Assembly: GCF_014651695.1 (NCBI RefSeq)
Contig: NZ_BMXJ01000001.1
Coordinates: forward strand, 722,944-786,943
From: Nocardiopsis terrae
Lineage (GTDB): Bacteria; Actinomycetota; Actinomycetes; Streptosporangiales; Streptosporangiaceae
Reading direction: 5' to 3'
Length of the DNA stretch: 64,000 nt
The translations under genes and the position numbers were made by a program. Below, one piece after another: positions 1-64,000 of this stretch. The notes below the pieces were generated by a model that was not told the DNA's origin, ran no database searches, and saw only the letters and a list, made by a program, of their open reading frames with translations. How positions within the stretch are numbered: the stretch's first letter is position 1; each line of letters starts with the position of its first letter.

Positions 1-2
1 CC

Positions 3-515
3 GAGGGCACCGACTTCCTGAGTGAAGCGGAACTCACGGTCATGTCGATGACCGACCGCAAGGCCCGCGAGCGGCTCGGCCGCGTCGTCCGCCTGCTGCG
101 CGAACACGAACTGCCCGAGGTCGAGCAGTTGAGCGGCGTCAGCTCCGCCGCCGCCAAGCGGGTCCTGTGCGACCACGCCCTGGACGTCCTCGGTGCCCAC
201 CTGCGCGCGGACCGCCTGCCCGAGGTGCCCGACGTGATGCGCAGGATGCTGAACGTGGAGGAGGAGGCCCTGAGCATCCACTCCGGCGAGGCGCCCAGGC
301 CCAGCGCACCGATCGAGAAGAGCCCGGTCACCCCCCGCCCGCGGCACACCGGCACCGCGAAGACCGCCGGTGGCACCGGCAGTACCGGTGGCACCGCGCG
401 CAAGACCGCCAAGACCGCCAAGACCGCCGCCAAACCGAGCGGGAAGAGCGGCGGGCACAGCACCACCGCCACCGAGGAGGAGCCCAAGAAGGAGAGCGCC
501 TTCTGGGACGACTGA
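3..515 (+). CDS. C-terminal part of an unknown protein with a Lys/Thr/Ala tail (partial, 5' end outside window)
   Basis: The reading frame is open from base 3 to the TGA at 513-515, so this is the 3' end of a gene starting upstream. An ATG at 42 exists, but the frame continues through it without a stop. The first ~95 residues look helical and charged, with Leu/Arg/Glu-rich stretches such as RLLREHELPEVEQL. The last ~65 are low-complexity Pro/Thr/Gly/Ala/Lys, including three KTA repeats, and the protein ends in the acidic/aromatic residues SAFWDD. I do not recognise the family. The basic KTA-rich tail resembles histone H1-like tails of actinobacterial proteins, but that is only a compositional likeness. 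The next gene on this strand is over 450 bases away, so this is probably the last gene of its unit. Confidence 0.6.
   Translation, partial: EGTDFLSEAELTVMSMTDRKARERLGRVVRLLREHELPEVEQLSGVSSAAAKRVLCDHALDVLGAHLRADRLPEVPDVMRRMLNVEEEALSIHSGEAPRPSAPIEKSPVTPRPRHTGTAKTAGGTGSTGGTARKTAKTAKTAAKPSGKSGGHSTTATEEEPKKESAFWDD
402..428 (+). repeat. Three tandem 9-bp repeats coding Lys-Thr-Ala
   Basis: AAGACCGCC occurs at 402-410, 411-419 and 420-428 in perfect tandem inside the partial first gene. It encodes KTA three times and could vary in copy number between strains. Confidence 0.8.
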
Positions 516-976
516 TCCGAACAGAGGACGACAACGCATGATCTTTGCGTCGAACACCGTTTCACCGGAGGGAAACCGTGTTTCACCGGCGGGTCAGAGG
601 TGATTCGCGCGGGAGCGGATGAGACAGTCGGACAGGAAAGCCTCAGGCGACTGCCCCCGGCGAAGGAATTGTGCGGCGCAATTGTGGTCAGGAACCGCGC
701 GCGTGGACAACCCGAGCGCGCGCTCATCGGGAACTTCACCTAGGATCACTGCCACGCGCGGGTTCCGGTATTCTCAGCGCCCTCTGGCCGCTGCCGCTCC
801 AGCTGTCCTCACGGATTCGCCATCCCCCCTCGGTGACTTTTCGGCCAGGATTCCGGTCTGCCCGCGCGCATCCCCCGCGCGACCTCCGCCCCTCTCGGAC
901 ACGGACGCGTGACCCGCCAGGGTCGGTGTCCGGCCGTTGGCGCACCCAGCCGTCCGAACTCACCGAGATTGTCACT
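516..976. other. 461-nt intergenic region with a 10-bp direct repeat
   Basis: No convincing gene lies here. GTTTCACCGG occurs at 559-568 and again at 580-589, 21 bp apart, or two helical turns, so both copies face the same side of the helix. A regulator site is possible. The region must also hold the promoter of the LCP gene starting at 977. I could not fix a -10 or -35. Confidence 0.4.
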
Positions 977-2671
977 ATGCCCGCTGACGAGAACCCCGCC
1001 GATCCCGGCACGGACCACACACCAGACCAGACCCCCGAGTATCCTCCCCGGACCGAGAGCGCCGGGGAGGGTGCCGCCGAGCCCGACACCGGACGGGCCG
1101 CCGACGAGGGGGTGAACCCCGGGGCCGAGACCCCTGAGGAGGATGCGGGACGGTCCTCCGCCGAGGGCCCCGACCGGGACGACGCACCCCCCGCGGACGG
1201 GGAGGACTCCCCGGAGACCGTGGTCATCGACACCGGGGTGCCGGTCGAGACCACCGCGGACACCGCAGCCGCGGACACAGCGGGTGCCGAAAGCCCCGCG
1301 GACACCGGGGCCGGGACGGAGTCCGACCGGGACACGGCACCCGCCGCCGCAACCGCTGCGGACGCCGCGGCCGGAGCGGGTGCCGGAGCAGGGACGGACC
1401 CGGACGAGGCGGGCGCCGGGACCGCCGCGGTCGAGGACGGCGCCGCGGGGGACCGAACCCCGGAGGCCGACGCCGGGCCCGCCGGGAAGAAGCACAGACG
1501 GGGCCGCCTGCGCAGGGTCGCCCTGTGGACCTCCGCGACCCTGGCCCTGGTCATGTGCGCCGGCGTGGCCACCGCCTACGGCTACTACCACTACCTGCGC
1601 TCCGACATGGTGCAGCACGACATCGGTGCGCTGCTCAACGAGGAGGAGCGTCCGGACAGGCTCAACGACGCGGTGAACATCCTCTTCATCGGCTCGGACG
1701 GGTACGAGGAGGACAGCCCCGCCTACTCCACGGAGTTCGAGGGCGAGCGGTCCGACTCCCTGATGCTGGCGCACATCTCGCCGGACAACCGGGCCTCGGT
1801 GATCAGCTTCCCGCGTGACTCCCTCGTCCAGCTCCCGGAGTGCGACGCCTACGGTGAGGCCCAGGGGACCTACGGTTACTTCGGCATGATCAACGCCGCG
1901 ATGTACCACGGCGGACCTCCCTGCGTCGTGCGGACCATCGAAACCCTCACGGACATCCGGGTCGACCACTTCGTCCACCTGAGCTTCGCGAGCTTCCGGG
2001 ACGTGGTGGACGCCATCGGCGGTGTGGACATGTGCATTCCCGAACCGATGCAGGACCGCCGCGCCAAGCTGGACCTCGAAGCCGGCGAGCAGACCCTGGA
2101 CGGGAACGAGGCGCTGTCCTTCGTCCGCGCCCGGTACGACATCGGTGACGGCGGCGACATGGGGCGCATCGACCGGCAGCAGATGTTCCTCGCCGCGCTC
2201 GCGGACCAGGCGACCAGCAGCGACGTACTCACGAGCCCGAGCAAGCTCAACGGCATCCTCCAGGCGGTGGTGCGGCACAGCGCCACCGACCGGGAGCTGA
2301 CCCTGGACCGGATGCTGTCCGTGGCGGTCACGATGGCCGACGTGGACCTGGCCGACATCGAGTTCCACACCGTGCCCTGGTACCAGGCGCCCTACGATCC
2401 CAACCGGGTCATGTGGAACGAGGCGGAGGCCGCCGAGCTGTTCTCCGCGGTGCGCGAGGACCGCAGCCTGCCCGAACTGCTCGCCGCCGACGACGCGTCC
2501 GCCCCGCAGGAGCCGCCGACGGCCGAGCCGACCCCGGCGGACTCGGAGGCTGCCGTCGGAGAGGGCGATGCCGTGCCGGACACGCCCGCCCGACCGGGCG
2601 TGGGCCGGGACGCCACGTCCGACCCCTGCCAGGACGGTCTCGGTTTCGGCACCGGCGAGAACGACTGGTAG
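977..2671 (+). CDS. LytR-CpsA-Psr (LCP) family wall-polymer phosphotransferase
   Basis: LCP enzymes move lipid-linked anionic polymers (teichoic acid, arabinogalactan or capsule) onto peptidoglycan at the outer face of the membrane. The frame extends to 671, but ATG 977 is chosen because the protein-like region begins there. Residues 1 to ~175 form a long acidic Ala/Asp/Glu/Pro/Thr-rich disordered cytoplasmic region. One membrane helix follows at ~180-203 (WTSATLALVMCAG). The LCP domain runs from ~232 to 420. It shows VNILFIGSDG, the GERSDSLMLAHI block with its conserved Arg/Asp, the SFPRDS motif, the IGGVDMCIPEPM core and the SFVRARYDIGDGGDMGRIDRQQMFL signature, so it looks intact. The Pro/Ala-rich tail has no recognisable LytR_C domain. 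The 564-residue length is long because of the N-terminal extension. A strong terminator follows. The teichoic-acid-type gene at 44.8 kb could supply its substrate, but that link is inferred. Confidence 0.9.
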   Translation: MPADENPADPGTDHTPDQTPEYPPRTESAGEGAAEPDTGRAADEGVNPGAETPEEDAGRSSAEGPDRDDAPPADGEDSPETVVIDTGVPVETTADTAAADTAGAESPADTGAGTESDRDTAPAAATAADAAAGAGAGAGTDPDEAGAGTAAVEDGAAGDRTPEADAGPAGKKHRRGRLRRVALWTSATLALVMCAGVATAYGYYHYLRSDMVQHDIGALLNEEERPDRLNDAVNILFIGSDGYEEDSPAYSTEFEGERSDSLMLAHISPDNRASVISFPRDSLVQLPECDAYGEAQGTYGYFGMINAAMYHGGPPCVVRTIETLTDIRVDHFVHLSFASFRDVVDAIGGVDMCIPEPMQDRRAKLDLEAGEQTLDGNEALSFVRARYDIGDGGDMGRIDRQQMFLAALADQATSSDVLTSPSKLNGILQAVVRHSATDRELTLDRMLSVAVTMADVDLADIEFHTVPWYQAPYDPNRVMWNEAEAAELFSAVREDRSLPELLAADDASAPQEPPTAEPTPADSEAAVGEGDAVPDTPARPGVGRDATSDPCQDGLGFGTGENDW

Positions 2672-2689
2672 CCGGACCCGACCGACGCC

Positions 2690-2725
2690 ACGGGCCCCCG
2701 CCGCGCGAATGCGGCGGGGGCCCGT
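2690..2725 (+). terminator. Strong hairpin terminator of the LCP gene
   Basis: Arms 2690-2704 and 2711-2725 form a perfect 15-bp GC-rich stem around a 6-nt loop (GCGAAT), 18 nt after the LCP stop codon. No U-tract follows, as is common in actinobacteria. Confidence 0.85.
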
Positions 2726-2906
2726 GCTGTCCGTTGCGGCAGAGGGCCCGCGCTCCCGGGACCGGGGGTGTCGTCACGGCCCCGGGAGGGGGCGGCTGCC
2801 TCGGGCGGCGGGGTCTCTGCCGTCCCGCCGGTACGCGCCGGGGAACCCCCACAGTCCCCTGGCGCCCCAGTCGACGGGGGTGGTCCCGCGCACCGCCCGA
2901 GGCGGT

Positions 2907-2934
2907 GTGCGCCCGCCGGTCGTGGCGGGCGCAC
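2907..2934 (-). terminator. Hairpin terminator of the minus-strand secreted-protein gene
   Basis: GTGCGCCCGCC (2907-2917) and GGCGGGCGCAC (2924-2934) form a perfect 11-bp stem with a 6-nt loop. It lies just beyond the stop codon of the gene ending at 2944. Confidence 0.8.
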
Positions 2935-2943
2935 GTTCTGGGG

Positions 2944-3945
2944 TCAGGACATGTTCGGCAGGTCCTCACCCAGCAGGTCACCGGTGGGCAGTTCCCCGGC
3001 GAGGGGCAGCTGCTCCACCGGCAGCAGGTCACCGGTGGGCAGGTCGTCGGCGGGCAGTTCCCCGGCCAGGGGCAGCTGCTCGGTGCCGACCTCGGGGGCA
3101 CCCAGCTCCGGCAGGCCCTGGACGTCGACCAGGTCGCCGCCGGGGGTCTGCGGCAGCAGCCCGCCCTCCAGCTCCGTCCCGGCACCGCTCATCGGCAGGG
3201 TGTCGTTGACGTCGCTGGGCAGCAGGGTGGTGAGCCCGCCGGTCAGGTCGGCGTTCTCGCCCGCGTCGAGACCGACCGGGTCGCTCATCGGAACGGTCTC
3301 GCCGACCTGGGCGAGGTCGATGTCGTCCAGGCCCACCAGCTCGGGGTTGGCCTCGTGGAGACCGCTGCCGACACGGTCGCCCAGCTCGACGGCGGTGTCG
3401 TTGACGACGTCCGTGCTCTGCTCCAGGGGGAGCGGCGACCCGGGGTGGCTCAACGGCAGGGTCTGGCCGCCACCGTTCAGGCCCAGGCCGTCGAGCAGGC
3501 CCGTCCCGCCCAGCAGGGTGGAGACCGGGTCGACCGACCCGCTGCTGAGCGGCAGGGTCTCGGCGGCGCTGTCCAGCTCCAGCGGTCCGACGCCGGTGGA
3601 GTTCTCCTCACCGGTCTGGAGCGGAGCGTCCGCGGAGATGCTGTCGCTGGAGACGGTGTCGCCGACCACGTGGCCGAGGGGGCCGTCGTCCTGGCCGGAC
3701 TGGTGCTGCAGCTCGGGCTGGGCGGAGAGCTCGCCGGGCTGGACCTTGACCAGGTCGCCGACGGGCGAGGTGACGCCATCGGTCAGGGTGGACGGAACCT
3801 GGCTGCCCAGGTCGCCCAGGGGGAGGCCCTCCGTGGCACCGCCGAGCGCGTCAGCCCCTGCGACACCGGCGCCGAGGGCGACGAATCCGGCGGCGCCGGC
3901 GGCCACCAGCAGGGTCCGGGCGGAGGTACGGGCGGTGTGGAACAT
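2944..3945 (-). CDS. Secreted acidic repeat protein, family not recognised
   Basis: This 333-residue protein begins with a clear Sec signal peptide: basic MFHTARTSAR, a hydrophobic LLVAAGAAGFVALGAGVAG core, and probable cleavage near residue 31. The mature part is acidic, rich in Leu, Gly, Pro, Asp and Ser, and has almost no basic residues or cysteine. It is built of degenerate short repeats around LPL, such as LPLSSGSVDPVSTLLGG and LPLSHPGSPLPLEQ. At the C-terminus EQLPLAGELP and LPTGDLL each occur twice within ~40 residues, and the DNA at 2970-3080 is repetitive to match. GGAAGGAC just ahead of the ATG decides the start. There is no LPXTG sortase motif and no enzyme motif. It stands alone in its unit and may be a surface or spore-coat structural protein; the function is unknown. 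Confidence 0.75.
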   Translation of the reverse strand: MFHTARTSARTLLVAAGAAGFVALGAGVAGADALGGATEGLPLGDLGSQVPSTLTDGVTSPVGDLVKVQPGELSAQPELQHQSGQDDGPLGHVVGDTVSSDSISADAPLQTGEENSTGVGPLELDSAAETLPLSSGSVDPVSTLLGGTGLLDGLGLNGGGQTLPLSHPGSPLPLEQSTDVVNDTAVELGDRVGSGLHEANPELVGLDDIDLAQVGETVPMSDPVGLDAGENADLTGGLTTLLPSDVNDTLPMSGAGTELEGGLLPQTPGGDLVDVQGLPELGAPEVGTEQLPLAGELPADDLPTGDLLPVEQLPLAGELPTGDLLGEDLPNMS

Positions 3946-4315
3946 GGAATGTCCTTCCGGAGTGTGTGTTCGGTTCGGGGGCGCGACGGAGCGGGTGTCG
4001 TGCCCCGTTCAGCGGTCCGGGTCCCTGGCCAGGGGCTCCGGGCCTGATGGTCGTACGGGTGAGCTCTCCGGCCGGTGAACCCCGCCGCCCCTGGTGGGAG
4101 CGGGTCGGGTTCGGGCCGGATCCAGTCGGTCGGTCTGGCGGACCACCGGCTGACGTGAACCTCGCGAACGAGGTGCGGGGCTCACGTCAACCCCCAGGTG
4201 TCACTGGGTACGGGTGTCGCTGGGAGGGCGCCGGTCGAAGGGGCGCGCGGGAAGCGGACGCGTGCGGCGCGCGCGGCTCGGGGCCTGCGGGGCGGGACGC
4301 GTGTCCGGTGGTGCG
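3946..4315. other. 370-nt intergenic region with a nested inverted repeat
   Basis: This lies between two minus-strand secreted-protein genes and must contain the promoter of the 3945 gene. At 4151-4189 TGACGTGA (4151-4158) pairs with TCACGTCA (4182-4189). Inside it ACCTCG (4159-4164) pairs with CGAGGT (4169-4174) around a 4-nt loop. It could be a factor-independent terminator of the upstream minus gene's neighbour, or an operator with a TGACGT core. No gene is seen. Confidence 0.5.
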
Positions 4316-5134
4316 CTAGTCCGGGGAGAAGGTCGGCTCGTCCGCGGAGTCGGCGGGGGCCGAGCGCAGGACGTGCCGGGCGGCCTCGAACAGGCCGGGG
4401 GCGGGGGCCGGGGATCCGGCGGTCTGCAGGTAGCCGGCGACCGCGGGTGCGGCGCCGCCGCCGACGGCAGAGGTGCCGTTGGCCACGGTGGTGACCGTCT
4501 CGGCCCCGCGGGGTCCGGTGTCGACGGTTCCGCCGCGTTCGCGGGTACCGGTCTCCTCGGCGGAGGGGTCGGTCTGCGGACGCGCCGTGACGGGGGCCTC
4601 GTCCGCGATCCGCTCGTCCGCCGCCGACTTCTCGGGCTGCGCGGCGGCCCCCTGCTCCCGGCGGGGCTCGGCGGGGGCGTCCTCGCCGTCGCCGACCGGG
4701 GCGGGTGCGGTGACCTGATCGGGGTCGGGGATGACGGCCTCGGGCAGGTTCCCGGGACGCGGCAGGGAGGTGTCCCGGACCGTTTCACGGACCTGCTGGA
4801 CGGGTTCGGCCGCTTCGGTCTCGACCGCCCGGGCGGTCTCGGCTGCTCCGTCCAGCGCCCTGTCGGCCTGCCTCGCGGCTTGGTCGCCCACGGCGGTGAC
4901 CGCTCCGCTGATAGAACCGCCGAGCGTCTCGGCGCTTTCAACGACGGTGTCGCCGGGTAGGGCGTTCCCGGTGACGGGTACCTCCTCGGCATGCGCCGGG
5001 ATCGCGGCGGCGAGCCACACGGTGAACAGGATTCCGGCGAGCAGGCCGGCGAGCAGCAGGGCCCGGCGGAGTGCTTCCGGCCACACGGCGGGACGGACGC
5101 CGATGGCGCCGACCGTACCGTGGTATCCAGACAC
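4316..5134 (-). CDS. Secreted Ala/Pro/Glu-rich protein of unknown function
   Basis: This is a 272-residue protein with an N-terminal cytoplasmic stretch and a hydrophobic signal (ALLLAGLLAGILFTVWLAAAI) ending in AHA before EEVP, so cleavage near residue 49 is likely. The first mature third is helical and charged, with amphipathic repeats such as GSISGAVTAVGDQAARQADRA. The rest is low-complexity Pro/Ala/Glu/Arg, and a short hydrophobic Gly/Ala stretch with AGYLQTAGSPAPAPGLFEAARHVL lies near the end. There is no catalytic motif and no wall-anchor signal. It resembles the neighbouring 2944-3945 gene only in being exported and low-complexity. A cell-envelope role is inferred from export alone. 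Confidence 0.65.
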   Translation of the reverse strand: MSGYHGTVGAIGVRPAVWPEALRRALLLAGLLAGILFTVWLAAAIPAHAEEVPVTGNALPGDTVVESAETLGGSISGAVTAVGDQAARQADRALDGAAETARAVETEAAEPVQQVRETVRDTSLPRPGNLPEAVIPDPDQVTAPAPVGDGEDAPAEPRREQGAAAQPEKSAADERIADEAPVTARPQTDPSAEETGTRERGGTVDTGPRGAETVTTVANGTSAVGGGAAPAVAGYLQTAGSPAPAPGLFEAARHVLRSAPADSADEPTFSPD

Positions 5135-5449
5135 CGGGAGGTTTCCTTCCGCTGTGGGAGCGAGTCCGCCCCGGCGAAGTGCCGAGGAGCGACAACATCA
5201 GGTGTGCGTGCGAATAGCACCGGAAAACAGGGGTTACATGCGCTGGACGCGAGGTCAGAGAGGCCTTCGTGCGCCGACTGACCGTGACGTTAGCATGAAT
5301 TGCCGAGCCGCCGCCCCCGATTCCCGGGGAATTTCCGGGCTCTCGGACAAGCTTCCTAGCAGCCAGATGTGGCAAACCGGGAAAAAACCAACGACAATTC
5401 AACTATTAGCCCTCAACCCCTCAACGGCTCTGCGGAGGTTGACCCACAC
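5135..5449. other. 315-nt divergent promoter region
   Basis: The region separates the minus-strand secreted-protein gene from the plus-strand sensor kinase, so both promoters must lie here. It is less GC-rich than its flanks. No operator-like symmetry stood out. A GTG at 5369 would extend the kinase but has no ribosome-binding site. Confidence 0.4.
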
Positions 5450-7180
5450 ATGACCGAGATCCCCCAGAGCCACCGGTTGTCCCCCAGGCCCCTGGAGGAG
5501 CTCCTCTCCGAGGTGCACTCCCAGATGAACCCGGGGCTTTCCGCCCAGGGGAGGGTGCACTCCCTGCTCCAGGCGGTCCTGGCCATCGGTGGTGATCTGG
5601 ATCTGGCGACCGTGCTGCGCCGGCTCACGGAGGCCGCCGCGCACCTGGCGGAGGCCAGGTTCGCCGGGCTGGGCGTGATCGGTGAGGACGGGAGCTTCAC
5701 CGAGTTCATCCCGGTCGGTCTCTCCCGGGCGCAGGCCGAGCGGATCGGCCGTTTCCCGCACGGCAAGGGGGTGTTGGGCGCGCCCCTGTACGAACGGACC
5801 GCGCTGCGCCTGGCCGACCTGCGCGACCACCCGGACTTCGGCGGTTTCCCCGAGGGGCACCCCGCGATGTCGAGTTTCCTCGGCGTGCCGATCCAGGTGC
5901 GCGGCGAGATATTCGGCAACCTCTACCTGACGGAGAAGGAGAACGGCGGGGAGTTCGACGAGGAGGACGAAACCATCGTCACCGCGTTGGCCACCGCCGC
6001 GGGCGTGGCGATCGAGAACGCCCGCCTGTACGAGGAGACCCGGCTGCGCGAGCGGTGGCTGGGCGCCTCCACCGAGATCACCACCCGGCTGCTGTCGGGA
6101 GCCGACACCGACGAGGTGCTGGCGTTCATGGCGGCCCAGGCAAGGGAGATCGGCGGTGCGGACACGGCGGTGGTGATGCTGCCGGACCCGCACGCGCGCG
6201 GGCACCTGTTCGCGGAGTTCGCGGACGGCCCCATCGCCCAGGAGATCCTGGGGACCCCGGTGGAGATCCACGACTCCGTCTGCGGGCTGGTCTATGAGAC
6301 GGGTGAGGCCACCGCCCTGCCCGACCTGCGGCTGGCCAACTGCCCGATGCTCACCCACCGGGGTTACGGCCCCGGTCTGCTGGTTCCCCTGGGAACTCCC
6401 GGGAACACCCGGGGGGTACTGCTGCTCGGCAAGCTCTCCGACCGGGCGCCGTTCGACGAGAACGTGCGGCGCATGCTGCACGCCTTCTCCGTGCAGGCGG
6501 GGGTGGCCCTGGAACTGGCCGAGACACGGCGGGACAGCGAGCGGATCGTGGTGCTGGAGGAGCGGGACCGGATCGCCAAGGACCTGCACGACGTGGTGAT
6601 CCAACGGTTGTTCGCCTCCGCGATGACCCTGATGAGCACGGTCCGGCTGATCGGCTCCACGGAGGCCGAGGAGCGGGTCCAGAGCACCATCGACGAACTG
6701 GACGGCACGATCCGGGAGATCCGGTCGACCATCTTCGACCTCCAGAACCCGCCGAGCAGACGGGACACGTCGCTGCGCGGGAGGATCCTGCGGCTGGCGG
6801 AGAGCACCGCGCACAGCCTGGGGTGCCACCCGGGGGTGAGCCTGGACGGGCCGATCGACGCGTCGGTCCCGGACGAGGTGGGCGAACAGCTGCTGGCGGT
6901 CCTGGGCGAGGGTCTGACCAACGTCGCCCGGCACGCCCGGGCCACGGAGGTGCACGTCTCGGTGACGGTGGAGGAGAGGTCCGCGACCGGACGGCCCACC
7001 ACCCTGGCGCTCACCGTCACCGACAACGGGGTGGGGCTTCCCGAGGAGGGGCGCCGGAGCGGTCTGCGCAACCTGGACCAGCGCGCCCGGGCCCTGGGCG
7101 GCGTGTTCAGCGCCGGCCGGGGCCCCGGCGGCGGCACCGTGCTCGTGTGGAAGGTCCCGGTCGAGGACCCCGCGGCCTGA
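5450..7180 (+). CDS. Orphan GAF-GAF sensor histidine kinase of the DevS/DosS type
   Basis: The predicted product is a 576-residue soluble two-component sensor kinase. ATG 5450 is chosen because GGAGG at 5434-5438 precedes it by 11 nt; an in-frame GTG at 5369 has no Shine-Dalgarno. GAF-A spans ~50-200 and ends FLGVPIQVRGEIFGNLYLTEK, very like mycobacterial DosS. His137 (in EGHPAM) sits where DosS carries its haem-ligating histidine. GAF-B spans ~215-360. The HisKA_3 phospho-acceptor is His380 in ERDRIAKDLHDVV. The HATPase_c domain follows with GLTNVARHA (N box) and DNGVGLPEEG/SGLRNLDQRA (G boxes). There are no membrane segments. No response regulator is next to it, so the partner is elsewhere. 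Redox or gas sensing is inferred from the DosS likeness. Confidence 0.88.
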   Translation: MTEIPQSHRLSPRPLEELLSEVHSQMNPGLSAQGRVHSLLQAVLAIGGDLDLATVLRRLTEAAAHLAEARFAGLGVIGEDGSFTEFIPVGLSRAQAERIGRFPHGKGVLGAPLYERTALRLADLRDHPDFGGFPEGHPAMSSFLGVPIQVRGEIFGNLYLTEKENGGEFDEEDETIVTALATAAGVAIENARLYEETRLRERWLGASTEITTRLLSGADTDEVLAFMAAQAREIGGADTAVVMLPDPHARGHLFAEFADGPIAQEILGTPVEIHDSVCGLVYETGEATALPDLRLANCPMLTHRGYGPGLLVPLGTPGNTRGVLLLGKLSDRAPFDENVRRMLHAFSVQAGVALELAETRRDSERIVVLEERDRIAKDLHDVVIQRLFASAMTLMSTVRLIGSTEAEERVQSTIDELDGTIREIRSTIFDLQNPPSRRDTSLRGRILRLAESTAHSLGCHPGVSLDGPIDASVPDEVGEQLLAVLGEGLTNVARHARATEVHVSVTVEERSATGRPTTLALTVTDNGVGLPEEGRRSGLRNLDQRARALGGVFSAGRGPGGGTVLVWKVPVEDPAA

Positions 7181-7212
7181 GCGGGCTCGGGAGGCCGGGG
7201 GGCACCACGCGC

Positions 7213-7244
7213 GACGGGCCCGGCCCCGCGGGGCCGGGCCCGTC
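7213..7244. terminator. Bidirectional terminator between convergent genes
   Basis: GACGGGCCCGGCCCC (7213-7227) pairs perfectly with GGGGCCGGGCCCGTC (7230-7244). It sits between the stop codons of the sensor kinase (7180) and the MFS gene (7251) and can serve both. Confidence 0.85.
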
Positions 7245-7250
7245 GACCGC

Positions 7251-8660
7251 TCAGGCCGAGGCCTTCCGGGCCCTTCCGGCCACGAAGGCCGTGGCCAGGG
7301 AGAGCACCGCGACACCCCACCAGACCCCCTGGTAGGCCAGGAGCGCGGGTTCGTCGGTCCCGGCCGTCAGGAAGTAGCCGAGGACACCGGCGGAGACCGC
7401 CCCGCCGACGCTCCCGCCGAGTGTCTTGAGGTTGTTGAACACCGCGGAGGCGCTCCCCGCCCGGTCCGCCGCGCTGGCCTCGACCACCAGGGTCGGCAGC
7501 GCGCCCAACGCCATCCCGCAGCCCAGCCCGACCAGTGTGAACAGGCCCAGGAACAGCGGGAGCAGCTGCCACGCGAACGCCATGCCGGTGAGCCCTCCGG
7601 CGATCAGCGAGAACGCGACGAAGACCGTGCGCCGGTAACCGAGCCGTCCCGCGACGGCCGCGATGGTGCTGGCCCCGACGAAGGCCGTCGCCGACGGCAG
7701 GATCACCGCCAGGGCGAGGGCCATCACCCCCAGCCCGAACCCGTATCCGACGTCCTCCGGCGAGGCCGACAGGTAGAGCACGATGCCGCTCTGGCCGCCG
7801 AGCAGCACCACGCCCAGGACCGCCCCGGCGAAGTAGTGGGGCGCGACGGCGGCGGAGGCGACGCCCGCCACGTCCACGAGGGGGTGCTCCGTACGCAGTT
7901 CCAGCCGCACCCACACCGCGAACAGCACCGCTGCCGCCACGAGCCCGCCGAGGAACAGCGGTGAGGTCCAGCCCCAGGTGTTGCCCTGGGAGATCGAACC
8001 CAGCAGAGCGACCAGGGCGAGGCCGAGGAGGACCCCGCCGCGCCAGTCCATACCGCCCTCGGCCCTGTTCCGGGACTCGGGGATCCGGAAGTACGACAGG
8101 GCCAGGCAGGCGACCGCGAGCGCCGCGAGGAGGGCCAGGGTCACCCGGACGTCGCCGACCAGGCCCTGCACCATCCCGGCGACCAGGGCTCCCAGGAGGG
8201 ATCCGAGGGTGAGCGAACCCACCAGCATGCCGATGGCCCGGCGGCTCTGTTCGGGTGAGAGGCGGTCCCGCACCAGGCCGATCTCCAGGGGGAGCAGTGC
8301 GGCGAGCGGGCCGAGCAGGGCCCGGCCGACCAGCAGCACCGTCAGGTCGGGCGCGAGGGCCACGACCACGCTGCCGACGGTGATGAACAGCAGTGCCACC
8401 CGCAGCATCCGCCGGTACCCGTACAGGTCGCCCAACCGCCCGAAGATCGGGACGCTCACGGCCGCCGCCAGGTACTGGACGGCGTGCACCCAGTGGAGTT
8501 GGGCACTGGGGACGCCCAGTTCCGACTGGATGGAGGGGAGCAGGGGGTTGGTGGCGCCCTGGAGCAGCCCGCTGGTCAGTTCGAAGAAGACCAGCAGGCC
8601 GACCACGGCGACCACTCCCGTCACCGTGTGCTCGGCGGTCCCGGGACTGCGCTCACTCAA
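7251..8660 (-). CDS. MFS transporter (DHA2-like drug/metabolite exporter)
   Basis: This 469-residue membrane protein has about 14 hydrophobic helices, as in 14-TM DHA2-type exporters. GRLGDLYGYRRML after helix 2 is the MFS motif A (G-x3-D-x2-G-x-R-R). A second block, AGRLGYRRTV, lies in the C-terminal half. The open frame continues far upstream through the M20 gene's shadow. A TTG at 8658-8660 is taken as the start because AGAAGGG lies 8 nt before it; GTG alternatives exist a few codons later. The stop of the M20 amidohydrolase is 35 nt upstream on the same strand, so the two are probably co-transcribed. Substrate unknown. Confidence 0.85.
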   Translation of the reverse strand: MSERSPGTAEHTVTGVVAVVGLLVFFELTSGLLQGATNPLLPSIQSELGVPSAQLHWVHAVQYLAAAVSVPIFGRLGDLYGYRRMLRVALLFITVGSVVVALAPDLTVLLVGRALLGPLAALLPLEIGLVRDRLSPEQSRRAIGMLVGSLTLGSLLGALVAGMVQGLVGDVRVTLALLAALAVACLALSYFRIPESRNRAEGGMDWRGGVLLGLALVALLGSISQGNTWGWTSPLFLGGLVAAAVLFAVWVRLELRTEHPLVDVAGVASAAVAPHYFAGAVLGVVLLGGQSGIVLYLSASPEDVGYGFGLGVMALALAVILPSATAFVGASTIAAVAGRLGYRRTVFVAFSLIAGGLTGMAFAWQLLPLFLGLFTLVGLGCGMALGALPTLVVEASAADRAGSASAVFNNLKTLGGSVGGAVSAGVLGYFLTAGTDEPALLAYQGVWWGVAVLSLATAFVAGRARKASA

Positions 8661-8695
8661 TGGTCGCGCCCTTCTGTGCGTGGGGGATCGGGGGT

Positions 8696-9892
8696 TCAGA
8701 CGGTGCGGGCCAGGCGGCGTACCGCGAGTTCGGCCAGGAGGGCGGCCTGCCGGGGCAGGACGGCGTCGTCGTAGTGGGCGTCCGGTGAGTGGTTGGCCGG
8801 TGCCGTGACCGGATCGGTCCACTCCGGGGCGGCGCCGAGCATGAGCATCGCCCCCGGTACCTCGCGCAGCACGAACGAGAAGTCCTCGGAGCCGGAGGCG
8901 GGCACCGGCGAGACGAACCCGCTCTGCGCACCGAACAGGTCGTGCACGGTCTCCATCGCGAAGACGGCTTCGGTGTCGTCGTTGACGGTGGGCGGGTACT
9001 GGACGTCGTAGTCGACCTCCGCGGTCAGCCCGTGCGCCTGCGCGATGCCCTTGACCAGGGCGGGGAGGCGTTCCTGGAGCACCGCGTGGTTGGTCTCGGA
9101 GAAGCTGCGGACCGTCGCGTCGAACTCGGCGCTGGCGGCGAGGATGTTGTTCTGCGAACCCGCGCTGAGCCTGCCGACGGTGACGACGACGGGGTCGAAG
9201 ACGTCGTAGGTGCGGGTGACGTGGTTCTGGAGGGCGGTGACCATCTCGCAGGTGGCGGGGACCGGGTCCTTGCCGTGGTGCGGGGACGAGCCGTGCCCGC
9301 CGACCCCGTGCACGGTCACCCCCATGGCGTCCGAGGCGCTCATGACCACGCCCGACTTGGTGGCGAGCACACCGTGCGGGACCAGGTTCGAGGCGACGTG
9401 GATGGCATAGGCGGCGTCCAGGGGCTTGCCCGCAGCGTCCAGGACGCCCTCCTCGATCATCCTGGGGGCGCCGCTGAACCCCTCCTCGCCGGGCTGGAAC
9501 ATGAACACGACGTCGCCGTGCAGTTCCTCGCGCATCTCGCAGAGGATCCTGGCGGCGCCGACCAGGCCGGCGACGTGCATGTCGTGTCCGCAGGCGTGCA
9601 TGCGGCCGTCGATGGTGGAGGCGTAGTCGACCTCGGCGGTCTCCTGGAGCGGAAGGGCGTCCATGTCGCCTCGGAGCAGGACCGCGCCGCCGGGCCTGCC
9701 GCCCCGGAGGACGGCGGTCACCGAGGTGAGTCCCTGTCCGAGCGTGAGTTCCAGCGGCAGGCCGTCGAGGGCCGCGAGGATCCGGTCCTGGGTGAGGGGC
9801 AGGTCCAGTCCGAGTTCGGGCTCGCGGTGCAGGGCCCGGCGCAGCTCCACCATCTCCTCGCGGAACTTCTCCGCCCGATCGACCATCAGCAT
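8696..9892 (-). CDS. M20-family metal-dependent amidohydrolase (N-acyl amino acid hydrolase type)
   Basis: These enzymes hydrolyse amide bonds of N-acyl or N-acetyl amino acids, hippurate or similar conjugates with a two-metal centre. The 398-residue length is typical. Metal-site motifs are visible: RGDMDALP, MHACGHDMH, QPGEEGFSGA (with the catalytic Glu pair) and a late HSPDAHYDD histidine. The lid domain includes GGHGSSPHHGKDP. It has no signal peptide, so it is cytosolic. The first ATG (9892) is taken, with an alternative two codons on at 9886; a purine-rich GGGCAGGTCAGG precedes both. It is probably in an operon with the MFS gene downstream, and the divergent Lrp-like regulator begins 116 nt away. 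Together they suggest a regulated system for cleaving and exporting an acylated amino acid. Confidence 0.88.
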   Translation of the reverse strand: MLMVDRAEKFREEMVELRRALHREPELGLDLPLTQDRILAALDGLPLELTLGQGLTSVTAVLRGGRPGGAVLLRGDMDALPLQETAEVDYASTIDGRMHACGHDMHVAGLVGAARILCEMREELHGDVVFMFQPGEEGFSGAPRMIEEGVLDAAGKPLDAAYAIHVASNLVPHGVLATKSGVVMSASDAMGVTVHGVGGHGSSPHHGKDPVPATCEMVTALQNHVTRTYDVFDPVVVTVGRLSAGSQNNILAASAEFDATVRSFSETNHAVLQERLPALVKGIAQAHGLTAEVDYDVQYPPTVNDDTEAVFAMETVHDLFGAQSGFVSPVPASGSEDFSFVLREVPGAMLMLGAAPEWTDPVTAPANHSPDAHYDDAVLPRQAALLAELAVRRLARTV

Positions 9893-10007
9893 CCTGACCT
9901 GCCCTTCTCTCGTGTGCTTCGCAGGACAGAATGGGGTGGAGAGCCAGGAAGTGGACGAAAAAAGCAGGAAATTCGCAAAACTGGAGCAACAGGTGCAGAC
10001 AAACCGC

Positions 10008-11048
10008 ATGCTTGACGACGTGGACCAGCAGCTCGTCCACGCCCTCCAGATCTCGCCCCGGGCCGATTGGTCGCTGATCGGTGACGTGCTCGGCATCGAC
10101 GCGGTGACCGCCGCCCGGCGCTGGCAGCGGATGTCGGAGTCGGGTTCGGCCTGGGTGAGCGTGGCACCCGGTACGGGGTTGAGCGGGCAGGGGAAGGGCT
10201 GTCTGGCGTTCGTTGAGGTGGACTGCGTGAGCGGGGCCCTGCTCGACGTCGCCCGGGCCTTCACCTCGCTCCCCTACGTGGTCACGGTCGAACACGTCAC
10301 CGGCGACCGGGACCTGCTGCTGACGGTGATGATGGAGGACGTGGGGACGCTGTCCCGATGGGTCGTGGGATACCTGGACACGATGGAGGGCATCCGTTCC
10401 AGCCGCACCCACGTGGCCGGGGCGGTGTTCACCGAGGGCAGCCGGTGGCGGCTGCGCGCTCTGGACCCCAAACAGGTGGACCGGATCGCACAGGACGTGC
10501 CCGCGCTCGAACCGGCGGGCGAACCGGACGCCCTGGACCGGCGGTTGATGGTGGCGCTCTCCGTCGACGGGCGCGCGTCCTACACGGACCTGGCCCGGAC
10601 CTGTGGCAGTTCACCGGACACCGTGCGCCGCAGGGTCCGCCGCATGTTCGCCTCCCGTGTCGTGCAGGCCCGCTGCGAGGTGTCCCGGCCGCTGTCGGAG
10701 TGGCCGGTCGCGGTGATCGTGTGGGCGCAGCTGCCGCCGGACGGGATCACCGCGGCGGCCCAGCGGATCAGCAGTATGCGCGAGGTCCGGTCGTGTGCGG
10801 GGGTGACCGGCCGCCACAACCTGATGGTGGCGGCGTGGAGCCGTTCGGTGGAGGACGCCCAGCGGTTCGAGGCCGAACTCGTGCGCACCGCACCGCAGCT
10901 CGTGGTGGGCGACAGGTCGATCGCCCTGTGGCCGATGAAGCTCAGCGGGCACCTGCTCGACCAGCACGGTTTCCGGACCGGGATGGTTCCCGTCGACCCG
11001 TGGGAGGTGGACACCGGACACGGGTCACGAGACGCGACGCAGCCGTGA
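10008..11048 (+). CDS. Lrp/AsnC-family regulator with two HTH/ligand-binding halves
   Basis: The 346-residue length is about twice that of a classical Lrp. The first half has an AsnC-type HTH (LDDVDQQLVHALQISPRADWSLIGDVLGI) and an effector domain with VVTVEHVTGDRDLLLTV. The second half repeats the plan: ALDRRLMVALSVDGRASYTDLARTCGSSPDTVRRRVRRM, then an Lrp effector domain with VRSCAGVTGRHNLMVAAW. Both copies keep the GxxDxx/GRHNL turn. ATG 10008 is the safe start. In-frame GTG codons at 9993 and further upstream are possible because no good Shine-Dalgarno precedes 10008. It is divergent from the M20/MFS operon and is the obvious candidate regulator. An amino-acid-like ligand is expected from the family. 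Confidence 0.85.
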   Translation: MLDDVDQQLVHALQISPRADWSLIGDVLGIDAVTAARRWQRMSESGSAWVSVAPGTGLSGQGKGCLAFVEVDCVSGALLDVARAFTSLPYVVTVEHVTGDRDLLLTVMMEDVGTLSRWVVGYLDTMEGIRSSRTHVAGAVFTEGSRWRLRALDPKQVDRIAQDVPALEPAGEPDALDRRLMVALSVDGRASYTDLARTCGSSPDTVRRRVRRMFASRVVQARCEVSRPLSEWPVAVIVWAQLPPDGITAAAQRISSMREVRSCAGVTGRHNLMVAAWSRSVEDAQRFEAELVRTAPQLVVGDRSIALWPMKLSGHLLDQHGFRTGMVPVDPWEVDTGHGSRDATQP

Positions 11049-11130
11049 CGAAACTACGCAACGAAAGCAACCCCGCTCGGAGCGGCGGTCCCGGCGGTGC
11101 GGGGTGAAACGTTTGCCGCTGCGGCCGGGA

Positions 11131-11153
11131 GCCGTCCACAGGCTGTGGACGGC
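11131..11153. terminator. Hairpin between convergent regulator and DMT genes
   Basis: GCCGTCCACAG (11131-11141) and CTGTGGACGGC (11143-11153) are perfect complements around a single base, so the real loop uses the inner pairs. It lies between convergent genes ending at 11048 and 11177. Confidence 0.7.
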
Positions 11154-11176
11154 CGGCCGGGCGCCGACGGGCGCGC

Positions 11177-12082
11177 TCAGGAGCGGGGGTCCGGCTCCGG
11201 GGCGCGCCGAGCGGCCTGCGCGGCGTCGGCGGAGGGGACGGTCAGCAGGCGGATCCCGTAGGCCGCGACGAACGCGCACACCAGGGCGATGGCGCCGCCC
11301 GCCCAACCGCCCGCATAGGACTCACCCATGAACGAGACCCCCACGATCGCCGCCGCGACCGGGTTGGCCAGCGTCGTGACGCCCAGCGGAGCCCCCAGGT
11401 CGACCCCCTGGTAGGCGGCCTGGGCGAGGAAGAGCCCGAGGACCGCGATCACCGGGGCGGCCAGCGCCGACGGATGCGCTATCCCGGCCGACACCCCCTC
11501 CCCGAAGGCCCACACGGCGGTCTTCACGGCCGCCGAGGAGACCCCGAAGGCCACACCGGCGGCCGCTGCCAGCAGGTAACTGCGCCAGGCCGGTGACGGA
11601 ACCCGGCCCGCTCCCCAGGCGACGGCGGCGAGCAGGGCGACGGTCCCGGCGCCCACGAGCACCGAGTCCTCGGCGGACAGCACCCCGCCCCGACCTCCGG
11701 TGACCGTGACCGCGAGCAGGGCCCCGAGCGCCACCGTCGTGTAGGCGGTGCCGCGCCACTCCGCCCGGGTCACCCGGCGGTGCGCGAGCCTGGCCGACCA
11801 GGGAACGCCGAAGATCAGCACCAGGACGCCGAGGGGCTGCACCACGGTCAGCGGCGCGAAGCTGACCGCGGCCACCTGGAAGCCGGCGCGTCCCCCGTTG
11901 AACACCAGGGACACCCACCAGAGCGGGTGTCGGAGCAGCGACCCCAGTTGACCGCGTCCGGTCAGTGGTTCGGTGATACGGACTGCGAGCCTGCGCTGGG
12001 CCACGGCGGCGGCCGTGTAGGCGGCGCAGGACAGAACACCGAAGGTGATTCCGAGCCACACCTCGTAGGACGAAGCGGTCAT
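11177..12082 (-). CDS. DMT-superfamily (EamA-like) integral membrane transporter
   Basis: The predicted product has 301 residues with about ten hydrophobic helices in two similar halves, the drug/metabolite transporter plan. Helix ends carry typical short motifs such as APLTVVQPLGVLVLIFGVPW in the first half and GAPLGVTTLANPVAAAIVG in the second. ATG 12082 is chosen over ATG 12091 because GGGAGG is 9 nt before the former and directly against the latter. The C-terminus is short, Ala/Arg/Pro-rich and cytosolic. It is a single gene, with the small membrane protein at 12227 upstream on the same strand. Substrate unknown. Confidence 0.82.
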   Translation of the reverse strand: MTASSYEVWLGITFGVLSCAAYTAAAVAQRRLAVRITEPLTGRGQLGSLLRHPLWWVSLVFNGGRAGFQVAAVSFAPLTVVQPLGVLVLIFGVPWSARLAHRRVTRAEWRGTAYTTVALGALLAVTVTGGRGGVLSAEDSVLVGAGTVALLAAVAWGAGRVPSPAWRSYLLAAAAGVAFGVSSAAVKTAVWAFGEGVSAGIAHPSALAAPVIAVLGLFLAQAAYQGVDLGAPLGVTTLANPVAAAIVGVSFMGESYAGGWAGGAIALVCAFVAAYGIRLLTVPSADAAQAARRAPEPDPRS

Positions 12083-12226
12083 ATCGACCATCCTCCCGGA
12101 CCCTTCCCGCCCTGGGCAACGGGGGCCGGGAGCCCGGTGGCGGGCCTGGTCAGGGGAGACACGGAGGCGATCGGGTTCCGGCCGGTGCGCGTTACGCGCG
12201 GACGGTGCGGGCCCGGCCGGTGCGCG

Positions 12227-12733
12227 TTACGCGAGGGCGGCGCGGGAGAGGGATGCCCCGGCGTGCCGGAGGTCCCGGGCGGCGACCGCGCCCCGGGCCC
12301 CGCGGAAGTACCGGTTGGCTCCGGGCAGGAAGGCCGACACCGTCGCCACCACCACGGCTCCGACGTAGACGAGCGTGTGCGCGACCCGGATGAGGAGGAC
12401 GGCCCCGTGGCCCTCGTAGCCCAGTCCGACGAACACCCCGAACCCGGACAACACCCCGAGCCCCATGGAGACCAGCACACTCGCGAGCCCCACCCCGGTC
12501 ATGAGCACCACCAGGGTGATCCGCGCCCACCCGTGTCCCCGGGAGAACCAGGCGACCAGGAGCGCGGAGAAGGTGTAGAGCAGCCCGCGCGTGACCAGGG
12601 CGAGCCACGGCACGGCCCCGCCCCCGGCCAGACCGGGGGCGACGGCGAGGGAGGTCTCGGTGATCCCGGCCGCGATCGCCACCGACCACAGGATCGTGGC
12701 CCAACGCACCGGGCTCGGAAGGGTTCTGTCCAT
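12227..12733 (-). CDS. Small four-helix membrane protein, function unknown
   Basis: This 168-residue protein has four predicted membrane helices (ILWSVAIAAGITETSLAVAPGL, LVTRGLLYTFSALLVAWFS, ITLVVLMTGVGLASVLVSMGL, VLLIRVAHTLVYVGAVVVATV) and a basic C-terminal tail containing FLPGANRYFRG. It looks like the small actinobacterial membrane proteins annotated as hypothetical. ATG 12733 is the first start after the operator-like repeat at 12770-12786. The frame is open further upstream, so a longer form cannot be excluded. Whether it is co-transcribed with the DMT gene downstream is unclear (144-nt gap). Confidence 0.6.
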   Translation of the reverse strand: MDRTLPSPVRWATILWSVAIAAGITETSLAVAPGLAGGGAVPWLALVTRGLLYTFSALLVAWFSRGHGWARITLVVLMTGVGLASVLVSMGLGVLSGFGVFVGLGYEGHGAVLLIRVAHTLVYVGAVVVATVSAFLPGANRYFRGARGAVAARDLRHAGASLSRAALA

Positions 12734-12769
12734 ACGACCCAGGTTCGCGCGCGGGGGCGGCCTTTTCCA

Positions 12770-12786
12770 TGGTGGTGATACCACCA
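12770..12786. promoter_or_regulatory. Perfect 7-bp inverted repeat, probable operator
   Basis: TGGTGGT (12770-12776), GAT, ACCACCA (12780-12786) lies 37 nt upstream of the ATG of the small membrane protein. Its position fits a repressor site over the promoter. The regulator is not identified. Confidence 0.5.
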
Positions 12787-12851
12787 CCTTCCGGGGTGCG
12801 CGCTCCCTGTCCCGCACGTTCCCGCCCCGGGGCCCGGGCCACCGGCCTCGC

Positions 12852-12888
12852 GCCCGCCCGGGACCGCGGTGTCCGGCCCCGGGCGGGC
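12852..12888 (-). terminator. Terminator of the ABC-2 exporter operon
   Basis: GCCCGCCCGGG (12852-12862) and CCCGGGCGGGC (12878-12888) form a perfect 11-bp stem. It starts 5 nt past the stop codon of the ATPase gene, which ends at 12893 on the minus strand. Confidence 0.85.
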
Positions 12889-12892
12889 CGGG

Positions 12893-13924
12893 TCACGGCG
12901 CGCGGCCCCCTCGGTACAGGGCGGACACCACCCCCTCGATGTCGGGTTCGCGCAGGGTCAGGTCGGCCACCTCGTGTTGCCGGGTGACTGCCGCGATCAC
13001 CCGGGCCGGGTTGTCCGCCAGCTCCAGCCACTGGCGCGGGCCGTCCACCCGTACCGCGGTGGCGCCCGCCACCTCGATCGCGGGCGCCGGGGCCACCAGG
13101 TCGACCACCAGCACCCGCGGGGTCGGGACGGTGGCGCGCAGCTCGGTCAGGCCCCCGTCGAAGGCCAGACGGCCGTGGTCGATCACCATCACCCGGTCGC
13201 ACAGCCGTTCCACGTCGCCGAGGTCGTGCGTGGTGATGAGGATGGTGGTGCCCCGCTCCCGGTTGACCCGCAGCAGGAACTCGCGGATGGTCGACTTGCT
13301 GACCACGTCCAGCCCGATGGTCGGCTCGTCCAGCACCAGCAGGCGCGGGGCGTGCAGCAGTGCGGCGGTGAGGTCCCCGCGCATCCGCTGGCCCAGGCTG
13401 AGCTGGCGTACCGGGGTACCCAGGAACGGCCCGAGCTCCAGGAGTTCGGTGAGTTCGGCCAGACGCTCGGCGTGCACGGCGGCGGGCACCCGGTACAGGT
13501 GCCGGGTGAGGGTGAGGCTGTCGCGCAGCGGCAGGTCCCACCACAGGGTGGTGCGCTGGCCGAACACGACCCCGATCTCCCGTGCCAGGCGGGTGCGCTG
13601 CCGGGACGGTTCCATCCCGGCGACCCGCACGCTGCCCGAGGTCGGGGTGAGGATACCGGTGAGCATCTTCATGGTGCTGGACTTCCCGGCGCCGTTGGGG
13701 CCCAGGTAGCCGACGATCTCCCCGGGCCGGACGGTGAAGGTCACGTCCCGGACGGCGCTGACGGTGCGCCTGGTCCTGCGGAGGAACCGGCCCTCGGAGC
13801 GGACGAAGTCGCGGCCGAGCCCGACCGCCTCGATGATCGGCCCGCCTTCCCCGTCGGCGGCGGTCTCGCCCGCTGTGCGCTCACGGGTGGCGGTCCCGTC
13901 GGCGGTGCTCTCGTGGGTGGGCAT
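12893..13924 (-). CDS. ABC-2 type exporter ATP-binding subunit
   Basis: This 343-residue ATPase powers the two membrane proteins encoded just upstream. It has an acidic ~25-residue N-terminal tail, Walker A GPNGAGKSS, a Q-loop region with GVVFGQRTTLWWDLP, signature LSLGQRMRGD, Walker B LLVLDEPTIGLD and H-loop TTHD. The GQRTTLWWDLP stretch and the slightly unusual LSLGQR signature are typical of the ABC subfamily that pairs with two six-helix ABC-2 permeases. The ~80-residue C-terminal extension after the H-loop is also usual for that group. The gene starts 3 nt after the neighbouring permease stop, so translation is probably coupled. The substrate (drug, lipid or polymer) cannot be told. Confidence 0.9.
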   Translation of the reverse strand: MPTHESTADGTATRERTAGETAADGEGGPIIEAVGLGRDFVRSEGRFLRRTRRTVSAVRDVTFTVRPGEIVGYLGPNGAGKSSTMKMLTGILTPTSGSVRVAGMEPSRQRTRLAREIGVVFGQRTTLWWDLPLRDSLTLTRHLYRVPAAVHAERLAELTELLELGPFLGTPVRQLSLGQRMRGDLTAALLHAPRLLVLDEPTIGLDVVSKSTIREFLLRVNRERGTTILITTHDLGDVERLCDRVMVIDHGRLAFDGGLTELRATVPTPRVLVVDLVAPAPAIEVAGATAVRVDGPRQWLELADNPARVIAAVTRQHEVADLTLREPDIEGVVSALYRGGRAP

Positions 13925-13927
13925 CGG

Positions 13928-14821
13928 TCAGCTCCCGGTGGATCGGTAGTGGCGCAGGCCTAGCCGCCAGACCAGGGCGGCCGCCAGGGCGAGGACGACG
14001 GCGACGAGGGGGCCGAGGAAACGCAGGACCCCGGGGAGGCCGGTGGGGTCGGGCCGGTCCAGGAGGTAGAGCGCGGGCTGCCAGCTCACGAAGGCCAGCG
14101 GGACCACGAAGGTCACCGCCCGGACCAGGCTCCGGCCGTAGATGGCGACGGGGTACTCGGTGAGCGCCTGCCCGCCGTAGGTGAGCGAGTTCGCGGCCTG
14201 TCGGGCGTCGAGCACGAAGAACTGGAGGCAGCCGCCGAGCAGCCACACCGAACAGCAGATGACGACCCCGGACACCACCAGGACGGGAAGCATCAGCACC
14301 CGCCCGGCGGTCCAGTCGACATCGCACACGACCAGCACGAACACCAGCACGATCAGCGCGGGGACGGCCTTGCCGAGACGGCGCGGGGAGAACTGGTCGG
14401 TGGCCAGCTGGACGAGCGGCGGGACCGGGCGGACCAGCATCGTGTCGAAGCTGCCCGAGCGGATGTGCTCGCCCAGCCGCTCCACCGACCCCATCAGGAA
14501 GTCGGCGGTGCCGAAGGCCGTGGCGGCCAGCGCGTAGACGAGCAGGCCCTCGTACACCGAGAAACCGGCCAGGGTCCCGGCGTGGCCGAACACCACTGCG
14601 ACGGCGCCCATCTCCGCCAGCGAGCTGAGCGCCACGCCGAAGGTGAGCAGGGACAGCGCCATCGGGTACTGGGCGACCGCGCGGCACCAGGTCCAGGCGA
14701 GCAGGACGTAGGCGCGCAGGGCCCGGCGCACCTCCCGGAGGAAACCGTCGCGCGGGCCGGGACGGGGCGGGCGCGGGGGGCGTGGCGCCTCCGGGGCGTT
14801 CGCGGGGAGGAGGTCAGCCAC
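13928..14821 (-). CDS. ABC-2 type permease (second of a pair)
   Basis: The predicted product is 297 residues with six hydrophobic helices and a Pro/Arg-rich cytosolic N-terminus. A characteristic block, GSFDTMLVRPVPPLVQLATDQFSPRRLGKAVPAL, matches the cytosolic coupling region of this permease class (EHIRSG...LVRP). The start overlaps the end of the neighbouring permease by 8 nt, and the gene ends 3 nt before the ATPase. The three make one operon, transcribed permease, permease, ATPase. Permease heterodimers of this kind export hydrophobic or polymeric substrates. Nothing in the sequence gives the cargo. Confidence 0.88.
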   Translation of the reverse strand: MADLLPANAPEAPRPPRPPRPGPRDGFLREVRRALRAYVLLAWTWCRAVAQYPMALSLLTFGVALSSLAEMGAVAVVFGHAGTLAGFSVYEGLLVYALAATAFGTADFLMGSVERLGEHIRSGSFDTMLVRPVPPLVQLATDQFSPRRLGKAVPALIVLVFVLVVCDVDWTAGRVLMLPVLVVSGVVICCSVWLLGGCLQFFVLDARQAANSLTYGGQALTEYPVAIYGRSLVRAVTFVVPLAFVSWQPALYLLDRPDPTGLPGVLRFLGPLVAVVLALAAALVWRLGLRHYRSTGS

Positions 14822-15614
14822 CCTGGACCACCACCCTGCGCATGGCCAGGGTGGTCAGCCGGGCGGCGAGGGCGAGCAGCACGGCCGCCCACCCCGCCTG
14901 CAACAGCAGCCCGCCGTACACGCTCCCGCCCGGCAGGGTGTCCTTACCGAGGAGGACCTCCGCGGGGATCTGCACCATCGACGCCCACGGCAGCAGCCGC
15001 AGGACCTCGGCGGCGGGGGCGGGGAAGAGGGTGAGCGGGAGCAGCATTCCGGCGGCTACCGGTCCGACCGGGCCCATGACCGCCCACACGCCCCGGGTGT
15101 CCATCAGCCAGAAGCCCACCACCGAGTACAGGTAGCGCAACGCGAAACCCACCACCGTGGCCAGGGCGAACGACAGCAGGGTGAGCGCCCAGCGCAGGGC
15201 GTCGCCGGGCAGGGCGAGCGTGAACAGGAGCGCGCCGACCGCGAAGGTGGGCACGCTGCGGAAGAGGAGGTCGAAGGTGGCGCGGCCCAGGTCCTGCGCC
15301 AGCCACCAGCCGAGCAGGGAGACGGGGCGGAGCAGGTCGGTGCCGACGGCGCCGGTGCGGATGCGCTCGCTGAGTTCGAGGGCCGGTCCCATGATGGCGA
15401 GGGGCGCGATGAGGGCCTGGGCGACGTACACCTGGGTGACGGCGTCGGCGGCGTCGTAGCCGTTGATCTCCGGGCGGGCCGCGAACAGGGCGAGCAGCAC
15501 CATGGCGTTGATGACGCCGAAGACCGAGTTGGTGAGGATTCCGGCGACGGCGGCCGCACGGTAGGTCGAGTAGCGGCGCAGCCCGCGGGCGTACACCGCG
15601 CAGTGGACACGCAC
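14814..15614 (-). CDS. ABC-2 type permease (first of a pair)
   Basis: This 266-residue, six-helix protein shares the coupling motif of its partner (SERIRTGAVGTDLLRPVSLLGWWLAQDLGR). The frame is open to 15764, but the extra N-terminus is Pro-rich and unlike the family. GTG at 15612-15614 is chosen because GGGAG lies 9 nt upstream and the protein then begins with the usual VRVHCAVYARGLRRYSTYRAA amphipathic lead. It is the first gene of the ABC-2 operon, which ends in the terminator at 12852-12888. Confidence 0.85.
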   Translation of the reverse strand: MRVHCAVYARGLRRYSTYRAAAVAGILTNSVFGVINAMVLLALFAARPEINGYDAADAVTQVYVAQALIAPLAIMGPALELSERIRTGAVGTDLLRPVSLLGWWLAQDLGRATFDLLFRSVPTFAVGALLFTLALPGDALRWALTLLSFALATVVGFALRYLYSVVGFWLMDTRGVWAVMGPVGPVAAGMLLPLTLFPAPAAEVLRLLPWASMVQIPAEVLLGKDTLPGGSVYGGLLLQAGWAAVLLALAARLTTLAMRRVVVQGG

Positions 15615-15975
15615 GGGCGTGGCTCCCTGGCAGGTGGAGAACGTGCAGAAGGGTCCGGTCTCCGTCACGAGGGGCCCGGGAGGGCTTCGGGAGGGACACG
15701 GGTCCGGCACGTCCCTGGGCCACGGGGCCAGGTCCGGGTCGCCGCGAGGAAGCGACGTTAGCACAGGGCGCGGGCGGACGGGGCGGGTTCGGTGCAGCCG
15801 GTGGGGTCGGGGTGGGTGGGCAGCACGCAGCGGGCGGGGCGCAGGCTCCCCCGTGTCGACGGTAGGCCGCCGGAGTGCTCCGGGGCCAGGTCGGTGTGTC
15901 GACCTGTGGACAACTCGACCCGACCGACTCCACCCGTGCGGCTCGACCCGGCTGGTCGGCCCCGCCCGGGACTGC
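15615..15975. other. 361-nt intergenic region, ABC-2 operon promoter side
   Basis: It lies between the SDR gene (minus, ending 15976) and the ABC-2 operon start (minus, 15614). It must hold the operon promoter and any SDR terminator. G-rich runs occur at 15770-15850. I see no gene and no clear symmetric site. Confidence 0.35.
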
Positions 15976-16740
15976 TCAGCCGCGCCCGGCGAAGGGCATC
16001 TCCCGGGCCATCACGGTGACGGTCGGGACGTTCACGTCCGTGGGCAGGGAGACGATGTGCGCGATGGTGTCGGCGACGTGGACGGCGTCGATGGTGGGCT
16101 CGGGGCGCACCGAGCCGTCGGCCTGGCGGGCGTTGGCCCCGAACCCGGCGGTCATAGCGGTGGCGGCGTTGCCCACGTCGATCTGGGTGCAGGCGATCCC
16201 GTACCCGCGCAGGTCCAGGTTCATGGAGGCGGTGAGCCCGCTGACGGCGTGCTTGCTCACCGTGTACGCCACGCTCGACGGCCGGGGCGCGTGCGCGGAG
16301 ACGGAGCCGTTGTTGATGATCCGCCCGCCCCGGGGTTCCTGCTCCTTCATCATCCGCGCGGCCTCACGGGCGCAGTTCAGCGAACCGGTGACGTTGGTGT
16401 CCAGGACCTCGCGCCAGTCCTCGTCCCCGATCTCGTCCACCGACGCCGCGGGACCGAACACCCCGGCGTTGTTGAAGAGCACGTCCACCCGGCCGAAGCG
16501 TTCGCGGACCAGTCCGAACAGTGCCCGGACCGACTCGGCGGAGGTCACGTCCGCCTCCGCCACCGTGGCCCCGGGGCTCCCGTCCGCGGTCTCCGCCAGG
16601 CTCTCCCTGCGGCGACCGGCCAGGACCACCGAGTGGCCGTCCCCGAGCAGCCGCCGCGCGGTCACCCGTCCGATCCCGGCGCCCGCCCCGGTGATCACGA
16701 TGACCTTGTGGTCGTTCGCGGTGTTCCCGGCAGTGTCCAC
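15976..16740 (-). CDS. Classical short-chain dehydrogenase/reductase (SDR)
   Basis: This 254-residue NAD(P)-dependent oxidoreductase has the Rossmann motif TGAGAGIG near residues 17-24, AGRR after beta-2 (which suggests NADPH), NNAG in beta-4, a catalytic Ser in NNGSVSAH, and YTVSK as the active-site Tyr/Lys. The length is typical of the family. The C-terminal part (RPEPTIDAVHVADTIAHIVSLPTDVNVPTVTVMAREMPF) matches the common SDR subgroup often annotated as YdfG-like or 3-oxoacyl reductase-like. It is a stand-alone gene with no pathway neighbour. Substrate not predictable. Confidence 0.88.
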   Translation of the reverse strand: MDTAGNTANDHKVIVITGAGAGIGRVTARRLLGDGHSVVLAGRRRESLAETADGSPGATVAEADVTSAESVRALFGLVRERFGRVDVLFNNAGVFGPAASVDEIGDEDWREVLDTNVTGSLNCAREAARMMKEQEPRGGRIINNGSVSAHAPRPSSVAYTVSKHAVSGLTASMNLDLRGYGIACTQIDVGNAATAMTAGFGANARQADGSVRPEPTIDAVHVADTIAHIVSLPTDVNVPTVTVMAREMPFAGRG

Positions 16741-16963
16741 GGTCGGCTCCCTCGTTCGTCCCAGCCTTCGGCCCGGCAGGGAGGAGACTACCGATAGCGG
16801 TTGCCGAGCCGTCCACCGGACCGTGGGCGGACCGCATCCGATCCGCTTCCGTCCGGCCGAGCCGGGTGCCGGACCAGCACAGAGCCGGGGCCTCCCCGCG
16901 CCGGGGCGGCGGGACGACCCCTTTCGCGCTCCGTACCGGGGCCGGAGCGGCCCGGCAAGCCCC

Positions 16964-17590
16964 TCAGGCCCCCTCCGCCGCCTCGAAGAACCACGCCACC
17001 GAGACCGCCCCCGGGTCGAGCACCTCCTGCACCCGCTCCCCCAGGTAGCTGGCGCGGCCGCGGTGGGCGATCATGCCGCTGGTCGAGTCGGCTCCGGCCC
17101 GTGCGGCGCGGGCCGCCCCGCGCACGGCCTCCCGCCAGGAGTGCGTCTCGGCCGAGGTGAGCGCCTCGGCGGCCGGGGCCATCGCGTCCACCATGGTCTT
17201 GTGCCCCACCTCGGCCTTGCCGAGCCGGCGCACCGCGCCGGTCGCCGTTTCGAAGGCCCTCCCCAGGTCGGCCACGCTCCAGGGCGCCGACGGCCCGGCC
17301 CCCAGCCGCCCGAACCACAGCCCGAACAGCGGGCCGCTCGTCCCGCCGGAGGCCAGGAAGGCGTCCGAAACGGCCTGGAAGACCTCCGCCGGATCCTGCG
17401 CGCCGCTCTCCTCCAGACCCGTGCGGGCCCGTTTGAGCGCCGAGCTGATGTTCCAGCCGAAGTCGCCGTCACCGGCCTGTCTGTCGAGTTCGGTGAGCTC
17501 GTCCGCGTCCGCGACCACCCGGTCGGCGAAGGCCAGCAGCCAGGCCCTGGCCCGCGCTCCGGTGAGTTCCGTCCCGTTGCTTGCCGACAT
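16964..17590 (-). CDS. dhaL: Dihydroxyacetone kinase subunit DhaL (ADP/ATP-binding subunit)
   Basis: DhaL transfers phosphate to dihydroxyacetone bound on DhaK. The 208-residue all-helical protein has the Mg-nucleotide signature DRQAGDGDFGWN with its Asp cluster, ASGGTSGPLFGLWFG, GHKTMVDAM and GADSTSGMIAHRGRASYLGERV, all hallmarks of the family. ATG 17590 is chosen because AAGGAG is 6 nt upstream; an upstream in-frame ATG at 17608 would overlap dhaK. It starts 14 nt after the dhaK stop. Subunits of this kind work with a PTS protein DhaM in many bacteria, but no dhaM is in the window. Confidence 0.92.
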   Translation of the reverse strand: MSASNGTELTGARARAWLLAFADRVVADADELTELDRQAGDGDFGWNISSALKRARTGLEESGAQDPAEVFQAVSDAFLASGGTSGPLFGLWFGRLGAGPSAPWSVADLGRAFETATGAVRRLGKAEVGHKTMVDAMAPAAEALTSAETHSWREAVRGAARAARAGADSTSGMIAHRGRASYLGERVQEVLDPGAVSVAWFFEAAEGA

Positions 17591-17604
17591 CTGCACTCCT
17601 TCGC

Positions 17605-18600
17605 TCACCAGACCAGCGCGGGGGTCCGCACCGGTGCGTCCCAGAACTTCACGAGGTCGTCGGTCAGCACGGTGAGCGTGATCGACAGCCCCTTCATGTC
17701 CAGCGAGGTCACGTACGGGCCGACCAGGGTCCGGGCGACGCTCACCCCCAGCCCGTCGAGGACCCGGCGGGTCTCGCGGGCCGCCACCCCGAGCTCCAGT
17801 CCGTGGGTGGCGCCGAGCCCGTTGACGATCGCGAGCACGGAGTCCCCGCGTTTGGCCCCCACCGACTCCACCAGCGGGCCGACCAGGCTCTCCACCAGGT
17901 CCGCGGCCTCCGTGACCGGGCGGGTCTCGATACCGCGTTCACCGTGGATCCCCACGCCGAACTCCATCTCGCCGGGTTCCAGCTCGAAGGAGCGCCTCCC
18001 CGTCATCGGGTTGGTGCAGGCCTCGAAGGCCACGCTGAGCGTCGCCGACCGCGCCACCACGTCCTGGCCGAGCGCCCGCACCTCGGCGACGGGCGCCCCG
18101 GCCTCCGCGGCCGCCCCGCACACCTTCTCCACCGCGACCACGGCGGCGGTCCCCCGGCGGCCGGGGCCGCCCTCGTCCTGGCTCTGGGTGGCGAGGTCGT
18201 CGTCCACCAGCACCTGTTCGACCCGGTGCGTCTCGGCGAGGAGTTCGGCGGCGATGGAGAAGTTGAGGACGTCGCCGGTGTAGTTCTTGACGATCATCAC
18301 CGTGCCCTCACCGGTGTCGACGGCCCGGATCGCCGCGCGCACCTGGAGGGCGGTGGGGCTGGCGAACACGTCTCCGGGCACCGCGGCGTCGAGCATGCCG
18401 GGCCCGACGAAACCGGTGTGCAGCGGTTCGTGCCCCGAACCGCCGCCGGACAGCAGGGCGGTCTTGCCCGCGGCGGGCACCCGCCGGGTGACGAACAAGG
18501 GGTCTGTGTGCACGTCGACCAGGCCGCCGTGGGCTTCGACGAGCCCCTCCAGCGCCTGTTCGACCAGGGTCTCGCGTTCGTTCATGAAGAACCGGCTCAT
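17605..18600 (-). CDS. dhaK: Dihydroxyacetone kinase subunit DhaK
   Basis: DhaK binds dihydroxyacetone covalently through a histidine. In this 331-residue protein that residue is His219 in FGVGIHGERGIE. The GGGSGHEPLHTGFVG block (52-66) forms the substrate pocket, and KNYTGDVLNF and DVVARSATLSVAF are family blocks. AGGAGG sits 4 nt ahead of ATG 18600. The order dhaK-dhaL with a 14-nt gap is the classic operon. Its role would be to feed glycerol- or Dha-derived carbon into glycolysis, or to detoxify Dha. The phosphate donor is open because dhaM is missing here. Confidence 0.93.
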   Translation of the reverse strand: MSRFFMNERETLVEQALEGLVEAHGGLVDVHTDPLFVTRRVPAAGKTALLSGGGSGHEPLHTGFVGPGMLDAAVPGDVFASPTALQVRAAIRAVDTGEGTVMIVKNYTGDVLNFSIAAELLAETHRVEQVLVDDDLATQSQDEGGPGRRGTAAVVAVEKVCGAAAEAGAPVAEVRALGQDVVARSATLSVAFEACTNPMTGRRSFELEPGEMEFGVGIHGERGIETRPVTEAADLVESLVGPLVESVGAKRGDSVLAIVNGLGATHGLELGVAARETRRVLDGLGVSVARTLVGPYVTSLDMKGLSITLTVLTDDLVKFWDAPVRTPALVW

Positions 18601-18885
18601 ACCGCCTCCTGGGGTCGGATCCCTCGGCCGGGCACCGCGCGACGGACAGGGCGCGTGTCCCATCCCCCTGCCTACCCAGTTCCGGCCGCTCGACCGTCCG
18701 GGGCGACACCTGTGGACGACGGCTGCGGAGCGCACCGCCCGGTTGGGCGCCGCGCGGTCCAGGGGCCGAGGAGGGGTCAGGGGTGTGTTCGGACGGGGGC
18801 GGGGGCCTTCCGGGCCCTCCCCAGCGGCCCGGGGCCCGCACCGCCCCCGTCGCTCAACCCGAACCCGCGCGGGTGTGCCGCGGGT

Positions 18886-19494
18886 TCAGGCGAGTCTGCG
18901 GCCGGACGGCTGCCCGGAGACCGAGATGCGCAGCACCGTCGGCAGCCGGTCCAGGTCCAGGGAGAGGCGCAGCCGGGCGAGCGCGTCGTCGCGGCACCGC
19001 TGCCACACGGCGACGGGGTCGGCGTCCTCGGTGAGGACGAGGTCCACCAGCAGACAGGGCTCGCGCGGGGACTCGGTCAGTTGGGCCCGCCCCCTGTACA
19101 CACCCGGGTACTTGACGACCTCCCTGGTCAGGGCTTTGCAGGCGGCGCGGGCGAGGACGTCGGTGCGGCCCCGGTCCCCCTCGTCGAGGCGGAGCTCGGG
19201 CACCCGGGCGGAGCGCCCCTGCACGAGCAGCCAGCGCAGGGCCAGCAGAACCACCCCCACGGACAGCACCGCGGCGGCGTACGGGACCCACGGCGCGGCC
19301 AGCAGTGGGGCGATCCGCTCCCCCGCCGTTCTGGGCGCCTGCCCAGGGCTCCCCGAGGCGAGGAGGTGGAAGGGGCCGTGCACCAGCAGGGGCACGGCCG
19401 AGCCGGCAGCCAGCAGCAGCACGCCGACCAGGGCCAGCCCCTGCCGGTTGCCCCGGGCCGTCCGGCGTGCGGCACGGTGCGGGTAGCGCCTCAC
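18886..19494 (-). CDS. AmaP-like membrane anchor protein of the Asp23 operon
   Basis: This is a 202-residue protein with a basic N-terminus and two membrane helices (GLALVGVLLLAAGSAVPLLVHG and WVPYAAAVLSVGVVLLALRWLL). A cytosolic alpha/beta domain follows, with VLARAACKALTREVVKYPGVYRGRAQL and CLLVDLVLTEDADP. The plan, two helices then a domain of this length, fits the alkaline-shock membrane-anchor proteins encoded beside Asp23 proteins. GTG 19494 overlaps the preceding stop by 4 nt (GTGA), so it is translationally coupled. It is the last gene of the four-gene envelope operon. AmaP tethers Asp23 to the membrane in Staphylococcus; the same role is inferred here. Confidence 0.75.
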   Translation of the reverse strand: MRRYPHRAARRTARGNRQGLALVGVLLLAAGSAVPLLVHGPFHLLASGSPGQAPRTAGERIAPLLAAPWVPYAAAVLSVGVVLLALRWLLVQGRSARVPELRLDEGDRGRTDVLARAACKALTREVVKYPGVYRGRAQLTESPREPCLLVDLVLTEDADPVAVWQRCRDDALARLRLSLDLDRLPTVLRISVSGQPSGRRLA

Positions 19495-20135
19495 CGGAGC
19501 CCCACCTTCGCCTGGCGGATCCGCACGCGCACGCGTACCGGACGGGCGGGCCCGAGTTCGAGGAGGCGCTCCCGGACCCCGTCCTCCACTCGCGTCCGCA
19601 GTCCGGCGTCGGCGGGCTCGGGGGCGCGGACCGTGATCCGGACGGTGCGGCCCCGCGTCCGGGCGCGGGCCCCGGCGACACCGTCCACCTCGCGGGCGGT
19701 GCTTTCGGCCATCCGGCGCAGCCCTCGCCGGGAGAGGCCGATGACCAGGTCCCGGTCGTCGGTGCGCAGCACCATGTGGCTGCCCCTGCCCGGAATGAGT
19801 GCGGTGAGCAGCAGGTACAGGCCGACGACGGCGGTCGCCGCGGAGGCGATGACCATCTCGGGCCCGCCCCAGCGGGCACCGATGGTCGGTTCGGGGACCC
19901 GTTCCAGCGGGACGCCCCGCAGCGGGGCCCCGACCAGCGCGGCGATCACCCCGGCGGCGGCCACCCCGGCGACCAGCACGGTGACGGTGCTGACCAGGAC
20001 GGCGGTGGTCGACCGCCGGGGACGGAAGGTGCGGACCGCGACGCGGTGGGCGGAGCGCGCCTCGGGGCCGGACACGGTCGGCCCCGGCGTCCCCGGACCG
20101 GGCGCCGTCGGGTTGGGGGCTGCCGTGCTCACCAT
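19491..20135 (-). CDS. DUF6286-type membrane protein of the Asp23 operon
   Basis: The predicted product is 214 residues: a Pro/Thr-rich cytosolic N-terminus, two membrane helices (STTAVLVSTVTVLVAGVAAAGVIAALVG and MVIASAATAVVGLYLLLTALIPG), then a cytosolic domain that opens with LRTDDRDLVIGLSRRGLRRMAESTAREVDGV. The small beta-rich C-terminal domain resembles Asp23 in spirit (GVAGARARTRGRTVRITVRA). The ATG (20133-20135) overlaps the end of the DUF2273-like gene by 7 nt, and its own TGA overlaps the next GTG. This order is the usual actinobacterial arrangement. The biochemical function is not known. Confidence 0.72.
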   Translation of the reverse strand: MVSTAAPNPTAPGPGTPGPTVSGPEARSAHRVAVRTFRPRRSTTAVLVSTVTVLVAGVAAAGVIAALVGAPLRGVPLERVPEPTIGARWGGPEMVIASAATAVVGLYLLLTALIPGRGSHMVLRTDDRDLVIGLSRRGLRRMAESTAREVDGVAGARARTRGRTVRITVRAPEPADAGLRTRVEDGVRERLLELGPARPVRVRVRIRQAKVGLR

Positions 20136-20314
20136 CGCGCGCCCCCGTCCTGGCGGGCGAAGAGGGTGGCCAGGTCCGTCTCCCCGGCGTAGGCGCGGCC
20201 CGCCAGGAACCCGGCGGCGCCGAGGACCAGGACGAGGAGGAAGGCGCCGAACCCGCCGAAGTAGGCCACCAGGCCGAGGAGGGACCCGTAGGCCAGGCCG
20301 GTGATCGACCACAT
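20129..20314 (-). CDS. Small DUF2273-like membrane protein of the Asp23 operon
   Basis: This 61-residue protein is mostly hydrophobic: TGLAYGSLLGLVAYFGGFGAF and FLLVLVLGAAGFLAGRAYAG form two close helices, followed by a short charged tail DLATLFARQDGG. AAGGAG lies 8 nt before the ATG. Small two-helix proteins of this kind are regularly encoded between Asp23 and AmaP genes. Its position is the main support for the call. Confidence 0.75.
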   Translation of the reverse strand: MWSITGLAYGSLLGLVAYFGGFGAFLLVLVLGAAGFLAGRAYAGETDLATLFARQDGGARW

Positions 20315-20350
20315 CGTTCGTACTCCTTACTGCTGTGGGGGAGGGGCGCG

Positions 20351-20869
20351 TCAGCGGACACGGGGCTCGGCCGGTGCCTCCTGGGCTTCGTCGTCCGGGA
20401 GGTGGATGTCGTCGACGGTCACGTTGACCTCGGTGACCTCCAGGCCGGTCATCCGCTCCACACCGGCGGTGACGTTGCGGCGGACCACCGCGGCGAGGTC
20501 GGGGATGGAGACGCCGTACTCGACGACCAGGTTGATGTCGACGGCGGTCTGGGTCCGGCCGACCTCCACGGAGACGCCGCGGGCGGCGGCGTTGGTGGAG
20601 GTGGAACCGGGGATGCGCTCGCGGACGGCGTCGAAGGCGCGTGCCGCTCCCCCGCCCATCCGGTGGACGCCGCGGACCTCGCGGGCGGCCATTCCGGAGA
20701 TCTTGGCGACGACGTGGTCGGCGATGTCGGTGCGGCCGTTGTCCTCGGACCGGTCGGTGCGGGCGAGGTCGGTGCGGGCGAGGTCGGTGCGGTTGGAGGA
20801 CTCGTCGCTGCGGGCGGACGGGGCCTGGTGGATGTCGGTGTGCGCGCTCGCGGTGTTCCTGGCTGCCAT
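20351..20869 (-). CDS. Asp23/Gls24 family envelope-stress protein
   Basis: This 172-residue soluble protein has an Asp23 domain from ~55 onward: ADHVVAKISGMAAREVRGVHRMG, GVSVEVGRTQTAVDINLVVEYG, IPDLAAVVRRNVTAGVERMTGLEVTEVNVTVDDI. AGGAG 6 nt upstream decides ATG 20869 over longer forms. The N-terminus is disordered and has an (RTDLA) repeat. It opens a four-gene operon (Asp23, DUF2273, DUF6286, AmaP-like). Family members coat the inner membrane face and respond to envelope or alkaline stress. A divergent ECF sigma gene 200 nt away, whose partner also carries an Asp23-like domain, suggests shared control. Confidence 0.88.
   Translation of the reverse strand: MAARNTASAHTDIHQAPSARSDESSNRTDLARTDLARTDRSEDNGRTDIADHVVAKISGMAAREVRGVHRMGGGAARAFDAVRERIPGSTSTNAAARGVSVEVGRTQTAVDINLVVEYGVSIPDLAAVVRRNVTAGVERMTGLEVTEVNVTVDDIHLPDDEAQEAPAEPRVR
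20752..20792. repeat. 15-bp tandem repeat, 2.7 copies
   Basis: GGTCGGTGCGGGCGA occurs at 20752-20766 and 20767-20781, with a partial third copy at 20782-20792. On the coding (minus) strand it gives the RTDLA repeat in the disordered N-terminus of the Asp23 protein. Confidence 0.85.
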
Positions 20870-21072
20870 GGGGTGCTCCTGTGGTCCGTGCGGACTGGTC
20901 TGCGCGGCCCCCTGTTCGGGCCGTCGTGTGGAGGACACGTGGGAGGGGGGTCGGCTCACGCAGGAATCCATGTGACCTGGAACACGTTTACCGATCGTGA
21001 GTCTGCTACTTAATGTAGTTAACTACTTACGACATGTAGTTACCCCGGCTTCGGGAAAGCTGAATCCCGCAG
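20870..21072. promoter_or_regulatory. Divergent promoter region with a repeated CTACTTA/GTAGTTA array
   Basis: An AT-rich island sits between the Asp23 operon and the ECF sigma gene. CTACTTA occurs at 21006-21012 and 21023-21029, and TGTAGTTA at 21014-21021 and 21035-21042. They include the perfect 12-bp palindrome GTAGTTAACTAC at 21015-21026. Two tandem dyads like this suggest cooperative binding of a regulator to both promoters. Upstream, GGAATC (20963-20968) and CGTT (20985-20988), 16 nt apart, look like an ECF-type -35/-10 reading toward the sigma gene. The promoter match is tentative; the repeats are certain. Confidence 0.6.
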
Positions 21073-21624
21073 ATGCACACGGACACCGCACTACCGGAGA
21101 GCGTGCTCGTGGAACGAGCGCAGGACGGCGACGACCAGGCGTTCGAGAGCCTCGTCCGTCGCCACCAGGACGTTGTCTACCGCATCGCCCTCCGCACCCT
21201 CGGCAACGCCGCCGAGGCCAGGGACACCGCCCAGGAGGCCCTCATCACGGCCTGGCGCAGACTGCCCGACCTCCGGGACCCGCACACCTTCCCGGCCTGG
21301 CTCCACCGCATCGTCAGCCGCCTCGCGCTGAACGCCCTGCGCGCCCGCCGCCCCGAGGACCCCGCCGAGGCGGAGGACTCCGGACTCAGGGAACGGAGCG
21401 CGGGGCCCGACGACCGGGCCCTGGCCACCGGCCTGCACGAGGCGCTGCGCGGAGCCCTGGCCGGACTCCCGCCCCCGCAACGGATCTGCTGGGTTCTCCG
21501 GGAACTGGAAGGATTGGGTTATGAGGAGATAGCGGAGATCGTCGACACGACCCCGACCGCCGTACGCGGCCGCATCCACCGCGCGCGTACCCATCTCGTG
21601 GAGGCGCTCGAACCATGGCGGTAG
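21073..21624 (+). CDS. ECF-type RNA polymerase sigma factor
   Basis: This 183-residue sigma factor carries region 2 (FESLVRRHQDVVYRIALRTLGNAAEARDTAQEALITAWRRLPDLRD, the core-binding and -10 helix) and region 4 (LAGLPPPQRICWVLRELEGLGYEEIAEIVDTTPTAVRGRIHRARTHL, the -35 HTH). The linker is charged. There is no extra C-terminal domain. Its stop overlaps the start of the next gene by 10 nt, the usual arrangement for a sigma/anti-sigma pair. The likely target is its own promoter and the divergent Asp23 envelope operon. Confidence 0.9.
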   Translation: MHTDTALPESVLVERAQDGDDQAFESLVRRHQDVVYRIALRTLGNAAEARDTAQEALITAWRRLPDLRDPHTFPAWLHRIVSRLALNALRARRPEDPAEAEDSGLRERSAGPDDRALATGLHEALRGALAGLPPPQRICWVLRELEGLGYEEIAEIVDTTPTAVRGRIHRARTHLVEALEPWR

Positions 21625-22166
21625 ACCCGTCCGACGACCACGACCAGCTACCCTGCGGCACCTCCGCCGACGCGCTCCTGGACCACCTCCGGAAGGGCAC
21701 CGTCACCGGACACGAGCGGACCTGCCCGCACTGCCGGGCCGCCGCGGAGGAGTTCCGGCCCCTGCTGGCGGCTCTGGACAGCGAAGGTGAGATCACCGCG
21801 CCGCCCGGGCTCCTCGACGACGTGATGCGTACCGTGCGCGCCGAGGGGCGTTCCAGGCAGACCCTCCGGCTGCCCGGCGGCGGCCCCGGCGACACCCGCG
21901 TCCGCCACTCCGCGGTCTCCGCGATGCTGCGCGCCTGCGTGGACCCGGCCGAAGGGCTGATCGTCGGCCGCTGTCGGATCGAACAGACCCCGGACGGCCT
22001 GGTCGTCGCCGCCACGGCCCGGGTCCTGAGCGGCACCGTCATCCCCGAGGCCACCGCCGCGGCGCGGCGGGCCATGGGCGCCTTCGTCCAGAACCGCCTG
22101 GGGCTGCGGGTCGGGCGGATCGACATCGACGTCACCGACGTCATCGAACGCCACGGGCGCCCCTGA
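21615..22166 (+). CDS. Asp23-like protein with an anti-sigma zinc motif (HxxxCxxC)
   Basis: This 183-residue protein begins with ~45 residues carrying H33-x3-C37-x2-C40 (GHERTCPHC). That is the zinc motif of ZAS-type anti-sigma factors, preceded by the short DALLDHLRKG helix also usual there. The remainder (VRHSAVSAMLRACVDPAEGLIVGRC, PDGLVVAATARVLSGTVIPEATAAARRAMGAFVQNRLGLRVGRIDIDVTDV) has the alternating strand/helix pattern of an Asp23 domain. There is no membrane helix, unlike most anti-sigma factors. It overlaps the sigma gene by 10 nt. Inference: it binds the sigma factor through the zinc segment and reads envelope status through the Asp23 part. Confidence 0.78.
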   Translation: MAVDPSDDHDQLPCGTSADALLDHLRKGTVTGHERTCPHCRAAAEEFRPLLAALDSEGEITAPPGLLDDVMRTVRAEGRSRQTLRLPGGGPGDTRVRHSAVSAMLRACVDPAEGLIVGRCRIEQTPDGLVVAATARVLSGTVIPEATAAARRAMGAFVQNRLGLRVGRIDIDVTDVIERHGRP

Positions 22167-22245
22167 CCCGGACACGGGGCCGGACCACCCGCGAACACGG
22201 ACGCCCCGTTCACGGCTCCTCCCCGGCCCGGGTACGGGAGGCGCC

Positions 22246-23163
22246 GTGAGCGAGGTCACCCTCCGCGTTACCGCGACGACACAGAACGACGAACGGACGC
22301 AACCTCGGCCTGACACCGTCGGCGGCATGGACGCTTCGAGTGGCAGCCATCGAACCGACGACCGTCACGGATTCCTCGGCCGCGAGGTGCTGGAGCTGGG
22401 GACCCTGCTGTTCGCGGCGGGGGCGGCCCACCTCCTGGTGGTCTCCCTGGGGCACAGCGACAGCGGGGTGCGAACCCTGATCGGGCTGGGGGCCCTCCTC
22501 CTCGCGTTCTCCGCCCTGCACCGCTGGCACCTGCACCGCCGTTCCCGCGACCGGGCCGCGCCCCCGGCCGGGGCGACCGACCCGGCGGCCGGACGGGCCC
22601 GGTCCGCCTCCCCGGCCGAGGACCGGCTCTGGAGCGTGCGGGTCACCGTCGCCGACGTGCCCGGCGGACTGGCCGCCCTGACCGGGCGGTTCGCTGCCCT
22701 GGGGGTCGACATCCGACTGATGCAGGTCCACCCCGACGGCACCGACGCCGTCGACGAGTTCTTCGTGAGCGCGCCCGCCTCCGTGGGCGAGCCCGAGCTC
22801 CACCGGTCCGTACGGGACGCCGGCGGGCGTGACGCCGTGGTGCGCACCGCCGACGTCCACGAACTCAGTGACACCACCAGCCGCACCCTCACCATGGTGG
22901 ACGCCCTGGTCACCGGAACGACCACGCTCGAACGCTGCCTGCTCGCCCTCGCCGCCGCCCAGGACGTCCGGTACACCCGGGTGCCCGACCGGCAGGACCC
23001 CGCACGGGAACTGTCCGGCACCGCGATGGTCCTGCCCGCCCCCGGCGGCGGCACCCTGACCGTCCACCGCGCCGACGTCCCGTTCACCCCGGTGGAGTTC
23101 GCCCGCTGCCGTGCCCTGGCCCAGGTGGCCTGCTCCCTGCACGAGCGTGCGTACCACCGCTGA
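22246..23163 (+). CDS. Membrane-associated ACT-domain protein
   Basis: GTG 22246 has GGGAGG 4 nt upstream; an in-frame ATG at 22327 is the alternative. The 305-residue protein has a short soluble lead, two hydrophobic helices at ~50-85 (VLELGTLLFAAGAAHLLVVSLG and TLIGLGALLLAFSALHRW), a basic linker, then an ACT domain starting WSVRVTVADVPGGLAALTGRFAALGVDIRLMQVHPDG. ACT domains bind small ligands, usually amino acids. The C-terminal half (SRTLTMVDALVTGTTTLERCLLALAAAQDV and a Gly-rich strand region) resembles an acetyltransferase-like or second regulatory domain but shows no clear motif. It stands alone. Role as a membrane-bound ligand sensor is inferred. Confidence 0.7.
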   Translation: MSEVTLRVTATTQNDERTQPRPDTVGGMDASSGSHRTDDRHGFLGREVLELGTLLFAAGAAHLLVVSLGHSDSGVRTLIGLGALLLAFSALHRWHLHRRSRDRAAPPAGATDPAAGRARSASPAEDRLWSVRVTVADVPGGLAALTGRFAALGVDIRLMQVHPDGTDAVDEFFVSAPASVGEPELHRSVRDAGGRDAVVRTADVHELSDTTSRTLTMVDALVTGTTTLERCLLALAAAQDVRYTRVPDRQDPARELSGTAMVLPAPGGGTLTVHRADVPFTPVEFARCRALAQVACSLHERAYHR

Positions 23164-23232
23164 CCGGGCCGCCGACCGGCCGGTCCGCACCCGGCCGCCC
23201 CGAATCCGGGACAGCGCCGGGCCTGTGGGTAA

Positions 23233-24036
23233 ATGGGACGTATGGTTTCCCCCCGATCACCCTTCGCAAGGAACCCCCTCCGAACGAGCACCCTCGCCTT
23301 CGGCGCGGCCTGCGCCCTGGCGGCGGGGCCGGCGCTGACGGCCGCGCCGGCCCACGCCTCCCCCGTCCCGAGCTCCTCTTCCGCATCCGCTCCCGCGGCC
23401 TCCTCTCCGGCCGCCGCCCCGAGCGCTCCGGCCGTGACCGCGAACCTGCGCAAGGGCGACTCCGGCGCCCAGGTGAGCGCACTCCAGGGGCGGCTGGACG
23501 AGCTCGGCTACTGGATCGACGGCGTCGACGGCCAGTTCGGCATGCACACCGAGCACGCCGTGCTGGCGCTCCAGAAGGCCGCCGGAATCGCCCGGGACGG
23601 CCTGGTCGGTCCCGACACCAGGGCCGCGCTCGCCGAGGGCGCGGTCCCGTCCGCCAGCACGGAGTCCGGTTCGGTGGTGGAGATCGACCTCGAACGGCAG
23701 CTGATGCTGGTCGTCGCCGACGGATCGGTGGAGAGCGTCATCCACACCTCCACCGGTTCCGGCAGGCCCTACGAGGGCTCCGACGGCTCCGAGCGGATCG
23801 CGACCACGCCCACCGGCGAGTACACGGTCTTCCGCGACGTCGACTCCTGGGACCCCGGGCCGTACGGGGCGCTGTACCGGCCCAAGTACTTCAACGGCGG
23901 GATCGCCGTGCACGGCTACCCCAGCGTTCCGTCCCAGCCCGCCTCCAAGGGCTGCGCCCGGGTGAGCCTGGCCGCCATGGACTGGCTGTGGCAACAGGGC
24001 CACCTGGACCTGTACGCCACCGTGGTGGTGCGCTGA
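23233..24036 (+). CDS. Secreted L,D-transpeptidase with a peptidoglycan-binding domain
   Basis: This 267-residue exported enzyme can make 3-3 crosslinks or attach proteins to peptidoglycan. A signal peptide (residues ~15-45, ending APAHAS) is followed by a Ser/Ala/Pro linker. A PG_binding_1 domain (~70-135; LRKGDSGAQVSALQGRLDELGYWIDGVDGQFGMHTEHAVLALQKAAG) comes next, then a YkuD catalytic domain (~145-267). The active-site block is complete: VHGYPSVPSQPASKGCARVS with catalytic Cys in SKGCARVS and the conserved His. Start codons at 23233 and 23242 are both possible; neither has a strong Shine-Dalgarno. A hairpin at 24051-24086 ends the unit. Confidence 0.9.
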   Translation: MGRMVSPRSPFARNPLRTSTLAFGAACALAAGPALTAAPAHASPVPSSSSASAPAASSPAAAPSAPAVTANLRKGDSGAQVSALQGRLDELGYWIDGVDGQFGMHTEHAVLALQKAAGIARDGLVGPDTRAALAEGAVPSASTESGSVVEIDLERQLMLVVADGSVESVIHTSTGSGRPYEGSDGSERIATTPTGEYTVFRDVDSWDPGPYGALYRPKYFNGGIAVHGYPSVPSQPASKGCARVSLAAMDWLWQQGHLDLYATVVVR

Positions 24037-24050
24037 CCCGGCTCCCGGCA

Positions 24051-24086
24051 GGCCCCGCGCGACCCGGATCCCGGGCGTGCGGGGCC
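24051..24086 (+). terminator. Hairpin terminator after the L,D-transpeptidase
   Basis: GGCCCCGC (24051-24058) pairs with GCGGGGCC (24079-24086), with a further CCCGG/CCGGG pairing inside. It lies 15 nt past the stop at 24036. Confidence 0.7.
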
Positions 24087-24142
24087 TTCCGTGTGCCGGG
24101 GACCACCCGTGTGCCGTGGCCCCTCACGGGTAGGAGGGCTCC

Positions 24143-24889
24143 GTGCCCTTCCTTCTCGCCACGGAACCCGGACGCCCCGACCACCCGAACGAGGACTTCG
24201 CCGCGGTGACCGCCACGGCCGCGGTCCTGCTCGACGGGGCCAGTGCCCCCGCCGGCGTCGACAACGGCTGTTCGCACGGGGTCGCCTGGTACACGCGCCG
24301 GCTGGGCGCCCTGCTGCTGGCCGGAGCGGACGCGGGGGCGGACCTGCGCGAGGCGTTGGCGGAGGCGATCCGGTCGGCGTCGGCAGCGCACGGCGGGACC
24401 TGCGACCTGGGGAACCAGGAGACGCCCTCGGCCACGGTCGTCGCGGTCCGAATCAGCGGGGACCGGCTGGAGTACCTGGTGCTGTCGGACTCGGTGCTGC
24501 TGGCCGGGGAGGGCGGGGGCCTCCGAACGATCGCGGACACGAGGCTGGACGACCTGCGGCCCAGGGTGGGCCCGGGGACCGCCGTCCGCGCCTGGCGCAA
24601 CGTTCCCGGCGGGTTCTGGACCGCGGGCGCCGACCCCCGGGCGGCCGATGAGGCCCTGGCCGGGACGGTGCCCGGGGGGCCGTTCCTGGCGATGACCGAC
24701 GGCGCGACCCGGGTGGTGGAGGTGTTCGGGGACCTGTCCTGGGAGGGCGCTTTCGCCCTGGTGCGCCGCCGGGGTCCCGGCGCCCTGCTGGAGCGGGTCC
24801 GGGAGCTGGAGGCCGCGGATCCCGACTGCCGAAGGCATCCACGGGCGAGGGTGCGGGACGACGCCACGGCCCTGTGCTGGTCTCCGTAG
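24143..24889 (+). CDS. PP2C-like protein phosphatase domain protein
   Basis: GTG 24143 has GGAGG 5 nt upstream. The 248-residue cytosolic protein carries diagnostic PP2C metal motifs: NEDF near the start, LLDGASAP, SDSVLL, MTDGATRVV and the final RDDATALCW. The spacing fits a small single-domain PP2C. The first motif reads HPNEDFAA rather than the common RxxNED, and the metal-binding aspartate of motif 2 is in LLDGAS, so activity is likely but not certain. It could dephosphorylate Ser/Thr kinase substrates. No kinase gene is adjacent. It is a single-gene unit. Confidence 0.8.
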   Translation: MPFLLATEPGRPDHPNEDFAAVTATAAVLLDGASAPAGVDNGCSHGVAWYTRRLGALLLAGADAGADLREALAEAIRSASAAHGGTCDLGNQETPSATVVAVRISGDRLEYLVLSDSVLLAGEGGGLRTIADTRLDDLRPRVGPGTAVRAWRNVPGGFWTAGADPRAADEALAGTVPGGPFLAMTDGATRVVEVFGDLSWEGAFALVRRRGPGALLERVRELEAADPDCRRHPRARVRDDATALCWSP

Positions 24890-25307
24890 TTACGGACAAC
24901 CTCAACCCCTAATTTAAGACAGGGCATTTCCCGGGGGCGAAAGATCGTTTTTCGACCATACCGCAGTGAACAGGGAAAAGAATGTTCCTGTCATTACAGA
25001 CGTTTCTCCTGGCACCCCAGATCACCTTTGATTAGGTTTCCGGGAAAAGTTCCCAACGGGACACCCCGTGGCGAAGCGACCGTGTCGGAAAGAGACGCAC
25101 GCCTCCCGCAAACCCGGACACCAGGCGCTTTCGCACACCGCCTCCATCCGGTAGATTCCCCTGTAACCGATCGGTCGGCGTTCCCGCCACAACGCCCGCA
25201 GCCGATGGTCGGTGTTCTGAGAAGCCTCTGCCCACGCCCCCCGCACGGGCGCTGGAGCACCCTTTCGCAATCTTGGCCGTCGTGACGACCGCCGAAAAGG
25301 AGACCCA
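24890..25307. other. 418-nt AT-richer intergenic region
   Basis: This is noticeably less GC-rich than its flanks and codes for nothing I recognise. A TCCGTA-GT-TACGGA dyad (24883-24896) straddles the preceding stop codon. CGAAA/TTTCG pairing occurs near 24940-24960. The downstream part probably holds the promoter for the HTH-like gene at 25308, whose AAGGAG lies 5 nt before its GTG. Confidence 0.4.
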
Positions 25308-25778
25308 GTGAGTGTTCCGGGCGTCCTCGAACCGACCGGTCCCAACCGCTCACTCCCCCGGACCGGTTGGCTGGACCTCGTCCCCTCCGAAGCCATGGAC
25401 ACCCCCGTCGAGACCACACACCCGGAACCGGAGCAGCGCCCCGACCCCGCGGACGCGAACACCCCCGCGGAGTTCCTGCTGACCATGCGCCGCTATCTCG
25501 CGTGGGCGGGCGACTGGTCGTACCTGGAACTGGAGTACAAGTGCGGCGGCGTGGTCAGCGCCACCAAGTTCCAGCGCGCACTGGAGGGCACCGAACTCCC
25601 CGGCTACGTGTTCCTGATGGCCTTCGTGACCGCGTGCGTCGGCACGGACGAGGGCGAACGCCTCCGCTGGGCCACCTCCTGGCACCGCCTGCGCCGCGCC
25701 GCGCGCGCCGAGGAGGACGCCCGTCTGCGCCGCGCCGAGGAGGAGGCCCGCCTGCGCGCCCAGCGCCAGGACGGCTGA
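25308..25778 (+). CDS. Small HTH-like regulatory protein (actinobacterial type)
   Basis: This 156-residue protein starts at GTG 25308, with AAGGAG 5 nt upstream. The central ~70 residues (TPAEFLLTMRRYLAWAGDWSYLELEYKCGGVVSATKFQRALEGTELPGYVFLMAFVTACV) follow the helix pattern of the degenerate HTH modules found in many actinobacterial signalling proteins: one helix, a SYLELE recognition-like helix, a Gly-rich turn, then two helices. The C-terminus is a charged coiled-coil-like tail with RRAARAEEDARLRRAEEEARLRA. No enzymatic domain is attached. A DNA- or protein-binding role is likely. Target unknown. Confidence 0.6.
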   Translation: MSVPGVLEPTGPNRSLPRTGWLDLVPSEAMDTPVETTHPEPEQRPDPADANTPAEFLLTMRRYLAWAGDWSYLELEYKCGGVVSATKFQRALEGTELPGYVFLMAFVTACVGTDEGERLRWATSWHRLRRAARAEEDARLRRAEEEARLRAQRQDG

Positions 25779-26142
25779 CCCGGCCGGGCCCCGGAACGGC
25801 GGGGCAGCAGGGCGACGGATAGGCGAGACGACGGAGCAGGGTGACGGCGGAACGGCCGACCTGACGCCCCCGTTCGTGGAGGGCGCGGCCAGCGGGTGAG
25901 CAGCGCGCGGTGACCGGCCTCACCGCTTCCCGAATCCCCCGCTGGCAGGGGATTCCAGCCTGTGGTTCGGATCACCGGGGATCCCGGGTCAAGCGGGGAT
26001 TGCCATCCCATGGCCACCCGTTGCACGCGGAGTGTCCCCGCGTGGGACCCGTCCCGCAGGTGCCCCACCCGAAGGTGGCTCACGGCGCCGCAGATCACCC
26101 CAGGTCGACCCCGACCTTCCACAGCCCTGCTTTGGAGAGCTC
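25779..26142. promoter_or_regulatory. 364-nt leader with an 8-bp inverted repeat before the MFS gene
   Basis: GAATCCCC (25932-25939) and GGGGATTC (25948-25955) are perfect complements 8 nt apart, roughly 190 nt upstream of the exporter start. Further GGGGAT copies follow near 25977 and 25999. It may be an operator for the exporter or a leader hairpin. No gene is seen. Confidence 0.45.
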
Positions 26143-27435
26143 GTGAGCCTTACCCTCGTGCGCCCGGACAAGCGCCGCAGCAGCCGCCCGGAGACGGCGG
26201 CCCCGGCACCGCGCCGTCCCGTCACCCCGACGCCCCGACGCTCCGTCACCCTGCTCGTCCTCGTCCTCGGTGTCCTGTCCGCCATCGGCCCGCTGGCCAC
26301 CGACCTCTACCTGCCCGCGCTCCCCGAGATCGCCGCCGACCTCGGTGCCAGCGAGTCACGGGTCAAACTGACCCTGACCGCCGTGATGGCGGGCCTGGCC
26401 CTGGGCCAGCTGGTCACCGGACCGCTGAGCGACCGCTGGGGCCGCCGCGCGCCCCTGCTCGTGGGCACCGCCGTGTTCACCGCGAGCACCTTCGCGATCG
26501 TCTTCGTCTCCTCGGCCGAGGCGTTCATGGCGCTCCGCTTCCTCCAGGGGCTGTCCGCGGCGACCGGGCTCGTGGTCTCCCGAGCGGTGGTCCGGGACGT
26601 CTTCCACGGCGAGACCGCCGCCACCTTCTTCTCCCGGCTCGTACTGCTGACCGGGCTGGCGCCCATGCTCGGACCGCTCCTGGGCGGGCAACTGCTCCTG
26701 CTCGGGCCTTGGCAGCTGATCTTCGGAGCGCTGGGGCTGACCGGCGCGGTGACGTTCGCCCTCGTCCTGTTCGCCCTGCCGGAGAGCCTGCCGCGGGAAC
26801 AGCGGCGCCGACAGGACCCGCGCGTCCTCGCCCGCACCTTCGCCCGGCTGCTGCGCGACCCGGGGTTCATCGCCCCGACGGCGGTCCTGGCGCTGAGCTT
26901 CGGGATGAGCTTCACCTACATCTCGGCGTTCTCGTTCGTGTCGCAGTCCCAGTTCGGGGCGAGCGCCCAGCAGTTCAGCCTGGTCTTCGGGGTGACCACG
27001 CTCGGCATGATCATCGGCAACCAGGTCAACGTGGTGCTGATCCGGCGGATGGAGCTGCGCCGCCGACTGGGCCTGGGGCTCGTGGGCGCGGTCGCCGCCG
27101 TGCTGGCCATGGCGCTGCTGTCCCTGACCGGCGGGGCCGACCTGGTGACGGTCACCGCTGCGCTGTTCGTGATGATGGTCTTCACCGGACTCATCTCGCC
27201 CAACGCGACCGCGATGGCGCTGTCCGGGCAGCCCTCGGAGATCGCCGGAACCAGCTCGGCGCTCCTGGGGACCCTCCAGTTCGGCGCGGGTTCGGCGCTG
27301 GCCGCCACCGCCGGGCTGACCGGTTCCACCACGATGGCGAGCATGACCGCGGTGATGCTGGCGACGGCGGTGGGCGCCGCCCTGGTCTTCCTGTTCGCCG
27401 CCGTGCGCGGCGGCACCCCCGCTCCGGCGGTCTGA
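26143..27435 (+). CDS. Bcr/CflA-type multidrug efflux MFS transporter
   Basis: GTG 26143 is preceded by GGAGAG; the frame is open further upstream but the extra residues are unlike the family. The 430-residue protein has 12 predicted helices. The N-terminal TM1 region LVLVLGVLSAIGPLATDLYLPALPEIAADLGAS and GQLVTGPLSDRWGRR (MFS motif A) are typical of the Bcr/CflA drug-resistance group. The motif C region reads GLAPMLGPLLGGQLL. Charged residues in helices and the FTYISAFSFVSQSQFG block support the same group. A terminator follows. Expected substrates are drugs or sulfonamide/bicyclomycin-like compounds, from family knowledge only. Confidence 0.88.
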   Translation: MSLTLVRPDKRRSSRPETAAPAPRRPVTPTPRRSVTLLVLVLGVLSAIGPLATDLYLPALPEIAADLGASESRVKLTLTAVMAGLALGQLVTGPLSDRWGRRAPLLVGTAVFTASTFAIVFVSSAEAFMALRFLQGLSAATGLVVSRAVVRDVFHGETAATFFSRLVLLTGLAPMLGPLLGGQLLLLGPWQLIFGALGLTGAVTFALVLFALPESLPREQRRRQDPRVLARTFARLLRDPGFIAPTAVLALSFGMSFTYISAFSFVSQSQFGASAQQFSLVFGVTTLGMIIGNQVNVVLIRRMELRRRLGLGLVGAVAAVLAMALLSLTGGADLVTVTAALFVMMVFTGLISPNATAMALSGQPSEIAGTSSALLGTLQFGAGSALAATAGLTGSTTMASMTAVMLATAVGAALVFLFAAVRGGTPAPAV

Positions 27436-27458
27436 ACCACCGGGGCGCCCCGGAACGA

Positions 27459-27505
27459 GGGCCCCGACCGCTGGAGTCCGTCCGGACCGGCACGGGTCGG
27501 GGCCC
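27459..27505 (+). terminator. Hairpin terminator after the MFS gene
   Basis: GGGCCCCGACC (27459-27469) pairs with GGTCGGGGCCC (27495-27505), an 11-bp stem with a 25-nt loop, 23 nt past the stop. Confidence 0.7.
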
Positions 27506-27518
27506 CGGTTCGCCGTAG

Positions 27519-27551
27519 CTATACACGGCGCGTATACACCGCATGTATAGT
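27519..27551. promoter_or_regulatory. PadR operator and leaderless promoter
   Basis: CTATACA (27519-27525) and TGTATAG (27544-27550) are complementary arms, and TATACAC is repeated directly at 27520-27526 and 27533-27539. TATAGT at 27546-27551 looks like a -10 box only 7 nt from the padR ATG, so the transcript is probably leaderless and the repressor would cover its own -10. ATAC/GTAT dyads are typical of PadR operators. Confidence 0.7.
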
Positions 27552-27558
27552 CGTTGGC

Positions 27559-28086
27559 ATGTCACTCGGACCAACCTTCCTGGGGCTGCTGGAAACCCGG
27601 CCCCAGCACGGCTACGACCTCAAACAGACCTACGACGAACAGTTCGCTACCAAGCGGCCGCTCGCCTACGGCCAGGTGTACGCCACCCTCTCCCGTCTGC
27701 TCAAGAACGGCCTGGTGGAGGTGGAGGCGGTCGAGCCCGGCGCGGGCCCCGAACGCAAGCGCTACACCGTCACCGAGGCCGGGGTCACCGACGTCGAAAA
27801 ATGGCTCGCCGCCCCCGAGAGCCCCGAGCCCTACCTGCAGAGCACCCTGTACACCAAGGTCGTGCTCGCCCTGCTCACCGGCCGCCCGGCCGACCAGGTC
27901 CTCGACGTCCAGCGGACGGAGCACCTCAAGCAGATGCGCGTGCTCACCCGCCGCAAGGCCGACGGCGACCTCGCCGAACAACTCATCTGCGACCACGCGC
28001 TCTTCCACCTCGAAGCCGACCTGCGCTGGCTGGAACTGACCGCCGCGCGGATCGACGACCTGGCCGGGGAGGTACGCGGCCGATGA
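27559..28086 (+). CDS. PadR-family transcriptional regulator
   Basis: This 175-residue winged-helix repressor has an N-terminal domain (LGLLETRPQHGYDLKQTYDEQFATKRPLAYGQVYATLSRLLKNGLVEVE...GPERKRYTVTEAG), an exact PadR plan with the recognition helix in QVYATLSRL. The C-terminal half (YLQSTLYTKVVLALLTGRP ... EADLRWLELTAARIDDL) is the helical dimerisation part of subfamily 2. There is no Shine-Dalgarno, and a -10 lies 7 nt before the ATG. The stop overlaps the ABC ATPase ATG by 4 nt (ATGA), so it co-transcribes with and surely controls the efflux pair that follows. Confidence 0.92.
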   Translation: MSLGPTFLGLLETRPQHGYDLKQTYDEQFATKRPLAYGQVYATLSRLLKNGLVEVEAVEPGAGPERKRYTVTEAGVTDVEKWLAAPESPEPYLQSTLYTKVVLALLTGRPADQVLDVQRTEHLKQMRVLTRRKADGDLAEQLICDHALFHLEADLRWLELTAARIDDLAGEVRGR

Positions 28087-28805
28087 CACACACCGCCCCC
28101 CAGAACTCCCCCGCCCCGGAGCACGCCACGGAACCCCTGCTCACCGCATCCGGACTGAGCCGCTCCTTCGGTCCCACGACCGCCCTGGTGGACGCCTCCC
28201 TCACCCTGTACCCGGGGGAGATCGTGGCCGTCATGGGCCCCTCCGGCTCCGGCAAGTCCACCCTGCTGCACTGCCTGGCCGGGATCGTGCGGCCCGACGG
28301 CGGCCGTGTCGACTACGACGACACCGACCTCGCCGAGGCCTCCGACTCCCGGCTCAGCGACCTGCGCCGAACCGACTTCGGCTTCCTCTTCCAGTTCGGC
28401 CAGCTCGTCCCCGAACTCTCCTGCGTCGAGAACGTCGCTCTGCCCCTGCGGCTGGGCGGGGAGCCCCGGCGCCGGGCCGAACGCACCGCCCTCGACTGGC
28501 TGGAACGGCTGGACGTGGCCGAGGTCGCCGGGAAGACCCCCGGTGAATGCTCGGGCGGCCAGGGCCAGCGGGTCGCGGTGGCCCGAGCCCTGATCACCCG
28601 CCCCCGGGTGGTGTTCGCGGACGAACCCACCGGTGCCCTCGACTCCCTCAACGGGGAGCGGGTGATCCGGATGCTCACCGAAGCCGCCCGGGACAGCGGG
28701 GCGGCCGTGGTCCTGGTGACGCACGAGCCCCGGGTCGCCGCCTACGCCGACCGCGAGGTCGTGGTCCGGGACGGCCGCACCCGGGACCTCGGAGGTCTCG
28801 GATGA
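28083..28805 (+). CDS. ABC transporter ATPase (LolD/MacB type), PadR-controlled
   Basis: This 240-residue ATPase of the MacB/LolD class has Walker A GPSGSGKST, a Q-loop in FLFQFGQLVPELSCVENVALPLRLGG, signature CSGGQGQRVAVARAL, Walker B VVFADEPTGALD and H-loop VTHEPRVAAYADREVVVRDG. The signature cysteine-for-leucine change (CSGGQ) is a mild oddity. Overlaps of 4 nt on both sides couple it to PadR and to the FtsX-like permease. Such pairs move antimicrobial peptides or lipids, or transmit force to wall enzymes. Confidence 0.9.
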   Translation: MTHTAPQNSPAPEHATEPLLTASGLSRSFGPTTALVDASLTLYPGEIVAVMGPSGSGKSTLLHCLAGIVRPDGGRVDYDDTDLAEASDSRLSDLRRTDFGFLFQFGQLVPELSCVENVALPLRLGGEPRRRAERTALDWLERLDVAEVAGKTPGECSGGQGQRVAVARALITRPRVVFADEPTGALDSLNGERVIRMLTEAARDSGAAVVLVTHEPRVAAYADREVVVRDGRTRDLGGLG

Positions 28806-31159
28806 GTCTGCGCGAACGCACCCCCGAGGTCCGACAGGAGCGGGTCCGCCGGTCCTTCCCCAAGGACCTCTGGCTGGGCGCACAGCTCTCCCTGCACGGC
28901 GGCAGGGAGGTCGTACTGCGGACCGCGCTGACGGCGCTCGGAGTGGGCGTGGCCACCGCCGCCCTGCTTCTGGCCGCCGCCCTGCCGACCGTCATGGCCC
29001 ACCTGAACGAGCGGCACGCGGACCGCTTCGACTACCAGGTGGCGGAGTACCCGCCGCCCCCCGCGGGCGAGGACACCCTGCTGTTCAGCATCGCCGACAC
29101 CGACTACGAGGGCAGGAAGATCTTCGGCCGGGTCGTCCGTGCGGAAGGGTCCGGCCCTCCTCTCCCGCCGGGGGTGGCCGAAATCCCCGGCCCCGGGGAG
29201 ATCGTGCTCTCCCCCGCCCTGGCCGAACTCCTCGAGGACCCGGAGAACGAGGTACTCCAGCGCAGGTTCGACCACACCGTGATCGGGGAGATCGGGCCCG
29301 AGGGCCTCATGGGGCCGCACGAGCTGGCCTTCTACCTCGGCGACGAGGACCTGACCCTGGACAGCGCCGGGAACCGGATCACCAGCTACGGCGGGGAGCC
29401 GAGTCCCAGCGGGGACGAACCCGTCATCCTGCTGCTCGGCGCGGTGGGCGTCGTCGTCATGCTCACCCCCGTGGTGGTGTTCCTCGGCGCGGCGGTGCGC
29501 TTCGGCGGCGAGCAGCGCGACCGGCGCCTGTCAGCGCTGCGGCTGATGGGCGCCGACCGCGGGGCCACCCGGCGCATCGCGGCCGGGGAGACCCTCCCCG
29601 GGGTCGCGCTCGGCCTGGCGCTCGGAGTGGGGTTCTTTCTCGCCGGACGCCCGATCGTGGAGTCGGTGCCGATCTCGTCCGGGTTGTACACCGCCGACGT
29701 GACACCGCACCCGGTGCTCGGCCCCCTGGTGTTCGTCGCGGTACCGCTGTTGGCCCTGTGGGTGGTGCTCGGCTCCCTGCGCGGTGTGGTGGTCGACCCG
29801 TTGGGCACCGTACGCCGCGCCGAGCGGCCCCGCCCCAGGCTGTGGTGGCGACTGCTCCTGTTCGTGCTGGGCATCTCCCTCATCGTTGCGAGCATGCGTC
29901 TCAGCCCCTCCGGAGGCCAGTGGGTCCCGATGGTGTCGGTCGGGCTCCTGGCCGCCCTGTTCGGCACGACGGCCGTGCTGCCCTGGTTGGTCGACCGGCT
30001 CTTCGGCCGCGCCTCGGGCGGCCCCCTCTCCCTCCAGCTGGCCCTGCGCCGCCTAGGCGCGGCGGGCGGCGGGCCCACCCGAGCGGTCAACGGGATCGTG
30101 GTCACCGTCGCGGGCGCCATCGCGTTGCAGAGCCTGTTCGCGAACGCCTGGGACGATTCCACGGTGGAGCTCGCGGAGACCGTCGAGGAGGTGTACGCGG
30201 CTCAGGAGTTCGGTGCGTCCGGGTTCCAGCTCCAGACCGAACTGCGGTCGGTCCCGGTCGGGAGCGACCCGGCCGGTGCCGTGGCTCAGGTGCGGGGGGT
30301 GGAGGAGGTCCTGGCCTACAGCAGCGTGGGCGGCGTCACCGACGACGGCTCCCAGGTCCGCGTCCTCGTCGCCGACTGCCCTTACCTGCGGGAGATGGCC
30401 GACCTGCCCGAGTGCTCCCCCGGGGACGCCTTCAGCGGGGTACCGGGGCTGGAACCCGGGGGGACGCTCATGGTCGGAGGCGGCGAGGAGGTGGACGCGG
30501 CCCCGTGGACGGTGCCCGAGTTCACCGAGTTCGACGGGCCGCTGGCCGAGCACCCCTGGTACTCGATGGGGTACACGGCGCAGAACGCGATCCTGGCCAC
30601 TGAGGAGGCGGCCGCACTGCCCGAGGGGATCGCGGTACCGGGCTCGCTCTGGATCCGGGTCGACCCGTCCGCCGCCGGAATGGGGGAGGAGCTCAAGGCC
30701 GCCGTCGCGGCCCTGGACCCGACGGCCCGAGTACAGGTCCCGACCGCCAGCGCGACCGTCCCCGCCATGGTCAGGATGCGTGACGCGCTCATGGCCGGAG
30801 CCCTCGCCTGCCTGACGGTGATCGCCGCCGGTCTGGTCGTGGGCACGGTCGAGCAGATCCGCGAACGCAGGAGGGTGCACGCGGTACTGACCGCCTTCGG
30901 CGCCCGGCGACGCACCCTGGTGGCCTCGGTGCTGTGGCAGACCGTGCTCCCCGTGCTCCTCGGCATCGCCCTGGCAGCGGTGGCCGGGACCGCTTCGGGG
31001 GCCCTGATCCAGCGGTTGGCCGGGCTACCGGTGACCTTCGCCCCGGCCGACATCCTGACCATCGTCGGCGCGGGCGCAGGGGTGGCGGTCCTGACCACCC
31101 TGCTCGCGATGCCCGCGCTGCTGCGGACCATGCGCCCGGAGGGTCTGCGCTGGGAGTGA
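28802..31159 (+). CDS. FtsX-like (MacB/BceB-type) ABC permease with a large extracytoplasmic domain
   Basis: This 785-residue permease begins with one helix (TALTALGVGVATAALLLAAAL), a first extracellular region of ~170 residues, a four-helix FtsX block (VGVVVMLTPVVVFLGAAVRFGGEQRDRRLSALRLMGADRGATRRIAAGE...), further helices, a second extracellular region (~470-680) and a final FtsX block (VIAAGLVVGTVEQIRERRRVHAVLTAFGARRRTLVASVLWQT). The LRLMGADRGATRR and LTAFGARRRT segments are the ATPase-coupling loops. It overlaps the ATPase gene by 4 nt, and a hairpin at 31178-31214 follows. The ten-helix, two-domain layout matches peptide-antibiotic export or resistance permeases. Confidence 0.88.
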   Translation: MSLRERTPEVRQERVRRSFPKDLWLGAQLSLHGGREVVLRTALTALGVGVATAALLLAAALPTVMAHLNERHADRFDYQVAEYPPPPAGEDTLLFSIADTDYEGRKIFGRVVRAEGSGPPLPPGVAEIPGPGEIVLSPALAELLEDPENEVLQRRFDHTVIGEIGPEGLMGPHELAFYLGDEDLTLDSAGNRITSYGGEPSPSGDEPVILLLGAVGVVVMLTPVVVFLGAAVRFGGEQRDRRLSALRLMGADRGATRRIAAGETLPGVALGLALGVGFFLAGRPIVESVPISSGLYTADVTPHPVLGPLVFVAVPLLALWVVLGSLRGVVVDPLGTVRRAERPRPRLWWRLLLFVLGISLIVASMRLSPSGGQWVPMVSVGLLAALFGTTAVLPWLVDRLFGRASGGPLSLQLALRRLGAAGGGPTRAVNGIVVTVAGAIALQSLFANAWDDSTVELAETVEEVYAAQEFGASGFQLQTELRSVPVGSDPAGAVAQVRGVEEVLAYSSVGGVTDDGSQVRVLVADCPYLREMADLPECSPGDAFSGVPGLEPGGTLMVGGGEEVDAAPWTVPEFTEFDGPLAEHPWYSMGYTAQNAILATEEAAALPEGIAVPGSLWIRVDPSAAGMGEELKAAVAALDPTARVQVPTASATVPAMVRMRDALMAGALACLTVIAAGLVVGTVEQIRERRRVHAVLTAFGARRRTLVASVLWQTVLPVLLGIALAAVAGTASGALIQRLAGLPVTFAPADILTIVGAGAGVAVLTTLLAMPALLRTMRPEGLRWE

Positions 31160-31177
31160 ACCGGCGGGTGTTCGGCC

Positions 31178-31214
31178 GGGCCCCGGACCCTTCCGACGGG
31201 AAGGGCCGGGGCCC
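31178..31214 (+). terminator. Terminator of the PadR/ABC cassette
   Basis: Arms 31178-31194 and 31199-31214 pair with one bulged A and a 4-nt loop (GACG), starting 18 nt after the permease stop. Confidence 0.82.
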
Positions 31215-31313
31215 TGACCGGGTTTGTGCCCGGCGGCCGTTCAGTGGCTTCGCTCACCAGAGGTTTTTCCGAAAGCAGCCGCCCGCTCCGCAACACGCTG
31301 CTATCACTCGGGT

Positions 31314-32117
31314 ATGCCCCTCCCCCTGAGCAAGTCGCAGATCGTGCGGCTCGGTGAACGTCTGGTGCGCCAGGCCGAGCCTGCGGAAGATGATCTCGGC
31401 TGCCTCAACGAGCTTCTCCTGGCCTACGACGAGGCCCTGGAGCACTCCATGGAGCTGCTCCGGGACCTGGGCTTCGCTCCTTCCGGACGTATCAAGAACA
31501 CCGGAACGATCCTGGAGAAACTACGCAGGCACGGCGGATCGTGGCTGAAAAGCATCCAGGACCTCGCTGGCATGCGCGTCATCATCAGGGGTGGACGCAG
31601 AGAACAGGACGACGCGGTCGCCAGAATCGTGCGCGCCTTTCAGGGGCAGGCCAAGCAACCCCGAATCACCGACCGCCGTGACCAGCCAAGCTCCGGTTAT
31701 CGCGCCGTCCACGTCATCGCCTACCCGGACGGTCTCCCCGTGGAGATCCAGGTTCGGACGGCCTGGCAGCACGAGTGGGCGGAGATGTTCGAGAAACTGG
31801 CGGACGTCCTCGGCCGGGGAATCCGATACGGCGAGGCACCGACCGACTGGCGAGATGCCCTGGACCTGGATCTGGAGCCGACAGAGGATCGACGCCTCAT
31901 CATGCGCAGACTCGCCGACGCCGCTTATACGCAGAGAGTCCTCATGGTGCGTCTGGCCCTCACCGTCGGCGACTTGATCGCAGTGCTCGAAGAGGCCGAA
32001 CTGGACGGGGTGGCCCCTGACTCCCCCGAAGTACAGGAGCACTGGCAAACAGTTGAGCATGACCTGGAGGAGCTCCAGTCAGGCGTACTGGAGCTGGAAC
32101 CGATCCGAGACAGGTGA
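31314..32117 (+). CDS. RelA/SpoT-domain nucleotidyltransferase (small alarmone-synthetase or toxSAS type)
   Basis: This 267-residue protein, starting at ATG 31314, contains one (p)ppGpp-synthetase-like domain and no hydrolase, TGS or ACT domain. It keeps GRIKNTGTILEKL (nucleotide-binding loop), DLAGMRVIIRGG, SSGYRAVHVIAY (substrate-stacking Tyr) and VEIQVRTAWQHEWAEMFEKL with the catalytic Glu, so the fold looks active. The ~90-residue helical C-terminus contains RRLADAAYTQRVLMVRLALTVGDLIAVLEEAEL. A second short ORF follows after 25 nt. Its GC content is a little lower than the neighbours'. Two readings are possible: an alarmone synthetase, or a toxSAS toxin acting on nucleotides or tRNA CCA ends with the downstream protein as antidote. 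The sequence alone cannot decide. Confidence 0.82.
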   Translation: MPLPLSKSQIVRLGERLVRQAEPAEDDLGCLNELLLAYDEALEHSMELLRDLGFAPSGRIKNTGTILEKLRRHGGSWLKSIQDLAGMRVIIRGGRREQDDAVARIVRAFQGQAKQPRITDRRDQPSSGYRAVHVIAYPDGLPVEIQVRTAWQHEWAEMFEKLADVLGRGIRYGEAPTDWRDALDLDLEPTEDRRLIMRRLADAAYTQRVLMVRLALTVGDLIAVLEEAELDGVAPDSPEVQEHWQTVEHDLEELQSGVLELEPIRDR

Positions 32118-32142
32118 GCACGTGTCAGGTACCTTTGAAACC

Positions 32143-32373
32143 ATGACCAACCTCCTCGTGGTGTATGACCGTTCCTCCGGTCGCATGGTGCGTGAGCAGG
32201 AGTACACACACAGGCGAAAGGCTCTGGAGGCACGCTTCGAGGCTGAGCGGGAGTTCCGTGGGAACCCCTCGGTCGAAGTTGTGGTTCTCGGTGCGGAGAA
32301 CCGTGAAGCTCTGCGACGCAGCCACGGACGTTACTTCCTGGACTTCGACGAACTGTCCGCCCGCATCGCCTGA
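32143..32373 (+). CDS. Small partner protein following the RelA/SpoT gene
   Basis: This is a 76-residue acidic/basic mixed protein with MTNLLVVYDRSSGRMVREQEYTHRRKALEARF at its start and ending FLDFDELSARIA. GTG 32122, in frame, is an alternative start. It is predicted alpha/beta, soluble, without Cys. I do not recognise the family. The gene lies 25 nt past the RelA/SpoT stop on the same strand and looks co-transcribed, which is the standard position for an antitoxin or regulator. That role is inference only. Confidence 0.6.
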   Translation: MTNLLVVYDRSSGRMVREQEYTHRRKALEARFEAEREFRGNPSVEVVVLGAENREALRRSHGRYFLDFDELSARIA

Positions 32374-32499
32374 GAGCTCATACGCCAAAGAGACGATTGA
32401 CACCGGGGCGGGTCCGGACTCGAACAGCAGCGCGACTCTCGGTCAGAAGCTGACCAGGGTCGCTTTCTGCCGTCCACCCACTCGGATGGCCCTGGGCCG

Positions 32500-32727
32500 A
32501 GGTGACCGAGGTCCGCCGCCTCGCCGGGAACAAGCTCTGGGCTTCACCCAGTACCTCGACCACCGTGACTTCTCCGCCGAGCCGGGCAGACGTGAGGCCG
32601 GGGACCTGGGCACCGAGGGGCTGGCCTTCGTCAGTGCCGGGGACTACCCGTCCCGGGCGTGCCGCTGCTGGCCGTCACCAACGAGGTGTCCGGCAACACC
32701 ACCCTGTTCCGCGTCGACCGGAGCTGA
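32500..32727 (+). pseudogene. Frameshifted 3' remnant of a choice-of-anchor I domain protein
   Basis: One frame reads GFTQYLDHRDFSAEPG, then EAGDLGTEGLAFVSAGDYPS. A second frame continues after a shift near 32648-32660 as VPLLAVTNEVSGNTTLFRVDRS and stops at 32725-32727. Joined together, this is the typical C-terminal end (DLGPEGL-x-PLL-NEVSGTTT) of large secreted choice-of-anchor I proteins associated with phosphatase/esterase domains. The one-base shift and the absence of the other several hundred residues show it is a decayed fragment. Upstream bases 32374-32500 hold no recognisable part of the gene. Confidence 0.7.
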
Positions 32728-32861
32728 GCGGTCATGTCGGGCCCCGGCCGCGCCCGCCGCCCCGTGTCTCCCAGCCGTCCCGATCCGAACACGGCACAAT
32801 GGTGGGAGGGTGCCCTGACCGGGTATGAAGTGACCCTCAAGCCGAGACACGGGTGGTCGAC

Positions 32862-34055
32862 ATGGCCGTCAACGACGAGCTGGTCGAGATGTTCGCCGGG
32901 CTGCTGGAGGACTCGCACCTGACGACGATCGAACAGCTCCCCGCGACAGTGCGCGGACGCGCCGAGAGGGCCGGGCTCCACCACGTGGCGATCTACGTGG
33001 CGGACCTCCAGCAGGACGTGCTACGACTGCTGCTCCACGACAAGGACCGGGGGGACCCCGAGTACGAGGAGACCGAGCTTCCGATCAACGGCACCCTGGC
33101 CGGACGGTCCTTCGAGACCCTCACGCCGCTGAGCGAGACCGGACCCGGGCTCGACCGGTGGTGGCTCCCCCTCCAGGACGGGGCCGAGCGGCTCGGGACG
33201 CTGCGCGTGGACGCCGAGGAGTCCGGTGACGACACCCTGCGGGCCATGCGGGCACTGGCGGTCATGGTCGCGATGCTGGTCGTGGTCAAACGCGAGTACA
33301 GCGACTCCTTCGCCCGACTGTGCCGCACCCGGCCGATGAGCGTGGCGGCCGAACTCCAGTGGAACCTGATGCCGCCGAGCGAGTTCGCCAACCACCAGGT
33401 GACGATCAGTGCCGTGCTGGAGCCCGCCTACGAGGTCGGCGGCGACGCCTTCGACTACGGGATCGACGGCGACGTGGCGCACGTGGCCGTGTTCGACGCG
33501 ATGGGCCACGACGTGACCGCGGGCCTGGCGGCCAACCTCGCGGTCGCCGCCTACCGCAAGAGCAGGCGGGAGGGCGCCACCCTGCTGGAGACGGGAGCAG
33601 CGATCGAGGCGACCCTGGTGGAGCACCTGGGCACCGTCCGCTACGTGACCGCCCTCATGGCCGACCTGAACATGAGGACCGGGCAGCTGACCTGGGTCAG
33701 CCACGGACACCACCCGCCGGTGCGCATCCGGGGCGGACGCCTGGTCGACCTCCCCGACTGCCTCCCGGGCTCCCCGCTCGGCGTCGACCTGGGTTTGGGC
33801 GCGGCCCTGTGCGAGGAGCAGCTCCGACCGGGGGACCGCCTGGTGCTGTTCACCGACGGGATCACCGAGACGCACGACCCGGGCGGCGACGAGTTCGGGC
33901 TGGACCGGTTCGTGAACTTCATCGTCCGCCACAACGCGGAGGGCCTGCCCGTCCCGGAGACCCTGCGGCGGCTGATCCACAACATCCTCAGCCACCACGG
34001 CGACACCCTCCAGGACGACGCCACGGTCCTGTTCATGGAGTGGCTGGGCCCCTGA
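32862..34055 (+). CDS. SpoIIE/RsbU-type PP2C serine phosphatase with N-terminal sensor domain
   Basis: The predicted product has 397 residues. Residues ~1-150 form a GAF-like sensor (TIEQLPATVRGRAERAGLHHVAIYVADLQQDVLRLLL ... RALAVMVAMLVVVKREYS). The PP2C_SIG catalytic domain at ~160-395 shows LQWNLMPPSEF, YEVGGDAFDYGIDG (metal Asp), AVFDAMGHDVTAGLAA (metal Asp), LTWVSHGHHPPVRIRGG, LGVDLGLG, LVLFTDGITETHD and DDATVLFMEW, a complete set. ATG 32862 is preferred; GTG 32853 is 3 codons upstream. Such phosphatases dephosphorylate anti-sigma-antagonist (STAS) proteins. No kinase or STAS gene is adjacent. Confidence 0.9.
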   Translation: MAVNDELVEMFAGLLEDSHLTTIEQLPATVRGRAERAGLHHVAIYVADLQQDVLRLLLHDKDRGDPEYEETELPINGTLAGRSFETLTPLSETGPGLDRWWLPLQDGAERLGTLRVDAEESGDDTLRAMRALAVMVAMLVVVKREYSDSFARLCRTRPMSVAAELQWNLMPPSEFANHQVTISAVLEPAYEVGGDAFDYGIDGDVAHVAVFDAMGHDVTAGLAANLAVAAYRKSRREGATLLETGAAIEATLVEHLGTVRYVTALMADLNMRTGQLTWVSHGHHPPVRIRGGRLVDLPDCLPGSPLGVDLGLGAALCEEQLRPGDRLVLFTDGITETHDPGGDEFGLDRFVNFIVRHNAEGLPVPETLRRLIHNILSHHGDTLQDDATVLFMEWLGP

Positions 34056-34074
34056 ACCGGGGTGCCGGACCAGT

Positions 34075-34098
34075 CCCGGGGCTCTGCTCAGCCCCGGG
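34075..34098. terminator. Hairpin shared by convergent genes
   Basis: CCCGGGGCT (34075-34083) and AGCCCCGGG (34090-34098) form a perfect 9-bp stem with a 6-nt loop. It lies between the phosphatase stop (34055) and alditol oxidase, and overlaps the latter's stop codon. Confidence 0.75.
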
Positions 34099-35359
34099 GG
34101 AAGAGCGCGTCGGTGAAGGGGTTGCGGAACTTCCCGTCCGGGTCGAAGCGCTCCAGCAGGCCCGCGAAGTCCGCGGCGCGTTCGTAGCCGCCGACGACCT
34201 CCGACGGTAGCAGCGTGGTGAGTTTGCCCCAGTGCGGTCGGGCGCCCAGCGGGGCGAGCCCCTCCTCCACCGCCCGCAGCGCGGGGGCCACCCTCTCCGG
34301 GTCCCGGACCCAGGTGAAGTGGAAGGTCGCCGAGTCCCGTCCTTGGGCGGGGCTGAGCCACAGGTCGTCGGCGCGGACCGTGCGCACCTCGGCGGTGTAC
34401 AGCACCGGGGCGATCAGGTGCCCGATCCCCCGCAGCGCGGCGAAGGCCTCCGGGGCCGCCGCGCGCGGCAGGTAGAGCTCGGACTGCAGCTCCTCCCCCG
34501 CGCTCGGGGGCAGTTCGGGCCGGAAGTGCGGAAGCCGCTCGAACCAGGGGCCAACGGATCCCAGCTGCTCCGTGGCGGCCCCGGTCGGCATCCCCGGCAC
34601 CGGGTGCTGGGGGTCGGCCGCCGGGCGTCCCCCGCCCCAGGCGCCCTCCGGTGAACCCTCGCGGTGCTTGAGCCAGACCCGGCCGGTGTCCGTGTTCCAG
34701 TCGGTGAACAGGCTGACGCTGTGGGCGGCACCGAACACCTCGTCGAACCCGGCTGCCGCCTCGTCCAGGGGCACGTCCAACCGGACCCGCTGGGACATCT
34801 CGAAGGCCGGTTCGATCTCCAGGGTGAGCCGGGTGACGACACCGAGCGCCCCGAGCGCCACCACCGCTCCGGGGAAGGTCCCGGGGTCGCCGTCCCGGCT
34901 CAGCCGCACGGTGCCGCCGTCCGGTCCGACCAGTTCCAGGCCGCGCACGGCGGCGGACAGGCAGCGCTGCCGGTCCCCGGAGCCGTGGGTTCCGGTGGCG
35001 CAGGACCCGGCCACCGAGATGTGCGGCAGCGAGGCCAGGTTGCCCAGGGCCCAGCCCTCCCGGTGCAGTGCGGCGGAGAGCTCGGCGTACCGGACCCCAG
35101 CCGCGACGGTCACGGTGGACGCGGACGGGTCGACCTCGATCTCCTCGGGGAGGGCGTCCAACCGGAGCAGGTCGTGCCCGGAGTCCGCGACCCCGTTGAA
35201 GGAGTGCCCGCTGCCGAGCGCACGGATCCGCGGACTGTCGCGGACCAGGGCGGAGAGTTCACCGAGGCTGGTGGGGCGGTGGATCCGCGGGCTGGCGTAG
35301 GTGAGGTTCCCGGCCCAGTTACGGACCGGCTCGAACGAGGGAGGCACAGAGGAGGACAT
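34088..35359 (-). CDS. aldO: Alditol (xylitol/sorbitol) oxidase, FAD-dependent
   Basis: This 423-residue flavoprotein of the VAO family closely follows Streptomyces alditol oxidase. It has the N-terminal NWAGNLTYASPRIHRP, the FAD-linkage motif LGSGHSFN with His52 at the position covalently bound to FAD in AldO, ASLPHISVAGSCATGTHGSG, VALGALGVVTRLTLEIEPAFEM and SVSLFTDW. The substrate-cap and C-terminal regions also match, with HFTWVRDPERV, RPHWGKLTTL and FDPDGKFRNPFT. GGAG 6 nt before ATG 35359 fits. The enzyme oxidises polyol C1 hydroxyls with O2 to aldoses and H2O2. It is a stand-alone gene. Confidence 0.93.
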   Translation of the reverse strand: MSSSVPPSFEPVRNWAGNLTYASPRIHRPTSLGELSALVRDSPRIRALGSGHSFNGVADSGHDLLRLDALPEEIEVDPSASTVTVAAGVRYAELSAALHREGWALGNLASLPHISVAGSCATGTHGSGDRQRCLSAAVRGLELVGPDGGTVRLSRDGDPGTFPGAVVALGALGVVTRLTLEIEPAFEMSQRVRLDVPLDEAAAGFDEVFGAAHSVSLFTDWNTDTGRVWLKHREGSPEGAWGGGRPAADPQHPVPGMPTGAATEQLGSVGPWFERLPHFRPELPPSAGEELQSELYLPRAAAPEAFAALRGIGHLIAPVLYTAEVRTVRADDLWLSPAQGRDSATFHFTWVRDPERVAPALRAVEEGLAPLGARPHWGKLTTLLPSEVVGGYERAADFAGLLERFDPDGKFRNPFTDALFPRG

Positions 35360-35491
35360 GGCGCGCTCCGGAGGTAGGGGTGGCTGTGCCAGACCCTACC
35401 CGGGAGCGGTTCCAGAGACCGGGCGGCGCATACCGTCAGGCCCTCCGCCAAGAGGGGCGGGCGCCCGCGGGGTCTCCACTCCCCGCCGGGC

Positions 35492-36763
35492 TCATAGGCC
35501 CTCGCCGTGCACGGGGCCGGGGGTGCCGTTCCCGTCGGTCAGCTGCGGCTCACCGGTGGCGCTCTCGGCCAGCCACTCGTCGAACTCCAGCTGGAAGTAG
35601 CTCCAGCCGTTGTCCCACTCCACCTGGCGGTCGGTACCGGTGGTCTCCAGGACGTCGCCCCTCAGGGTGTTCTCGAAGAACCACAGGGCGTCGTCCATCC
35701 GCAGGTTGGTGCAGCCGTTGGAGGTGTTGGCCGTGCCGATGTCGGGGTTGCCGGACGCCTCGTGCACGTATTCGCCGCTGTTGGTGGTGCGCACCGCGTA
35801 GGAGACCACGGTGCTGTAGCCGGGAAGGCCGTCGGGGATGGCGGTGGTACTGGAGTCCATCTCCTCGCGCTCGTGGTGGGACATGAGGACGTGGCTGCCG
35901 CTGGTGGTGGTGTTGAAGTCGGTGGTCGCGGCGCCGTTGCTCACCGGGATGGTGCGCTGCTGCTCGCCGTCGACGCTGATGACCATCTCGTGGTCGGGCA
36001 CGTGCATGGTGGCGATCAGTTCGCGGCCGACCTCGAACTCGAGCCGGTAGTCGCGCAGCCCGTAGACGCCCTCGGACGCCTCCACCCCCGCCAGGTGCAT
36101 GTCGACGGTGACGGTCTGGTAAGGCTCCCAGTACTCCTCGGGCCGGAAGACCGCCCTGGTCTCGCTCAGCCACCGCCACGAGCCCGGGACCGGGTGCTCG
36201 GAGGTGACCTCCATGGAGTTCTCGACCTGAACCTGATTGGTGACCGGCTGGGTGAAGTCGACGATGACGGGCATGCCCACGCCCGCGGTCTGCCCGCTGT
36301 TGGGGAAGTTGGAGGCCAGGTCCAGACCCTGTTCGGCTCCGGCGGCCAGGGTGGTGAACTCCGCGACCTCCTCGGTCTCGGTACCGTCCTCGCCCTCGGC
36401 GACCGCGGTGACCGTGACCTGCGCCCCGGGGCGCAGGTTCCAGTCGCTGACCCAGTCGGCCCCGTCCTCGCCGAGGGTGCCGGTCATCTCCCCCAGCGCG
36501 GGGTCCTCGCTCCCGGCCTCCGCGGAGACGTCCTGGTCCACCCGCACCTCGGTGATGGTGCCGCCCTCGGCCGAGACCCGCACGGGGGTGTTGGGAACGA
36601 CCTCGGAGGTACCCGCCTCGGGCGTGACGCTGATGGAGACGTCACCGCCCCCGGTCGTGGCCTGCGGCTCGGCCTCGGTGGGGGTGCAGGCCGCGGTCGC
36701 CAGCGCGAGCGCCGCGGCCCCGATGCCGTACCGGCGAACCGCCGTTCGGGGGAACCTGAACAT
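35492..36763 (-). CDS. Lipoprotein L,D-transpeptidase with Ig-like domains (LdtMt2 type)
   Basis: This is a 423-residue exported enzyme. AGGAGG is 9 nt before ATG 36763. The signal peptide ends in a lipobox-like LATAAC, so lipid anchoring is likely. Two beta-rich Ig-like (BIG) domains follow (~35-250), then a YkuD catalytic domain (~255-400). The active-site stretch is VHEASGNPDIGTANTSNGCTNLRMDDALW, with the catalytic Cys in SNGC and the His in VHEAS. It shows SNGCTNLR, which differs from the usual SHGCIR of LdtMt2; the His/Cys core is kept. It makes 3-3 peptidoglycan crosslinks. An MMPL gene, also minus strand, is upstream but separated by a terminator. Confidence 0.88.
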   Translation of the reverse strand: MFRFPRTAVRRYGIGAAALALATAACTPTEAEPQATTGGGDVSISVTPEAGTSEVVPNTPVRVSAEGGTITEVRVDQDVSAEAGSEDPALGEMTGTLGEDGADWVSDWNLRPGAQVTVTAVAEGEDGTETEEVAEFTTLAAGAEQGLDLASNFPNSGQTAGVGMPVIVDFTQPVTNQVQVENSMEVTSEHPVPGSWRWLSETRAVFRPEEYWEPYQTVTVDMHLAGVEASEGVYGLRDYRLEFEVGRELIATMHVPDHEMVISVDGEQQRTIPVSNGAATTDFNTTTSGSHVLMSHHEREEMDSSTTAIPDGLPGYSTVVSYAVRTTNSGEYVHEASGNPDIGTANTSNGCTNLRMDDALWFFENTLRGDVLETTGTDRQVEWDNGWSYFQLEFDEWLAESATGEPQLTDGNGTPGPVHGEGL

Positions 36764-36905
36764 CCTGCCGGACCTCCTACTGCCGTGTGCGCTCTCCACA
36801 CGTAGTAAGACCTGCGGCAGCCGGAAGGGTTCGCGTCCGACGGAAGTTTTCTTGTGGTTTCAACTGTTTCGTCCGCCGGGTTCCCGCCACCCGGTCCTCC
36901 GGGAG

Positions 36906-36941
36906 GGCTGCCCCGACCGGGGCCATGGGGCCGGGGCAGCC
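36906..36941 (-). terminator. Terminator of the MMPL gene
   Basis: GGCTGCCCCG (36906-36915) and CGGGGCAGCC (36932-36941) form a perfect 10-bp stem, 11 nt beyond the MMPL stop codon. Confidence 0.78.
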
Positions 36942-36951
36942 GCAGGCGGGC

Positions 36952-39489
36952 TCAGCCCCGCTGGGGGCCGGCCCCGTCGGACTCGGTCCGCAGGTTCGCT
37001 CCCTCGATGTCGACGTCCGGCAGAACACGGCCCAACCATCGCGGAAGCCACCAGGCCGCCTTGCCGAAGAGCGCCATCACGGCCGGGACGAGCGTCATCC
37101 TGACCAGGAACGCGTCCACCAGGACCCCGACGGCCAACGCGAAGGCGACCGGCTGGATGGTGGTGTTGTCGCTGAAGACGAACGACGCGAACACCGCGAA
37201 CATGATGACGGCGGCGCAGACCACCACCCGGGCGCTGGCACGGAAACCGCTCACGACGGCGTGCCGGGCGTCCCCCTCGTGGATGAAGTCCTCCCGCATC
37301 CGGCTGACCAGGAAGACCTCGTAATCCATGGCCAGACCGAACAGGGTTCCGATGAGCACGATCGGCAGGAACGACAGCAGTGTCTCGGTGGGTGTGACCC
37401 CGAGCAGGGCGCTGCCGTGACCCCACTGGAACACGGCGACCGTCGCGCCGAGCGCCGCACCCATGCTCAGGACGAAACCCAGTGCGGCCTTGAGCGGCAC
37501 CAGGATGGAACGGAAGACGAGCATCAGCAGCACCAGGGCCAGACCCACCACGACCGCGAGGAAGAGCGGCATCGCCTCGGCGATCCGCTCGGAGGTGTCG
37601 ATGCTGGTCGCGGTCGCGCCGGTGACGGAGATGGTGGCTCCGGTGTCGGACTCCCAACCCGAGCGCGCGTCACGGATGTCGTGCAGCAGTTCCTCGGTCC
37701 GCACCGAGGAGGGTCCGTCCTCCGGTACCGCCACGACCATCGCGGTGTCCCCGTCGTCGTTGCGGACCGGCGACTGCACGCTTTCGACCGCGTCGAAGGA
37801 CTCCAGTTCTTCCCGGACCCGTTCGGCGTCGCCGGTGTCCTCGGACTCCACCGTCACCAGCAGGGAAGCGTTGAAACCCTCGCCGAACTCCTCGGTGATG
37901 ATGTCGTAGGCCCGGTGCTGGGTGCTGTCGGGAGCACTGGACTCGTCCGTGGGCAGGCCCAGCCTCATGCTCTGGATCGGCAGCAGAGCCGCCCCGAGGA
38001 CGACGAGAACCGCGATCACGGCCAGGATCGGGCGCCGGGTCACGGCACGGGCCCACCGGGAGCCGAGCGTGGATTCGGCCGTCAGGGCCCTCTCCGCACG
38101 CGCGCCCAGTCCGGGCAGCCGCCCCGCGCGCACCCGCCCGCCGAGCAGGCCCAGAACCGCGGGCAGCAGGGTGACTGCGACCAGAACCGAGAAGCTCACG
38201 GTGACGGCGGCGGAGACGCCCATGACCGTCAGGAACGGGATCCGGACGACGGACAGACCCAGCAGGGCGATCACCACGGTCACACCGGCGAAGACGACCG
38301 CACTTCCGGCCGTGCCGATGGCCCGGCCCGTGGACTCCTGCGGATCCATGCCCTCCAGGATCTGCTGGCGGTGCCGGGCGAGCACGAAGAGGCTGTAGTC
38401 GATGCCCACGGCCAGCCCGAGCATCAGCGCCAGCAGGGGGGCGGTACTGGTCAGCTCCAGGATCCGGGAGAGTGCGTAGACCAGGGCCATGCCCGCGCCC
38501 GCGCCGGTCAGGGCCATGAGGATCGGGAGCCCCGCCGCCACGACGGCTCCGAAGTTCAGGATGAGAACGCCCAGCGCGACGAGCAGGCCCACGCCCTCGC
38601 CGCCGTGGATACCGGCGACCTGGGCGGCGGTGATCGACTGGCCGCTGAACTCGACGGTCAGCCCGGCCCGCTCGGCCTCGTCGCCGCTGTCGAGCAGTTC
38701 GTCCACGGTCCGGGAGGGAACACTGCCGTCGGGTTCGACGAACTGCACCTGGAGTAGTGCCGTGGTCCCGTCGTCGGAGAAGAGCGGGATCTGTTCCCTC
38801 AGTTCGTCGTCGATCCGCTCGGTGGCCTCCTCGGGGAGGTCGTCCTCCTCGATACGGCGGTCGACCTCCTGCTCGACCTGGGACCGGGCCTGCTCCTCGT
38901 CGAAGCCGGGCGCCTGGGAGCGGACCTGCTCGCGTGCCTGTTCCTCGGCCTGCTCCAACGCCTGCTCACGGCCCGGCGCGCCCTCGGGGAACTGTGCCTC
39001 CGCGGCCGAACGCGCCTGTTCGACGGCCTCCTCCTCGGCATCGGCCAACTCGGAGTCGTACTCCGCACGCGCCTGTTCCATGCCCTCCTCCACCATGGAG
39101 GAACGCACCTCGTCACTGTTCAGGGCCTGGTCGTAGCCCTGTTCGTACAGCTCGAAGGGGTCGGTGACCGACTCGACGCCGTCGATGTCCCCGACCTCGT
39201 CGGCGGTGTCCCGGACGGCCTCCTCGTACTCGCCGGAAGCGATGTCCTCGTCCTCCGGGGCTTCGAGGACCACGGTGGCGCGGCCCCCGCTGCGTTCGGG
39301 GAACCGCTCCTGAAGCATGTCCACGGTGTCCTGGGACTCGGTCCCGGGGATCGAGAAGGAGTCGTTGACCGGAACACGGAACACGGCGGCGGCCGTGGCC
39401 AACGCGGCCACCAGGGCGATCCACGCGATGATGACCGACCACCGGTGTCGGTAGGTGAACTTTCCCAGCCGGTACAGGAGCGTTGCCAT
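36952..39489 (-). CDS. MMPL-family RND transporter with coiled-coil insertion
   Basis: The predicted product has 845 residues: helix 1 (SVIIAWIALVAALATAAAVF), the first porter domain, then five helices (ILMALTGAGAGMALVYALSRILELTSTAPLLALMLGLAVGIDYSLFVLARHRQQ...), a second porter domain and a second helix set (LIGTLFGLAMDYEVFLVSRMREDF). The two GIDYS and AMDYE motifs carry the proton-relay aspartates of MMPL proteins. Residues ~130-232 form an unusual insertion of repeated acidic heptads (EQARAEYD, EEEAVEQARSAAEAQ, EQALEQAEEQAREQV, ARSQVEQEVDRRIEEDD) that is predicted coiled coil. These proteins export lipids or siderophores. Cargo unknown. It is transcribed alone, away from the exported-peptide cassette. 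Confidence 0.88.
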   Translation of the reverse strand: MATLLYRLGKFTYRHRWSVIIAWIALVAALATAAAVFRVPVNDSFSIPGTESQDTVDMLQERFPERSGGRATVVLEAPEDEDIASGEYEEAVRDTADEVGDIDGVESVTDPFELYEQGYDQALNSDEVRSSMVEEGMEQARAEYDSELADAEEEAVEQARSAAEAQFPEGAPGREQALEQAEEQAREQVRSQAPGFDEEQARSQVEQEVDRRIEEDDLPEEATERIDDELREQIPLFSDDGTTALLQVQFVEPDGSVPSRTVDELLDSGDEAERAGLTVEFSGQSITAAQVAGIHGGEGVGLLVALGVLILNFGAVVAAGLPILMALTGAGAGMALVYALSRILELTSTAPLLALMLGLAVGIDYSLFVLARHRQQILEGMDPQESTGRAIGTAGSAVVFAGVTVVIALLGLSVVRIPFLTVMGVSAAVTVSFSVLVAVTLLPAVLGLLGGRVRAGRLPGLGARAERALTAESTLGSRWARAVTRRPILAVIAVLVVLGAALLPIQSMRLGLPTDESSAPDSTQHRAYDIITEEFGEGFNASLLVTVESEDTGDAERVREELESFDAVESVQSPVRNDDGDTAMVVAVPEDGPSSVRTEELLHDIRDARSGWESDTGATISVTGATATSIDTSERIAEAMPLFLAVVVGLALVLLMLVFRSILVPLKAALGFVLSMGAALGATVAVFQWGHGSALLGVTPTETLLSFLPIVLIGTLFGLAMDYEVFLVSRMREDFIHEGDARHAVVSGFRASARVVVCAAVIMFAVFASFVFSDNTTIQPVAFALAVGVLVDAFLVRMTLVPAVMALFGKAAWWLPRWLGRVLPDVDIEGANLRTESDGAGPQRG

Positions 39490-39954
39490 CGTTTCATCTC
39501 TGTAGTCGTCGGGTATTCGGCGCCATCAGGCCGGGCAGCCCGCTTACCGGGCGTTCCTCCGCCTCTGACGGCTCACAACGAGTCCGCGCGTCGCACGGCG
39601 AGGACCCTCGCGTGCGGTTGTGCACTCACTCACCCTGGGTCATCTTCGGTGCCGGACCGGGGTGCGTTCACTCCTCGGCGTGTCCGGGAGGCGGGCGTTC
39701 GCGACGTCCCGGACCGGCCTGGCCGGATGCGGACACGGAATCACCCGGGGTGAAGGGGCTGTCGTCCTCCGCTCAACCGGGACCGCGCTGCGACAGGCCC
39801 GCACCTGCACGTCCCCGTCGGCCGCCAGGACGAAGCATCCGGAAGGAGAAACCCTTGACTGACCCTGGGTGCCGCCAACAGACGACTCCCCTTGAACCGC
39901 TCTCGCCGCCTCTGTAGAAAAGGCCCCGAAGAATTCCCCTCCCACGGAAAAGCG
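39490..39954. other. 465-nt divergent intergenic region
   Basis: It holds the promoter of the MMPL gene (minus) and that of the secreted peptide (plus). Short frames in it look non-coding. AAGGAGAAACCCTTG at ~39841 resembles a ribosome-binding site with a TTG start followed by a stop after two codons, so it is not a gene. I see no clear operator. Confidence 0.4.
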
Positions 39955-40290
39955 ATGAAGATGATCAGACCGAAAGAAGCATCCGCACGGAAAGGCACAC
40001 GCCGGCCGGTCCTGGCCGGGCTCTTCGCCCTGACCGCGGCTGCCTCCCTCGGCCTCGTGGACCTGGCCGCGGCAGACCCCGCGCAGGCGTGTGTACGCGG
40101 CACCCGGGACGTCACCCTCTCCTATGCGCGCGCCAGCACATCCACCAGCGGCTGCACCGCGGAGGGGCGTTCCTGGGCCTACCATGGGAGCGCTTCCGAA
40201 TCCACCGGCTGGCATCAGGTGAGCACGACCGCCTACGCAGCCAGCAGCCGCGGAGCGACCCCCCGCTTCGCGGACTACTCGTTCCGCTGA
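39955..40290 (+). CDS. Small secreted Cys-containing peptide, bacteriocin-like
   Basis: This is a 111-residue protein. ATG 39955 has GGAAAAG directly upstream; an in-frame ATG at 39961 is possible. A twin-basic lead (RPKEASARKGTRRP) precedes a hydrophobic core (VLAGLFALTAAASLGLVDLAA), with cleavage likely at ADPAQA before CVRG. The mature ~65-residue part has just two Cys (ACVRG, SGCTAE), is rich in Ser, Thr, Ala and Tyr, and ends RFADYSFR. It stands first in a run with a lipoprotein, a peptidoglycan-binding adaptor and an ABC exporter, the layout of small-bacteriocin loci such as lactococcin 972. I cannot show sequence homology to that family. Function unproven. Confidence 0.6.
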   Translation: MKMIRPKEASARKGTRRPVLAGLFALTAAASLGLVDLAAADPAQACVRGTRDVTLSYARASTSTSGCTAEGRSWAYHGSASESTGWHQVSTTAYAASSRGATPRFADYSFR

Positions 40291-40352
40291 CCCCCCGTCG
40301 CGGCTGCCCGGGGAACCGCCTCAGGCAGTCGCGGCCTTCGGAAGGAAACCCA

Positions 40353-40988
40353 TTGCACAGGAAAGCCGGAGCCAGCGCCCTCCTCACGGTTCTCGTGTTG
40401 GCCGGCTGCGGAGCGCAGGAGTCGCCGGAGGGGATGTCGGAGGCCGCGCAGGCGGCCGGGACCATGGACGAGAGCCTCACCGAACTCCTCGAGGCGGCGA
40501 AGGAACGTTCCACCACCGACTTCGAACGCGAAACCCTCGACCGCGCCGTGGAGAACGGCGGCCTGACCCAACAGGACTACGAGGAGGCCTTCAACCGGTA
40601 CCAGGAATGCGCCGAAGCCGCCGGCCTCCAGGAGACGTACCGGAAGATGCCCAGCGGCCTCTACCGACTCGTCGAGACCGGGAGCGGTGACAGCGAGGAC
40701 TCCATGGCCACGGCCATGGACGCCAACGCCGAATGCGCCGACGGGACCATCATGCGGATCGAGTCGATGTACGCGCTACAGATCGGCAACCCGCACATGC
40801 TGGCGGACTCCAGGGCCGCGGTCATCCAGTGCCTCTACGAACAGGGGCACATCGAGGCCGACTACTCCATGGCCGACTTCGACCGCGACATGGAGGACGG
40901 CATGCGAAGCGCCCCCTTCGACCTGGCCGACGAGGCCGTGGACGACTGCTTCTACAGTTCCGGCTTCGCGATCTCCGCGCAGACGTGA
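40353..40988 (+). CDS. Secreted lipoprotein of unknown function
   Basis: TTG 40353 has AAGGAAA 5 nt upstream and gives a short signal peptide (HRKAGASALLTVLVLAGCGAQ) with a perfect lipobox LAGC. The 211-residue mature protein is acidic and helical, with a Cys-containing repeat-like plan (ECAEAAGLQETY, NAECADGTIMRIESMY, QCLYEQGHIEADY, DDCFYSSGFA), where Cys recur about every 30-50 residues. There is no known domain. It lies 62 nt past the small peptide and overlaps or abuts the adaptor gene. It could be an immunity or accessory lipoprotein of the export cassette; that is inference. Confidence 0.65.
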   Translation: MHRKAGASALLTVLVLAGCGAQESPEGMSEAAQAAGTMDESLTELLEAAKERSTTDFERETLDRAVENGGLTQQDYEEAFNRYQECAEAAGLQETYRKMPSGLYRLVETGSGDSEDSMATAMDANAECADGTIMRIESMYALQIGNPHMLADSRAAVIQCLYEQGHIEADYSMADFDRDMEDGMRSAPFDLADEAVDDCFYSSGFAISAQT

Positions 40989-40999
40989 GAAGGGGCAGA

Positions 41000-42049
41000 G
41001 TGCGGTTCCGCCCCAACGGAGGCGCTCCGCTGACGGCCCTGGTACTGGTCGCGGCCGCAGGCACAGCGGGCTTCCTGCTCCGCCCCGCGGAGCCACCCGC
41101 CAACCTGGCCTCCGGCGGGGCCGCGGACTCCGCGCCCTCGTCCGTGGAGAGCTTCTCCGACGAGCACAGTGTGGAGGTGGGCCTGGAGGCAGGCCCCGAT
41201 CTCGACCTGGAGGTGGGCCGCGGGGGCCGGGTGACGGCCACGGAGTGCACGACCGGGGCGACACTGGTGTCCGGTGAGGCTGCCGCCGAAATCGACGGCG
41301 AACCGGTCCTGGCCCTGGCGACATCCGCTCCCCTCCACCGCGACCTGTCGCAGGGCGATCGCGGCCCGGACGTGACCGCGCTGCAGGGCGAACTCAACCG
41401 GCTCGGCCACGGTACGGCCGAGGACGGCACCTACGGCGAGGGGACCGCCAGCGCCGTGCGCGCCTTCCAGCGGGACGGCGGACTGTCCCGCCCGGACGGT
41501 CGGATGTCGTTGGCGGACACCCTGTGGATACCCGCTGCGGAGGCCGTGGTGGGAGAGTGCCACGCACCGCTCGGCAGTACCGTGGGCGCCGGCTCCCTCT
41601 TCGCGACGGTTCCCGGGGCCCTGGCGGGGGTGACCGTCGAATCCCCGTTCACCACGCGCGTCGACGGCGAACGCGTTCTGACGGTCGGCGGCGTCACCGG
41701 CCCGGTCGACGCCGACGGGCGGGGTGACGACCCGGACTTCCTCCGGGAACTGTCCGACACCGCGGAGGCCCGTGCTGCCCGTGGGGGAGACGAGACCCTG
41801 GTCATGGGCAGCCTCGCCCTCGCCGAACCGGTGGAGGTTCTCAGGGTCCCTCCCGGAGCGCTCGCCGGAAACAGCGACGGCACCGGATGCCTGGTATCCG
41901 AAGGACGCACCCACGCGGTCGACATCGTCGGCTCCACCATCGGCTCGACCCTGGTCGTCCCGGCCGGGGGCGGGGACCCGGCGACACTGCCCGGTCACGT
42001 GGACCTCGGGGGGACCGGGGCACGGACCTGTCGGGGAACGGAATCGTGA
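41000..42049 (+). CDS. Exported peptidoglycan-binding adaptor (membrane-fusion-like)
   Basis: GTG 41000 has AAGGGG 5 nt upstream; GTG 40985 would overlap the previous stop by 4 nt. The 349-residue protein has one N-terminal membrane helix (PLTALVLVAAAGTAGFLLRP), a beta-rich region, then a PG_binding_1 domain (LSQGDRGPDVTALQGELNRLGHGTAEDGTYGEGTASAVRAFQRDGGL) and a further beta-rich region (HAPLGSTVGAGSLFATVPGALAGVTVESPFTTRVDG). Together this is the plan of actinobacterial peptidoglycan-binding/HlyD-like adaptors that sit beside MacB-type ATPases. It overlaps the ATPase start by 4 nt. Confidence 0.78.
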   Translation: MRFRPNGGAPLTALVLVAAAGTAGFLLRPAEPPANLASGGAADSAPSSVESFSDEHSVEVGLEAGPDLDLEVGRGGRVTATECTTGATLVSGEAAAEIDGEPVLALATSAPLHRDLSQGDRGPDVTALQGELNRLGHGTAEDGTYGEGTASAVRAFQRDGGLSRPDGRMSLADTLWIPAAEAVVGECHAPLGSTVGAGSLFATVPGALAGVTVESPFTTRVDGERVLTVGGVTGPVDADGRGDDPDFLRELSDTAEARAARGGDETLVMGSLALAEPVEVLRVPPGALAGNSDGTGCLVSEGRTHAVDIVGSTIGSTLVVPAGGGDPATLPGHVDLGGTGARTCRGTES

Positions 42050-42660
42050 CCGGCGGGGCCCGCGTAATGGCCACAGGTCTCGGTCACCGGTTCCCCGGGA
42101 CGTCCTGGCTCTTCTCCGGCCTGGACCTGGACCTGCGGCCGGGAGAGGTCACCGGGCTGTGCGGCCCCTCCGGATGCGGCAAGTCCACACTGATGTCCGT
42201 CCTCGCCGGGTGGTCTCCGCCCGTGGAGGGCACCGTGCGGTCCGAGGGAGTGCGGCGGACGGGCTGGATCTTCCAGAACCCCCACGGCGTTCCGGGACGC
42301 ACCGCGCTGGACCACGTCGCCCTGCCGCTGCTGGCCCGCGGTCACGCCCGCGGCGATGCGCAGGAGCGCGCACTCGCCGCCATGGCCGACTTCCACCTGG
42401 GCGGACTCGCCTCGCGCCCCTACCGGGAACTGTCCGGCGGCGAGGCCCAGCGGCTGATGCTCGCCCGCGCACTGTGCTCGGCGCCGGACCTGCTCCTGGT
42501 CGACGAGCCCACCGCGCAACTCGACCTCCGAACCGCCCGGAGCGTCAACGCCTCACTCGGCCGAGTGGCCGCGGAGGGCGCCATCGTGGTCGTGGCCACC
42601 CACGACCCGGGCACCCGAAGAGCCTGTACCCGCATCGTTGACCTGGAAGAGTACGCGTGA
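42046..42660 (+). CDS. ABC exporter ATPase of the secreted-peptide cassette
   Basis: This 204-residue, compact MacB-class ATPase has Walker A GPSGCGKST, Q-loop GWIFQNPHGVPGRTALDHVALPLLARG, signature LSGGEAQRLMLARAL, Walker B LLLVDEPTAQLD and H-loop VVATHD. GTG 42046 overlaps the adaptor stop (TGA 42047-42049), and its own TGA overlaps the permease GTG (42657-42660). At 204 residues it is short but has every motif. Confidence 0.88.
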   Translation: MTGGARVMATGLGHRFPGTSWLFSGLDLDLRPGEVTGLCGPSGCGKSTLMSVLAGWSPPVEGTVRSEGVRRTGWIFQNPHGVPGRTALDHVALPLLARGHARGDAQERALAAMADFHLGGLASRPYRELSGGEAQRLMLARALCSAPDLLLVDEPTAQLDLRTARSVNASLGRVAAEGAIVVVATHDPGTRRACTRIVDLEEYA

Positions 42661-43724
42661 GACCGTCCGCGATCCTGTCCGAGGCATGGCGCAACCTCGC
42701 CACCGGCACAAGCCGGGCCGCGGTGTTCGGACTGGGCCTCGCCGTAGTGTGCGGGGCACTGGCGGTGGCGGACGCCCGGAACATCGTCGCGCTGGAACAG
42801 CGCGCCGCCGAGTTCGTGGCCTCCGGAGCGTCCGTGCGGGTGCTCAGTGCCGAGTCAAGCGTGAACGGATCGTCCTGCGACGCGCTCTCCGGTGTGCCGG
42901 GGGTGGGCGGCGCCGGTGCGTTGCGCGAACGCGCGGCGCTCCGGTTGGACGCGATGCCCGACAACCCCCTCCCGGCCTACACGGTGACCCCGGGGCTCGC
43001 GGCCGTCCTCGGAGTGGAGACGGTGACGGCGGAGGGCGTGTGGCTCTCCGAGGAGACCGCGCGGACGCTGGAGGCCACGCCGGGCCAGAGCCTCGGCACC
43101 GCGGAGGGGGCGCTCACCGTGGCGGGCACCTTCCCCTACCCCGATGACGGCCGGGACGTGCGCCCCGGGTACGCGGCCCTGGTCCCCTCAGCGGACACCG
43201 ACCCCTTCGACGAGTGCTGGGCCCGGGTGTGGCCGCCCTCGGAGAGTACGCAGGAGCTACTGCTCTCCGCAGTGGCGGCCGACTCCCCCGCGGATACGGC
43301 CCTCACCACCGGTCAGCTCAACGCGAGCCTCGGCGAGACCTTCGACGGCGCTGCCGAGTTCAGCGACCGCATCACCCGCTTCGTGCCGCCCGCCACGGCC
43401 CTGGCCGGGCTGCTGTTGGGCTTCGTCTCGGTCCGGCTGCGCCGGCTGGAGTTCGCGAGTGCCCTGCACGTGGGCCAGTCCCGACGCTCCCAGCTGGTGA
43501 CGGCCCTCCTGGAAACCGGGGTGTGGTCGACGTCGGGGCTGGTGCTGGCCGGATGCGCCCTCGTCCTGGCCTCCCATGCGGGCAACCCGGGTGAACCCGG
43601 CGCCGTCCTCGCGGTGAGCGGCCCCGGGCTCGTGGCGGCGGTACCGGCGTGCCTGGCCGGTGCGGCCCTGGCTCTGGCGGGTGTCCGGGAGAGACACCTG
43701 TTCCGGTACTTCAAGGAGCGGTGA
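42657..43724 (+). CDS. ABC permease of the secreted-peptide cassette
   Basis: This is a 355-residue membrane protein with an N-terminal helix (SRAAVFGLGLAVVCGALAVADARNI), a ~200-residue extracytoplasmic region with two Cys pairs and a MacB-like beta pattern, then three C-terminal helices with a coupling-like stretch VRLRRLEFASALHVGQSRRSQLVTALLETG. It is half the size of usual FtsX-type permeases (one four-helix unit), so it probably works as a dimer. The GTGA overlap with the ATPase gives strict coupling. Together with the adaptor it should form a small tripartite exporter for the nearby peptide or another cargo. Confidence 0.8.
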   Translation: MRPSAILSEAWRNLATGTSRAAVFGLGLAVVCGALAVADARNIVALEQRAAEFVASGASVRVLSAESSVNGSSCDALSGVPGVGGAGALRERAALRLDAMPDNPLPAYTVTPGLAAVLGVETVTAEGVWLSEETARTLEATPGQSLGTAEGALTVAGTFPYPDDGRDVRPGYAALVPSADTDPFDECWARVWPPSESTQELLLSAVAADSPADTALTTGQLNASLGETFDGAAEFSDRITRFVPPATALAGLLLGFVSVRLRRLEFASALHVGQSRRSQLVTALLETGVWSTSGLVLAGCALVLASHAGNPGEPGAVLAVSGPGLVAAVPACLAGAALALAGVRERHLFRYFKER

Positions 43725-43915
43725 GCGCTGCCGGACCACGCGGCCCCGCCCGGGAGACGACCTGTCCCACCGGTGTCAGCGACTTCCGGGGCCGGATTTC
43801 GGGCATGGGGGCAAACCGCTGACCCGCAAAGCTGCGTGGACGCACGGCCGTGAAATGCGAAAACGCGTTCCCCTGAACACATGGCCGCTGATCTGCGGCC
43901 TGCGGTGCGCGCCCC

Positions 43916-44239
43916 GTGGCGTACCTGGGCGACGGATGGATTCCGGATCAGGGCTCGCGGCGCCCCGGACACGTGTGGCACGACCCGGGGACGCGCCCGA
44001 GCGGGGTGCAGGTGCTGGACTGCTGCTTCGAGGGCTGCACCCGTGAGGGGGTGCACGCCTACGTCTGGAACCGGTCGGCCGTGCACGCCGACAGCTTCAC
44101 GGAGTGCTCCGGCGGAGTGGCGGTCGCCGCGATCACCGACGCCGAGGACGACGACGCCCGGCCGTCCGGCTGGGGCGACCCCGCCGGGTTCCCGTAACCG
44201 GTCATGGACGTCGTCATCACCGGAAACACCGTCAACGGA
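43916..44239 (+). pseudogene. Broken fragment of a right-handed beta-helix protein
   Basis: The frame from 43916 reads as beta-helix rungs: GVQVLDCCFEGCTREGVHAYVWNRSAVHADSFTECSGGVAV. It meets an in-frame TAA at 44195-44197 and continues in the same frame with PVMDVVITGNTVNG, another rung. No start-proximal region, signal peptide or long remainder exists. It looks like an internal piece of a secreted parallel-beta-helix (pectate-lyase-like) protein stranded by deletion and a stop mutation. The surrounding 43.73-44.6 kb is otherwise gene-free. Confidence 0.6.
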
Positions 44240-44788
44240 AGAGCGCCTTCACGGAGCGAGGTCGGTTTCTCCTCGCCGAAACCCCGAGTCCTGAATACCG
44301 GGCAGCGCATGGGGATATGAGTACAGGCGGAGAGCCGACATGCGCAGAGCACATGGATGAGATGTACCCCAGCCCATTCTGTCCCATTGTGGCCAAGGGG
44401 TCTTCGAGCGGGTTGCACGTCCTTGTCGAGGGCCATCAGATCTGCTACTCAGACGCGGGTTCAGGCTGTCGCCCCGCATGATCCGGCGCCTTCGGAGGCG
44501 AATTCATGCTTTCTTCATGTAAACCTTCGATCGAATAAGGCGTCCTTTTTCTTTTTGATCTTCCCCTATATCACCACCAGACAATAGCGATATATACGAC
44601 TCATGGATCATGGGTTAATCTCTGTCGTATATTTCCATACCTATCCCCCCGATTCAGCGGTCACCCGTGGACGAGACGCATGCCGAACCCCCGACAGTCC
44701 GTCCCCCGTTCCCTCGGGAGCAGTAGCACGCACCGTGGTCCCACCGTGTGCCGGACGCGTGCGTTCCACCGAGCATTTGGAGTCACCA
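44240..44788. other. AT-rich leader with a 9-bp inverted repeat before the teichoic-acid-type gene
   Basis: Bases ~44510-44640 are strikingly AT-rich for this genome and should hold the promoter of the glycosyltransferase. ATATACGAC (44592-44600) and GTCGTATAT (44624-44632) are perfect complements 23 nt apart. Upstream of 44510 the DNA holds only short non-coding frames and may be more of the decayed locus. Confidence 0.5.
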
Positions 44789-47700
44789 GTGGTAGCGCTC
44801 AGCGCCATCGTTCCGATCTACAACGTCGAGAGGTACCTCGACGAGTGCCTGCGGTCCCTCCGGGTGCAGACCTGGAAGGATCTGGAGGTAGTCATGGTGG
44901 ACGACGGCTCTCCGGACGGGAGCACGTCGATCGCGGCCCGGTACGCCGAGGAGGACCCCCGGTTCAGACTCGTCCAACAGGAGAACGGCGGTTTGGGCGC
45001 GGCCCGCAACACGGGCCTGCGACACGCCGGGGGCGAGTTCATCACCTTCGTGGACAGTGACGACGTGATCCCGCCCTACGCCTTCGGCCACCACGTGGAG
45101 AGCCTGAGGCGCAGCGGGTCGGACTTCTCGTCGGGCAACGTGCACCGCCTCAGCGAGCTGGGCACGCGCCAGTCGCCCATGCACCGCAGGATCTTCCGTA
45201 CCGCGAGGACCCGCACCCACATCACGCGCGAGGACACGCTCCTGGTGGACCGGCTGGCCACCAACAAGGTCTGGCGGCGCTCCTTCTGGGACAGGCACGG
45301 CCTGACCTTCCCCGTGGGCGTCCTGTACGAGGACGAGTCCGTGGTCATCCCCCTGCACTTCCTCGCCGAGGCCGTAGACGTGCTCTCGGACCCCGTCTAC
45401 CTCTGGCGCGAGCGCCCCAGCGACGACAGGTCCATCACCCAGGACCGGTTACGCCCCCAAGCCCTGGAGGACCGCTTCACCGCTGTCACCGCGGTCAGCG
45501 ACTTCATCACGAAGAACCTCCCCCCGCTGCAGAAACGGCGCTGGGACGGAGCCGCCCTCGGCAATGACCTGCGTACCTTCCTGGAGGTGCTGGACCACGC
45601 TGACGAAGCGTTCACCGAGCGCCTCGTCAGGCTCGGCAACACCTACCTGGACACGGTGGACGAGAGGGTACTGCGCGACCTTCCCGCCATCGAGCGGCTG
45701 AAGTGGTACCTGATCCGGAAGGAGAGGACCGACCAGCTCCGGGAGGCCGTCGTCTTCAGCAAGAGCGCGGAGAGGAGGAAGGCCAAGGCCGTTCGGCACG
45801 GGCTCCGCTACTACGCGGACTATCCCTTCAAGGACGACCCGAAGCAGGGCGTCCCCCGCTCGGTCTACCGGGTACGGTCCGAGCTCAGGCTCCGCCAGAA
45901 GACGGAGGGGCTCGCCTGGGCCGACGGCAAGCTGGTCGTCAGCGGGCGGATCTGCCTGAAGTACCTGCGCCCCAACAAGCGTCTCCAGCAGCAGGTGAGG
46001 GCCTGGGCGGTCAACCCCGGAACCGGCGGGAGGGTGCGTCTGAACACGACCACGCACCAGGCCAACGAGTTCCGCCTCTCCCCGAAGACGACCACGTCCC
46101 GCACGGACTGGGGCGGCTACCGGATCGTCATCGACCCCTCAGCACTGGTGGACGACGGTGACTGGCACGTGGAACTGTCCGTGGTCAACCGGGGCTTCCG
46201 CCGGGTGGAGCGGCTGACGAACCCGGCCGCGGCCGAGGTGCGGATGGTCGGCTCCGAGCAGGTCCGGCCAGGGGTCTGGGCGCGCCCGCACTGGGTGGAC
46301 GACCACGAACTGCGCCTGACCGTCGAGTGTCCGGTGCTCGTCCTCGACGGGTCCCGGGCCGAGGGGGCCTCCCTGGTCCTCGACGGGCGGATGACAGGGC
46401 CCCCGGTGAAGGACCTGGACGCCTGCGTCCGGCGTCTCCCGGGCGGGAGCGAGGTCCCGGTGCGGACGGAGACGGACGGCTCGACCGCGCGCCTGCTCGT
46501 AGACCTCGCCGACCTCACGGACGGGCACCAGGACAGGACCGCGATCCCCGGAAGCGACCCCCACGAGGAGTGGTCGGTCCACGTCAGGGACGGCGCGGGG
46601 CGTTCCGGATGGGTTCCGTTCGCCGACGGCGGCCCCGAGGACCGCCACCCCCACGCCGGCCTGAACGTGCGGGTGGTCCCGGACTTCGCCGGACGGACCA
46701 GACTCAGGGTTGAGCGGCCCCAACCCCTGCTCACCGACGTCGCCTGGGACGGTTACACCCTCAACCTCCGCGGCGACTTCCCCGAGGCCCACTCGAACGG
46801 CCTCTCCCTGGTGGTCAAGGCCATCGGCCGGATGGAGGAGCACCTCTTCCCGCTGGAGACCAGCGGTGAACGGTTCACGGCCTCCGTCCAGCCCACCGCG
46901 GTCCCCAACTTCGGCACGAGTGTCCCCCTCGGCCCCGGCGACTACCGCTTCCTGCTGCGGATCGACCGCGGGGACGACGAGTGGGACGACCGCAGGATCG
47001 GCTTCTCCCGGGAGCTGCGCACGGCCGCGTTCCCCGCTCCGCAGGAGGGCGGCTTCGACCTGGAGGTCAGACCGGACAGCAGGGCATGGCCGGTCCTGCG
47101 GTTCGGCTCGGTGCTGCGCCCGGAGGAACAGGGGTCCTACGCGCAGCAGATCCTGCGCGAGCAGACCTACCCGAGGCTGCGCGAGAAGCCGGTGCGGTCC
47201 GGCATCGTCTTCGACAGTTACACCGGCAAACAGTTCTCCGACAGCCCGCGGGACATGTACGAGGAACTCAGCCGCCGCGGCGTGGACGCGCCGATGTCGT
47301 GGCTGGCGCGCAACCGCCAACTGACCCTGCCCCCGGGGCTGACGGAGATCAGGCACACGAGCCGGGAGTACTTCGAGGCGCTGGCGCGCTCGGAGTACAT
47401 CGTCTCCAACACCCACCTGCCCATGTGGTTCGAGAAGCAGCCGGGCCAGAAGGTGGTACAGACCTGGCACGGATCGATGCTCAAACGCATCGGCCTGGAC
47501 ATCGAGCACGTCCGGTTCGCCAGCCGCGACTACCACGACCGGCTCAGGCGTGAGACCGGCCAGTGGGACTACCTCGTCTCCCCGAGCCCCTGGGCAACCC
47601 CGATCCTGCGCAGGGCCTTCGGGTTCGAGAACGAGATCCTGGAGACCGGCTACCCGCGCAACGACATCTTCCACCGTCCCGGGCGCGAGGCGTTGGCGGA

Positions 47701-48280
47701 GAGGGTCCGCGAGCGCCTGGGGCTGCCGGAGGGTAAGAAGGTCATCCTGTACGCGCCGACCTGGCGGGACGACAAGTTCTACTCGGCCGGCAAGTACAAG
47801 CTGGACCTGCACCTGGACCTCAAGCGGCTGTACGACGCCCTGGGCGACGACCACGTACTGCTGTTCCGCAGGCATCCCAACATCGTCGACCGGGTGCCGA
47901 ACGCGGGCACGGACTTCGTCTTCGACGTGTCCGCCTACCCCGAGATCCAGGAGCTGTTCCTGGTCACGGACGTCCTCGTCACCGACTACTCGTCGCTGAT
48001 GTTCGACTTCGCCAACACCGGCCGTCCCATGCTCTTCTTCACCTACGACCTGGAGGAGTACCGGGACAGTCTGCGCGGGTTCTACTTCGACTTCGAGCGG
48101 ACCGCCCCCGGTCCGCTGCTGCGCACCTCCGACGAGGTCATCGACGCGGTCCGGGACGTCGACCGCGTGCGGAAGGCGCACGAGGACCGGTACGGGGCCT
48201 TCGTGGACCAGTTCTGCCCCCTGGACGACGGCAAGGCGGCCTCCCGGGTCGTGGAACAGGTCTTCGGCCCGCTCCTGTGA
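44789..48280 (+). CDS. Fused GT2 glycosyltransferase and CDP-glycerol glycerophosphotransferase
   Basis: GTG 44789 has GGAG 6 nt upstream. The 1163-residue protein begins with a GT2 domain (~1-230): LSAIVPIYNVERYLDECLRSL, VVMVDDGSPDGS, GLGAARNTGLRHAGGEFITFVDSDDV (DxD). A ~560-residue middle region of beta-rich, mostly sugar-binding-like repeats follows, beginning with a coiled helix region near 330-420. The C-terminal ~370 residues form a TagF-like domain with VRSGIVFDSYTGKQF, TWHGSMLKRIG, SPSPWATPILRRAFG, YAPTWRDDKFYSAG, HPNIVDRV and TDYSSLMFDFANTGRPMLFF. Such fusions build poly(glycerol phosphate)-type or glycosylated teichoic acids. galE follows in the same direction. Confidence 0.9.
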   Translation: MVALSAIVPIYNVERYLDECLRSLRVQTWKDLEVVMVDDGSPDGSTSIAARYAEEDPRFRLVQQENGGLGAARNTGLRHAGGEFITFVDSDDVIPPYAFGHHVESLRRSGSDFSSGNVHRLSELGTRQSPMHRRIFRTARTRTHITREDTLLVDRLATNKVWRRSFWDRHGLTFPVGVLYEDESVVIPLHFLAEAVDVLSDPVYLWRERPSDDRSITQDRLRPQALEDRFTAVTAVSDFITKNLPPLQKRRWDGAALGNDLRTFLEVLDHADEAFTERLVRLGNTYLDTVDERVLRDLPAIERLKWYLIRKERTDQLREAVVFSKSAERRKAKAVRHGLRYYADYPFKDDPKQGVPRSVYRVRSELRLRQKTEGLAWADGKLVVSGRICLKYLRPNKRLQQQVRAWAVNPGTGGRVRLNTTTHQANEFRLSPKTTTSRTDWGGYRIVIDPSALVDDGDWHVELSVVNRGFRRVERLTNPAAAEVRMVGSEQVRPGVWARPHWVDDHELRLTVECPVLVLDGSRAEGASLVLDGRMTGPPVKDLDACVRRLPGGSEVPVRTETDGSTARLLVDLADLTDGHQDRTAIPGSDPHEEWSVHVRDGAGRSGWVPFADGGPEDRHPHAGLNVRVVPDFAGRTRLRVERPQPLLTDVAWDGYTLNLRGDFPEAHSNGLSLVVKAIGRMEEHLFPLETSGERFTASVQPTAVPNFGTSVPLGPGDYRFLLRIDRGDDEWDDRRIGFSRELRTAAFPAPQEGGFDLEVRPDSRAWPVLRFGSVLRPEEQGSYAQQILREQTYPRLREKPVRSGIVFDSYTGKQFSDSPRDMYEELSRRGVDAPMSWLARNRQLTLPPGLTEIRHTSREYFEALARSEYIVSNTHLPMWFEKQPGQKVVQTWHGSMLKRIGLDIEHVRFASRDYHDRLRRETGQWDYLVSPSPWATPILRRAFGFENEILETGYPRNDIFHRPGREALAERVRERLGLPEGKKVILYAPTWRDDKFYSAGKYKLDLHLDLKRLYDALGDDHVLLFRRHPNIVDRVPNAGTDFVFDVSAYPEIQELFLVTDVLVTDYSSLMFDFANTGRPMLFFTYDLEEYRDSLRGFYFDFERTAPGPLLRTSDEVIDAVRDVDRVRKAHEDRYGAFVDQFCPLDDGKAASRVVEQVFGPLL

Positions 48281-48358
48281 GGGTGGGGGAGGCAGAGTGG
48301 AACGACGGGGCGGGCACCACGGCGGTGCCGCCCCACGGGTGCGGGAAGGACCGGGATC

Positions 48359-49369
48359 GTGCGGATTCTACTGACCGGAGGGGCCGGGTACATCGGTTCG
48401 CACACGGCGGTCGAGCTGTTGGGACGGGGCCATGAGGTGGTCGTGCTCGACAACCTCGTCAACAGCAGCGGGGAGGCCGTCCGCCGGGTCGGGAGGATCA
48501 CGGGCCGACGGGTCCCGTTCGTCGTGGGGGACTGTACGGACCACCGCGTCGTCGAGGAGGTCTTCGGCGGGTACGCCATCGACGCCGTCGTGCACTTCGC
48601 TGGACTCAAGGCCGTCGGGGAGTCGGTGGCCCAGCCCCTGCGGTACTACCGCAACAACCTGGACGCGCTGCTCACCCTCACCGAGGTGATGCACGGGGCC
48701 GGGGTCCGCGACCTGGTGTTCAGCTCCTCGGCGACCGTCTACGGCGACCCGGAGAGCGTGCCGATCACCGAGTCCGGCGCGCTGCGGGCGACCAACCCCT
48801 ACGGCGCGACCAAGCTCTTCGGTGAACGCGTCCTGGAGGACCTGGCGGCCGCCTCCCCGGACTGGCGGATCACCCTGCTGCGCTACTTCAACCCGGTCGG
48901 GGCCCATCCCAGCGGGCTGATCGGCGAGGACCCCAACGACATCCCCAACAACCTGTTCCCCTACGTCTCCAAGGTCGCGGCGGGGCGGCTGGCCGAGCTC
49001 ACGGTGCACGGGGACGACTACGACACCCCGGACGGCACAGGGGTGCGGGACTACCTGCACGTGGTGGACCTCGCCCGGGGACACGTGGCGGCGCTCGACC
49101 ACCTGGGGGCCCGGGAGGGCCTGAGGGTCTACAACCTGGGCACCGGCAGGGGCACCTCCGTGCTGGAGGCGGTCCGCGCTTTCGAGCGGGCCTGCGGTAC
49201 CCCTGTCCCCTTCCGGGTGGGTCCGCGCCGGGACGGGGACATCGCCACCTGCTTCGCGGACCCGAGCAGGGCCAACCACGAGCTGAGCTGGCGTGCCGAG
49301 CGCGACGTCTCCCAGGCGTGCGAGGACGCCTGGCGCTGGCAGTCGCGCAACCCCGACGGTTACGACTGA
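48359..49369 (+). CDS. galE: UDP-glucose 4-epimerase
   Basis: This 336-residue, full-length extended SDR has LTGGAGYIGSHTAVEL (NAD-binding) at the start, GDCTD, HFAGLKAVGESV, SSSATVYGDPESVPITE, and Y-GATK (NPYGATKLFGE) as the catalytic Tyr/Lys. NLFPYVSKVAAG, VRDYLHVVDLARGHVAAL and YNLGTGRGTSVLEAV are typical GalE blocks. It starts with GTG 78 nt past the GT2/TagF gene and is probably co-transcribed. It would supply UDP-galactose for wall-polymer glycosylation. Confidence 0.95.
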   Translation: MRILLTGGAGYIGSHTAVELLGRGHEVVVLDNLVNSSGEAVRRVGRITGRRVPFVVGDCTDHRVVEEVFGGYAIDAVVHFAGLKAVGESVAQPLRYYRNNLDALLTLTEVMHGAGVRDLVFSSSATVYGDPESVPITESGALRATNPYGATKLFGERVLEDLAAASPDWRITLLRYFNPVGAHPSGLIGEDPNDIPNNLFPYVSKVAAGRLAELTVHGDDYDTPDGTGVRDYLHVVDLARGHVAALDHLGAREGLRVYNLGTGRGTSVLEAVRAFERACGTPVPFRVGPRRDGDIATCFADPSRANHELSWRAERDVSQACEDAWRWQSRNPDGYD

Positions 49370-49616
49370 CCCGGACCTCCGCGGCTCAGGGGCGCACGTT
49401 GCCGACGGCTGGTTCCGCGTACGCGGTGCCGGCCGTCCTGTCCCCCTTGGCCTGCGCGAACGCGTGCGGGAGGAGTACTCGCAGAGGGACTCGCGGGGCG
49501 CCCGTCGACCTGTCGGCAAGCCGACGGGGCCGCCTGTTTCCGCGCACCGGTCACCGCCCTCCACGGGCGTGGAGACCCGTGTGGTGATCGCGGTCCGCTC
49601 CTGCGTGCCCGGTCTC

Positions 49617-51797
49617 TCAGTACCTGCCGGGGCGCCATGTCGCGGCCGCCCGGGCCGAGGCCGTCCCCGCTACCAGTCCGGCGGCGAGCGCCAGGACGAC
49701 CGCGCCCAGGGTGATGGCGGCCAGGGTGTCGGGCGGGGCGACCGGGACCTGGCGGTTCTGCTGGATGACCGTGCCCAGCGGCAGGCTCAGCGCCGCCGAC
49801 AGGACCGCCGCGAGCGCCATGGGAGCGGTGATGAATCCCAAGGCGATGCCGAGGTGCCAGCGGCGCCGACCGGTGAGCACGCTCAACGGGGCCGTGGAGC
49901 GCACCGCCTCCGCGATGTGACCGCCCGCGCTGATCAGACTGGCAACGGCCAACAGAGCCAGCCCGTAACCGCCCAGGAGCGCACCCCACTGGGACAGGCG
50001 CGCGTTGGCCGGGGTCATCTCCGGTGAGACCAGCCGGTCGACCTGGGCGGTGGGCCCCAGGACGGGCTGGAGGGTGTCGCGGACCTCGGCGAGGGTGAGG
50101 GGGTCCTCCATCGGGGAGAGCACCGCCAGTTGCTCCACGCTTCCCTCGGCGGGCGGGGCCGGGGATGCCTGGAACCGCACGTCGCTGTTGATCTGCCAGT
50201 TGACGAGTGTGGTGAAGCGGATGTCGCCGGTTCCCGACTCCACCGGGGCGGGCTGTTCGGGGCAGTCCAACCGCAGGGAGCGCAGGGTCGGGCAGGGGGC
50301 CCGCAGCACGGTGGGCCCTTCTCCCTCGTCGGCGGTGTCGACGGCCATGAGGTGTGCCCGCTCGGGCAGGGCCCGGGCCGCCTCGGTGACGCGCCGGGCG
50401 GTCAGGTCGTGCGCCGATACCCGCAGGGCGCTGTCGGCGAGGCGTTCGTCGGCCTGACGGGCCTGCACCGAGGTCAGGGTCTCCGAGGCGAGGAAGTAGT
50501 GCATGTTGACCAGGGTGACCACGCCGATGACCACCGGGGCGACCAGGCGGGCCAGGACCCCGGGGCGGTGCTGGCACCAGCGCCCGGCCACGATCCAGGA
50601 GGGGCGGCCGGTGCGCAGGCCCCGGTGGGCCACCGCGGCGCCGACCCGGGCCAGCAGGGCCGCCAGCGCCGAGGGCGCGAAGGCCAGGGCCCCGATGAGC
50701 CCGACGGCGTAGACGGGTATCGTCCAGGGGCTGCCCGCCGGGATGAGGGCGGAGGCCGAAGCAACGGTGGCGAACAGGGCGAACAGGGCGATCTTCCAGG
50801 TCGCGATGCGGTCGGTGGCCGGGCGCGGCCGGGTGGTGCCGCGTTGGGCCCGGCGGGCGTGCAGGGCGGCGTAGCCCAACGCGGCCGAGGCAGCCGCGAC
50901 GGCCACGGCGACCGACAGGACCCACCACATCCGCCGGACGTCGGCGGTGCGCACGGTGTAGTCGATGCCGGGCACCGTCACGTCGGCCGCCAGCACGGGG
51001 ACGACCGCCAGGGTGCCGAGGGCGGTTCCGGTCAGGATCGCCGGCAGGCAGGAGGAGAGGCCGACGAGGAACTGGTGGCGGGTGCGTGCGCCCAGCGCGG
51101 TCAGCAGGGCGGCGCGGCGGTCGCGGCCTGCCGCGGCGAACCGCGCGGCCACGACGAACAGCCCGGCCGCGGGCAGGACCACGAACGCCAGGTAGACGCC
51201 GATCATGAGGTCCTGGGCCGCGGGGGTGAGCGTCATCTTCTCACCGAAGAGGTAGTAGCCCTGCGGGCCGAACCCGGTGATCGAATGCATCCAGCCGTCG
51301 GGGACCGCTGCGTCCTCGGCCAGGCCCACATAGGCCAGGCGCTCGGTGGGGGAAAGCAGCCCCTGGGGACCGATGGTCCCGGCGTGCTCCCCGTAACGGT
51401 CCCGGACACCGGGGCCGGCGTCCGCCAGCGCGGGAGACAGGTAGACCTGTCCCGGACCGGGCCAGGAGTCCAGACCCGGCGGAGGGGCTGCGGCGGGATC
51501 GACGGGGTCGAGGTAGACCACCGAGTGCTGCCACCGCCCGACGCTGTCGGAGTTCTCACCCCACCAGGCCGTGGCCTGCTCGGGCGAGGCGGTGAGGACG
51601 GGCTGGCGCATGGCGTCGCGCAGGTCGCGTCCGTCGAAGGTCGCCGCGATCACGGCCAGGCCCAGCAGCACCGCCGTGAGCGCGGCCGTGGCGGTGGCGA
51701 GCACGGCCTGGCGGGTGCGCTGGGACACCCCGCCGGTGCGGGCCCGCCCCAGTCTCAGCAGCTGTCCGGTCAGGCTCGGGGCGCTGTCGCGGCTCAT
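49617..51797 (-). CDS. FtsX-like ABC permease (726 aa), divergent from the phosphonate operon
   Basis: This is a MacB/BceB-class permease with an N-terminal helix (AVLATATAALTAVLLGLAVIAATF), an extracytoplasmic region (~55-175), a four-helix FtsX block (VVLPAAGLFVVAARFAAAGRDRRAALLTALGARTRHQFLVGLSSCLPA...), a middle helix set, a second extracytoplasmic region (~430-600) and a final FtsX block (LALLAVASLISAGGHIAEAVRSTAPLSVLTGRRRWHLGIALGFITA). LLTALGARTRHQ and LSVLTGRRRW are the coupling loops. The C-terminus ends WRPGRY. It overlaps the ATPase stop by 4 nt (ATGA). The layout equals the 28.8-31.2 kb permease, but the sequence is different. Confidence 0.87.
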   Translation of the reverse strand: MSRDSAPSLTGQLLRLGRARTGGVSQRTRQAVLATATAALTAVLLGLAVIAATFDGRDLRDAMRQPVLTASPEQATAWWGENSDSVGRWQHSVVYLDPVDPAAAPPPGLDSWPGPGQVYLSPALADAGPGVRDRYGEHAGTIGPQGLLSPTERLAYVGLAEDAAVPDGWMHSITGFGPQGYYLFGEKMTLTPAAQDLMIGVYLAFVVLPAAGLFVVAARFAAAGRDRRAALLTALGARTRHQFLVGLSSCLPAILTGTALGTLAVVPVLAADVTVPGIDYTVRTADVRRMWWVLSVAVAVAAASAALGYAALHARRAQRGTTRPRPATDRIATWKIALFALFATVASASALIPAGSPWTIPVYAVGLIGALAFAPSALAALLARVGAAVAHRGLRTGRPSWIVAGRWCQHRPGVLARLVAPVVIGVVTLVNMHYFLASETLTSVQARQADERLADSALRVSAHDLTARRVTEAARALPERAHLMAVDTADEGEGPTVLRAPCPTLRSLRLDCPEQPAPVESGTGDIRFTTLVNWQINSDVRFQASPAPPAEGSVEQLAVLSPMEDPLTLAEVRDTLQPVLGPTAQVDRLVSPEMTPANARLSQWGALLGGYGLALLAVASLISAGGHIAEAVRSTAPLSVLTGRRRWHLGIALGFITAPMALAAVLSAALSLPLGTVIQQNRQVPVAPPDTLAAITLGAVVLALAAGLVAGTASARAAATWRPGRY

Positions 51798-52507
51798 CGC
51801 CCCACCTCGCTCAGGCGCCCTCCCCGCAGGTGGAACAGGTGGTCGCTGCGCTCGGACAGGTCCCGGTCGTGGGTGACCACCACCAGAGCGCAGCCGCGCT
51901 GGGCGGGCAGGGCGAACAGCAGGTCGGCGACCTTGTCGCGGTTGTCGGGGTCCAGCGCACCGGTCGGCTCGTCCGCCAACAGCAGCGAGGGCTCGGTGAT
52001 CAGGGCCCGGGCCACGGCGGTGCGCTGGTGCTCACCACCGGAGAGTTCGCCGGTGGACTCGGCCGCGGTGGTGACGTCCAGGTCGGCGAGCAGGGCGCGG
52101 GCCCGCTGCACGGCCTCCTCGGCGCCGAGCCCGGCGAGCAGCCCGGCCAGGGCGACGTTGTCCACGGGGGTGAGCTCGGGCAGCAGCTCACCGTCCTGGA
52201 ACACCATGCCGATGTCACGGCTGCGCACCGCGGCCATTTCCCTGCGGCGCATCCGGGTGATCTCGCGTCCGGCGACGCGGATGCTGCCCGAGTCGGGCGC
52301 CGCCAGGCCCATGACGCAGGCCAGCAGGGTGCTCTTGCCGCTGCCGCTGGAACCGGTGACCACGGTCGAGGTGCCGCGGCGGGCACTCAGTTCCGCCTCG
52401 TCCAGCAGCAGGCGGCCTGCGACCGTGTAGCTGACTCCGCTGAGTCGGAGCGGTACCTCCTCCGCAGAGGTGCGGCGCGGGGTCGGTGCGTCGGTGCCGT
52501 GCGGCAT
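51794..52507 (-). CDS. ABC exporter ATPase partner of the 49.6-51.8 kb permease
   Basis: This 237-residue ATPase has Walker A GSSGSGKST, Q-loop GMVFQDGELLPELTPVDNVALAGLLAGLG, signature LSGGEHQRTAVARAL, Walker B LLLADEPTGALDPDNRD and H-loop VVVTHDRDLSERSDHLFHLRGG, a standard LolD/MacB set. GGAGAAG 5 nt upstream decides ATG 52507 over a longer frame reaching 52687. It is first in a two-gene minus-strand operon that starts next to the phosphonate cluster. Export of, or resistance to, that product is possible but not shown. Confidence 0.88.
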   Translation of the reverse strand: MPHGTDAPTPRRTSAEEVPLRLSGVSYTVAGRLLLDEAELSARRGTSTVVTGSSGSGKSTLLACVMGLAAPDSGSIRVAGREITRMRRREMAAVRSRDIGMVFQDGELLPELTPVDNVALAGLLAGLGAEEAVQRARALLADLDVTTAAESTGELSGGEHQRTAVARALITEPSLLLADEPTGALDPDNRDKVADLLFALPAQRGCALVVVTHDRDLSERSDHLFHLRGGRLSEVGR

Positions 52508-53420
52508 GTGTTCTTCTCCGGGCAGGTCTTCTCGCCATGAAACAAAGCATCTGATCAGGCTGCGACGGACCCTGGCACAGGGACCGGAGAGAAACAAAAC
52601 GAGTACGCCCCGGCAGGCGCACGGAAGCTTCGTTGACGCACTTGGAGGGGGTGGGGCTGGATCCGGCCACCGAGCCGGTGATGGCACCGGAGGACCCGCG
52701 GTGGCCTCCGTCCAGGAATGGGCCGAACGCTACGCGGGCAAACGGCGCTCGCACATCCCCACCACAGCTGATCCGTTTCCTCGACAGGATCGCCCTCCGC
52801 CTCGATGAAACATCCCAGGTGGACATGGCCCTCGGGGAAGGCGCCAGAGAACGCGGTGCTGAGTCGCACTTGATCGACCCCCGCCCGGTCCGGGTCCGCC
52901 TACGTATGACTGGAGACCTCGCCCCCCTTTTCGGGTGCGGACCGCGTACGTGTTCATGTCCCCGTCCTGTCACTACCGCCGACCAGTCTGAATAAATGCA
53001 ATTTGCATGCACCCGATCACACTTTGTGATTCCCTTGCGGCCTCGAGTCGGGCGGCAGCGGGCGCCCGACACTCCTACATGCCGTGGACGATGCTCTGAG
53101 TCGGTCGGACGTGCATATTCCATGGCACGCTTCTGTCCTCACATCAGCAACACCCACCTCAAATGTCACTGCCGCCGTGCTGGCGTGGCCTGCATGTGGC
53201 CAGGGTCCCGTTGCGACCATAAGCTCACGTGATCCTTTCGGTGGGCCGGATCGGGCGTGAGTCAGCCCGCCCTTCCACGGTCGCGACTGCGGTGTCCGCA
53301 TCATGCCATGCATTAACAGGACACTATGGGAGCCTTGCCCATTCCGCTCTCCTGGTGAAAACATCAATCCCGGATGGGCCCAGTGCCGTGCCCTTGGAAA
53401 ATATTCACAAAAATGGGTGG
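52508..53420. other. ~0.9-kb region without a recognisable gene
   Basis: Both strands have only short frames of odd composition, for example a 120-codon plus frame at 52633-52995 with SPPQLIRFLDRIALRLDE and a minus frame at 52555-52869. None has a ribosome-binding site plus recognisable motifs. The region is richer in A/T than the flanking genes, especially 52980-53420. It must include the promoters of the minus-strand ABC pair and, toward its right end, the phosphonate operon. It may also be debris from an old insertion; I saw no terminal inverted repeats. Confidence 0.45.
52996..53008. promoter_or_regulatory. 13-bp palindrome, possible operator
   Basis: ATGCAA-T-TTGCAT at 52996-53008 is a perfect dyad in AT-rich DNA, about 490 bp from the ABC gene and 420 bp from the operon side. 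It stands out against the GC-rich background. The binding factor is unknown. Confidence 0.4.
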
Positions 53421-53426
53421 TTGGAC

Positions 53427-53603
53427 TTGAGGCGTGGGCTGAACACTTTTCTTATTGCTGCTGTTCTGGCGATTTTTGCATCCAGTCAGCATGTAGATTC
53501 CAATTCTTCGGACCTCCCGCACGGGGGCGAGGCCGAAGGCGCTTTCCCCCTGGAGACTCCGAGGCAGATCAGCATCTTTCCCGACGACACGGGATGGAAC
53601 TAG
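53427..53603 (+). CDS. Possible 58-residue secreted peptide upstream of the phosphonate operon
   Basis: TTG 53427 with GGTGG 6 nt before it opens a frame of 58 codons: a basic start (LRRGLN), a hydrophobic core (TFLIAAVLAIFASSQ) like a signal peptide, then an acidic/polar mature part ending PRQISIFPDDTGWN. It ends 30 nt before the first phosphonate gene, on the same strand. The frame continues upstream without a stop to 53229, so the start is uncertain. Composition and position make it plausible, but it lacks family evidence. It could be a chance frame. Confidence 0.35.
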   Translation: MRRGLNTFLIAAVLAIFASSQHVDSNSSDLPHGGEAEGAFPLETPRQISIFPDDTGWN

Positions 53604-53633
53604 GAGCTGTGCTTTGTTTGGTGATTCTGAATT

Positions 53634-54173
53634 ATGGTCATGAATTTAACCGCGGACTTACCGGGGGGGCAGTTGCTGGATTCTAAGAATGTCGCGCAAG
53701 AGGTTGTCGAGGGGTTCTTCGAGGCTGGATTCAGGAGTTTTACGGGGGTTCCGTGCTCGCTTCTCAAGGGCCTGTTCCGAATCCTGGAGGACGCGTCAAC
53801 GCCCGCCCGCTATGTCCCAGCACCACGTGAGGACTCCGCACTCGGCGTGGCTTCCGGGCTGGCCGTGGCCGGGGAACGTCCGGTCGTCATGATGCAGAAC
53901 TCCGGTCTCGGCTACTCCCTCAACGTCCTCACCTCCTTCAACCTCATATACGACGTTCACATGCCGCTTATCGTCAGCTGGCGGGGCCATGGTGGGAACG
54001 ATGCCGTCGAGCACGATGTGATCGGACGAGAACTGACCAATCTCCTGGATGTCTTCGGCCTGGCCTGGACCGTTCTCGACCCGGAGAATCCCCGGGCATC
54101 GGTCGAGGCGTGTCTGAAGGACCACGACGATGGACGCAGGACCTCGGTGCTCATCGTCCGTGAGGGGGTCTGA
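53634..54173 (+). CDS. Phosphonopyruvate (or sulfopyruvate) decarboxylase, alpha (pyrimidine-binding) subunit
   Basis: This 179-residue ThDP-enzyme half includes EVVEGFFEAGFRSFTGVPCSLLKGLFRIL, then APREDSALGVASGLAVAGERPVVMMQNSGLGYSLNVLTSFNLIYDVHMPLIVSWRGHGGNDAVEHDVIGRE. These are the N-terminal-domain blocks of phosphonopyruvate decarboxylase, including the catalytic Glu region (PREDSAL) and the MQNSGLGYS and SWRGHGG motifs. The beta half is encoded right after, as in ComD/ComE or split Ppd enzymes. With the nearby PEP mutase, phosphonopyruvate is the natural substrate, giving phosphonoacetaldehyde and driving the unfavourable mutase step. Sulfopyruvate decarboxylase is the alternative by family. 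Starts at 53634 and 53640 are both possible. Confidence 0.88.
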   Translation: MVMNLTADLPGGQLLDSKNVAQEVVEGFFEAGFRSFTGVPCSLLKGLFRILEDASTPARYVPAPREDSALGVASGLAVAGERPVVMMQNSGLGYSLNVLTSFNLIYDVHMPLIVSWRGHGGNDAVEHDVIGRELTNLLDVFGLAWTVLDPENPRASVEACLKDHDDGRRTSVLIVREGV

Positions 54174-54175
54174 GC

Positions 54176-54754
54176 GTGCTCGACATACGCGAAGCCATCC
54201 ACGTCCTCCTGTCGGGCGCGCCATCCGCCGTCTGCGTGACGACGTGCGGGTTCATCACCCGTGATGCGTATGGGGCTGCCGACCGGGACGGCAACTTCTA
54301 CCTGGTCGGCTCCATGGGTATGGCCGCTCCGGTGGGCCTGGGTATCGCACTGGCCCGACCCGAGCGTCAGGTGATCGTCCTCGACGGGGACGGCTCCTTC
54401 GCCATGAACCCGGGCTGCCTACCGATGATCGCGGGGCAGCGGCCAAACCTCGTACACGTCGTTCTCGACAACGCCGCGCACGAGAGCACCGGCGGCCAGC
54501 GCACCTCACCCCTCGGTGACCCCGTCGCCCTCGCCCTCGCCTCCGGCTACACCGCCGCGCACGCGGTCTCGACGCTGGAGGAACTCCGCGGCATCGACCT
54601 GACCGGTTCCCCCGCCCTTCTGCACGTGCGCTGTGAGCCGCGCTCGAGGAGACCCGGGCGACGGGTCGAACTCACGCCGCAGCAGCTCGTGGCCCGGTTC
54701 CGCCGTGGCCTCGCCGCCCGCCCTCTCCAGGGAGAGGAAGCCGTTCGATGCTGA
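54176..54754 (+). CDS. Phosphonopyruvate (or sulfopyruvate) decarboxylase, beta (ThDP-binding) subunit
   Basis: This 192-residue C-terminal half contains GSMGMAAPVGLGIALARPERQVIVLDGDGSFAMNPGCLPMIAGQRPNLVHVVLDNAAHESTGGQRT, the ThDP/Mg motif GDG-x(~27)-N that binds the diphosphate. The start is GTG 54176, 3 nt past the alpha stop, with GAGGGGG 7 nt upstream. The C-terminus is short and basic (RRGLAARPLQGEE). It forms a heteromer with the alpha subunit and would act in the cytosol. Confidence 0.88.
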   Translation: MLDIREAIHVLLSGAPSAVCVTTCGFITRDAYGAADRDGNFYLVGSMGMAAPVGLGIALARPERQVIVLDGDGSFAMNPGCLPMIAGQRPNLVHVVLDNAAHESTGGQRTSPLGDPVALALASGYTAAHAVSTLEELRGIDLTGSPALLHVRCEPRSRRPGRRVELTPQQLVARFRRGLAARPLQGEEAVRC

Positions 54755-55758
54755 AACCCACTCTGCTGGACTGCACACTCCGCGATGGCGGCAACCAGAA
54801 CGACTGGCGCTTCACCGCGGCTGACGTCCAGACCATTGTGAGCACACTCGACTCCGCAGAAGTCGACGTCATCGAGGTCGGATACCGGGGAGGTTCGGGA
54901 AGTCGTCACAGCCCCACAGCGGGAGCCTCCGCGCACTGTTCCCCCGAGTACCTGGCGGCATTGCCGGTCACCAAGCACGCGGAGCTGGCCGTCATGGTCG
55001 TACCGTCCGTGTGCCCTGTCCTGGCCATGGAGGACCTGCCTGACAGCCCCGTCAGCATGGTGCGCCTCGCCGCCTACCCGTGGAACATGGGTCAGATCCC
55101 CGCTTACATGAACGCCGTACGCTCCATGGGACTGCGGGTCAGCGTGAATCTGATGGCGGTCAGCTACGTCGACGTGCCGCGGCTACGTGAGATCGCCAGG
55201 GAACTGGCCTCCACGCCGCCCGACGTCATGTACGTCGCGGACTCCTTCGGCGCCCTGAACCCCGACAGCCTCCGGGAGCGGGTGGACGTGCTGCTGCACG
55301 AGCTCGACATTCCGGTCGGCGTGCACACACACAACAACCTCGGCCTCGCGGCCGCCAACGCGCTCGCGGCGCTCGACACAGGAGCCACCTGGCTCGACGC
55401 CTCACTGTGCGCCATGGCTCGGGGTGCGGGCAACCTCGCGACGGAGCAGGCCGCCGCCATCCTCTCCTCCTGGCCCAGGTACGCGACCGACGTCCTGCCG
55501 GAGCAGGTGTGCGAGGCCTCGGAATACGTGGCCGAGCGGGTACTGCCGAGGCCGATGGCCGTCCGTCGCGTGGAGATCGCCGCCGGTCTCAACGATCACC
55601 ACTTCTACTACCAGGACCGCGTCGATCGGATCAGCGCCGCCCATGGCCTGGACCCGTGGAGGGTGGGCCGCGCCCTCGGAGCCATCCGGCCGCGCAAGGT
55701 GACGGACGAGGTTGTGGAGCGCGTGTGCCAGAACATGAGCGAAGAGAGTCCCGCATGA
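54748..55758 (+). CDS. DRE-TIM aldolase/lyase (4-hydroxy-2-oxovalerate aldolase/HMGL-like)
   Basis: This 336-residue TIM-barrel enzyme has LLDCTLRDGGNQNDWRF (residues 7-23, metal-binding Asp and DRE-type Arg/Asp-Glu), IEVGYRGG, ADSFGALNP and VGVHTHNNLGLAAANALAALDTGATWLDASLCAMARGAGNLATE, with the HTHNN metal histidines and a GAGN region. These are the marks of the 4-hydroxy-2-oxovalerate aldolase branch more than of alpha-isopropylmalate synthase, since it is shorter and lacks the C-terminal LeuA domain. RhiG of rhizocticin is a homologous kind of aldolase. It overlaps the previous gene by 7 nt. Inference: it adds a C3 unit (pyruvate or oxaloacetate) to phosphonoacetaldehyde. Confidence 0.85.
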   Translation: MLKPTLLDCTLRDGGNQNDWRFTAADVQTIVSTLDSAEVDVIEVGYRGGSGSRHSPTAGASAHCSPEYLAALPVTKHAELAVMVVPSVCPVLAMEDLPDSPVSMVRLAAYPWNMGQIPAYMNAVRSMGLRVSVNLMAVSYVDVPRLREIARELASTPPDVMYVADSFGALNPDSLRERVDVLLHELDIPVGVHTHNNLGLAAANALAALDTGATWLDASLCAMARGAGNLATEQAAAILSSWPRYATDVLPEQVCEASEYVAERVLPRPMAVRRVEIAAGLNDHHFYYQDRVDRISAAHGLDPWRVGRALGAIRPRKVTDEVVERVCQNMSEESPA

Positions 55759-56663
55759 GCCAGAAGAACACAGCCTCCCCCGCGCGGCGTCTGCTCGACG
55801 CGCTCCGGGGACCCCAGCTGACCCGGGCGATGGGCGCCCACAACCCTTTGAGCGCCCGTTTGGCGGAGGAAGCCGGATTCGACGTGATCTGGTCGAGCGG
55901 CCTGGAGATCTCCGCTGCCGCGGGCCTGCCCGACGCCAACATCCTCAGCATGCCGGACTGCCTGCGGGCGGCCACGGACATGGCCGCGGCCCTGTCGGTT
56001 CCCGTACTCGCGGACTGTGACTCGGGGTTCGGCAACGTCAACAACGTCCTGCACATGATCCGTTCGTACGAGGCCCGGGGCGTCGCCGGTGTCTGCATCG
56101 AGGACAAGCAGTTCCCCAAACTCAACAGCTTCGTCGAAGGCGATCAGGAACTGGCGCCCATCGACGACTTCGCCGGAAAGATCCGCGCGGCCACCGAATG
56201 CCGTGAGGAACTCGTCGTCATCGCCAGACTGGAGGCCCTGATCTCCGGCCAAGGCATGGACGAGGCACTGAGGCGTGCCGAGATCTATGAAAGGGCGGGC
56301 GCGGACGCATTGCTGATCCACTCCAAGCTCTCCGAGCCGGACGAGGTGTTCGCCTTCCGGGAGGCCTACGACGGCGATCTGCCAGTGGTCGTCGTGCCGA
56401 CCACCTACCACAGGGTGACGGTGGCGGAACTTCGTCAGCGCGGCTTCGCCATGGCGATCTACGCCAACCACTCCTTGCGCAGCTCCATCCACGCGATGCG
56501 CGGGACTCTGCGTCGTATCCTCCAGGACGGGACGACCCTCCACGTGGAGCCCGACATAGCTCCGCTCAAGGAAGTCTTCGACCTCCAGGGCGTGCACCAG
56601 ATGCTGGACAGGCAGAGCCACTACGAGGCCGCTGGCCGTGAACTCGCGGAGGTGGAGCGGTGA
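55755..56663 (+). CDS. pepM: Phosphoenolpyruvate phosphomutase
   Basis: This 302-residue enzyme makes phosphonopyruvate from PEP, the entry to most C-P natural products. The diagnostic EDKxxxxxNS motif is present at residues 116-125 (EDKQFPKLNS). Other family blocks: IWSSGLEISAAAGLPDANI with the Asp/Asn loop, VLADCDSGFGN (Mg-ligand Asp), VIARLEALISGQGMDEALRRAEIYERAGADALLIHSK and VVPTTYH. The motif separates it from isocitrate lyase- and oxaloacetate-hydrolase-like relatives. ATGA overlaps with both neighbours tie it to the decarboxylase/aldolase genes and to the HPr-kinase-like gene. Confidence 0.95.
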   Translation: MSQKNTASPARRLLDALRGPQLTRAMGAHNPLSARLAEEAGFDVIWSSGLEISAAAGLPDANILSMPDCLRAATDMAAALSVPVLADCDSGFGNVNNVLHMIRSYEARGVAGVCIEDKQFPKLNSFVEGDQELAPIDDFAGKIRAATECREELVVIARLEALISGQGMDEALRRAEIYERAGADALLIHSKLSEPDEVFAFREAYDGDLPVVVVPTTYHRVTVAELRQRGFAMAIYANHSLRSSIHAMRGTLRRILQDGTTLHVEPDIAPLKEVFDLQGVHQMLDRQSHYEAAGRELAEVER

Positions 56664-57775
56664 CGGTACCGACACTGGCCGGAACGCTGCGCCTCTCGTT
56701 TCTCGACACCGCGCTGGACATACGCTCCGAACCAGGCGCTCATGTGGAGGAGGCACTGCGCTTCCTGGAGACGCACCTCCTGGTGGAACCCTTGTCCGAG
56801 GAGACCGACGCCCCGCCTCCGTTGGCCACCCTGTACGTGGCAGCCAAGCCATCCGCGCGGCACTCGCCGTCGGATGAGGCCGCGTGGGAGCCGATCCACG
56901 TGCGCAAGAGCGCAAGCGACTTCTTCACCATCCCCGCCCGGCGGACCAGCGAGGCAGGCCGGGAGTACGTCCACTGCACCAGGACCGGAACCCTCTTCGC
57001 CTTCGACCGCCAGGCCGGGAGGATCGACGTGGCAATGGGTCCTTCAGGGGCGCTGGACCTCATCGAACTACTTCGTGACCTGTTCCTGAAGGACCAGGAG
57101 AACCGGGGCGCCGCCGTACTGCACGCCACCTGCGCCCATCGGGACGGGGGCGCCGTCCTCGTCACCGGGGCCAAGGGCGCGGGCAAGAGCACGATCCTGC
57201 TGGAGCTGGTGGAGCGGTTCGGCCATCAGGTGATGAGCGGGGACAAGACCGTGCTGCGCCTCGAGGCGGACGGGACGGTACTGGCCGCGGGCTGGCCCGA
57301 CTACCCGCACCTGGGCTACGGCACCATCGCCAAGTACCCGGGGCTGCGTGAGATCGCCGGTATCGGCGATAACTACACGCCTCCTGCTGATCACGCCTTC
57401 TCTCCCACCGGCAAGTTCGCGGTCGATCCCCGGCGTTTCCGGGAGCGCTTCCCCAACGCACCTCGGGGCCTCCGAGTCCCGATCGCCGCCGTCGTGCATC
57501 CCGCGATCGGCCCTGCCGGGTCCACTGTGTTGGAGCCCTACCAGGACGGCGACGACGCTCACGCGGCCGTACTCGCGGACAACGTCGAATCCGCCTTCGA
57601 CGGCGCCAACTCGGGGTGGCACCGGTTCATCGACGACGGACGCGCCGCACACGCGCGAACACGCGAGCGAATCGTGCGGGAGCTGGCGGGGCACCCTGCC
57701 TGGACCCTGCGGGGTCCGGGGGACCTCACCCCCGAGGGGACACCCGCACTGATCGTGAGGGGAGCGGGCGGATGA
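56660..57775 (+). CDS. HPr-kinase/PEP-carboxykinase-like P-loop protein in a phosphonate operon
   Basis: This 371-residue protein has a less conserved N-terminal ~150 residues (LSFLDTALDIRSEPGAHVEEALRFLETHLLV ... RKSASDFFTIPARR). A C-terminal domain follows with P-loop VTGAKGAGKSTILLELVERFG (~168-188), QVMSGDKTVLRLEADGTVLA with a second-strand Asp/Lys, YPHLGYGTIAKYPGLREIAG, FSPTGKFAVDP and VVHPAIG. The plan is that of HPr-Ser kinase-like proteins, also seen as tailoring kinases in lasso-peptide clusters, not true HprK. GTGA overlaps pepM, and ATGA leads into the YjbQ-like gene. The target could be a serine-bearing carrier, peptide or small molecule. This is a novelty in a phosphonate setting as far as I know. 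Confidence 0.78.
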   Translation: MTVPTLAGTLRLSFLDTALDIRSEPGAHVEEALRFLETHLLVEPLSEETDAPPPLATLYVAAKPSARHSPSDEAAWEPIHVRKSASDFFTIPARRTSEAGREYVHCTRTGTLFAFDRQAGRIDVAMGPSGALDLIELLRDLFLKDQENRGAAVLHATCAHRDGGAVLVTGAKGAGKSTILLELVERFGHQVMSGDKTVLRLEADGTVLAAGWPDYPHLGYGTIAKYPGLREIAGIGDNYTPPADHAFSPTGKFAVDPRRFRERFPNAPRGLRVPIAAVVHPAIGPAGSTVLEPYQDGDDAHAAVLADNVESAFDGANSGWHRFIDDGRAAHARTRERIVRELAGHPAWTLRGPGDLTPEGTPALIVRGAGG

Positions 57776-58200
57776 TCGAGCTGGAGGTCCCCAGCACGGG
57801 ACTGAACTCACACTACGATCTCACCGACACGATCGCTGAGCGGCTACGGGAGCGGGGAACAGGAGACGGGCTCGTGGGCGTGTTCGCACGCGGGAGCACC
57901 GTGGGCCTGACCGTCATGCGCTACGAACCCGGAACCGCCCAGGACCTGCTCCACGCACTCGAACGCCTCGCCCCGCATGACGAGGTCCGTTACCTGCACG
58001 AATTGACCACCGGTGACGCCAACGGATTCTCCCACCTGAAGTCGTCACTCCTGGGAACGAGCGTACTGGTCCCCTTCCGTGAGAACGCGCTGGACATGTC
58101 ACCCTCACACCGCGTGGTGCTCTTCGACTTCGACCTCAAGGCGGCCCCCCGCAAGGTGCTGATCGACGCTCCTCACGCGAGGAAGGGAGAATCCCGATGA
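57772..58200 (+). CDS. YjbQ/UPF0047-family protein
   Basis: This 142-residue protein starts at ATG 57772, overlapping the HPrK-like stop by 4 nt, and its own stop overlaps the aminotransferase ATG by 4 nt. The core matches YjbQ: YDLTDTIAERLRERGTGDGLVGVFARGSTVGLTV, LLHALERLAPHDE, SHLKSSLLGTSVLVPF and VVLFDFD. The family trimer has a metal-binding His/Asp site and weak thiamine-phosphate-synthase activity in E. coli; its main role is unknown. Here the usual G-N-S-D-A-H block reads TTGDANGFSHLKSS, so the metal site may be altered. Confidence 0.82.
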   Translation: MIELEVPSTGLNSHYDLTDTIAERLRERGTGDGLVGVFARGSTVGLTVMRYEPGTAQDLLHALERLAPHDEVRYLHELTTGDANGFSHLKSSLLGTSVLVPFRENALDMSPSHRVVLFDFDLKAAPRKVLIDAPHARKGESR

Positions 58201-59339
58201 GACAACGCCTGGCGACCCCCGGTCCCACCGAAGTCCCGCAGAGGTTGTTGCTGGCCGGTGCGCGAGAGATCGTCCATCATCGCTCGACACAGATGGAGGA
58301 ACTCCTCCACGAGGTCAATAGCGGACTGCCTCCCCTGTTCGGTACCACCCGTCCCGTGTACACCATTGCTTCATCCGGAACCGGCGCCATGGAGGCGGCC
58401 GTCGCTAACTGTTTCTCACCCGGCGACGAGGTCCTGGTGGTCTCCAACGGGTACTTCGGTGAACGGTTCCGGGACATCGCCCTTGCCTATGGCCTCGTCC
58501 CGCACGTCGTCGAAAGCGAGTGGGGCACGAGCGCGGACCCGGAACGGGTCGCCGCCTCCTACGCCCGACACCCCGAGGTCAAGGGTGTCCTGGTCGTCCA
58601 CAGCGAGACCTCCACAGGAGTGCTCAACGACGTCGAGGCCATCGGGCGCCTGTTCCGTGACACGGACGTGGTCGTGGTCGTGGACGCGATCAGTGGGTTG
58701 CTGGTGCACACGATGGAGGCCGACGCGTGGGGACTCGACGTCGTGCTAGCGGCTTCGCACAAGGGCTTCATGCTTCCCCCCGGTCTGGCGTTCGTCTCGG
58801 TGTCGGACCGCGCCTGGGCGGCGGTGGAACGCGCGTCAGGGCCGCACTATTACTGGTCCTTCCAGAGGCTCCGGCGCTTCTATCCGATGTCGTCGTCGTC
58901 CCCGGCGGTCTCCCTCGTCCAAGGCCTCAGCGAGTCCTTGAGGCTCCTCACGGAGGAGGGAATGCCCGCCTTCCGCGAGCGCCACGCCCTGCTCGGTCAG
59001 GCGACCGAACACGCCCTGACCGCGCTGGGGTTCGTGCCCTTCGTGCGGGAGCCGCACCGGCGCGGCAATGTCGTCACCTCCGCCCTCGCTCCTGAGGGGA
59101 TCGACACCTCCCGGTTGTTGAAGACCCTCTCCAACCGCCACGGCGTGACCATGACCGGTGGCCAGGCCCACCTGAAGGGCAAGCTCATCAGAGTCGGCCA
59201 CGTGGGGGCAACCGACCCGTTGGACCTGTGCGCGATCATCGCCGCCGTCGAGATGTCCCTGCTCGAGCTCGGCCACCGGTTCTCTCCCGGTTCCGGAGTG
59301 GGCGAGGTCATCCGTACCCACCAGGAGGCGAACGCCTGA
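58197..59339 (+). CDS. Class V PLP aminotransferase (PhnW/AGT-like)
   Basis: This 380-residue enzyme starts like its family (TPGPTEVPQRLLLAGAREIVHHRSTQMEELLHEV), then has the PLP phosphate/ring loop ASSGTGAMEAAVANCF, GYFGERFRDIALAYG, VHSETSTGV, VVDAISGLLVHTM (PLP-N1 Asp) and the Schiff-base Lys in ASHKGFMLPPGLAF. The same plan covers alanine-glyoxylate, serine-pyruvate and 2-aminoethylphosphonate aminotransferases. In this operon a phosphono-aldehyde or phosphono-2-oxoacid is the likely acceptor, giving 2-AEP or a longer aminophosphonate. ATGA overlaps on both sides mark it as part of the same transcript. Confidence 0.88.
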   Translation: MRQRLATPGPTEVPQRLLLAGAREIVHHRSTQMEELLHEVNSGLPPLFGTTRPVYTIASSGTGAMEAAVANCFSPGDEVLVVSNGYFGERFRDIALAYGLVPHVVESEWGTSADPERVAASYARHPEVKGVLVVHSETSTGVLNDVEAIGRLFRDTDVVVVVDAISGLLVHTMEADAWGLDVVLAASHKGFMLPPGLAFVSVSDRAWAAVERASGPHYYWSFQRLRRFYPMSSSSPAVSLVQGLSESLRLLTEEGMPAFRERHALLGQATEHALTALGFVPFVREPHRRGNVVTSALAPEGIDTSRLLKTLSNRHGVTMTGGQAHLKGKLIRVGHVGATDPLDLCAIIAAVEMSLLELGHRFSPGSGVGEVIRTHQEANA

Positions 59340-59644
59340 TGCTTGTCCTGTTCCAGCGTGAGACCTGCCCCGACTGCCGACCGGTCCGGGAGCTGCTCAC
59401 CCGCCTCCAGGTCTCCTACGTCAATGTCAACGTGCCCAAGCCTCGCGATGAGCGGCACGAGCTCATCCGTGTGACCGAGAGCAAGTACATTCCCGCCCTG
59501 GTCGACGGGGCTACGGTACTGCCCGGCAGACTCAGGGAGAACGCCGAGATCATCGCCTACCTTCAGGAACGGTTCGCCGAGCCGGGCGGGCCCCCGCCCG
59601 AGGACCCGATGGCGCCCGGGAAGCATTCGGAGGGTACGGAGTGA
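59339..59644 (+). CDS. Glutaredoxin-like protein (CPDC)
   Basis: This 101-residue protein has the thioredoxin fold. The redox motif CPDC is at residues 10-13 (RETCPDCRPVRELL), with YIPALVDG giving the usual cis-Pro loop near residue 55 and GRLRENAEIIAYLQERF the final helix. The tail is Pro-rich and short. AGGAGG is 11 nt before the ATG, which overlaps the aminotransferase stop (TGATG). Its next neighbour overlaps in GTGA. It could reduce a tailoring enzyme or act as a glutathione-S-transferase-like adaptor. The specific job is unknown. Confidence 0.82.
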   Translation: MLVLFQRETCPDCRPVRELLTRLQVSYVNVNVPKPRDERHELIRVTESKYIPALVDGATVLPGRLRENAEIIAYLQERFAEPGGPPPEDPMAPGKHSEGTE

Positions 59645-60873
59645 CTCCCGGTCACCGCCCCGTGGTCGCGGTGGTCAGCGGGACCGCTTCCCTTGTCCGC
59701 GCGGCCCACGACCTCGGCGTGGACGTCGTTCTCGTTCACGCCGGGGCCGCGCCCGCACCACAGGTCCTCGAGAGGGTCGAGAGCGCCGTGGCCGTCGCCG
59801 AACTCAGTGACCACGAGGCGCTCCACGCCGCCCTGGAGCCGTTCCACCGCGTGAGGCGGTTCGCACGTGTGCTGTCCCTGACCGAGAACGGCCTCCTTCC
59901 CGCGGCCGTCGTCGGTGACCGGCTCGGAGTCCCCGGGAATCCGAGCCGTGCGGTGAGGCTGCTCAAGGACAAACGGAGAATGCGCGACCTGCTCAACGCT
60001 CGAGGGCTCAGTCCGGTTCGTGCCCGACCGGTATCCTCCTCCGCCGACCTGGCCGCCTTCCTCGGCGAGGTCGACGGACCCGTGGTCCTCAAACCGGCCA
60101 CCGGTGCCGGAAGCCACGCGGTACTTCGTGTGGACCTGCCGGGGGAGGCCGAGGACGCCTGGCGGCGGTTCACCGACGAGGGCGGTGGCGACCCTGTCGC
60201 CGAGGAGTACCTGGCCGGGCCCGAGATCAGTGTCGAGTGCTTCTCCCACGAGGGCCGGCACGTGGCCGTGACGACCACGGACAAGCACCTTCTGGGAAAC
60301 CTGGTCGAGGCCGGGCACACGGTTCCCAGTTCCTTGGCGGCGGAGGAGGTGGACCGTGCCGTGAACCTGGTGCGGGATTTCCTGGACCTGGTCGGGCTGC
60401 GTGAGGGGCCTTCCCACACCGAACTCCGTATCACTGTCGCCGGCCCCAGAATCATCGAGTCCCACAACCGGATCGGCGGCGACAAGATCCGTGAGCTCGT
60501 CCGCCGGGCCCACGGCGTGGACCTCGTCCGGTTGACCGTGGGCGCCGCGCTCGGCCTTCTTCCCCCGCTCACCGAGCCTCCCCCCGCACACGGTGGTGCG
60601 GCCGTCCGCTTCCTCACCCCGGCACCGGGCCTGGTGCGCTCGGTCGAGCTGCCCCGGTTCGAGGACAGCCGGACGACCGTGTCCGTGGACGTCGGTCCCG
60701 GAGACCGTGTGAAGTCCGTCCGCCGCTCAGAGGACCGTTCCGGGTACGTGCTGGCGGAGGGTGCCGACGCGGCCGAGGCGGCCCGGGTCTGCGAGCGGGC
60801 CGCGGCCCTGGTTCGCATAGGGACGGTTCCGGACAGGGCTGAGGAGGCCGAGCCGTGCGCTATGCCATCGTGA
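59641..60873 (+). CDS. ATP-grasp ligase 1 of the phosphonate operon
   Basis: This 410-residue ligase joins a carboxylate to an amine through an acyl phosphate. It has N-terminal pre-ATP domain VVAVVSGTASLVRAAHDLGVDVVLVHAG, central-domain loop RLLKDKRRMRDLLNARGLS, nucleotide-binding VVLKPATGAGSHAVLRV, VAEEYLAGPEISVECFSHEGR (adenine-side and metal part), then HTELRITVAGPRIIESHNRIGGDKI with the Glu/Asn metal ligands. It matches the BacD/L-amino-acid-ligase style. A GTGA overlap ties it to the glutaredoxin gene. Confidence 0.9.
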   Translation: MTPGHRPVVAVVSGTASLVRAAHDLGVDVVLVHAGAAPAPQVLERVESAVAVAELSDHEALHAALEPFHRVRRFARVLSLTENGLLPAAVVGDRLGVPGNPSRAVRLLKDKRRMRDLLNARGLSPVRARPVSSSADLAAFLGEVDGPVVLKPATGAGSHAVLRVDLPGEAEDAWRRFTDEGGGDPVAEEYLAGPEISVECFSHEGRHVAVTTTDKHLLGNLVEAGHTVPSSLAAEEVDRAVNLVRDFLDLVGLREGPSHTELRITVAGPRIIESHNRIGGDKIRELVRRAHGVDLVRLTVGAALGLLPPLTEPPPAHGGAAVRFLTPAPGLVRSVELPRFEDSRTTVSVDVGPGDRVKSVRRSEDRSGYVLAEGADAAEAARVCERAAALVRIGTVPDRAEEAEPCAMPS

Positions 60874-61502
60874 CCGACATCCACGGTGACGTCACGGCGC
60901 TGCGCGCCGTGGTCCACCAGGTCGAACGTCAGGGGGTCGACGGGCTCCTGTGCCTGGGTGACGTGTTCGAGTGCCTGGTGAGCAAACGGGACGTCACGTC
61001 CCACGTGTTCGGCGGTGTCTCCGAGGTCTTCGACCCGGACCCGGAGGTGGCGGCCCTGCTGGAGGGAGCCGCCCACGTGCGAGGCAACCAGGAGGAGCGG
61101 ATCGCCTCGCTCATCCCCGGGGGCGCGTTGCCGGACTGGGCCCGGCCACTCATACACGCACCGCTCGAACGCCGTACTTCCTCGGCCTCGTTCTGCCACG
61201 GCCACACGCTGTCCTGGCACCAACCGGAGCCGGGCCTGTGGTCTCCGGTGGCCGAGTCCGCTCTGCGAACGCTGCTCGTCCACGGGCACCACCACCGAAG
61301 CGTGGTGCACCGCTTGCACGCCGACCCCGACGGTGTCCGTTCCGAACGCGTCCCCTTCCGTTTCGGGGTGGAAACGCACCTATCTCCCGATGTTCGGCAC
61401 ATCGTCAACGTCGGTTCCGTCCGCGGACCCGCTCCCGCCTGGGCGGTGATGGACGAGGAGGCATTGTCCCTCACCCACCACCGTGTCGGAGGAACCCCAT
61501 GA
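60855..61502 (+). CDS. Calcineurin-like metallophosphoesterase
   Basis: This 215-residue enzyme begins at GTG 60855 (GGAGG 7 nt upstream, overlapping the ligase by 19 nt). Metal motifs: DIHGD (8-12), GDVFE (~39), GNQEE (~77), CHGH and HGHHH. A two-metal site like those in PPP-type phosphatases is complete. It sits between two ligase genes and overlaps both. Possible roles: removing a protecting phosphate left by the HPrK-like kinase, or hydrolysing a nucleotide by-product. Both are inference. Confidence 0.88.
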   Translation: MRYAIVTDIHGDVTALRAVVHQVERQGVDGLLCLGDVFECLVSKRDVTSHVFGGVSEVFDPDPEVAALLEGAAHVRGNQEERIASLIPGGALPDWARPLIHAPLERRTSSASFCHGHTLSWHQPEPGLWSPVAESALRTLLVHGHHHRSVVHRLHADPDGVRSERVPFRFGVETHLSPDVRHIVNVGSVRGPAPAWAVMDEEALSLTHHRVGGTP

Positions 61503-62656
61503 CCCGCCACGTACTCCTGCTCAACTCCGACAAACCCGAGGTCCTGCGTGCCCTGACGCGCCGCTCCGACGTGCGGGTCCGGGTCCTGACCCGGGAACGT
61601 TACGTCTCCTTCCACGAGGGGCTCGAAACGGCCGTCGTCGAGAACTTCGAGGATCTGACCCAGGTCGGGACCGCCGCGTACGAGCTGGCGGCCTCCGGTC
61701 CGGTCGACCACGTCGTCGCTGCCACGGAGAAGAGCATCGTCGCGGCCTCCCTGATTCGCTCCCTGCTCGGTGTGCCCGGGCTGTCGTTCGACCAGGCGCT
61801 GTGGACGTCACACAAACGGGCGATGAAGGACCGGCTGCGAACGGCCGGGCTACCCACAGCTGACTTCAGCCAGGTCGCAACCGTGGCGGACATCCCGTCC
61901 GCGGCCGAGCGCATCGGTTGGCCCGTGGTGGTCAAACCCGTCTTCGGCTCCGGTTCGCGTTCCACCCACCGGTTGTCCTCTTCTCGGAACTTCGCCGTGA
62001 AGCTGCGGTCCGGTGCTCTCGACGATCTGGCCGCACGTGGCGTGCCCGTCCTGGTCGAGGAACAGCTCCGGGTGCTTGACGAGTACCACTGCGATGGGCT
62101 CGTCCACGGGGGAGAGATCGTCTCCGCCGCGGTGTCCCGGTACTTCGACCCGCCCTTGGATGCGCCCGGAAACCTGCAGGGAAGCCACCTGGTCGCTTCT
62201 GGGAGCACTGCCTCCCAACGCATCCTGGAGCTGCACCGGAAGGTGGTACGTGCCCTGCGCCTACGCGACGGCATCACCCATCTGGAGGTGTTCGCAACGC
62301 CGGACGGGCACGTGATCGGTGAGGTGACCACCCGACCCGCGGGTCTCGGAGTCCCCCGCATGTGGGAGCACGCCTTCGGACTCAACCTTTGGGAGGGCTT
62401 CCTCGGGGCGGTACTCGGGGAGGGAGGGGGCATCTTCAATCGGCCCCACCCGGGGCGGCTCCTCGCCTGGACCCACCTCCCCGACCGGTTCGGGCTGGCC
62501 GAAGAAGTCACGGAAACGCCAGGCGTGTTCGAGGTGCTCTCACCCGCGGAGAACGGGTCTCCGAACATTGAGGTGCATTTCACCGCATCGGACGCGAGTA
62601 TCGCCGATGAGGTCAACACCGCGCTCCACTCCCTCGCCGACGCGAAGGCGCCGTAG
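61499..62656 (+). CDS. ATP-grasp ligase 2 of the phosphonate operon
   Basis: This is a 385-residue member of the ATP-grasp superfamily. Blocks visible: HVLLLNSDKPEVLRALTRRSDVRV (N-terminal Rossmann-like), ALWTSHKRAMKDRLRTAGLPTADFSQV, WPVVVKPVFGSGSRSTHRL (ATP loop), VLVEEQLRVLDEYHCDGLVHGGEIVSA (metal-side strand), THLEVFATPDGHVIGEVTTRPAG (Glu and Asn/Thr metal ligands). The sequence differs clearly from ligases 1 and 3, so it is not a recent duplicate and probably takes another amino acid. An ATGA overlap joins it to the phosphoesterase. Confidence 0.88.
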   Translation: MTRHVLLLNSDKPEVLRALTRRSDVRVRVLTRERYVSFHEGLETAVVENFEDLTQVGTAAYELAASGPVDHVVAATEKSIVAASLIRSLLGVPGLSFDQALWTSHKRAMKDRLRTAGLPTADFSQVATVADIPSAAERIGWPVVVKPVFGSGSRSTHRLSSSRNFAVKLRSGALDDLAARGVPVLVEEQLRVLDEYHCDGLVHGGEIVSAAVSRYFDPPLDAPGNLQGSHLVASGSTASQRILELHRKVVRALRLRDGITHLEVFATPDGHVIGEVTTRPAGLGVPRMWEHAFGLNLWEGFLGAVLGEGGGIFNRPHPGRLLAWTHLPDRFGLAEEVTETPGVFEVLSPAENGSPNIEVHFTASDASIADEVNTALHSLADAKAP

Positions 62657-62715
62657 GCGTCGCGATCCTTTCGTTCCCCTCCTCCGTATTCCCGCCAGCT
62701 CTCCCGAAGGTTGAC

Positions 62716-64000
62716 ATGTCCCTGAAGACATCTCCCCACCTCTGCCCCGATTCCGTGACCCACGTGCTCGTCGGCTACAGCAAGAACGTGCTCGACGACC
62801 TGGACGCCTTTCTGCCCGAGGAATCCGTGCTGGTCCTTGAGGAACCAGAGGTCATCACTGCCCGCAGGGTGTCGGCGAAGATATCCAGACATCCCAGCGC
62901 CGCACTGCTTCTGCCCGCTCCCTGCCAGGACGAGAGCTTTCCTGAGCGGTTCGTGGAAAGTGTCCTCCGCCCCGGGAACGTACGCGCCGTCATCCCCTCC
63001 GTGGAGTACGGGGTCGTGGCCACCGCGGCGCTCGCCGACGCCTGGCGGCTTCCCGGTGCCTCGCTCTCAGCGGCCAGGAACCTACGGGACAAGATCGCGT
63101 TGCGCACCGCGGCGGACCGGGCCGGTATCCCCCAGCCGAGGTGGACCGAGGTGTGCGGACCGGAGGAGGTACGGGGTTTCGCCGACTCCCTGGGGGTTCC
63201 CTGCGTCCTCAAACCGGCGAACCGCCAGGCGAGTCTGGGGGTTCGCTTCCTCGAGGTCGGAGAGGACACGCGGGAGGCGTGGGAGCACACCACGACGGCC
63301 AACGAGGCCTCGATGCGAGCGGACTACGCCAATATTCCGCGGTTCATGGTGGAGGAGCGAGTCGACGGACCGGAGGTCAGCGTCGAGGTACTCGTCGACG
63401 AGGGCACGGTCGGGTTCACCAACGTGACGGCCAAGGCCGTACAGGACTTCCGGTACCCGGTGGAACTGGGGCACACGGTTCCTGCTCTTGTCCCTCGGCA
63501 TGTGATCGCCTCCTTGACCCGGCGAATGGAACAACTCGTCGCGGCGACGGGGTTCCGTTCCGGTGTACTGCACGCCGAGTGGATCCTTGCCGGAGGCGAC
63601 AGCCCCTACCTGGTCGAATGCGCGGGTAGGCCACCCGGTGACCGCATCACCACCCTCATCGACCTCGCCTACGGGGGGTCCCTCCTGCGGGACTTGGTCG
63701 CGCTCCTGGAGGGCGGGTCGGCGTCCGGACCCCGGCGAGCCTGCACGGGGGCGGCCATCCGCTTTCTCAGGGCTTCCCCGGGAGTGGTTGAGGAGATCGA
63801 AGGCGTCGACGGCCTGGGGGCGATGCCGGGCACACATGACTTCCGGGTCAGCGTCACCGAGGGCGACACCGTCCATGACACCACGAGCTCCTGGGACCGC
63901 GTCGGCTACGTGATCGCCACGGGCGGGGACCCGGCCGAGGCCAGCGCCAACGCCGAGCGCGCGGCCGACTCCGTCACCATCCGCGCCCGTCCTTCCGTGG
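62716..64000 (+). CDS. ATP-grasp ligase 3, partial (runs off the window)
   Basis: This frame is open from ATG 62716 (GAAGG 6 nt upstream) to the end, giving 428 codons without a stop. Blocks: HVLVGYSKNVLDDLDAFLPEESVLVLEE, SLSAARNLRDKIALRTAADRAGIPQPRWTEV, PCVLKPANRQASLGVRFLEVGE, FMVEERVDGPEVSVEVLVDEG, VLHAEWILAGGDSPYLVECAGRPPGDRITTLIDLAYGG. The adenine and metal sites are complete. It lies 59 nt after ligase 2, the first clear gap in the operon. A further ~20 to 40 residues probably follow beyond the window. Confidence 0.88.
   Translation, partial: MSLKTSPHLCPDSVTHVLVGYSKNVLDDLDAFLPEESVLVLEEPEVITARRVSAKISRHPSAALLLPAPCQDESFPERFVESVLRPGNVRAVIPSVEYGVVATAALADAWRLPGASLSAARNLRDKIALRTAADRAGIPQPRWTEVCGPEEVRGFADSLGVPCVLKPANRQASLGVRFLEVGEDTREAWEHTTTANEASMRADYANIPRFMVEERVDGPEVSVEVLVDEGTVGFTNVTAKAVQDFRYPVELGHTVPALVPRHVIASLTRRMEQLVAATGFRSGVLHAEWILAGGDSPYLVECAGRPPGDRITTLIDLAYGGSLLRDLVALLEGGSASGPRRACTGAAIRFLRASPGVVEEIEGVDGLGAMPGTHDFRVSVTEGDTVHDTTSSWDRVGYVIATGGDPAEASANAERAADSVTIRARPSV

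Follow-up and report, generated by a model that had tools for sequence, protein, structure and literature searches.

The window analyzed here is a stretch of 64,000 nucleotides of Nocardiopsis terrae DNA, and close to its end twelve co-directional genes on the plus strand (53634-64023) make up a full operon that extends 23 bases beyond it (Table 1). The initial annotation had listed a split ThDP decarboxylase, an aldolase, a PEP mutase with the motif EDKQFPKLNS, HprK-related and YjbQ proteins, an aminotransferase, a glutaredoxin, a phosphoesterase, and three ATP-grasp ligases in an operon running past the window; all of these genes are present on the plus strand, and ag3 ends at 64023 in the DNA beyond. 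Within the operon, genes overlap by 1-19 bases or are separated by gaps of 2-59 bases. Genes for an exporter, a regulator, and a GNAT protein follow downstream, in that order. In a congener 14 genes (all except the GNAT gene) match in the same order with 53-82% identity, so that the arrangement is more than chance. About 5 kb upstream of the operon, a gene at 44603-48280 reads like a wall-polymer glycosyltransferase.

Table 1. Genes of the operon and of the DNA directly downstream, with assignments and supporting matches.
Gene or product	Position	Strand	Match or remark
ppdA, phosphonopyruvate decarboxylase, N-terminal ThDP half	53634..54173	+	PF02776, 30.2 bits
ppdB, phosphonopyruvate decarboxylase, C-terminal ThDP half	54176..54754	+	PF02775, 61.9 bits
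ald, HMGL/DRE-TIM aldolase, 4-hydroxy-2-oxovalerate aldolase type, RhiG-like	54748..55758	+	PF00682, 108.1 bits
pepM, phosphoenolpyruvate mutase, EDKQFPKLNS	55755..56663	+	PF13714, 192.6 bits
HprK-like kinase, predicted small-molecule kinase, HprK/PEPCK fold	56660..57775	+	
YjbQ/UPF0047-fold protein, predicted lyase	57772..58200	+	PF01894, 82.3 bits (cut-off 27)
Class V aminotransferase, serine/aspartate-glyoxylate type	58197..59339	+	BhcA model and 6pk1 scores
Glutaredoxin, CPDC	59339..59644	+	PF00462, 39.6 bits
ag1, ATP-grasp L-amino acid ligase with LAL_C2	59641..60873	+	
Calcineurin-like metallophosphoesterase	60855..61502	+	PF12850, 36.9 bits
ag2, RizA-type ATP-grasp ligase, predicted to join amino acid and APPA	61499..62656	+	214 bits to 4WD3
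ag3, ATP-grasp L-amino acid ligase with LAL_C2	62716..64000, ends 64023 (L004:9760-11067)	+	
MFS exporter	64066-65394		
Regulator with C-terminal HTH	65593-66696		Weak family matches
GNAT	66687-67478		

Enzymes of the conserved core

Eleven loci were compared, namely the window, one locus each from Nocardiopsis, Paenibacillus, Virgibacillus, Enterococcus, and another member of the Bacilli, two from Streptomyces, and three taken as Bacillus. The order ppdA, ppdB, aldolase, pepM, HprK-like kinase, YjbQ-like protein, class V aminotransferase, glutaredoxin, and phosphoesterase is found in all 11, with additional genes inserted among these nine in some. The PepM step can be assigned because the family match is strong: the window protein scores 314.3 bits, slightly under the NCBIfam cut-off of 319.55, its best PDB match is PEP mutase 5unc (323.6 bits), and the motif EDKxxxxxNS occurs in 11/11 cluster PepMs. 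In a tree that calls for caution about long branches, these group with another motif-bearing Nocardiopsis PepM (100/99), apart from the motif-less rows. An isocitrate-lyase-like identity, which the initial annotation had held open as a refutation, is thus contradicted by both scores and grouping.

For the split decarboxylase, the part matches to TIGR03297 lie barely above those to sulfopyruvate decarboxylase (ppdA, 107.9 vs. 103.3 for the alpha subunit; ppdB, 130.9 vs. 126.5 for the beta subunit), and it is the context that decides for phosphonopyruvate decarboxylase. The halves are 48% and 50% identical to their counterparts in the Bacillus-type locus L109, and we take ppdA to be RhiE-like. 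The window aldolase shares only 43% identity with the Bacillus spizizenii aldolase P0141, which counts against the pathway proposed below. In the aldolase profile search (A5), P0141 scored 468 bits, followed by 369, by 325-277 (P0174-P0179), and then by at most 231 among the best 120 of 1754 hits. P0141 would correspond to RhiG; the rhi gene letters and the RhiG reaction assigned to the cluster aldolase are our assumption, and this reaction, together with the kinship to the Bacillus aldolase, is the ground for proposing an aldol step. The class V aminotransferase stays below the cut-offs of both the BhcA (260.8 bits) and the PhnW-AepZ model (159.5 bits; cut-off 360.8) and reaches 184 bits with 6pk1 and 86 bits with 1m32 in the PDB; these scores place it closer to aminotransferases for alpha-keto acids (glyoxylate) than to PhnW.

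Relation to rhizocticin-type clusters

The rhizocticin cluster (rhi) of Bacillus subtilis/spizizenii is represented here by L109, L106, and L110; we infer Bacillus as their source because a protein labeled Bacillus spizizenii matches at 88-93% identity. In these loci the nine core genes are arranged as in the window and a RizA-type ligase comes after them; like the window they have an MFS exporter. One Bacillus-type locus ends with a ligase that shares about 93% identity with RizA (PDB 4WD3). RizA is the arginyl-dipeptide ligase of a rhizocticin producer, and excerpts of the literature give Bacillus subtilis NBRC 3134 as its source (PMC6920838). The rhi-type loci differ from the window in a threonine synthase gene and an upstream gene reading as a LysR regulator, both lacking in the window, and in having two ligases instead of three; the window also has another kind of regulator, and its RizA ortholog is missing the Asp376 stretch. 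The description of the operon as uncharacterized, with no described cluster that joins such genes to HprK-like and YjbQ proteins, is therefore not supported, since Bacillus-type clusters contain the same core order, one of them with a near-copy of RizA. A known cluster with the full gene set, which the same annotation had named as speaking against novelty, exists for the nine-gene core, with the Bacillus-type loci as stand-ins, but not for the three-ligase make-up.

The second ATP-grasp ligase, ag2, is by its sequence an ortholog of RizA, although its identity to the L109 ligase is only 33%, a further point against an APPA product. Five RizA residues, Thr81, Lys83, Ser84, Ser156, and Ala158, lie in the C-terminal-substrate pocket according to PMC9321006, and APPA would sit on this side; ag2 keeps four of the five residues and has Ser in place of Ala158. 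Across an eight-row ligase alignment (A8), Thr81 and Lys83 occur in 8/8, Ser84 and Ser156 in 6/8, and Ala158 in 1/8. All four aligned actinobacterial RizA orthologs have a 10-residue gap at Asp376, a position at which the Bacilli rows also lack Asp (L020 has Glu). The other window ligases are 21-25% identical to the second Bacillus ligase, and in L107 (genome G583) the ligase at the RizA-type position is closer to the other Bacillus-type ligase.

The nine-gene order shared with a RizA-bearing cluster and the RizA-ortholog ligase lead us to read the operon as an actinobacterial cluster of the rhizocticin/plumbemycin type, predicted to make peptides ending in APPA (probability about 0.8). The product would be a related phosphorus-containing peptide antibiotic and not a wholly new kind. 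Excerpts of published work group plumbemycin (from Streptomyces plumbeus), phosacetamycin, and rhizocticin as APPA-releasing peptides (PMC13302981), and the two-ligase clusters of S. natalensis and S. lilacinus (L017, L018) could be of the plumbemycin/phosacetamycin kind. Phosphonoalamide clusters (pna) combine PepM with two ATP-grasp ligases for phosphonopeptides, according to an excerpt of PMC11867202. In pna, PnaA transaminates phosphonopyruvate directly, whereas the window has PpdAB and an aldolase instead, which does not match a phosphonoalamide cluster.

APPA is described as an inhibitor of threonine synthase in an excerpt of PMC13302981, and this target fits the presence of threonine-pathway genes within or next to the cluster at 7/11 loci. 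Five have a threonine synthase gene inside the cluster (L020, L106, L107, L109, L110), which we treat as accessory to this cluster type and not as part of its definition, and at two (L017, L018) genes for aspartokinase and homoserine dehydrogenase adjoin it; each of the latter two Streptomyces genomes has two homoserine dehydrogenases, compared to one in G000 and G036. Threonine synthase is absent from the clusters of L016, L017, L018, L021, and L022, and no threonine-pathway gene was seen on reading through L016, L021, and L022. The window's cluster has none either, which counts against the APPA reading. Its genome has two threonine synthase matches, as in 38 of the 39 other Nocardiopsis genomes searched, and an extra copy was not found there. 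Because threonine synthase is absent from six of the 11 loci, it probably does not form the double bond.

Proposed formation of the APPA double bond

The proposed pathway would begin with the conversion of PEP to phosphonopyruvate by PepM, decarboxylation to phosphonoacetaldehyde by PpdAB, and an aldol reaction with oxaloacetate or pyruvate to 2-oxo-4-hydroxy-5-phosphonopentanoate. The HprK/PEPCK-fold kinase may then place a phosphate on the 4-hydroxyl of this product, the altered YjbQ protein may eliminate it to leave the 3-ene, and the class V aminotransferase would turn the keto acid into APPA. By its RizA orthology, ag2 would attach an amino acid, probably other than arginine, at the N-terminal side; the peptide would be lengthened by ag1 and ag3 and exported by the MFS protein.

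No account of the late APPA steps was found in the literature searched. The kinase matches HPr kinase models weakly (Pfam HPr_kinase_C, 19.2 bits, cut-off 33.3; NCBIfam HprK_rel_B, 40.3, cut-off 200), and an HPr kinase proper was rejected on the Pfam score; it shares the HPr kinase fold in its C-terminal half. A PEPCK match was not listed in the Pfam search, identity to HprK/PEPCK-fold kinases is 12-20% in the compared rows, and Foldseek aligns the kinase with PEPCK at TM-scores (by query length) of just 0.39-0.45. Relatives at 46-59% identity (L053-L056; also L108, 37%) have no matches to other cluster genes nearby, so that this kinase type is not tied to APPA. Numbered from 57766, the YjbQ-like protein has Gly43, Arg52, and His115. 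Gly43 and Arg52 are present in 11/11 cluster proteins, and 11/11 paralogs from nine genomes have His and Glu at these places, which we take to be YjbQ active-site residues; the replacements set the cluster proteins apart from canonical YjbQ. The altered YjbQ branch next to a PEPCK/HprK-like-fold kinase is new, and the two form a testable candidate pair for the double bond. Phosphorylation of the 4-hydroxyl followed by phosphate elimination by the YjbQ protein is a tentative hypothesis, and its more specific form, a new two-enzyme dehydratase of PEPCK/HprK-fold kinase and YjbQ-fold lyase in which Arg52, His115, and Arg116 hold phosphonate and phosphate, is doubtful.

It is also conceivable, albeit unlikely, that kinase and phosphoesterase serve self-protection within an APPA pathway, with an intermediate or its phosphonate phosphorylated and the phosphate removed at export, while another enzyme forms the double bond. 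Kinases that phosphorylate fosfomycin exist, both genes belong to the core in 11/11 loci, and at four loci, including the window, no threonine-pathway gene capable of conferring resistance was seen; however, the YjbQ-like protein is then left without a role, and five loci have this gene pair plus threonine synthase. That the YjbQ-like and kinase genes supply thiamine phosphate for the ThDP decarboxylase is suggested by the NCBIfam name secondary thiamine-phosphate synthase, but this is most improbable: the window protein scores 54.5 with that model (cut-off 67.75), the His and Glu of the paralogs are replaced throughout, and 9/11 genomes have a separate YjbQ paralog.

A pathway that ends at or branches from 2-amino-4-hydroxy-5-phosphonopentanoate, sharing only its early half with rhizocticin, would agree with the gap at Asp376 and with the low identity of the non-ag2 ligases to their Bacillus counterpart; we regard such a new phosphonopeptide head group as improbable, given that the RizA-bearing cluster has all nine core genes, early and late, and that most of the acceptor pocket is kept in ag2. 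The initial annotation had proposed a phosphonopeptide-like antimicrobial, which is well supported, or a cell-surface phosphonate. PepM, a decarboxylase, and a class V aminotransferase can yield 2-aminoethylphosphonate, and the glycosyltransferase-like neighbor would suit such a decoration, yet it is very hard to reconcile with the aldolase, three ligases, and exporter of the operon region, with an aminotransferase closer to glyoxylate transaminases than to PhnW, and with the absence of a nucleotidyltransferase match from the operon.

With the rhizocticin/plumbemycin-type reading, a known antifungal and antibacterial chemistry is now placed in Nocardiopsis, where the three-ligase operon, whose RizA ortholog has no Asp376 stretch, is new and points to a peptide different from the rhizocticins. 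Excerpts on the rhizocticin family describe a Trojan horse strategy, in which competitors take up the peptide and their peptidases free APPA (PMC13302981, PMC11867202). The amino acid composition sets which organisms such peptides enter. By inference, the comparison of Actinomycetota and Bacillota narrows APPA biosynthesis to nine core genes and a ligase, and it tells this core apart from likely resistance genes. The cluster itself is ordinary, and its value lies in the double-bond step, for which the late steps are reduced to a short list of two named candidates with specific residues. If the proposal is true, one branch of the widespread UPF0047 family would gain a defined catalytic role, and kinase and lyase would form a pair with its analogy in the kinase/lyase pairs of lanthipeptides.

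Core gene order of the cluster

The operon comprises 12 co-directional genes, whose neighbors overlap by 1 to 19 bases or are separated by gaps of 2 to 59. Three more genes come after it, outside the window: those of an MFS exporter, a C-terminal-HTH regulator, and a GNAT protein. A kinase-alignment pattern scan of genome contigs gave six loci (Streptomyces natalensis, S. lilacinus, Nocardiopsis sp. CC223A, Paenibacillus Marseille-Q4541, Virgibacillus proomii, and Enterococcus quebecensis), with the core in 6/6. The matches listed from an aldolase profile search include proteins labeled Bacillus spizizenii and B. tequilensis; the spizizenii-type aldolase occurs at 88–93% identity in 3/44 genomes of a single genus, presumed to be Bacillus, all three with the cluster, which is also present in a fourth Bacilli genome, G583. 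Across these 11 loci, the window included, a single order is kept: ppdA, ppdB (the split phosphonopyruvate decarboxylase), ald (the DRE-TIM aldolase), pepM, hprK-like, yjbQ-like, aminotransferase, glutaredoxin, and phosphoesterase.

Some loci carry insertions. The ligase gene ag1 stands ahead of the phosphoesterase gene in the four actinobacterial loci, and the Paenibacillus cluster contains a threonine synthase and a second phosphoesterase besides the genes tabulated. The added genes of G583 make a modified APPA-type product possible there. Leaving aside the window and L133 (a locus treated below), 17 loci were read; seven of them (L053–L058, L108) bear the kinase without the cluster, and the other 10 contain the core. 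Rathayibacter toxicus is among the matches listed for the kinase and for the aldolase alike, and Burkholderia cenocepacia is among those for the aldolase; the cluster type may therefore reach beyond the taxa compared.

Coordinates of the features discussed (L004, window locus extended downstream)
Feature	Coordinates	Remark
Window within its genome (G000)	C1:722944-786943	
Large gene reading like a wall-polymer (CDP-glycerol type) glycosyltransferase	window 44603-48280	upstream of operon
Operon	window 53634-64023	
GNAT gene	L004:13731-14522 (window 66687-67478)	start overlaps the regulator's end by 10 bases
Paenibacillus amidohydrolase, Rieske protein, PF14907 nucleotidyltransferase	L020:9308-12174	between kinase and YjbQ genes
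G583 small acyl-carrier-like protein, nucleotidyltransferase, phytanoyl-CoA dioxygenase lookalike	L107:7828-12111	first and last named from sequence reading
HprK-like kinases of two other Nocardiopsis genomes	L053:8617-10703; L054:8071-10682	
Second phosphonate cluster, L133	G027:C79:48000-64853	another Nocardiopsis genome

Distribution within Nocardiopsis

In the congener CC223A, 14 of 15 genes lie in the same order at 53–82% identity; the exception is the GNAT gene, without counterpart in that cluster stretch, which could serve product acetylation or have no connection to the cluster. PepM at 80% identity or more was found in 2/40 genomes of the genus, the own genome counted, and GC3 is 0.67–0.86 in the cluster versus 0.86–0.97 (ten genes measured in CC223A) and 0.93 (an aminotransferase gene lying downstream of the cluster in the window's genome), a contrast that suggests acquisition by transfer.

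The kinases at L053 and L054 are 58–59% identical to that of the window and adjoin a nitronate monooxygenase lookalike, named by reading its sequence; no other gene of the cluster lies near them, and they putatively belong with this neighbor to some other pathway. L133 holds a phosphonate cluster of a second kind. Its PepM carries EDKTGLKQNS and is accompanied by a distant HprK-like kinase, a protein resembling homocitrate synthase, two subunits resembling aconitase, a flavin-type monooxygenase, and an ABC transporter, a set that we take to resemble that of pantaphos. The PepM, aldolase-like, and HprK-like matches were computed, and the remaining names come from reading the sequence.

Probable link to rhizocticin and the threonine pathway

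The Bacillus-type locus L109 runs from a gene reading as LysR through thrC, ligase, MFS, ppdA, ppdB, ald, pepM, and hprK-like onward, in apparent agreement with the rhi gene letters (RhiG, aldolase; RhiH, PepM). Its last ligase is ~93% identical to PDB 4WD3 over 413/413 residues. This structure is RizA of B. subtilis NBRC 3134 (PMC6920838), a strain called a rhizocticin producer in the title of a reference cited by PMC9321006. The second window ligase, ag2, is 33% identical to the L109 ligase, scores 214 bits against 4WD3, and is the RizA ortholog. The window cluster belongs to an already known kind and is new as a member.

APPA, released by rhizocticin and plumbemycin, blocks threonine synthase (PMC13302981). 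Threonine-pathway genes lie inside or adjoin 7/11 clusters (threonine synthase in five, aspartokinase plus homoserine dehydrogenase in two), which is evidence independent of the rhizocticin label. S. natalensis and S. lilacinus each have two copies of homoserine dehydrogenase, the second of them at the cluster; the linked S. lilacinus gene appears as two pieces. Neither threonine synthase nor aspartokinase/homoserine dehydrogenase was found in the window cluster, nor an extra threonine synthase in its genome, so these genes would not account for resistance there. In a metagenomic protein, P0176, a PALP (threonine-synthase-type) domain is fused to a partial aldolase; this may be an assembly chimera.

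Ligase differences from RizA

The window cluster differs in having three ligases. Five RizA residues are assigned to the C-terminal-substrate pocket, Asp376 being excepted (Thr81, Lys83, Ser84, Ser156, and Ala158; PMC9321006). The first four are retained in ag2, whereas Ala158 is replaced by Ser; across eight aligned rows Thr81 and Lys83 are conserved in 8/8, Ser84 and Ser156 in 6/8, and Ala158 in 1/8. A 10-residue gap removes the position of Asp376, which we infer to serve the N-terminal arginine, from ag2 and its three aligned actinobacterial orthologs; the Bacilli rows other than L109 carry Glu, His, and Phe at that position. From these alignments ag2 is predicted to use the same acceptor as RizA with a different first amino acid. 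The interest of the cluster lies in this altered ligase and in the pair of HprK-like kinase and altered YjbQ-like protein proposed for the double bond of APPA.
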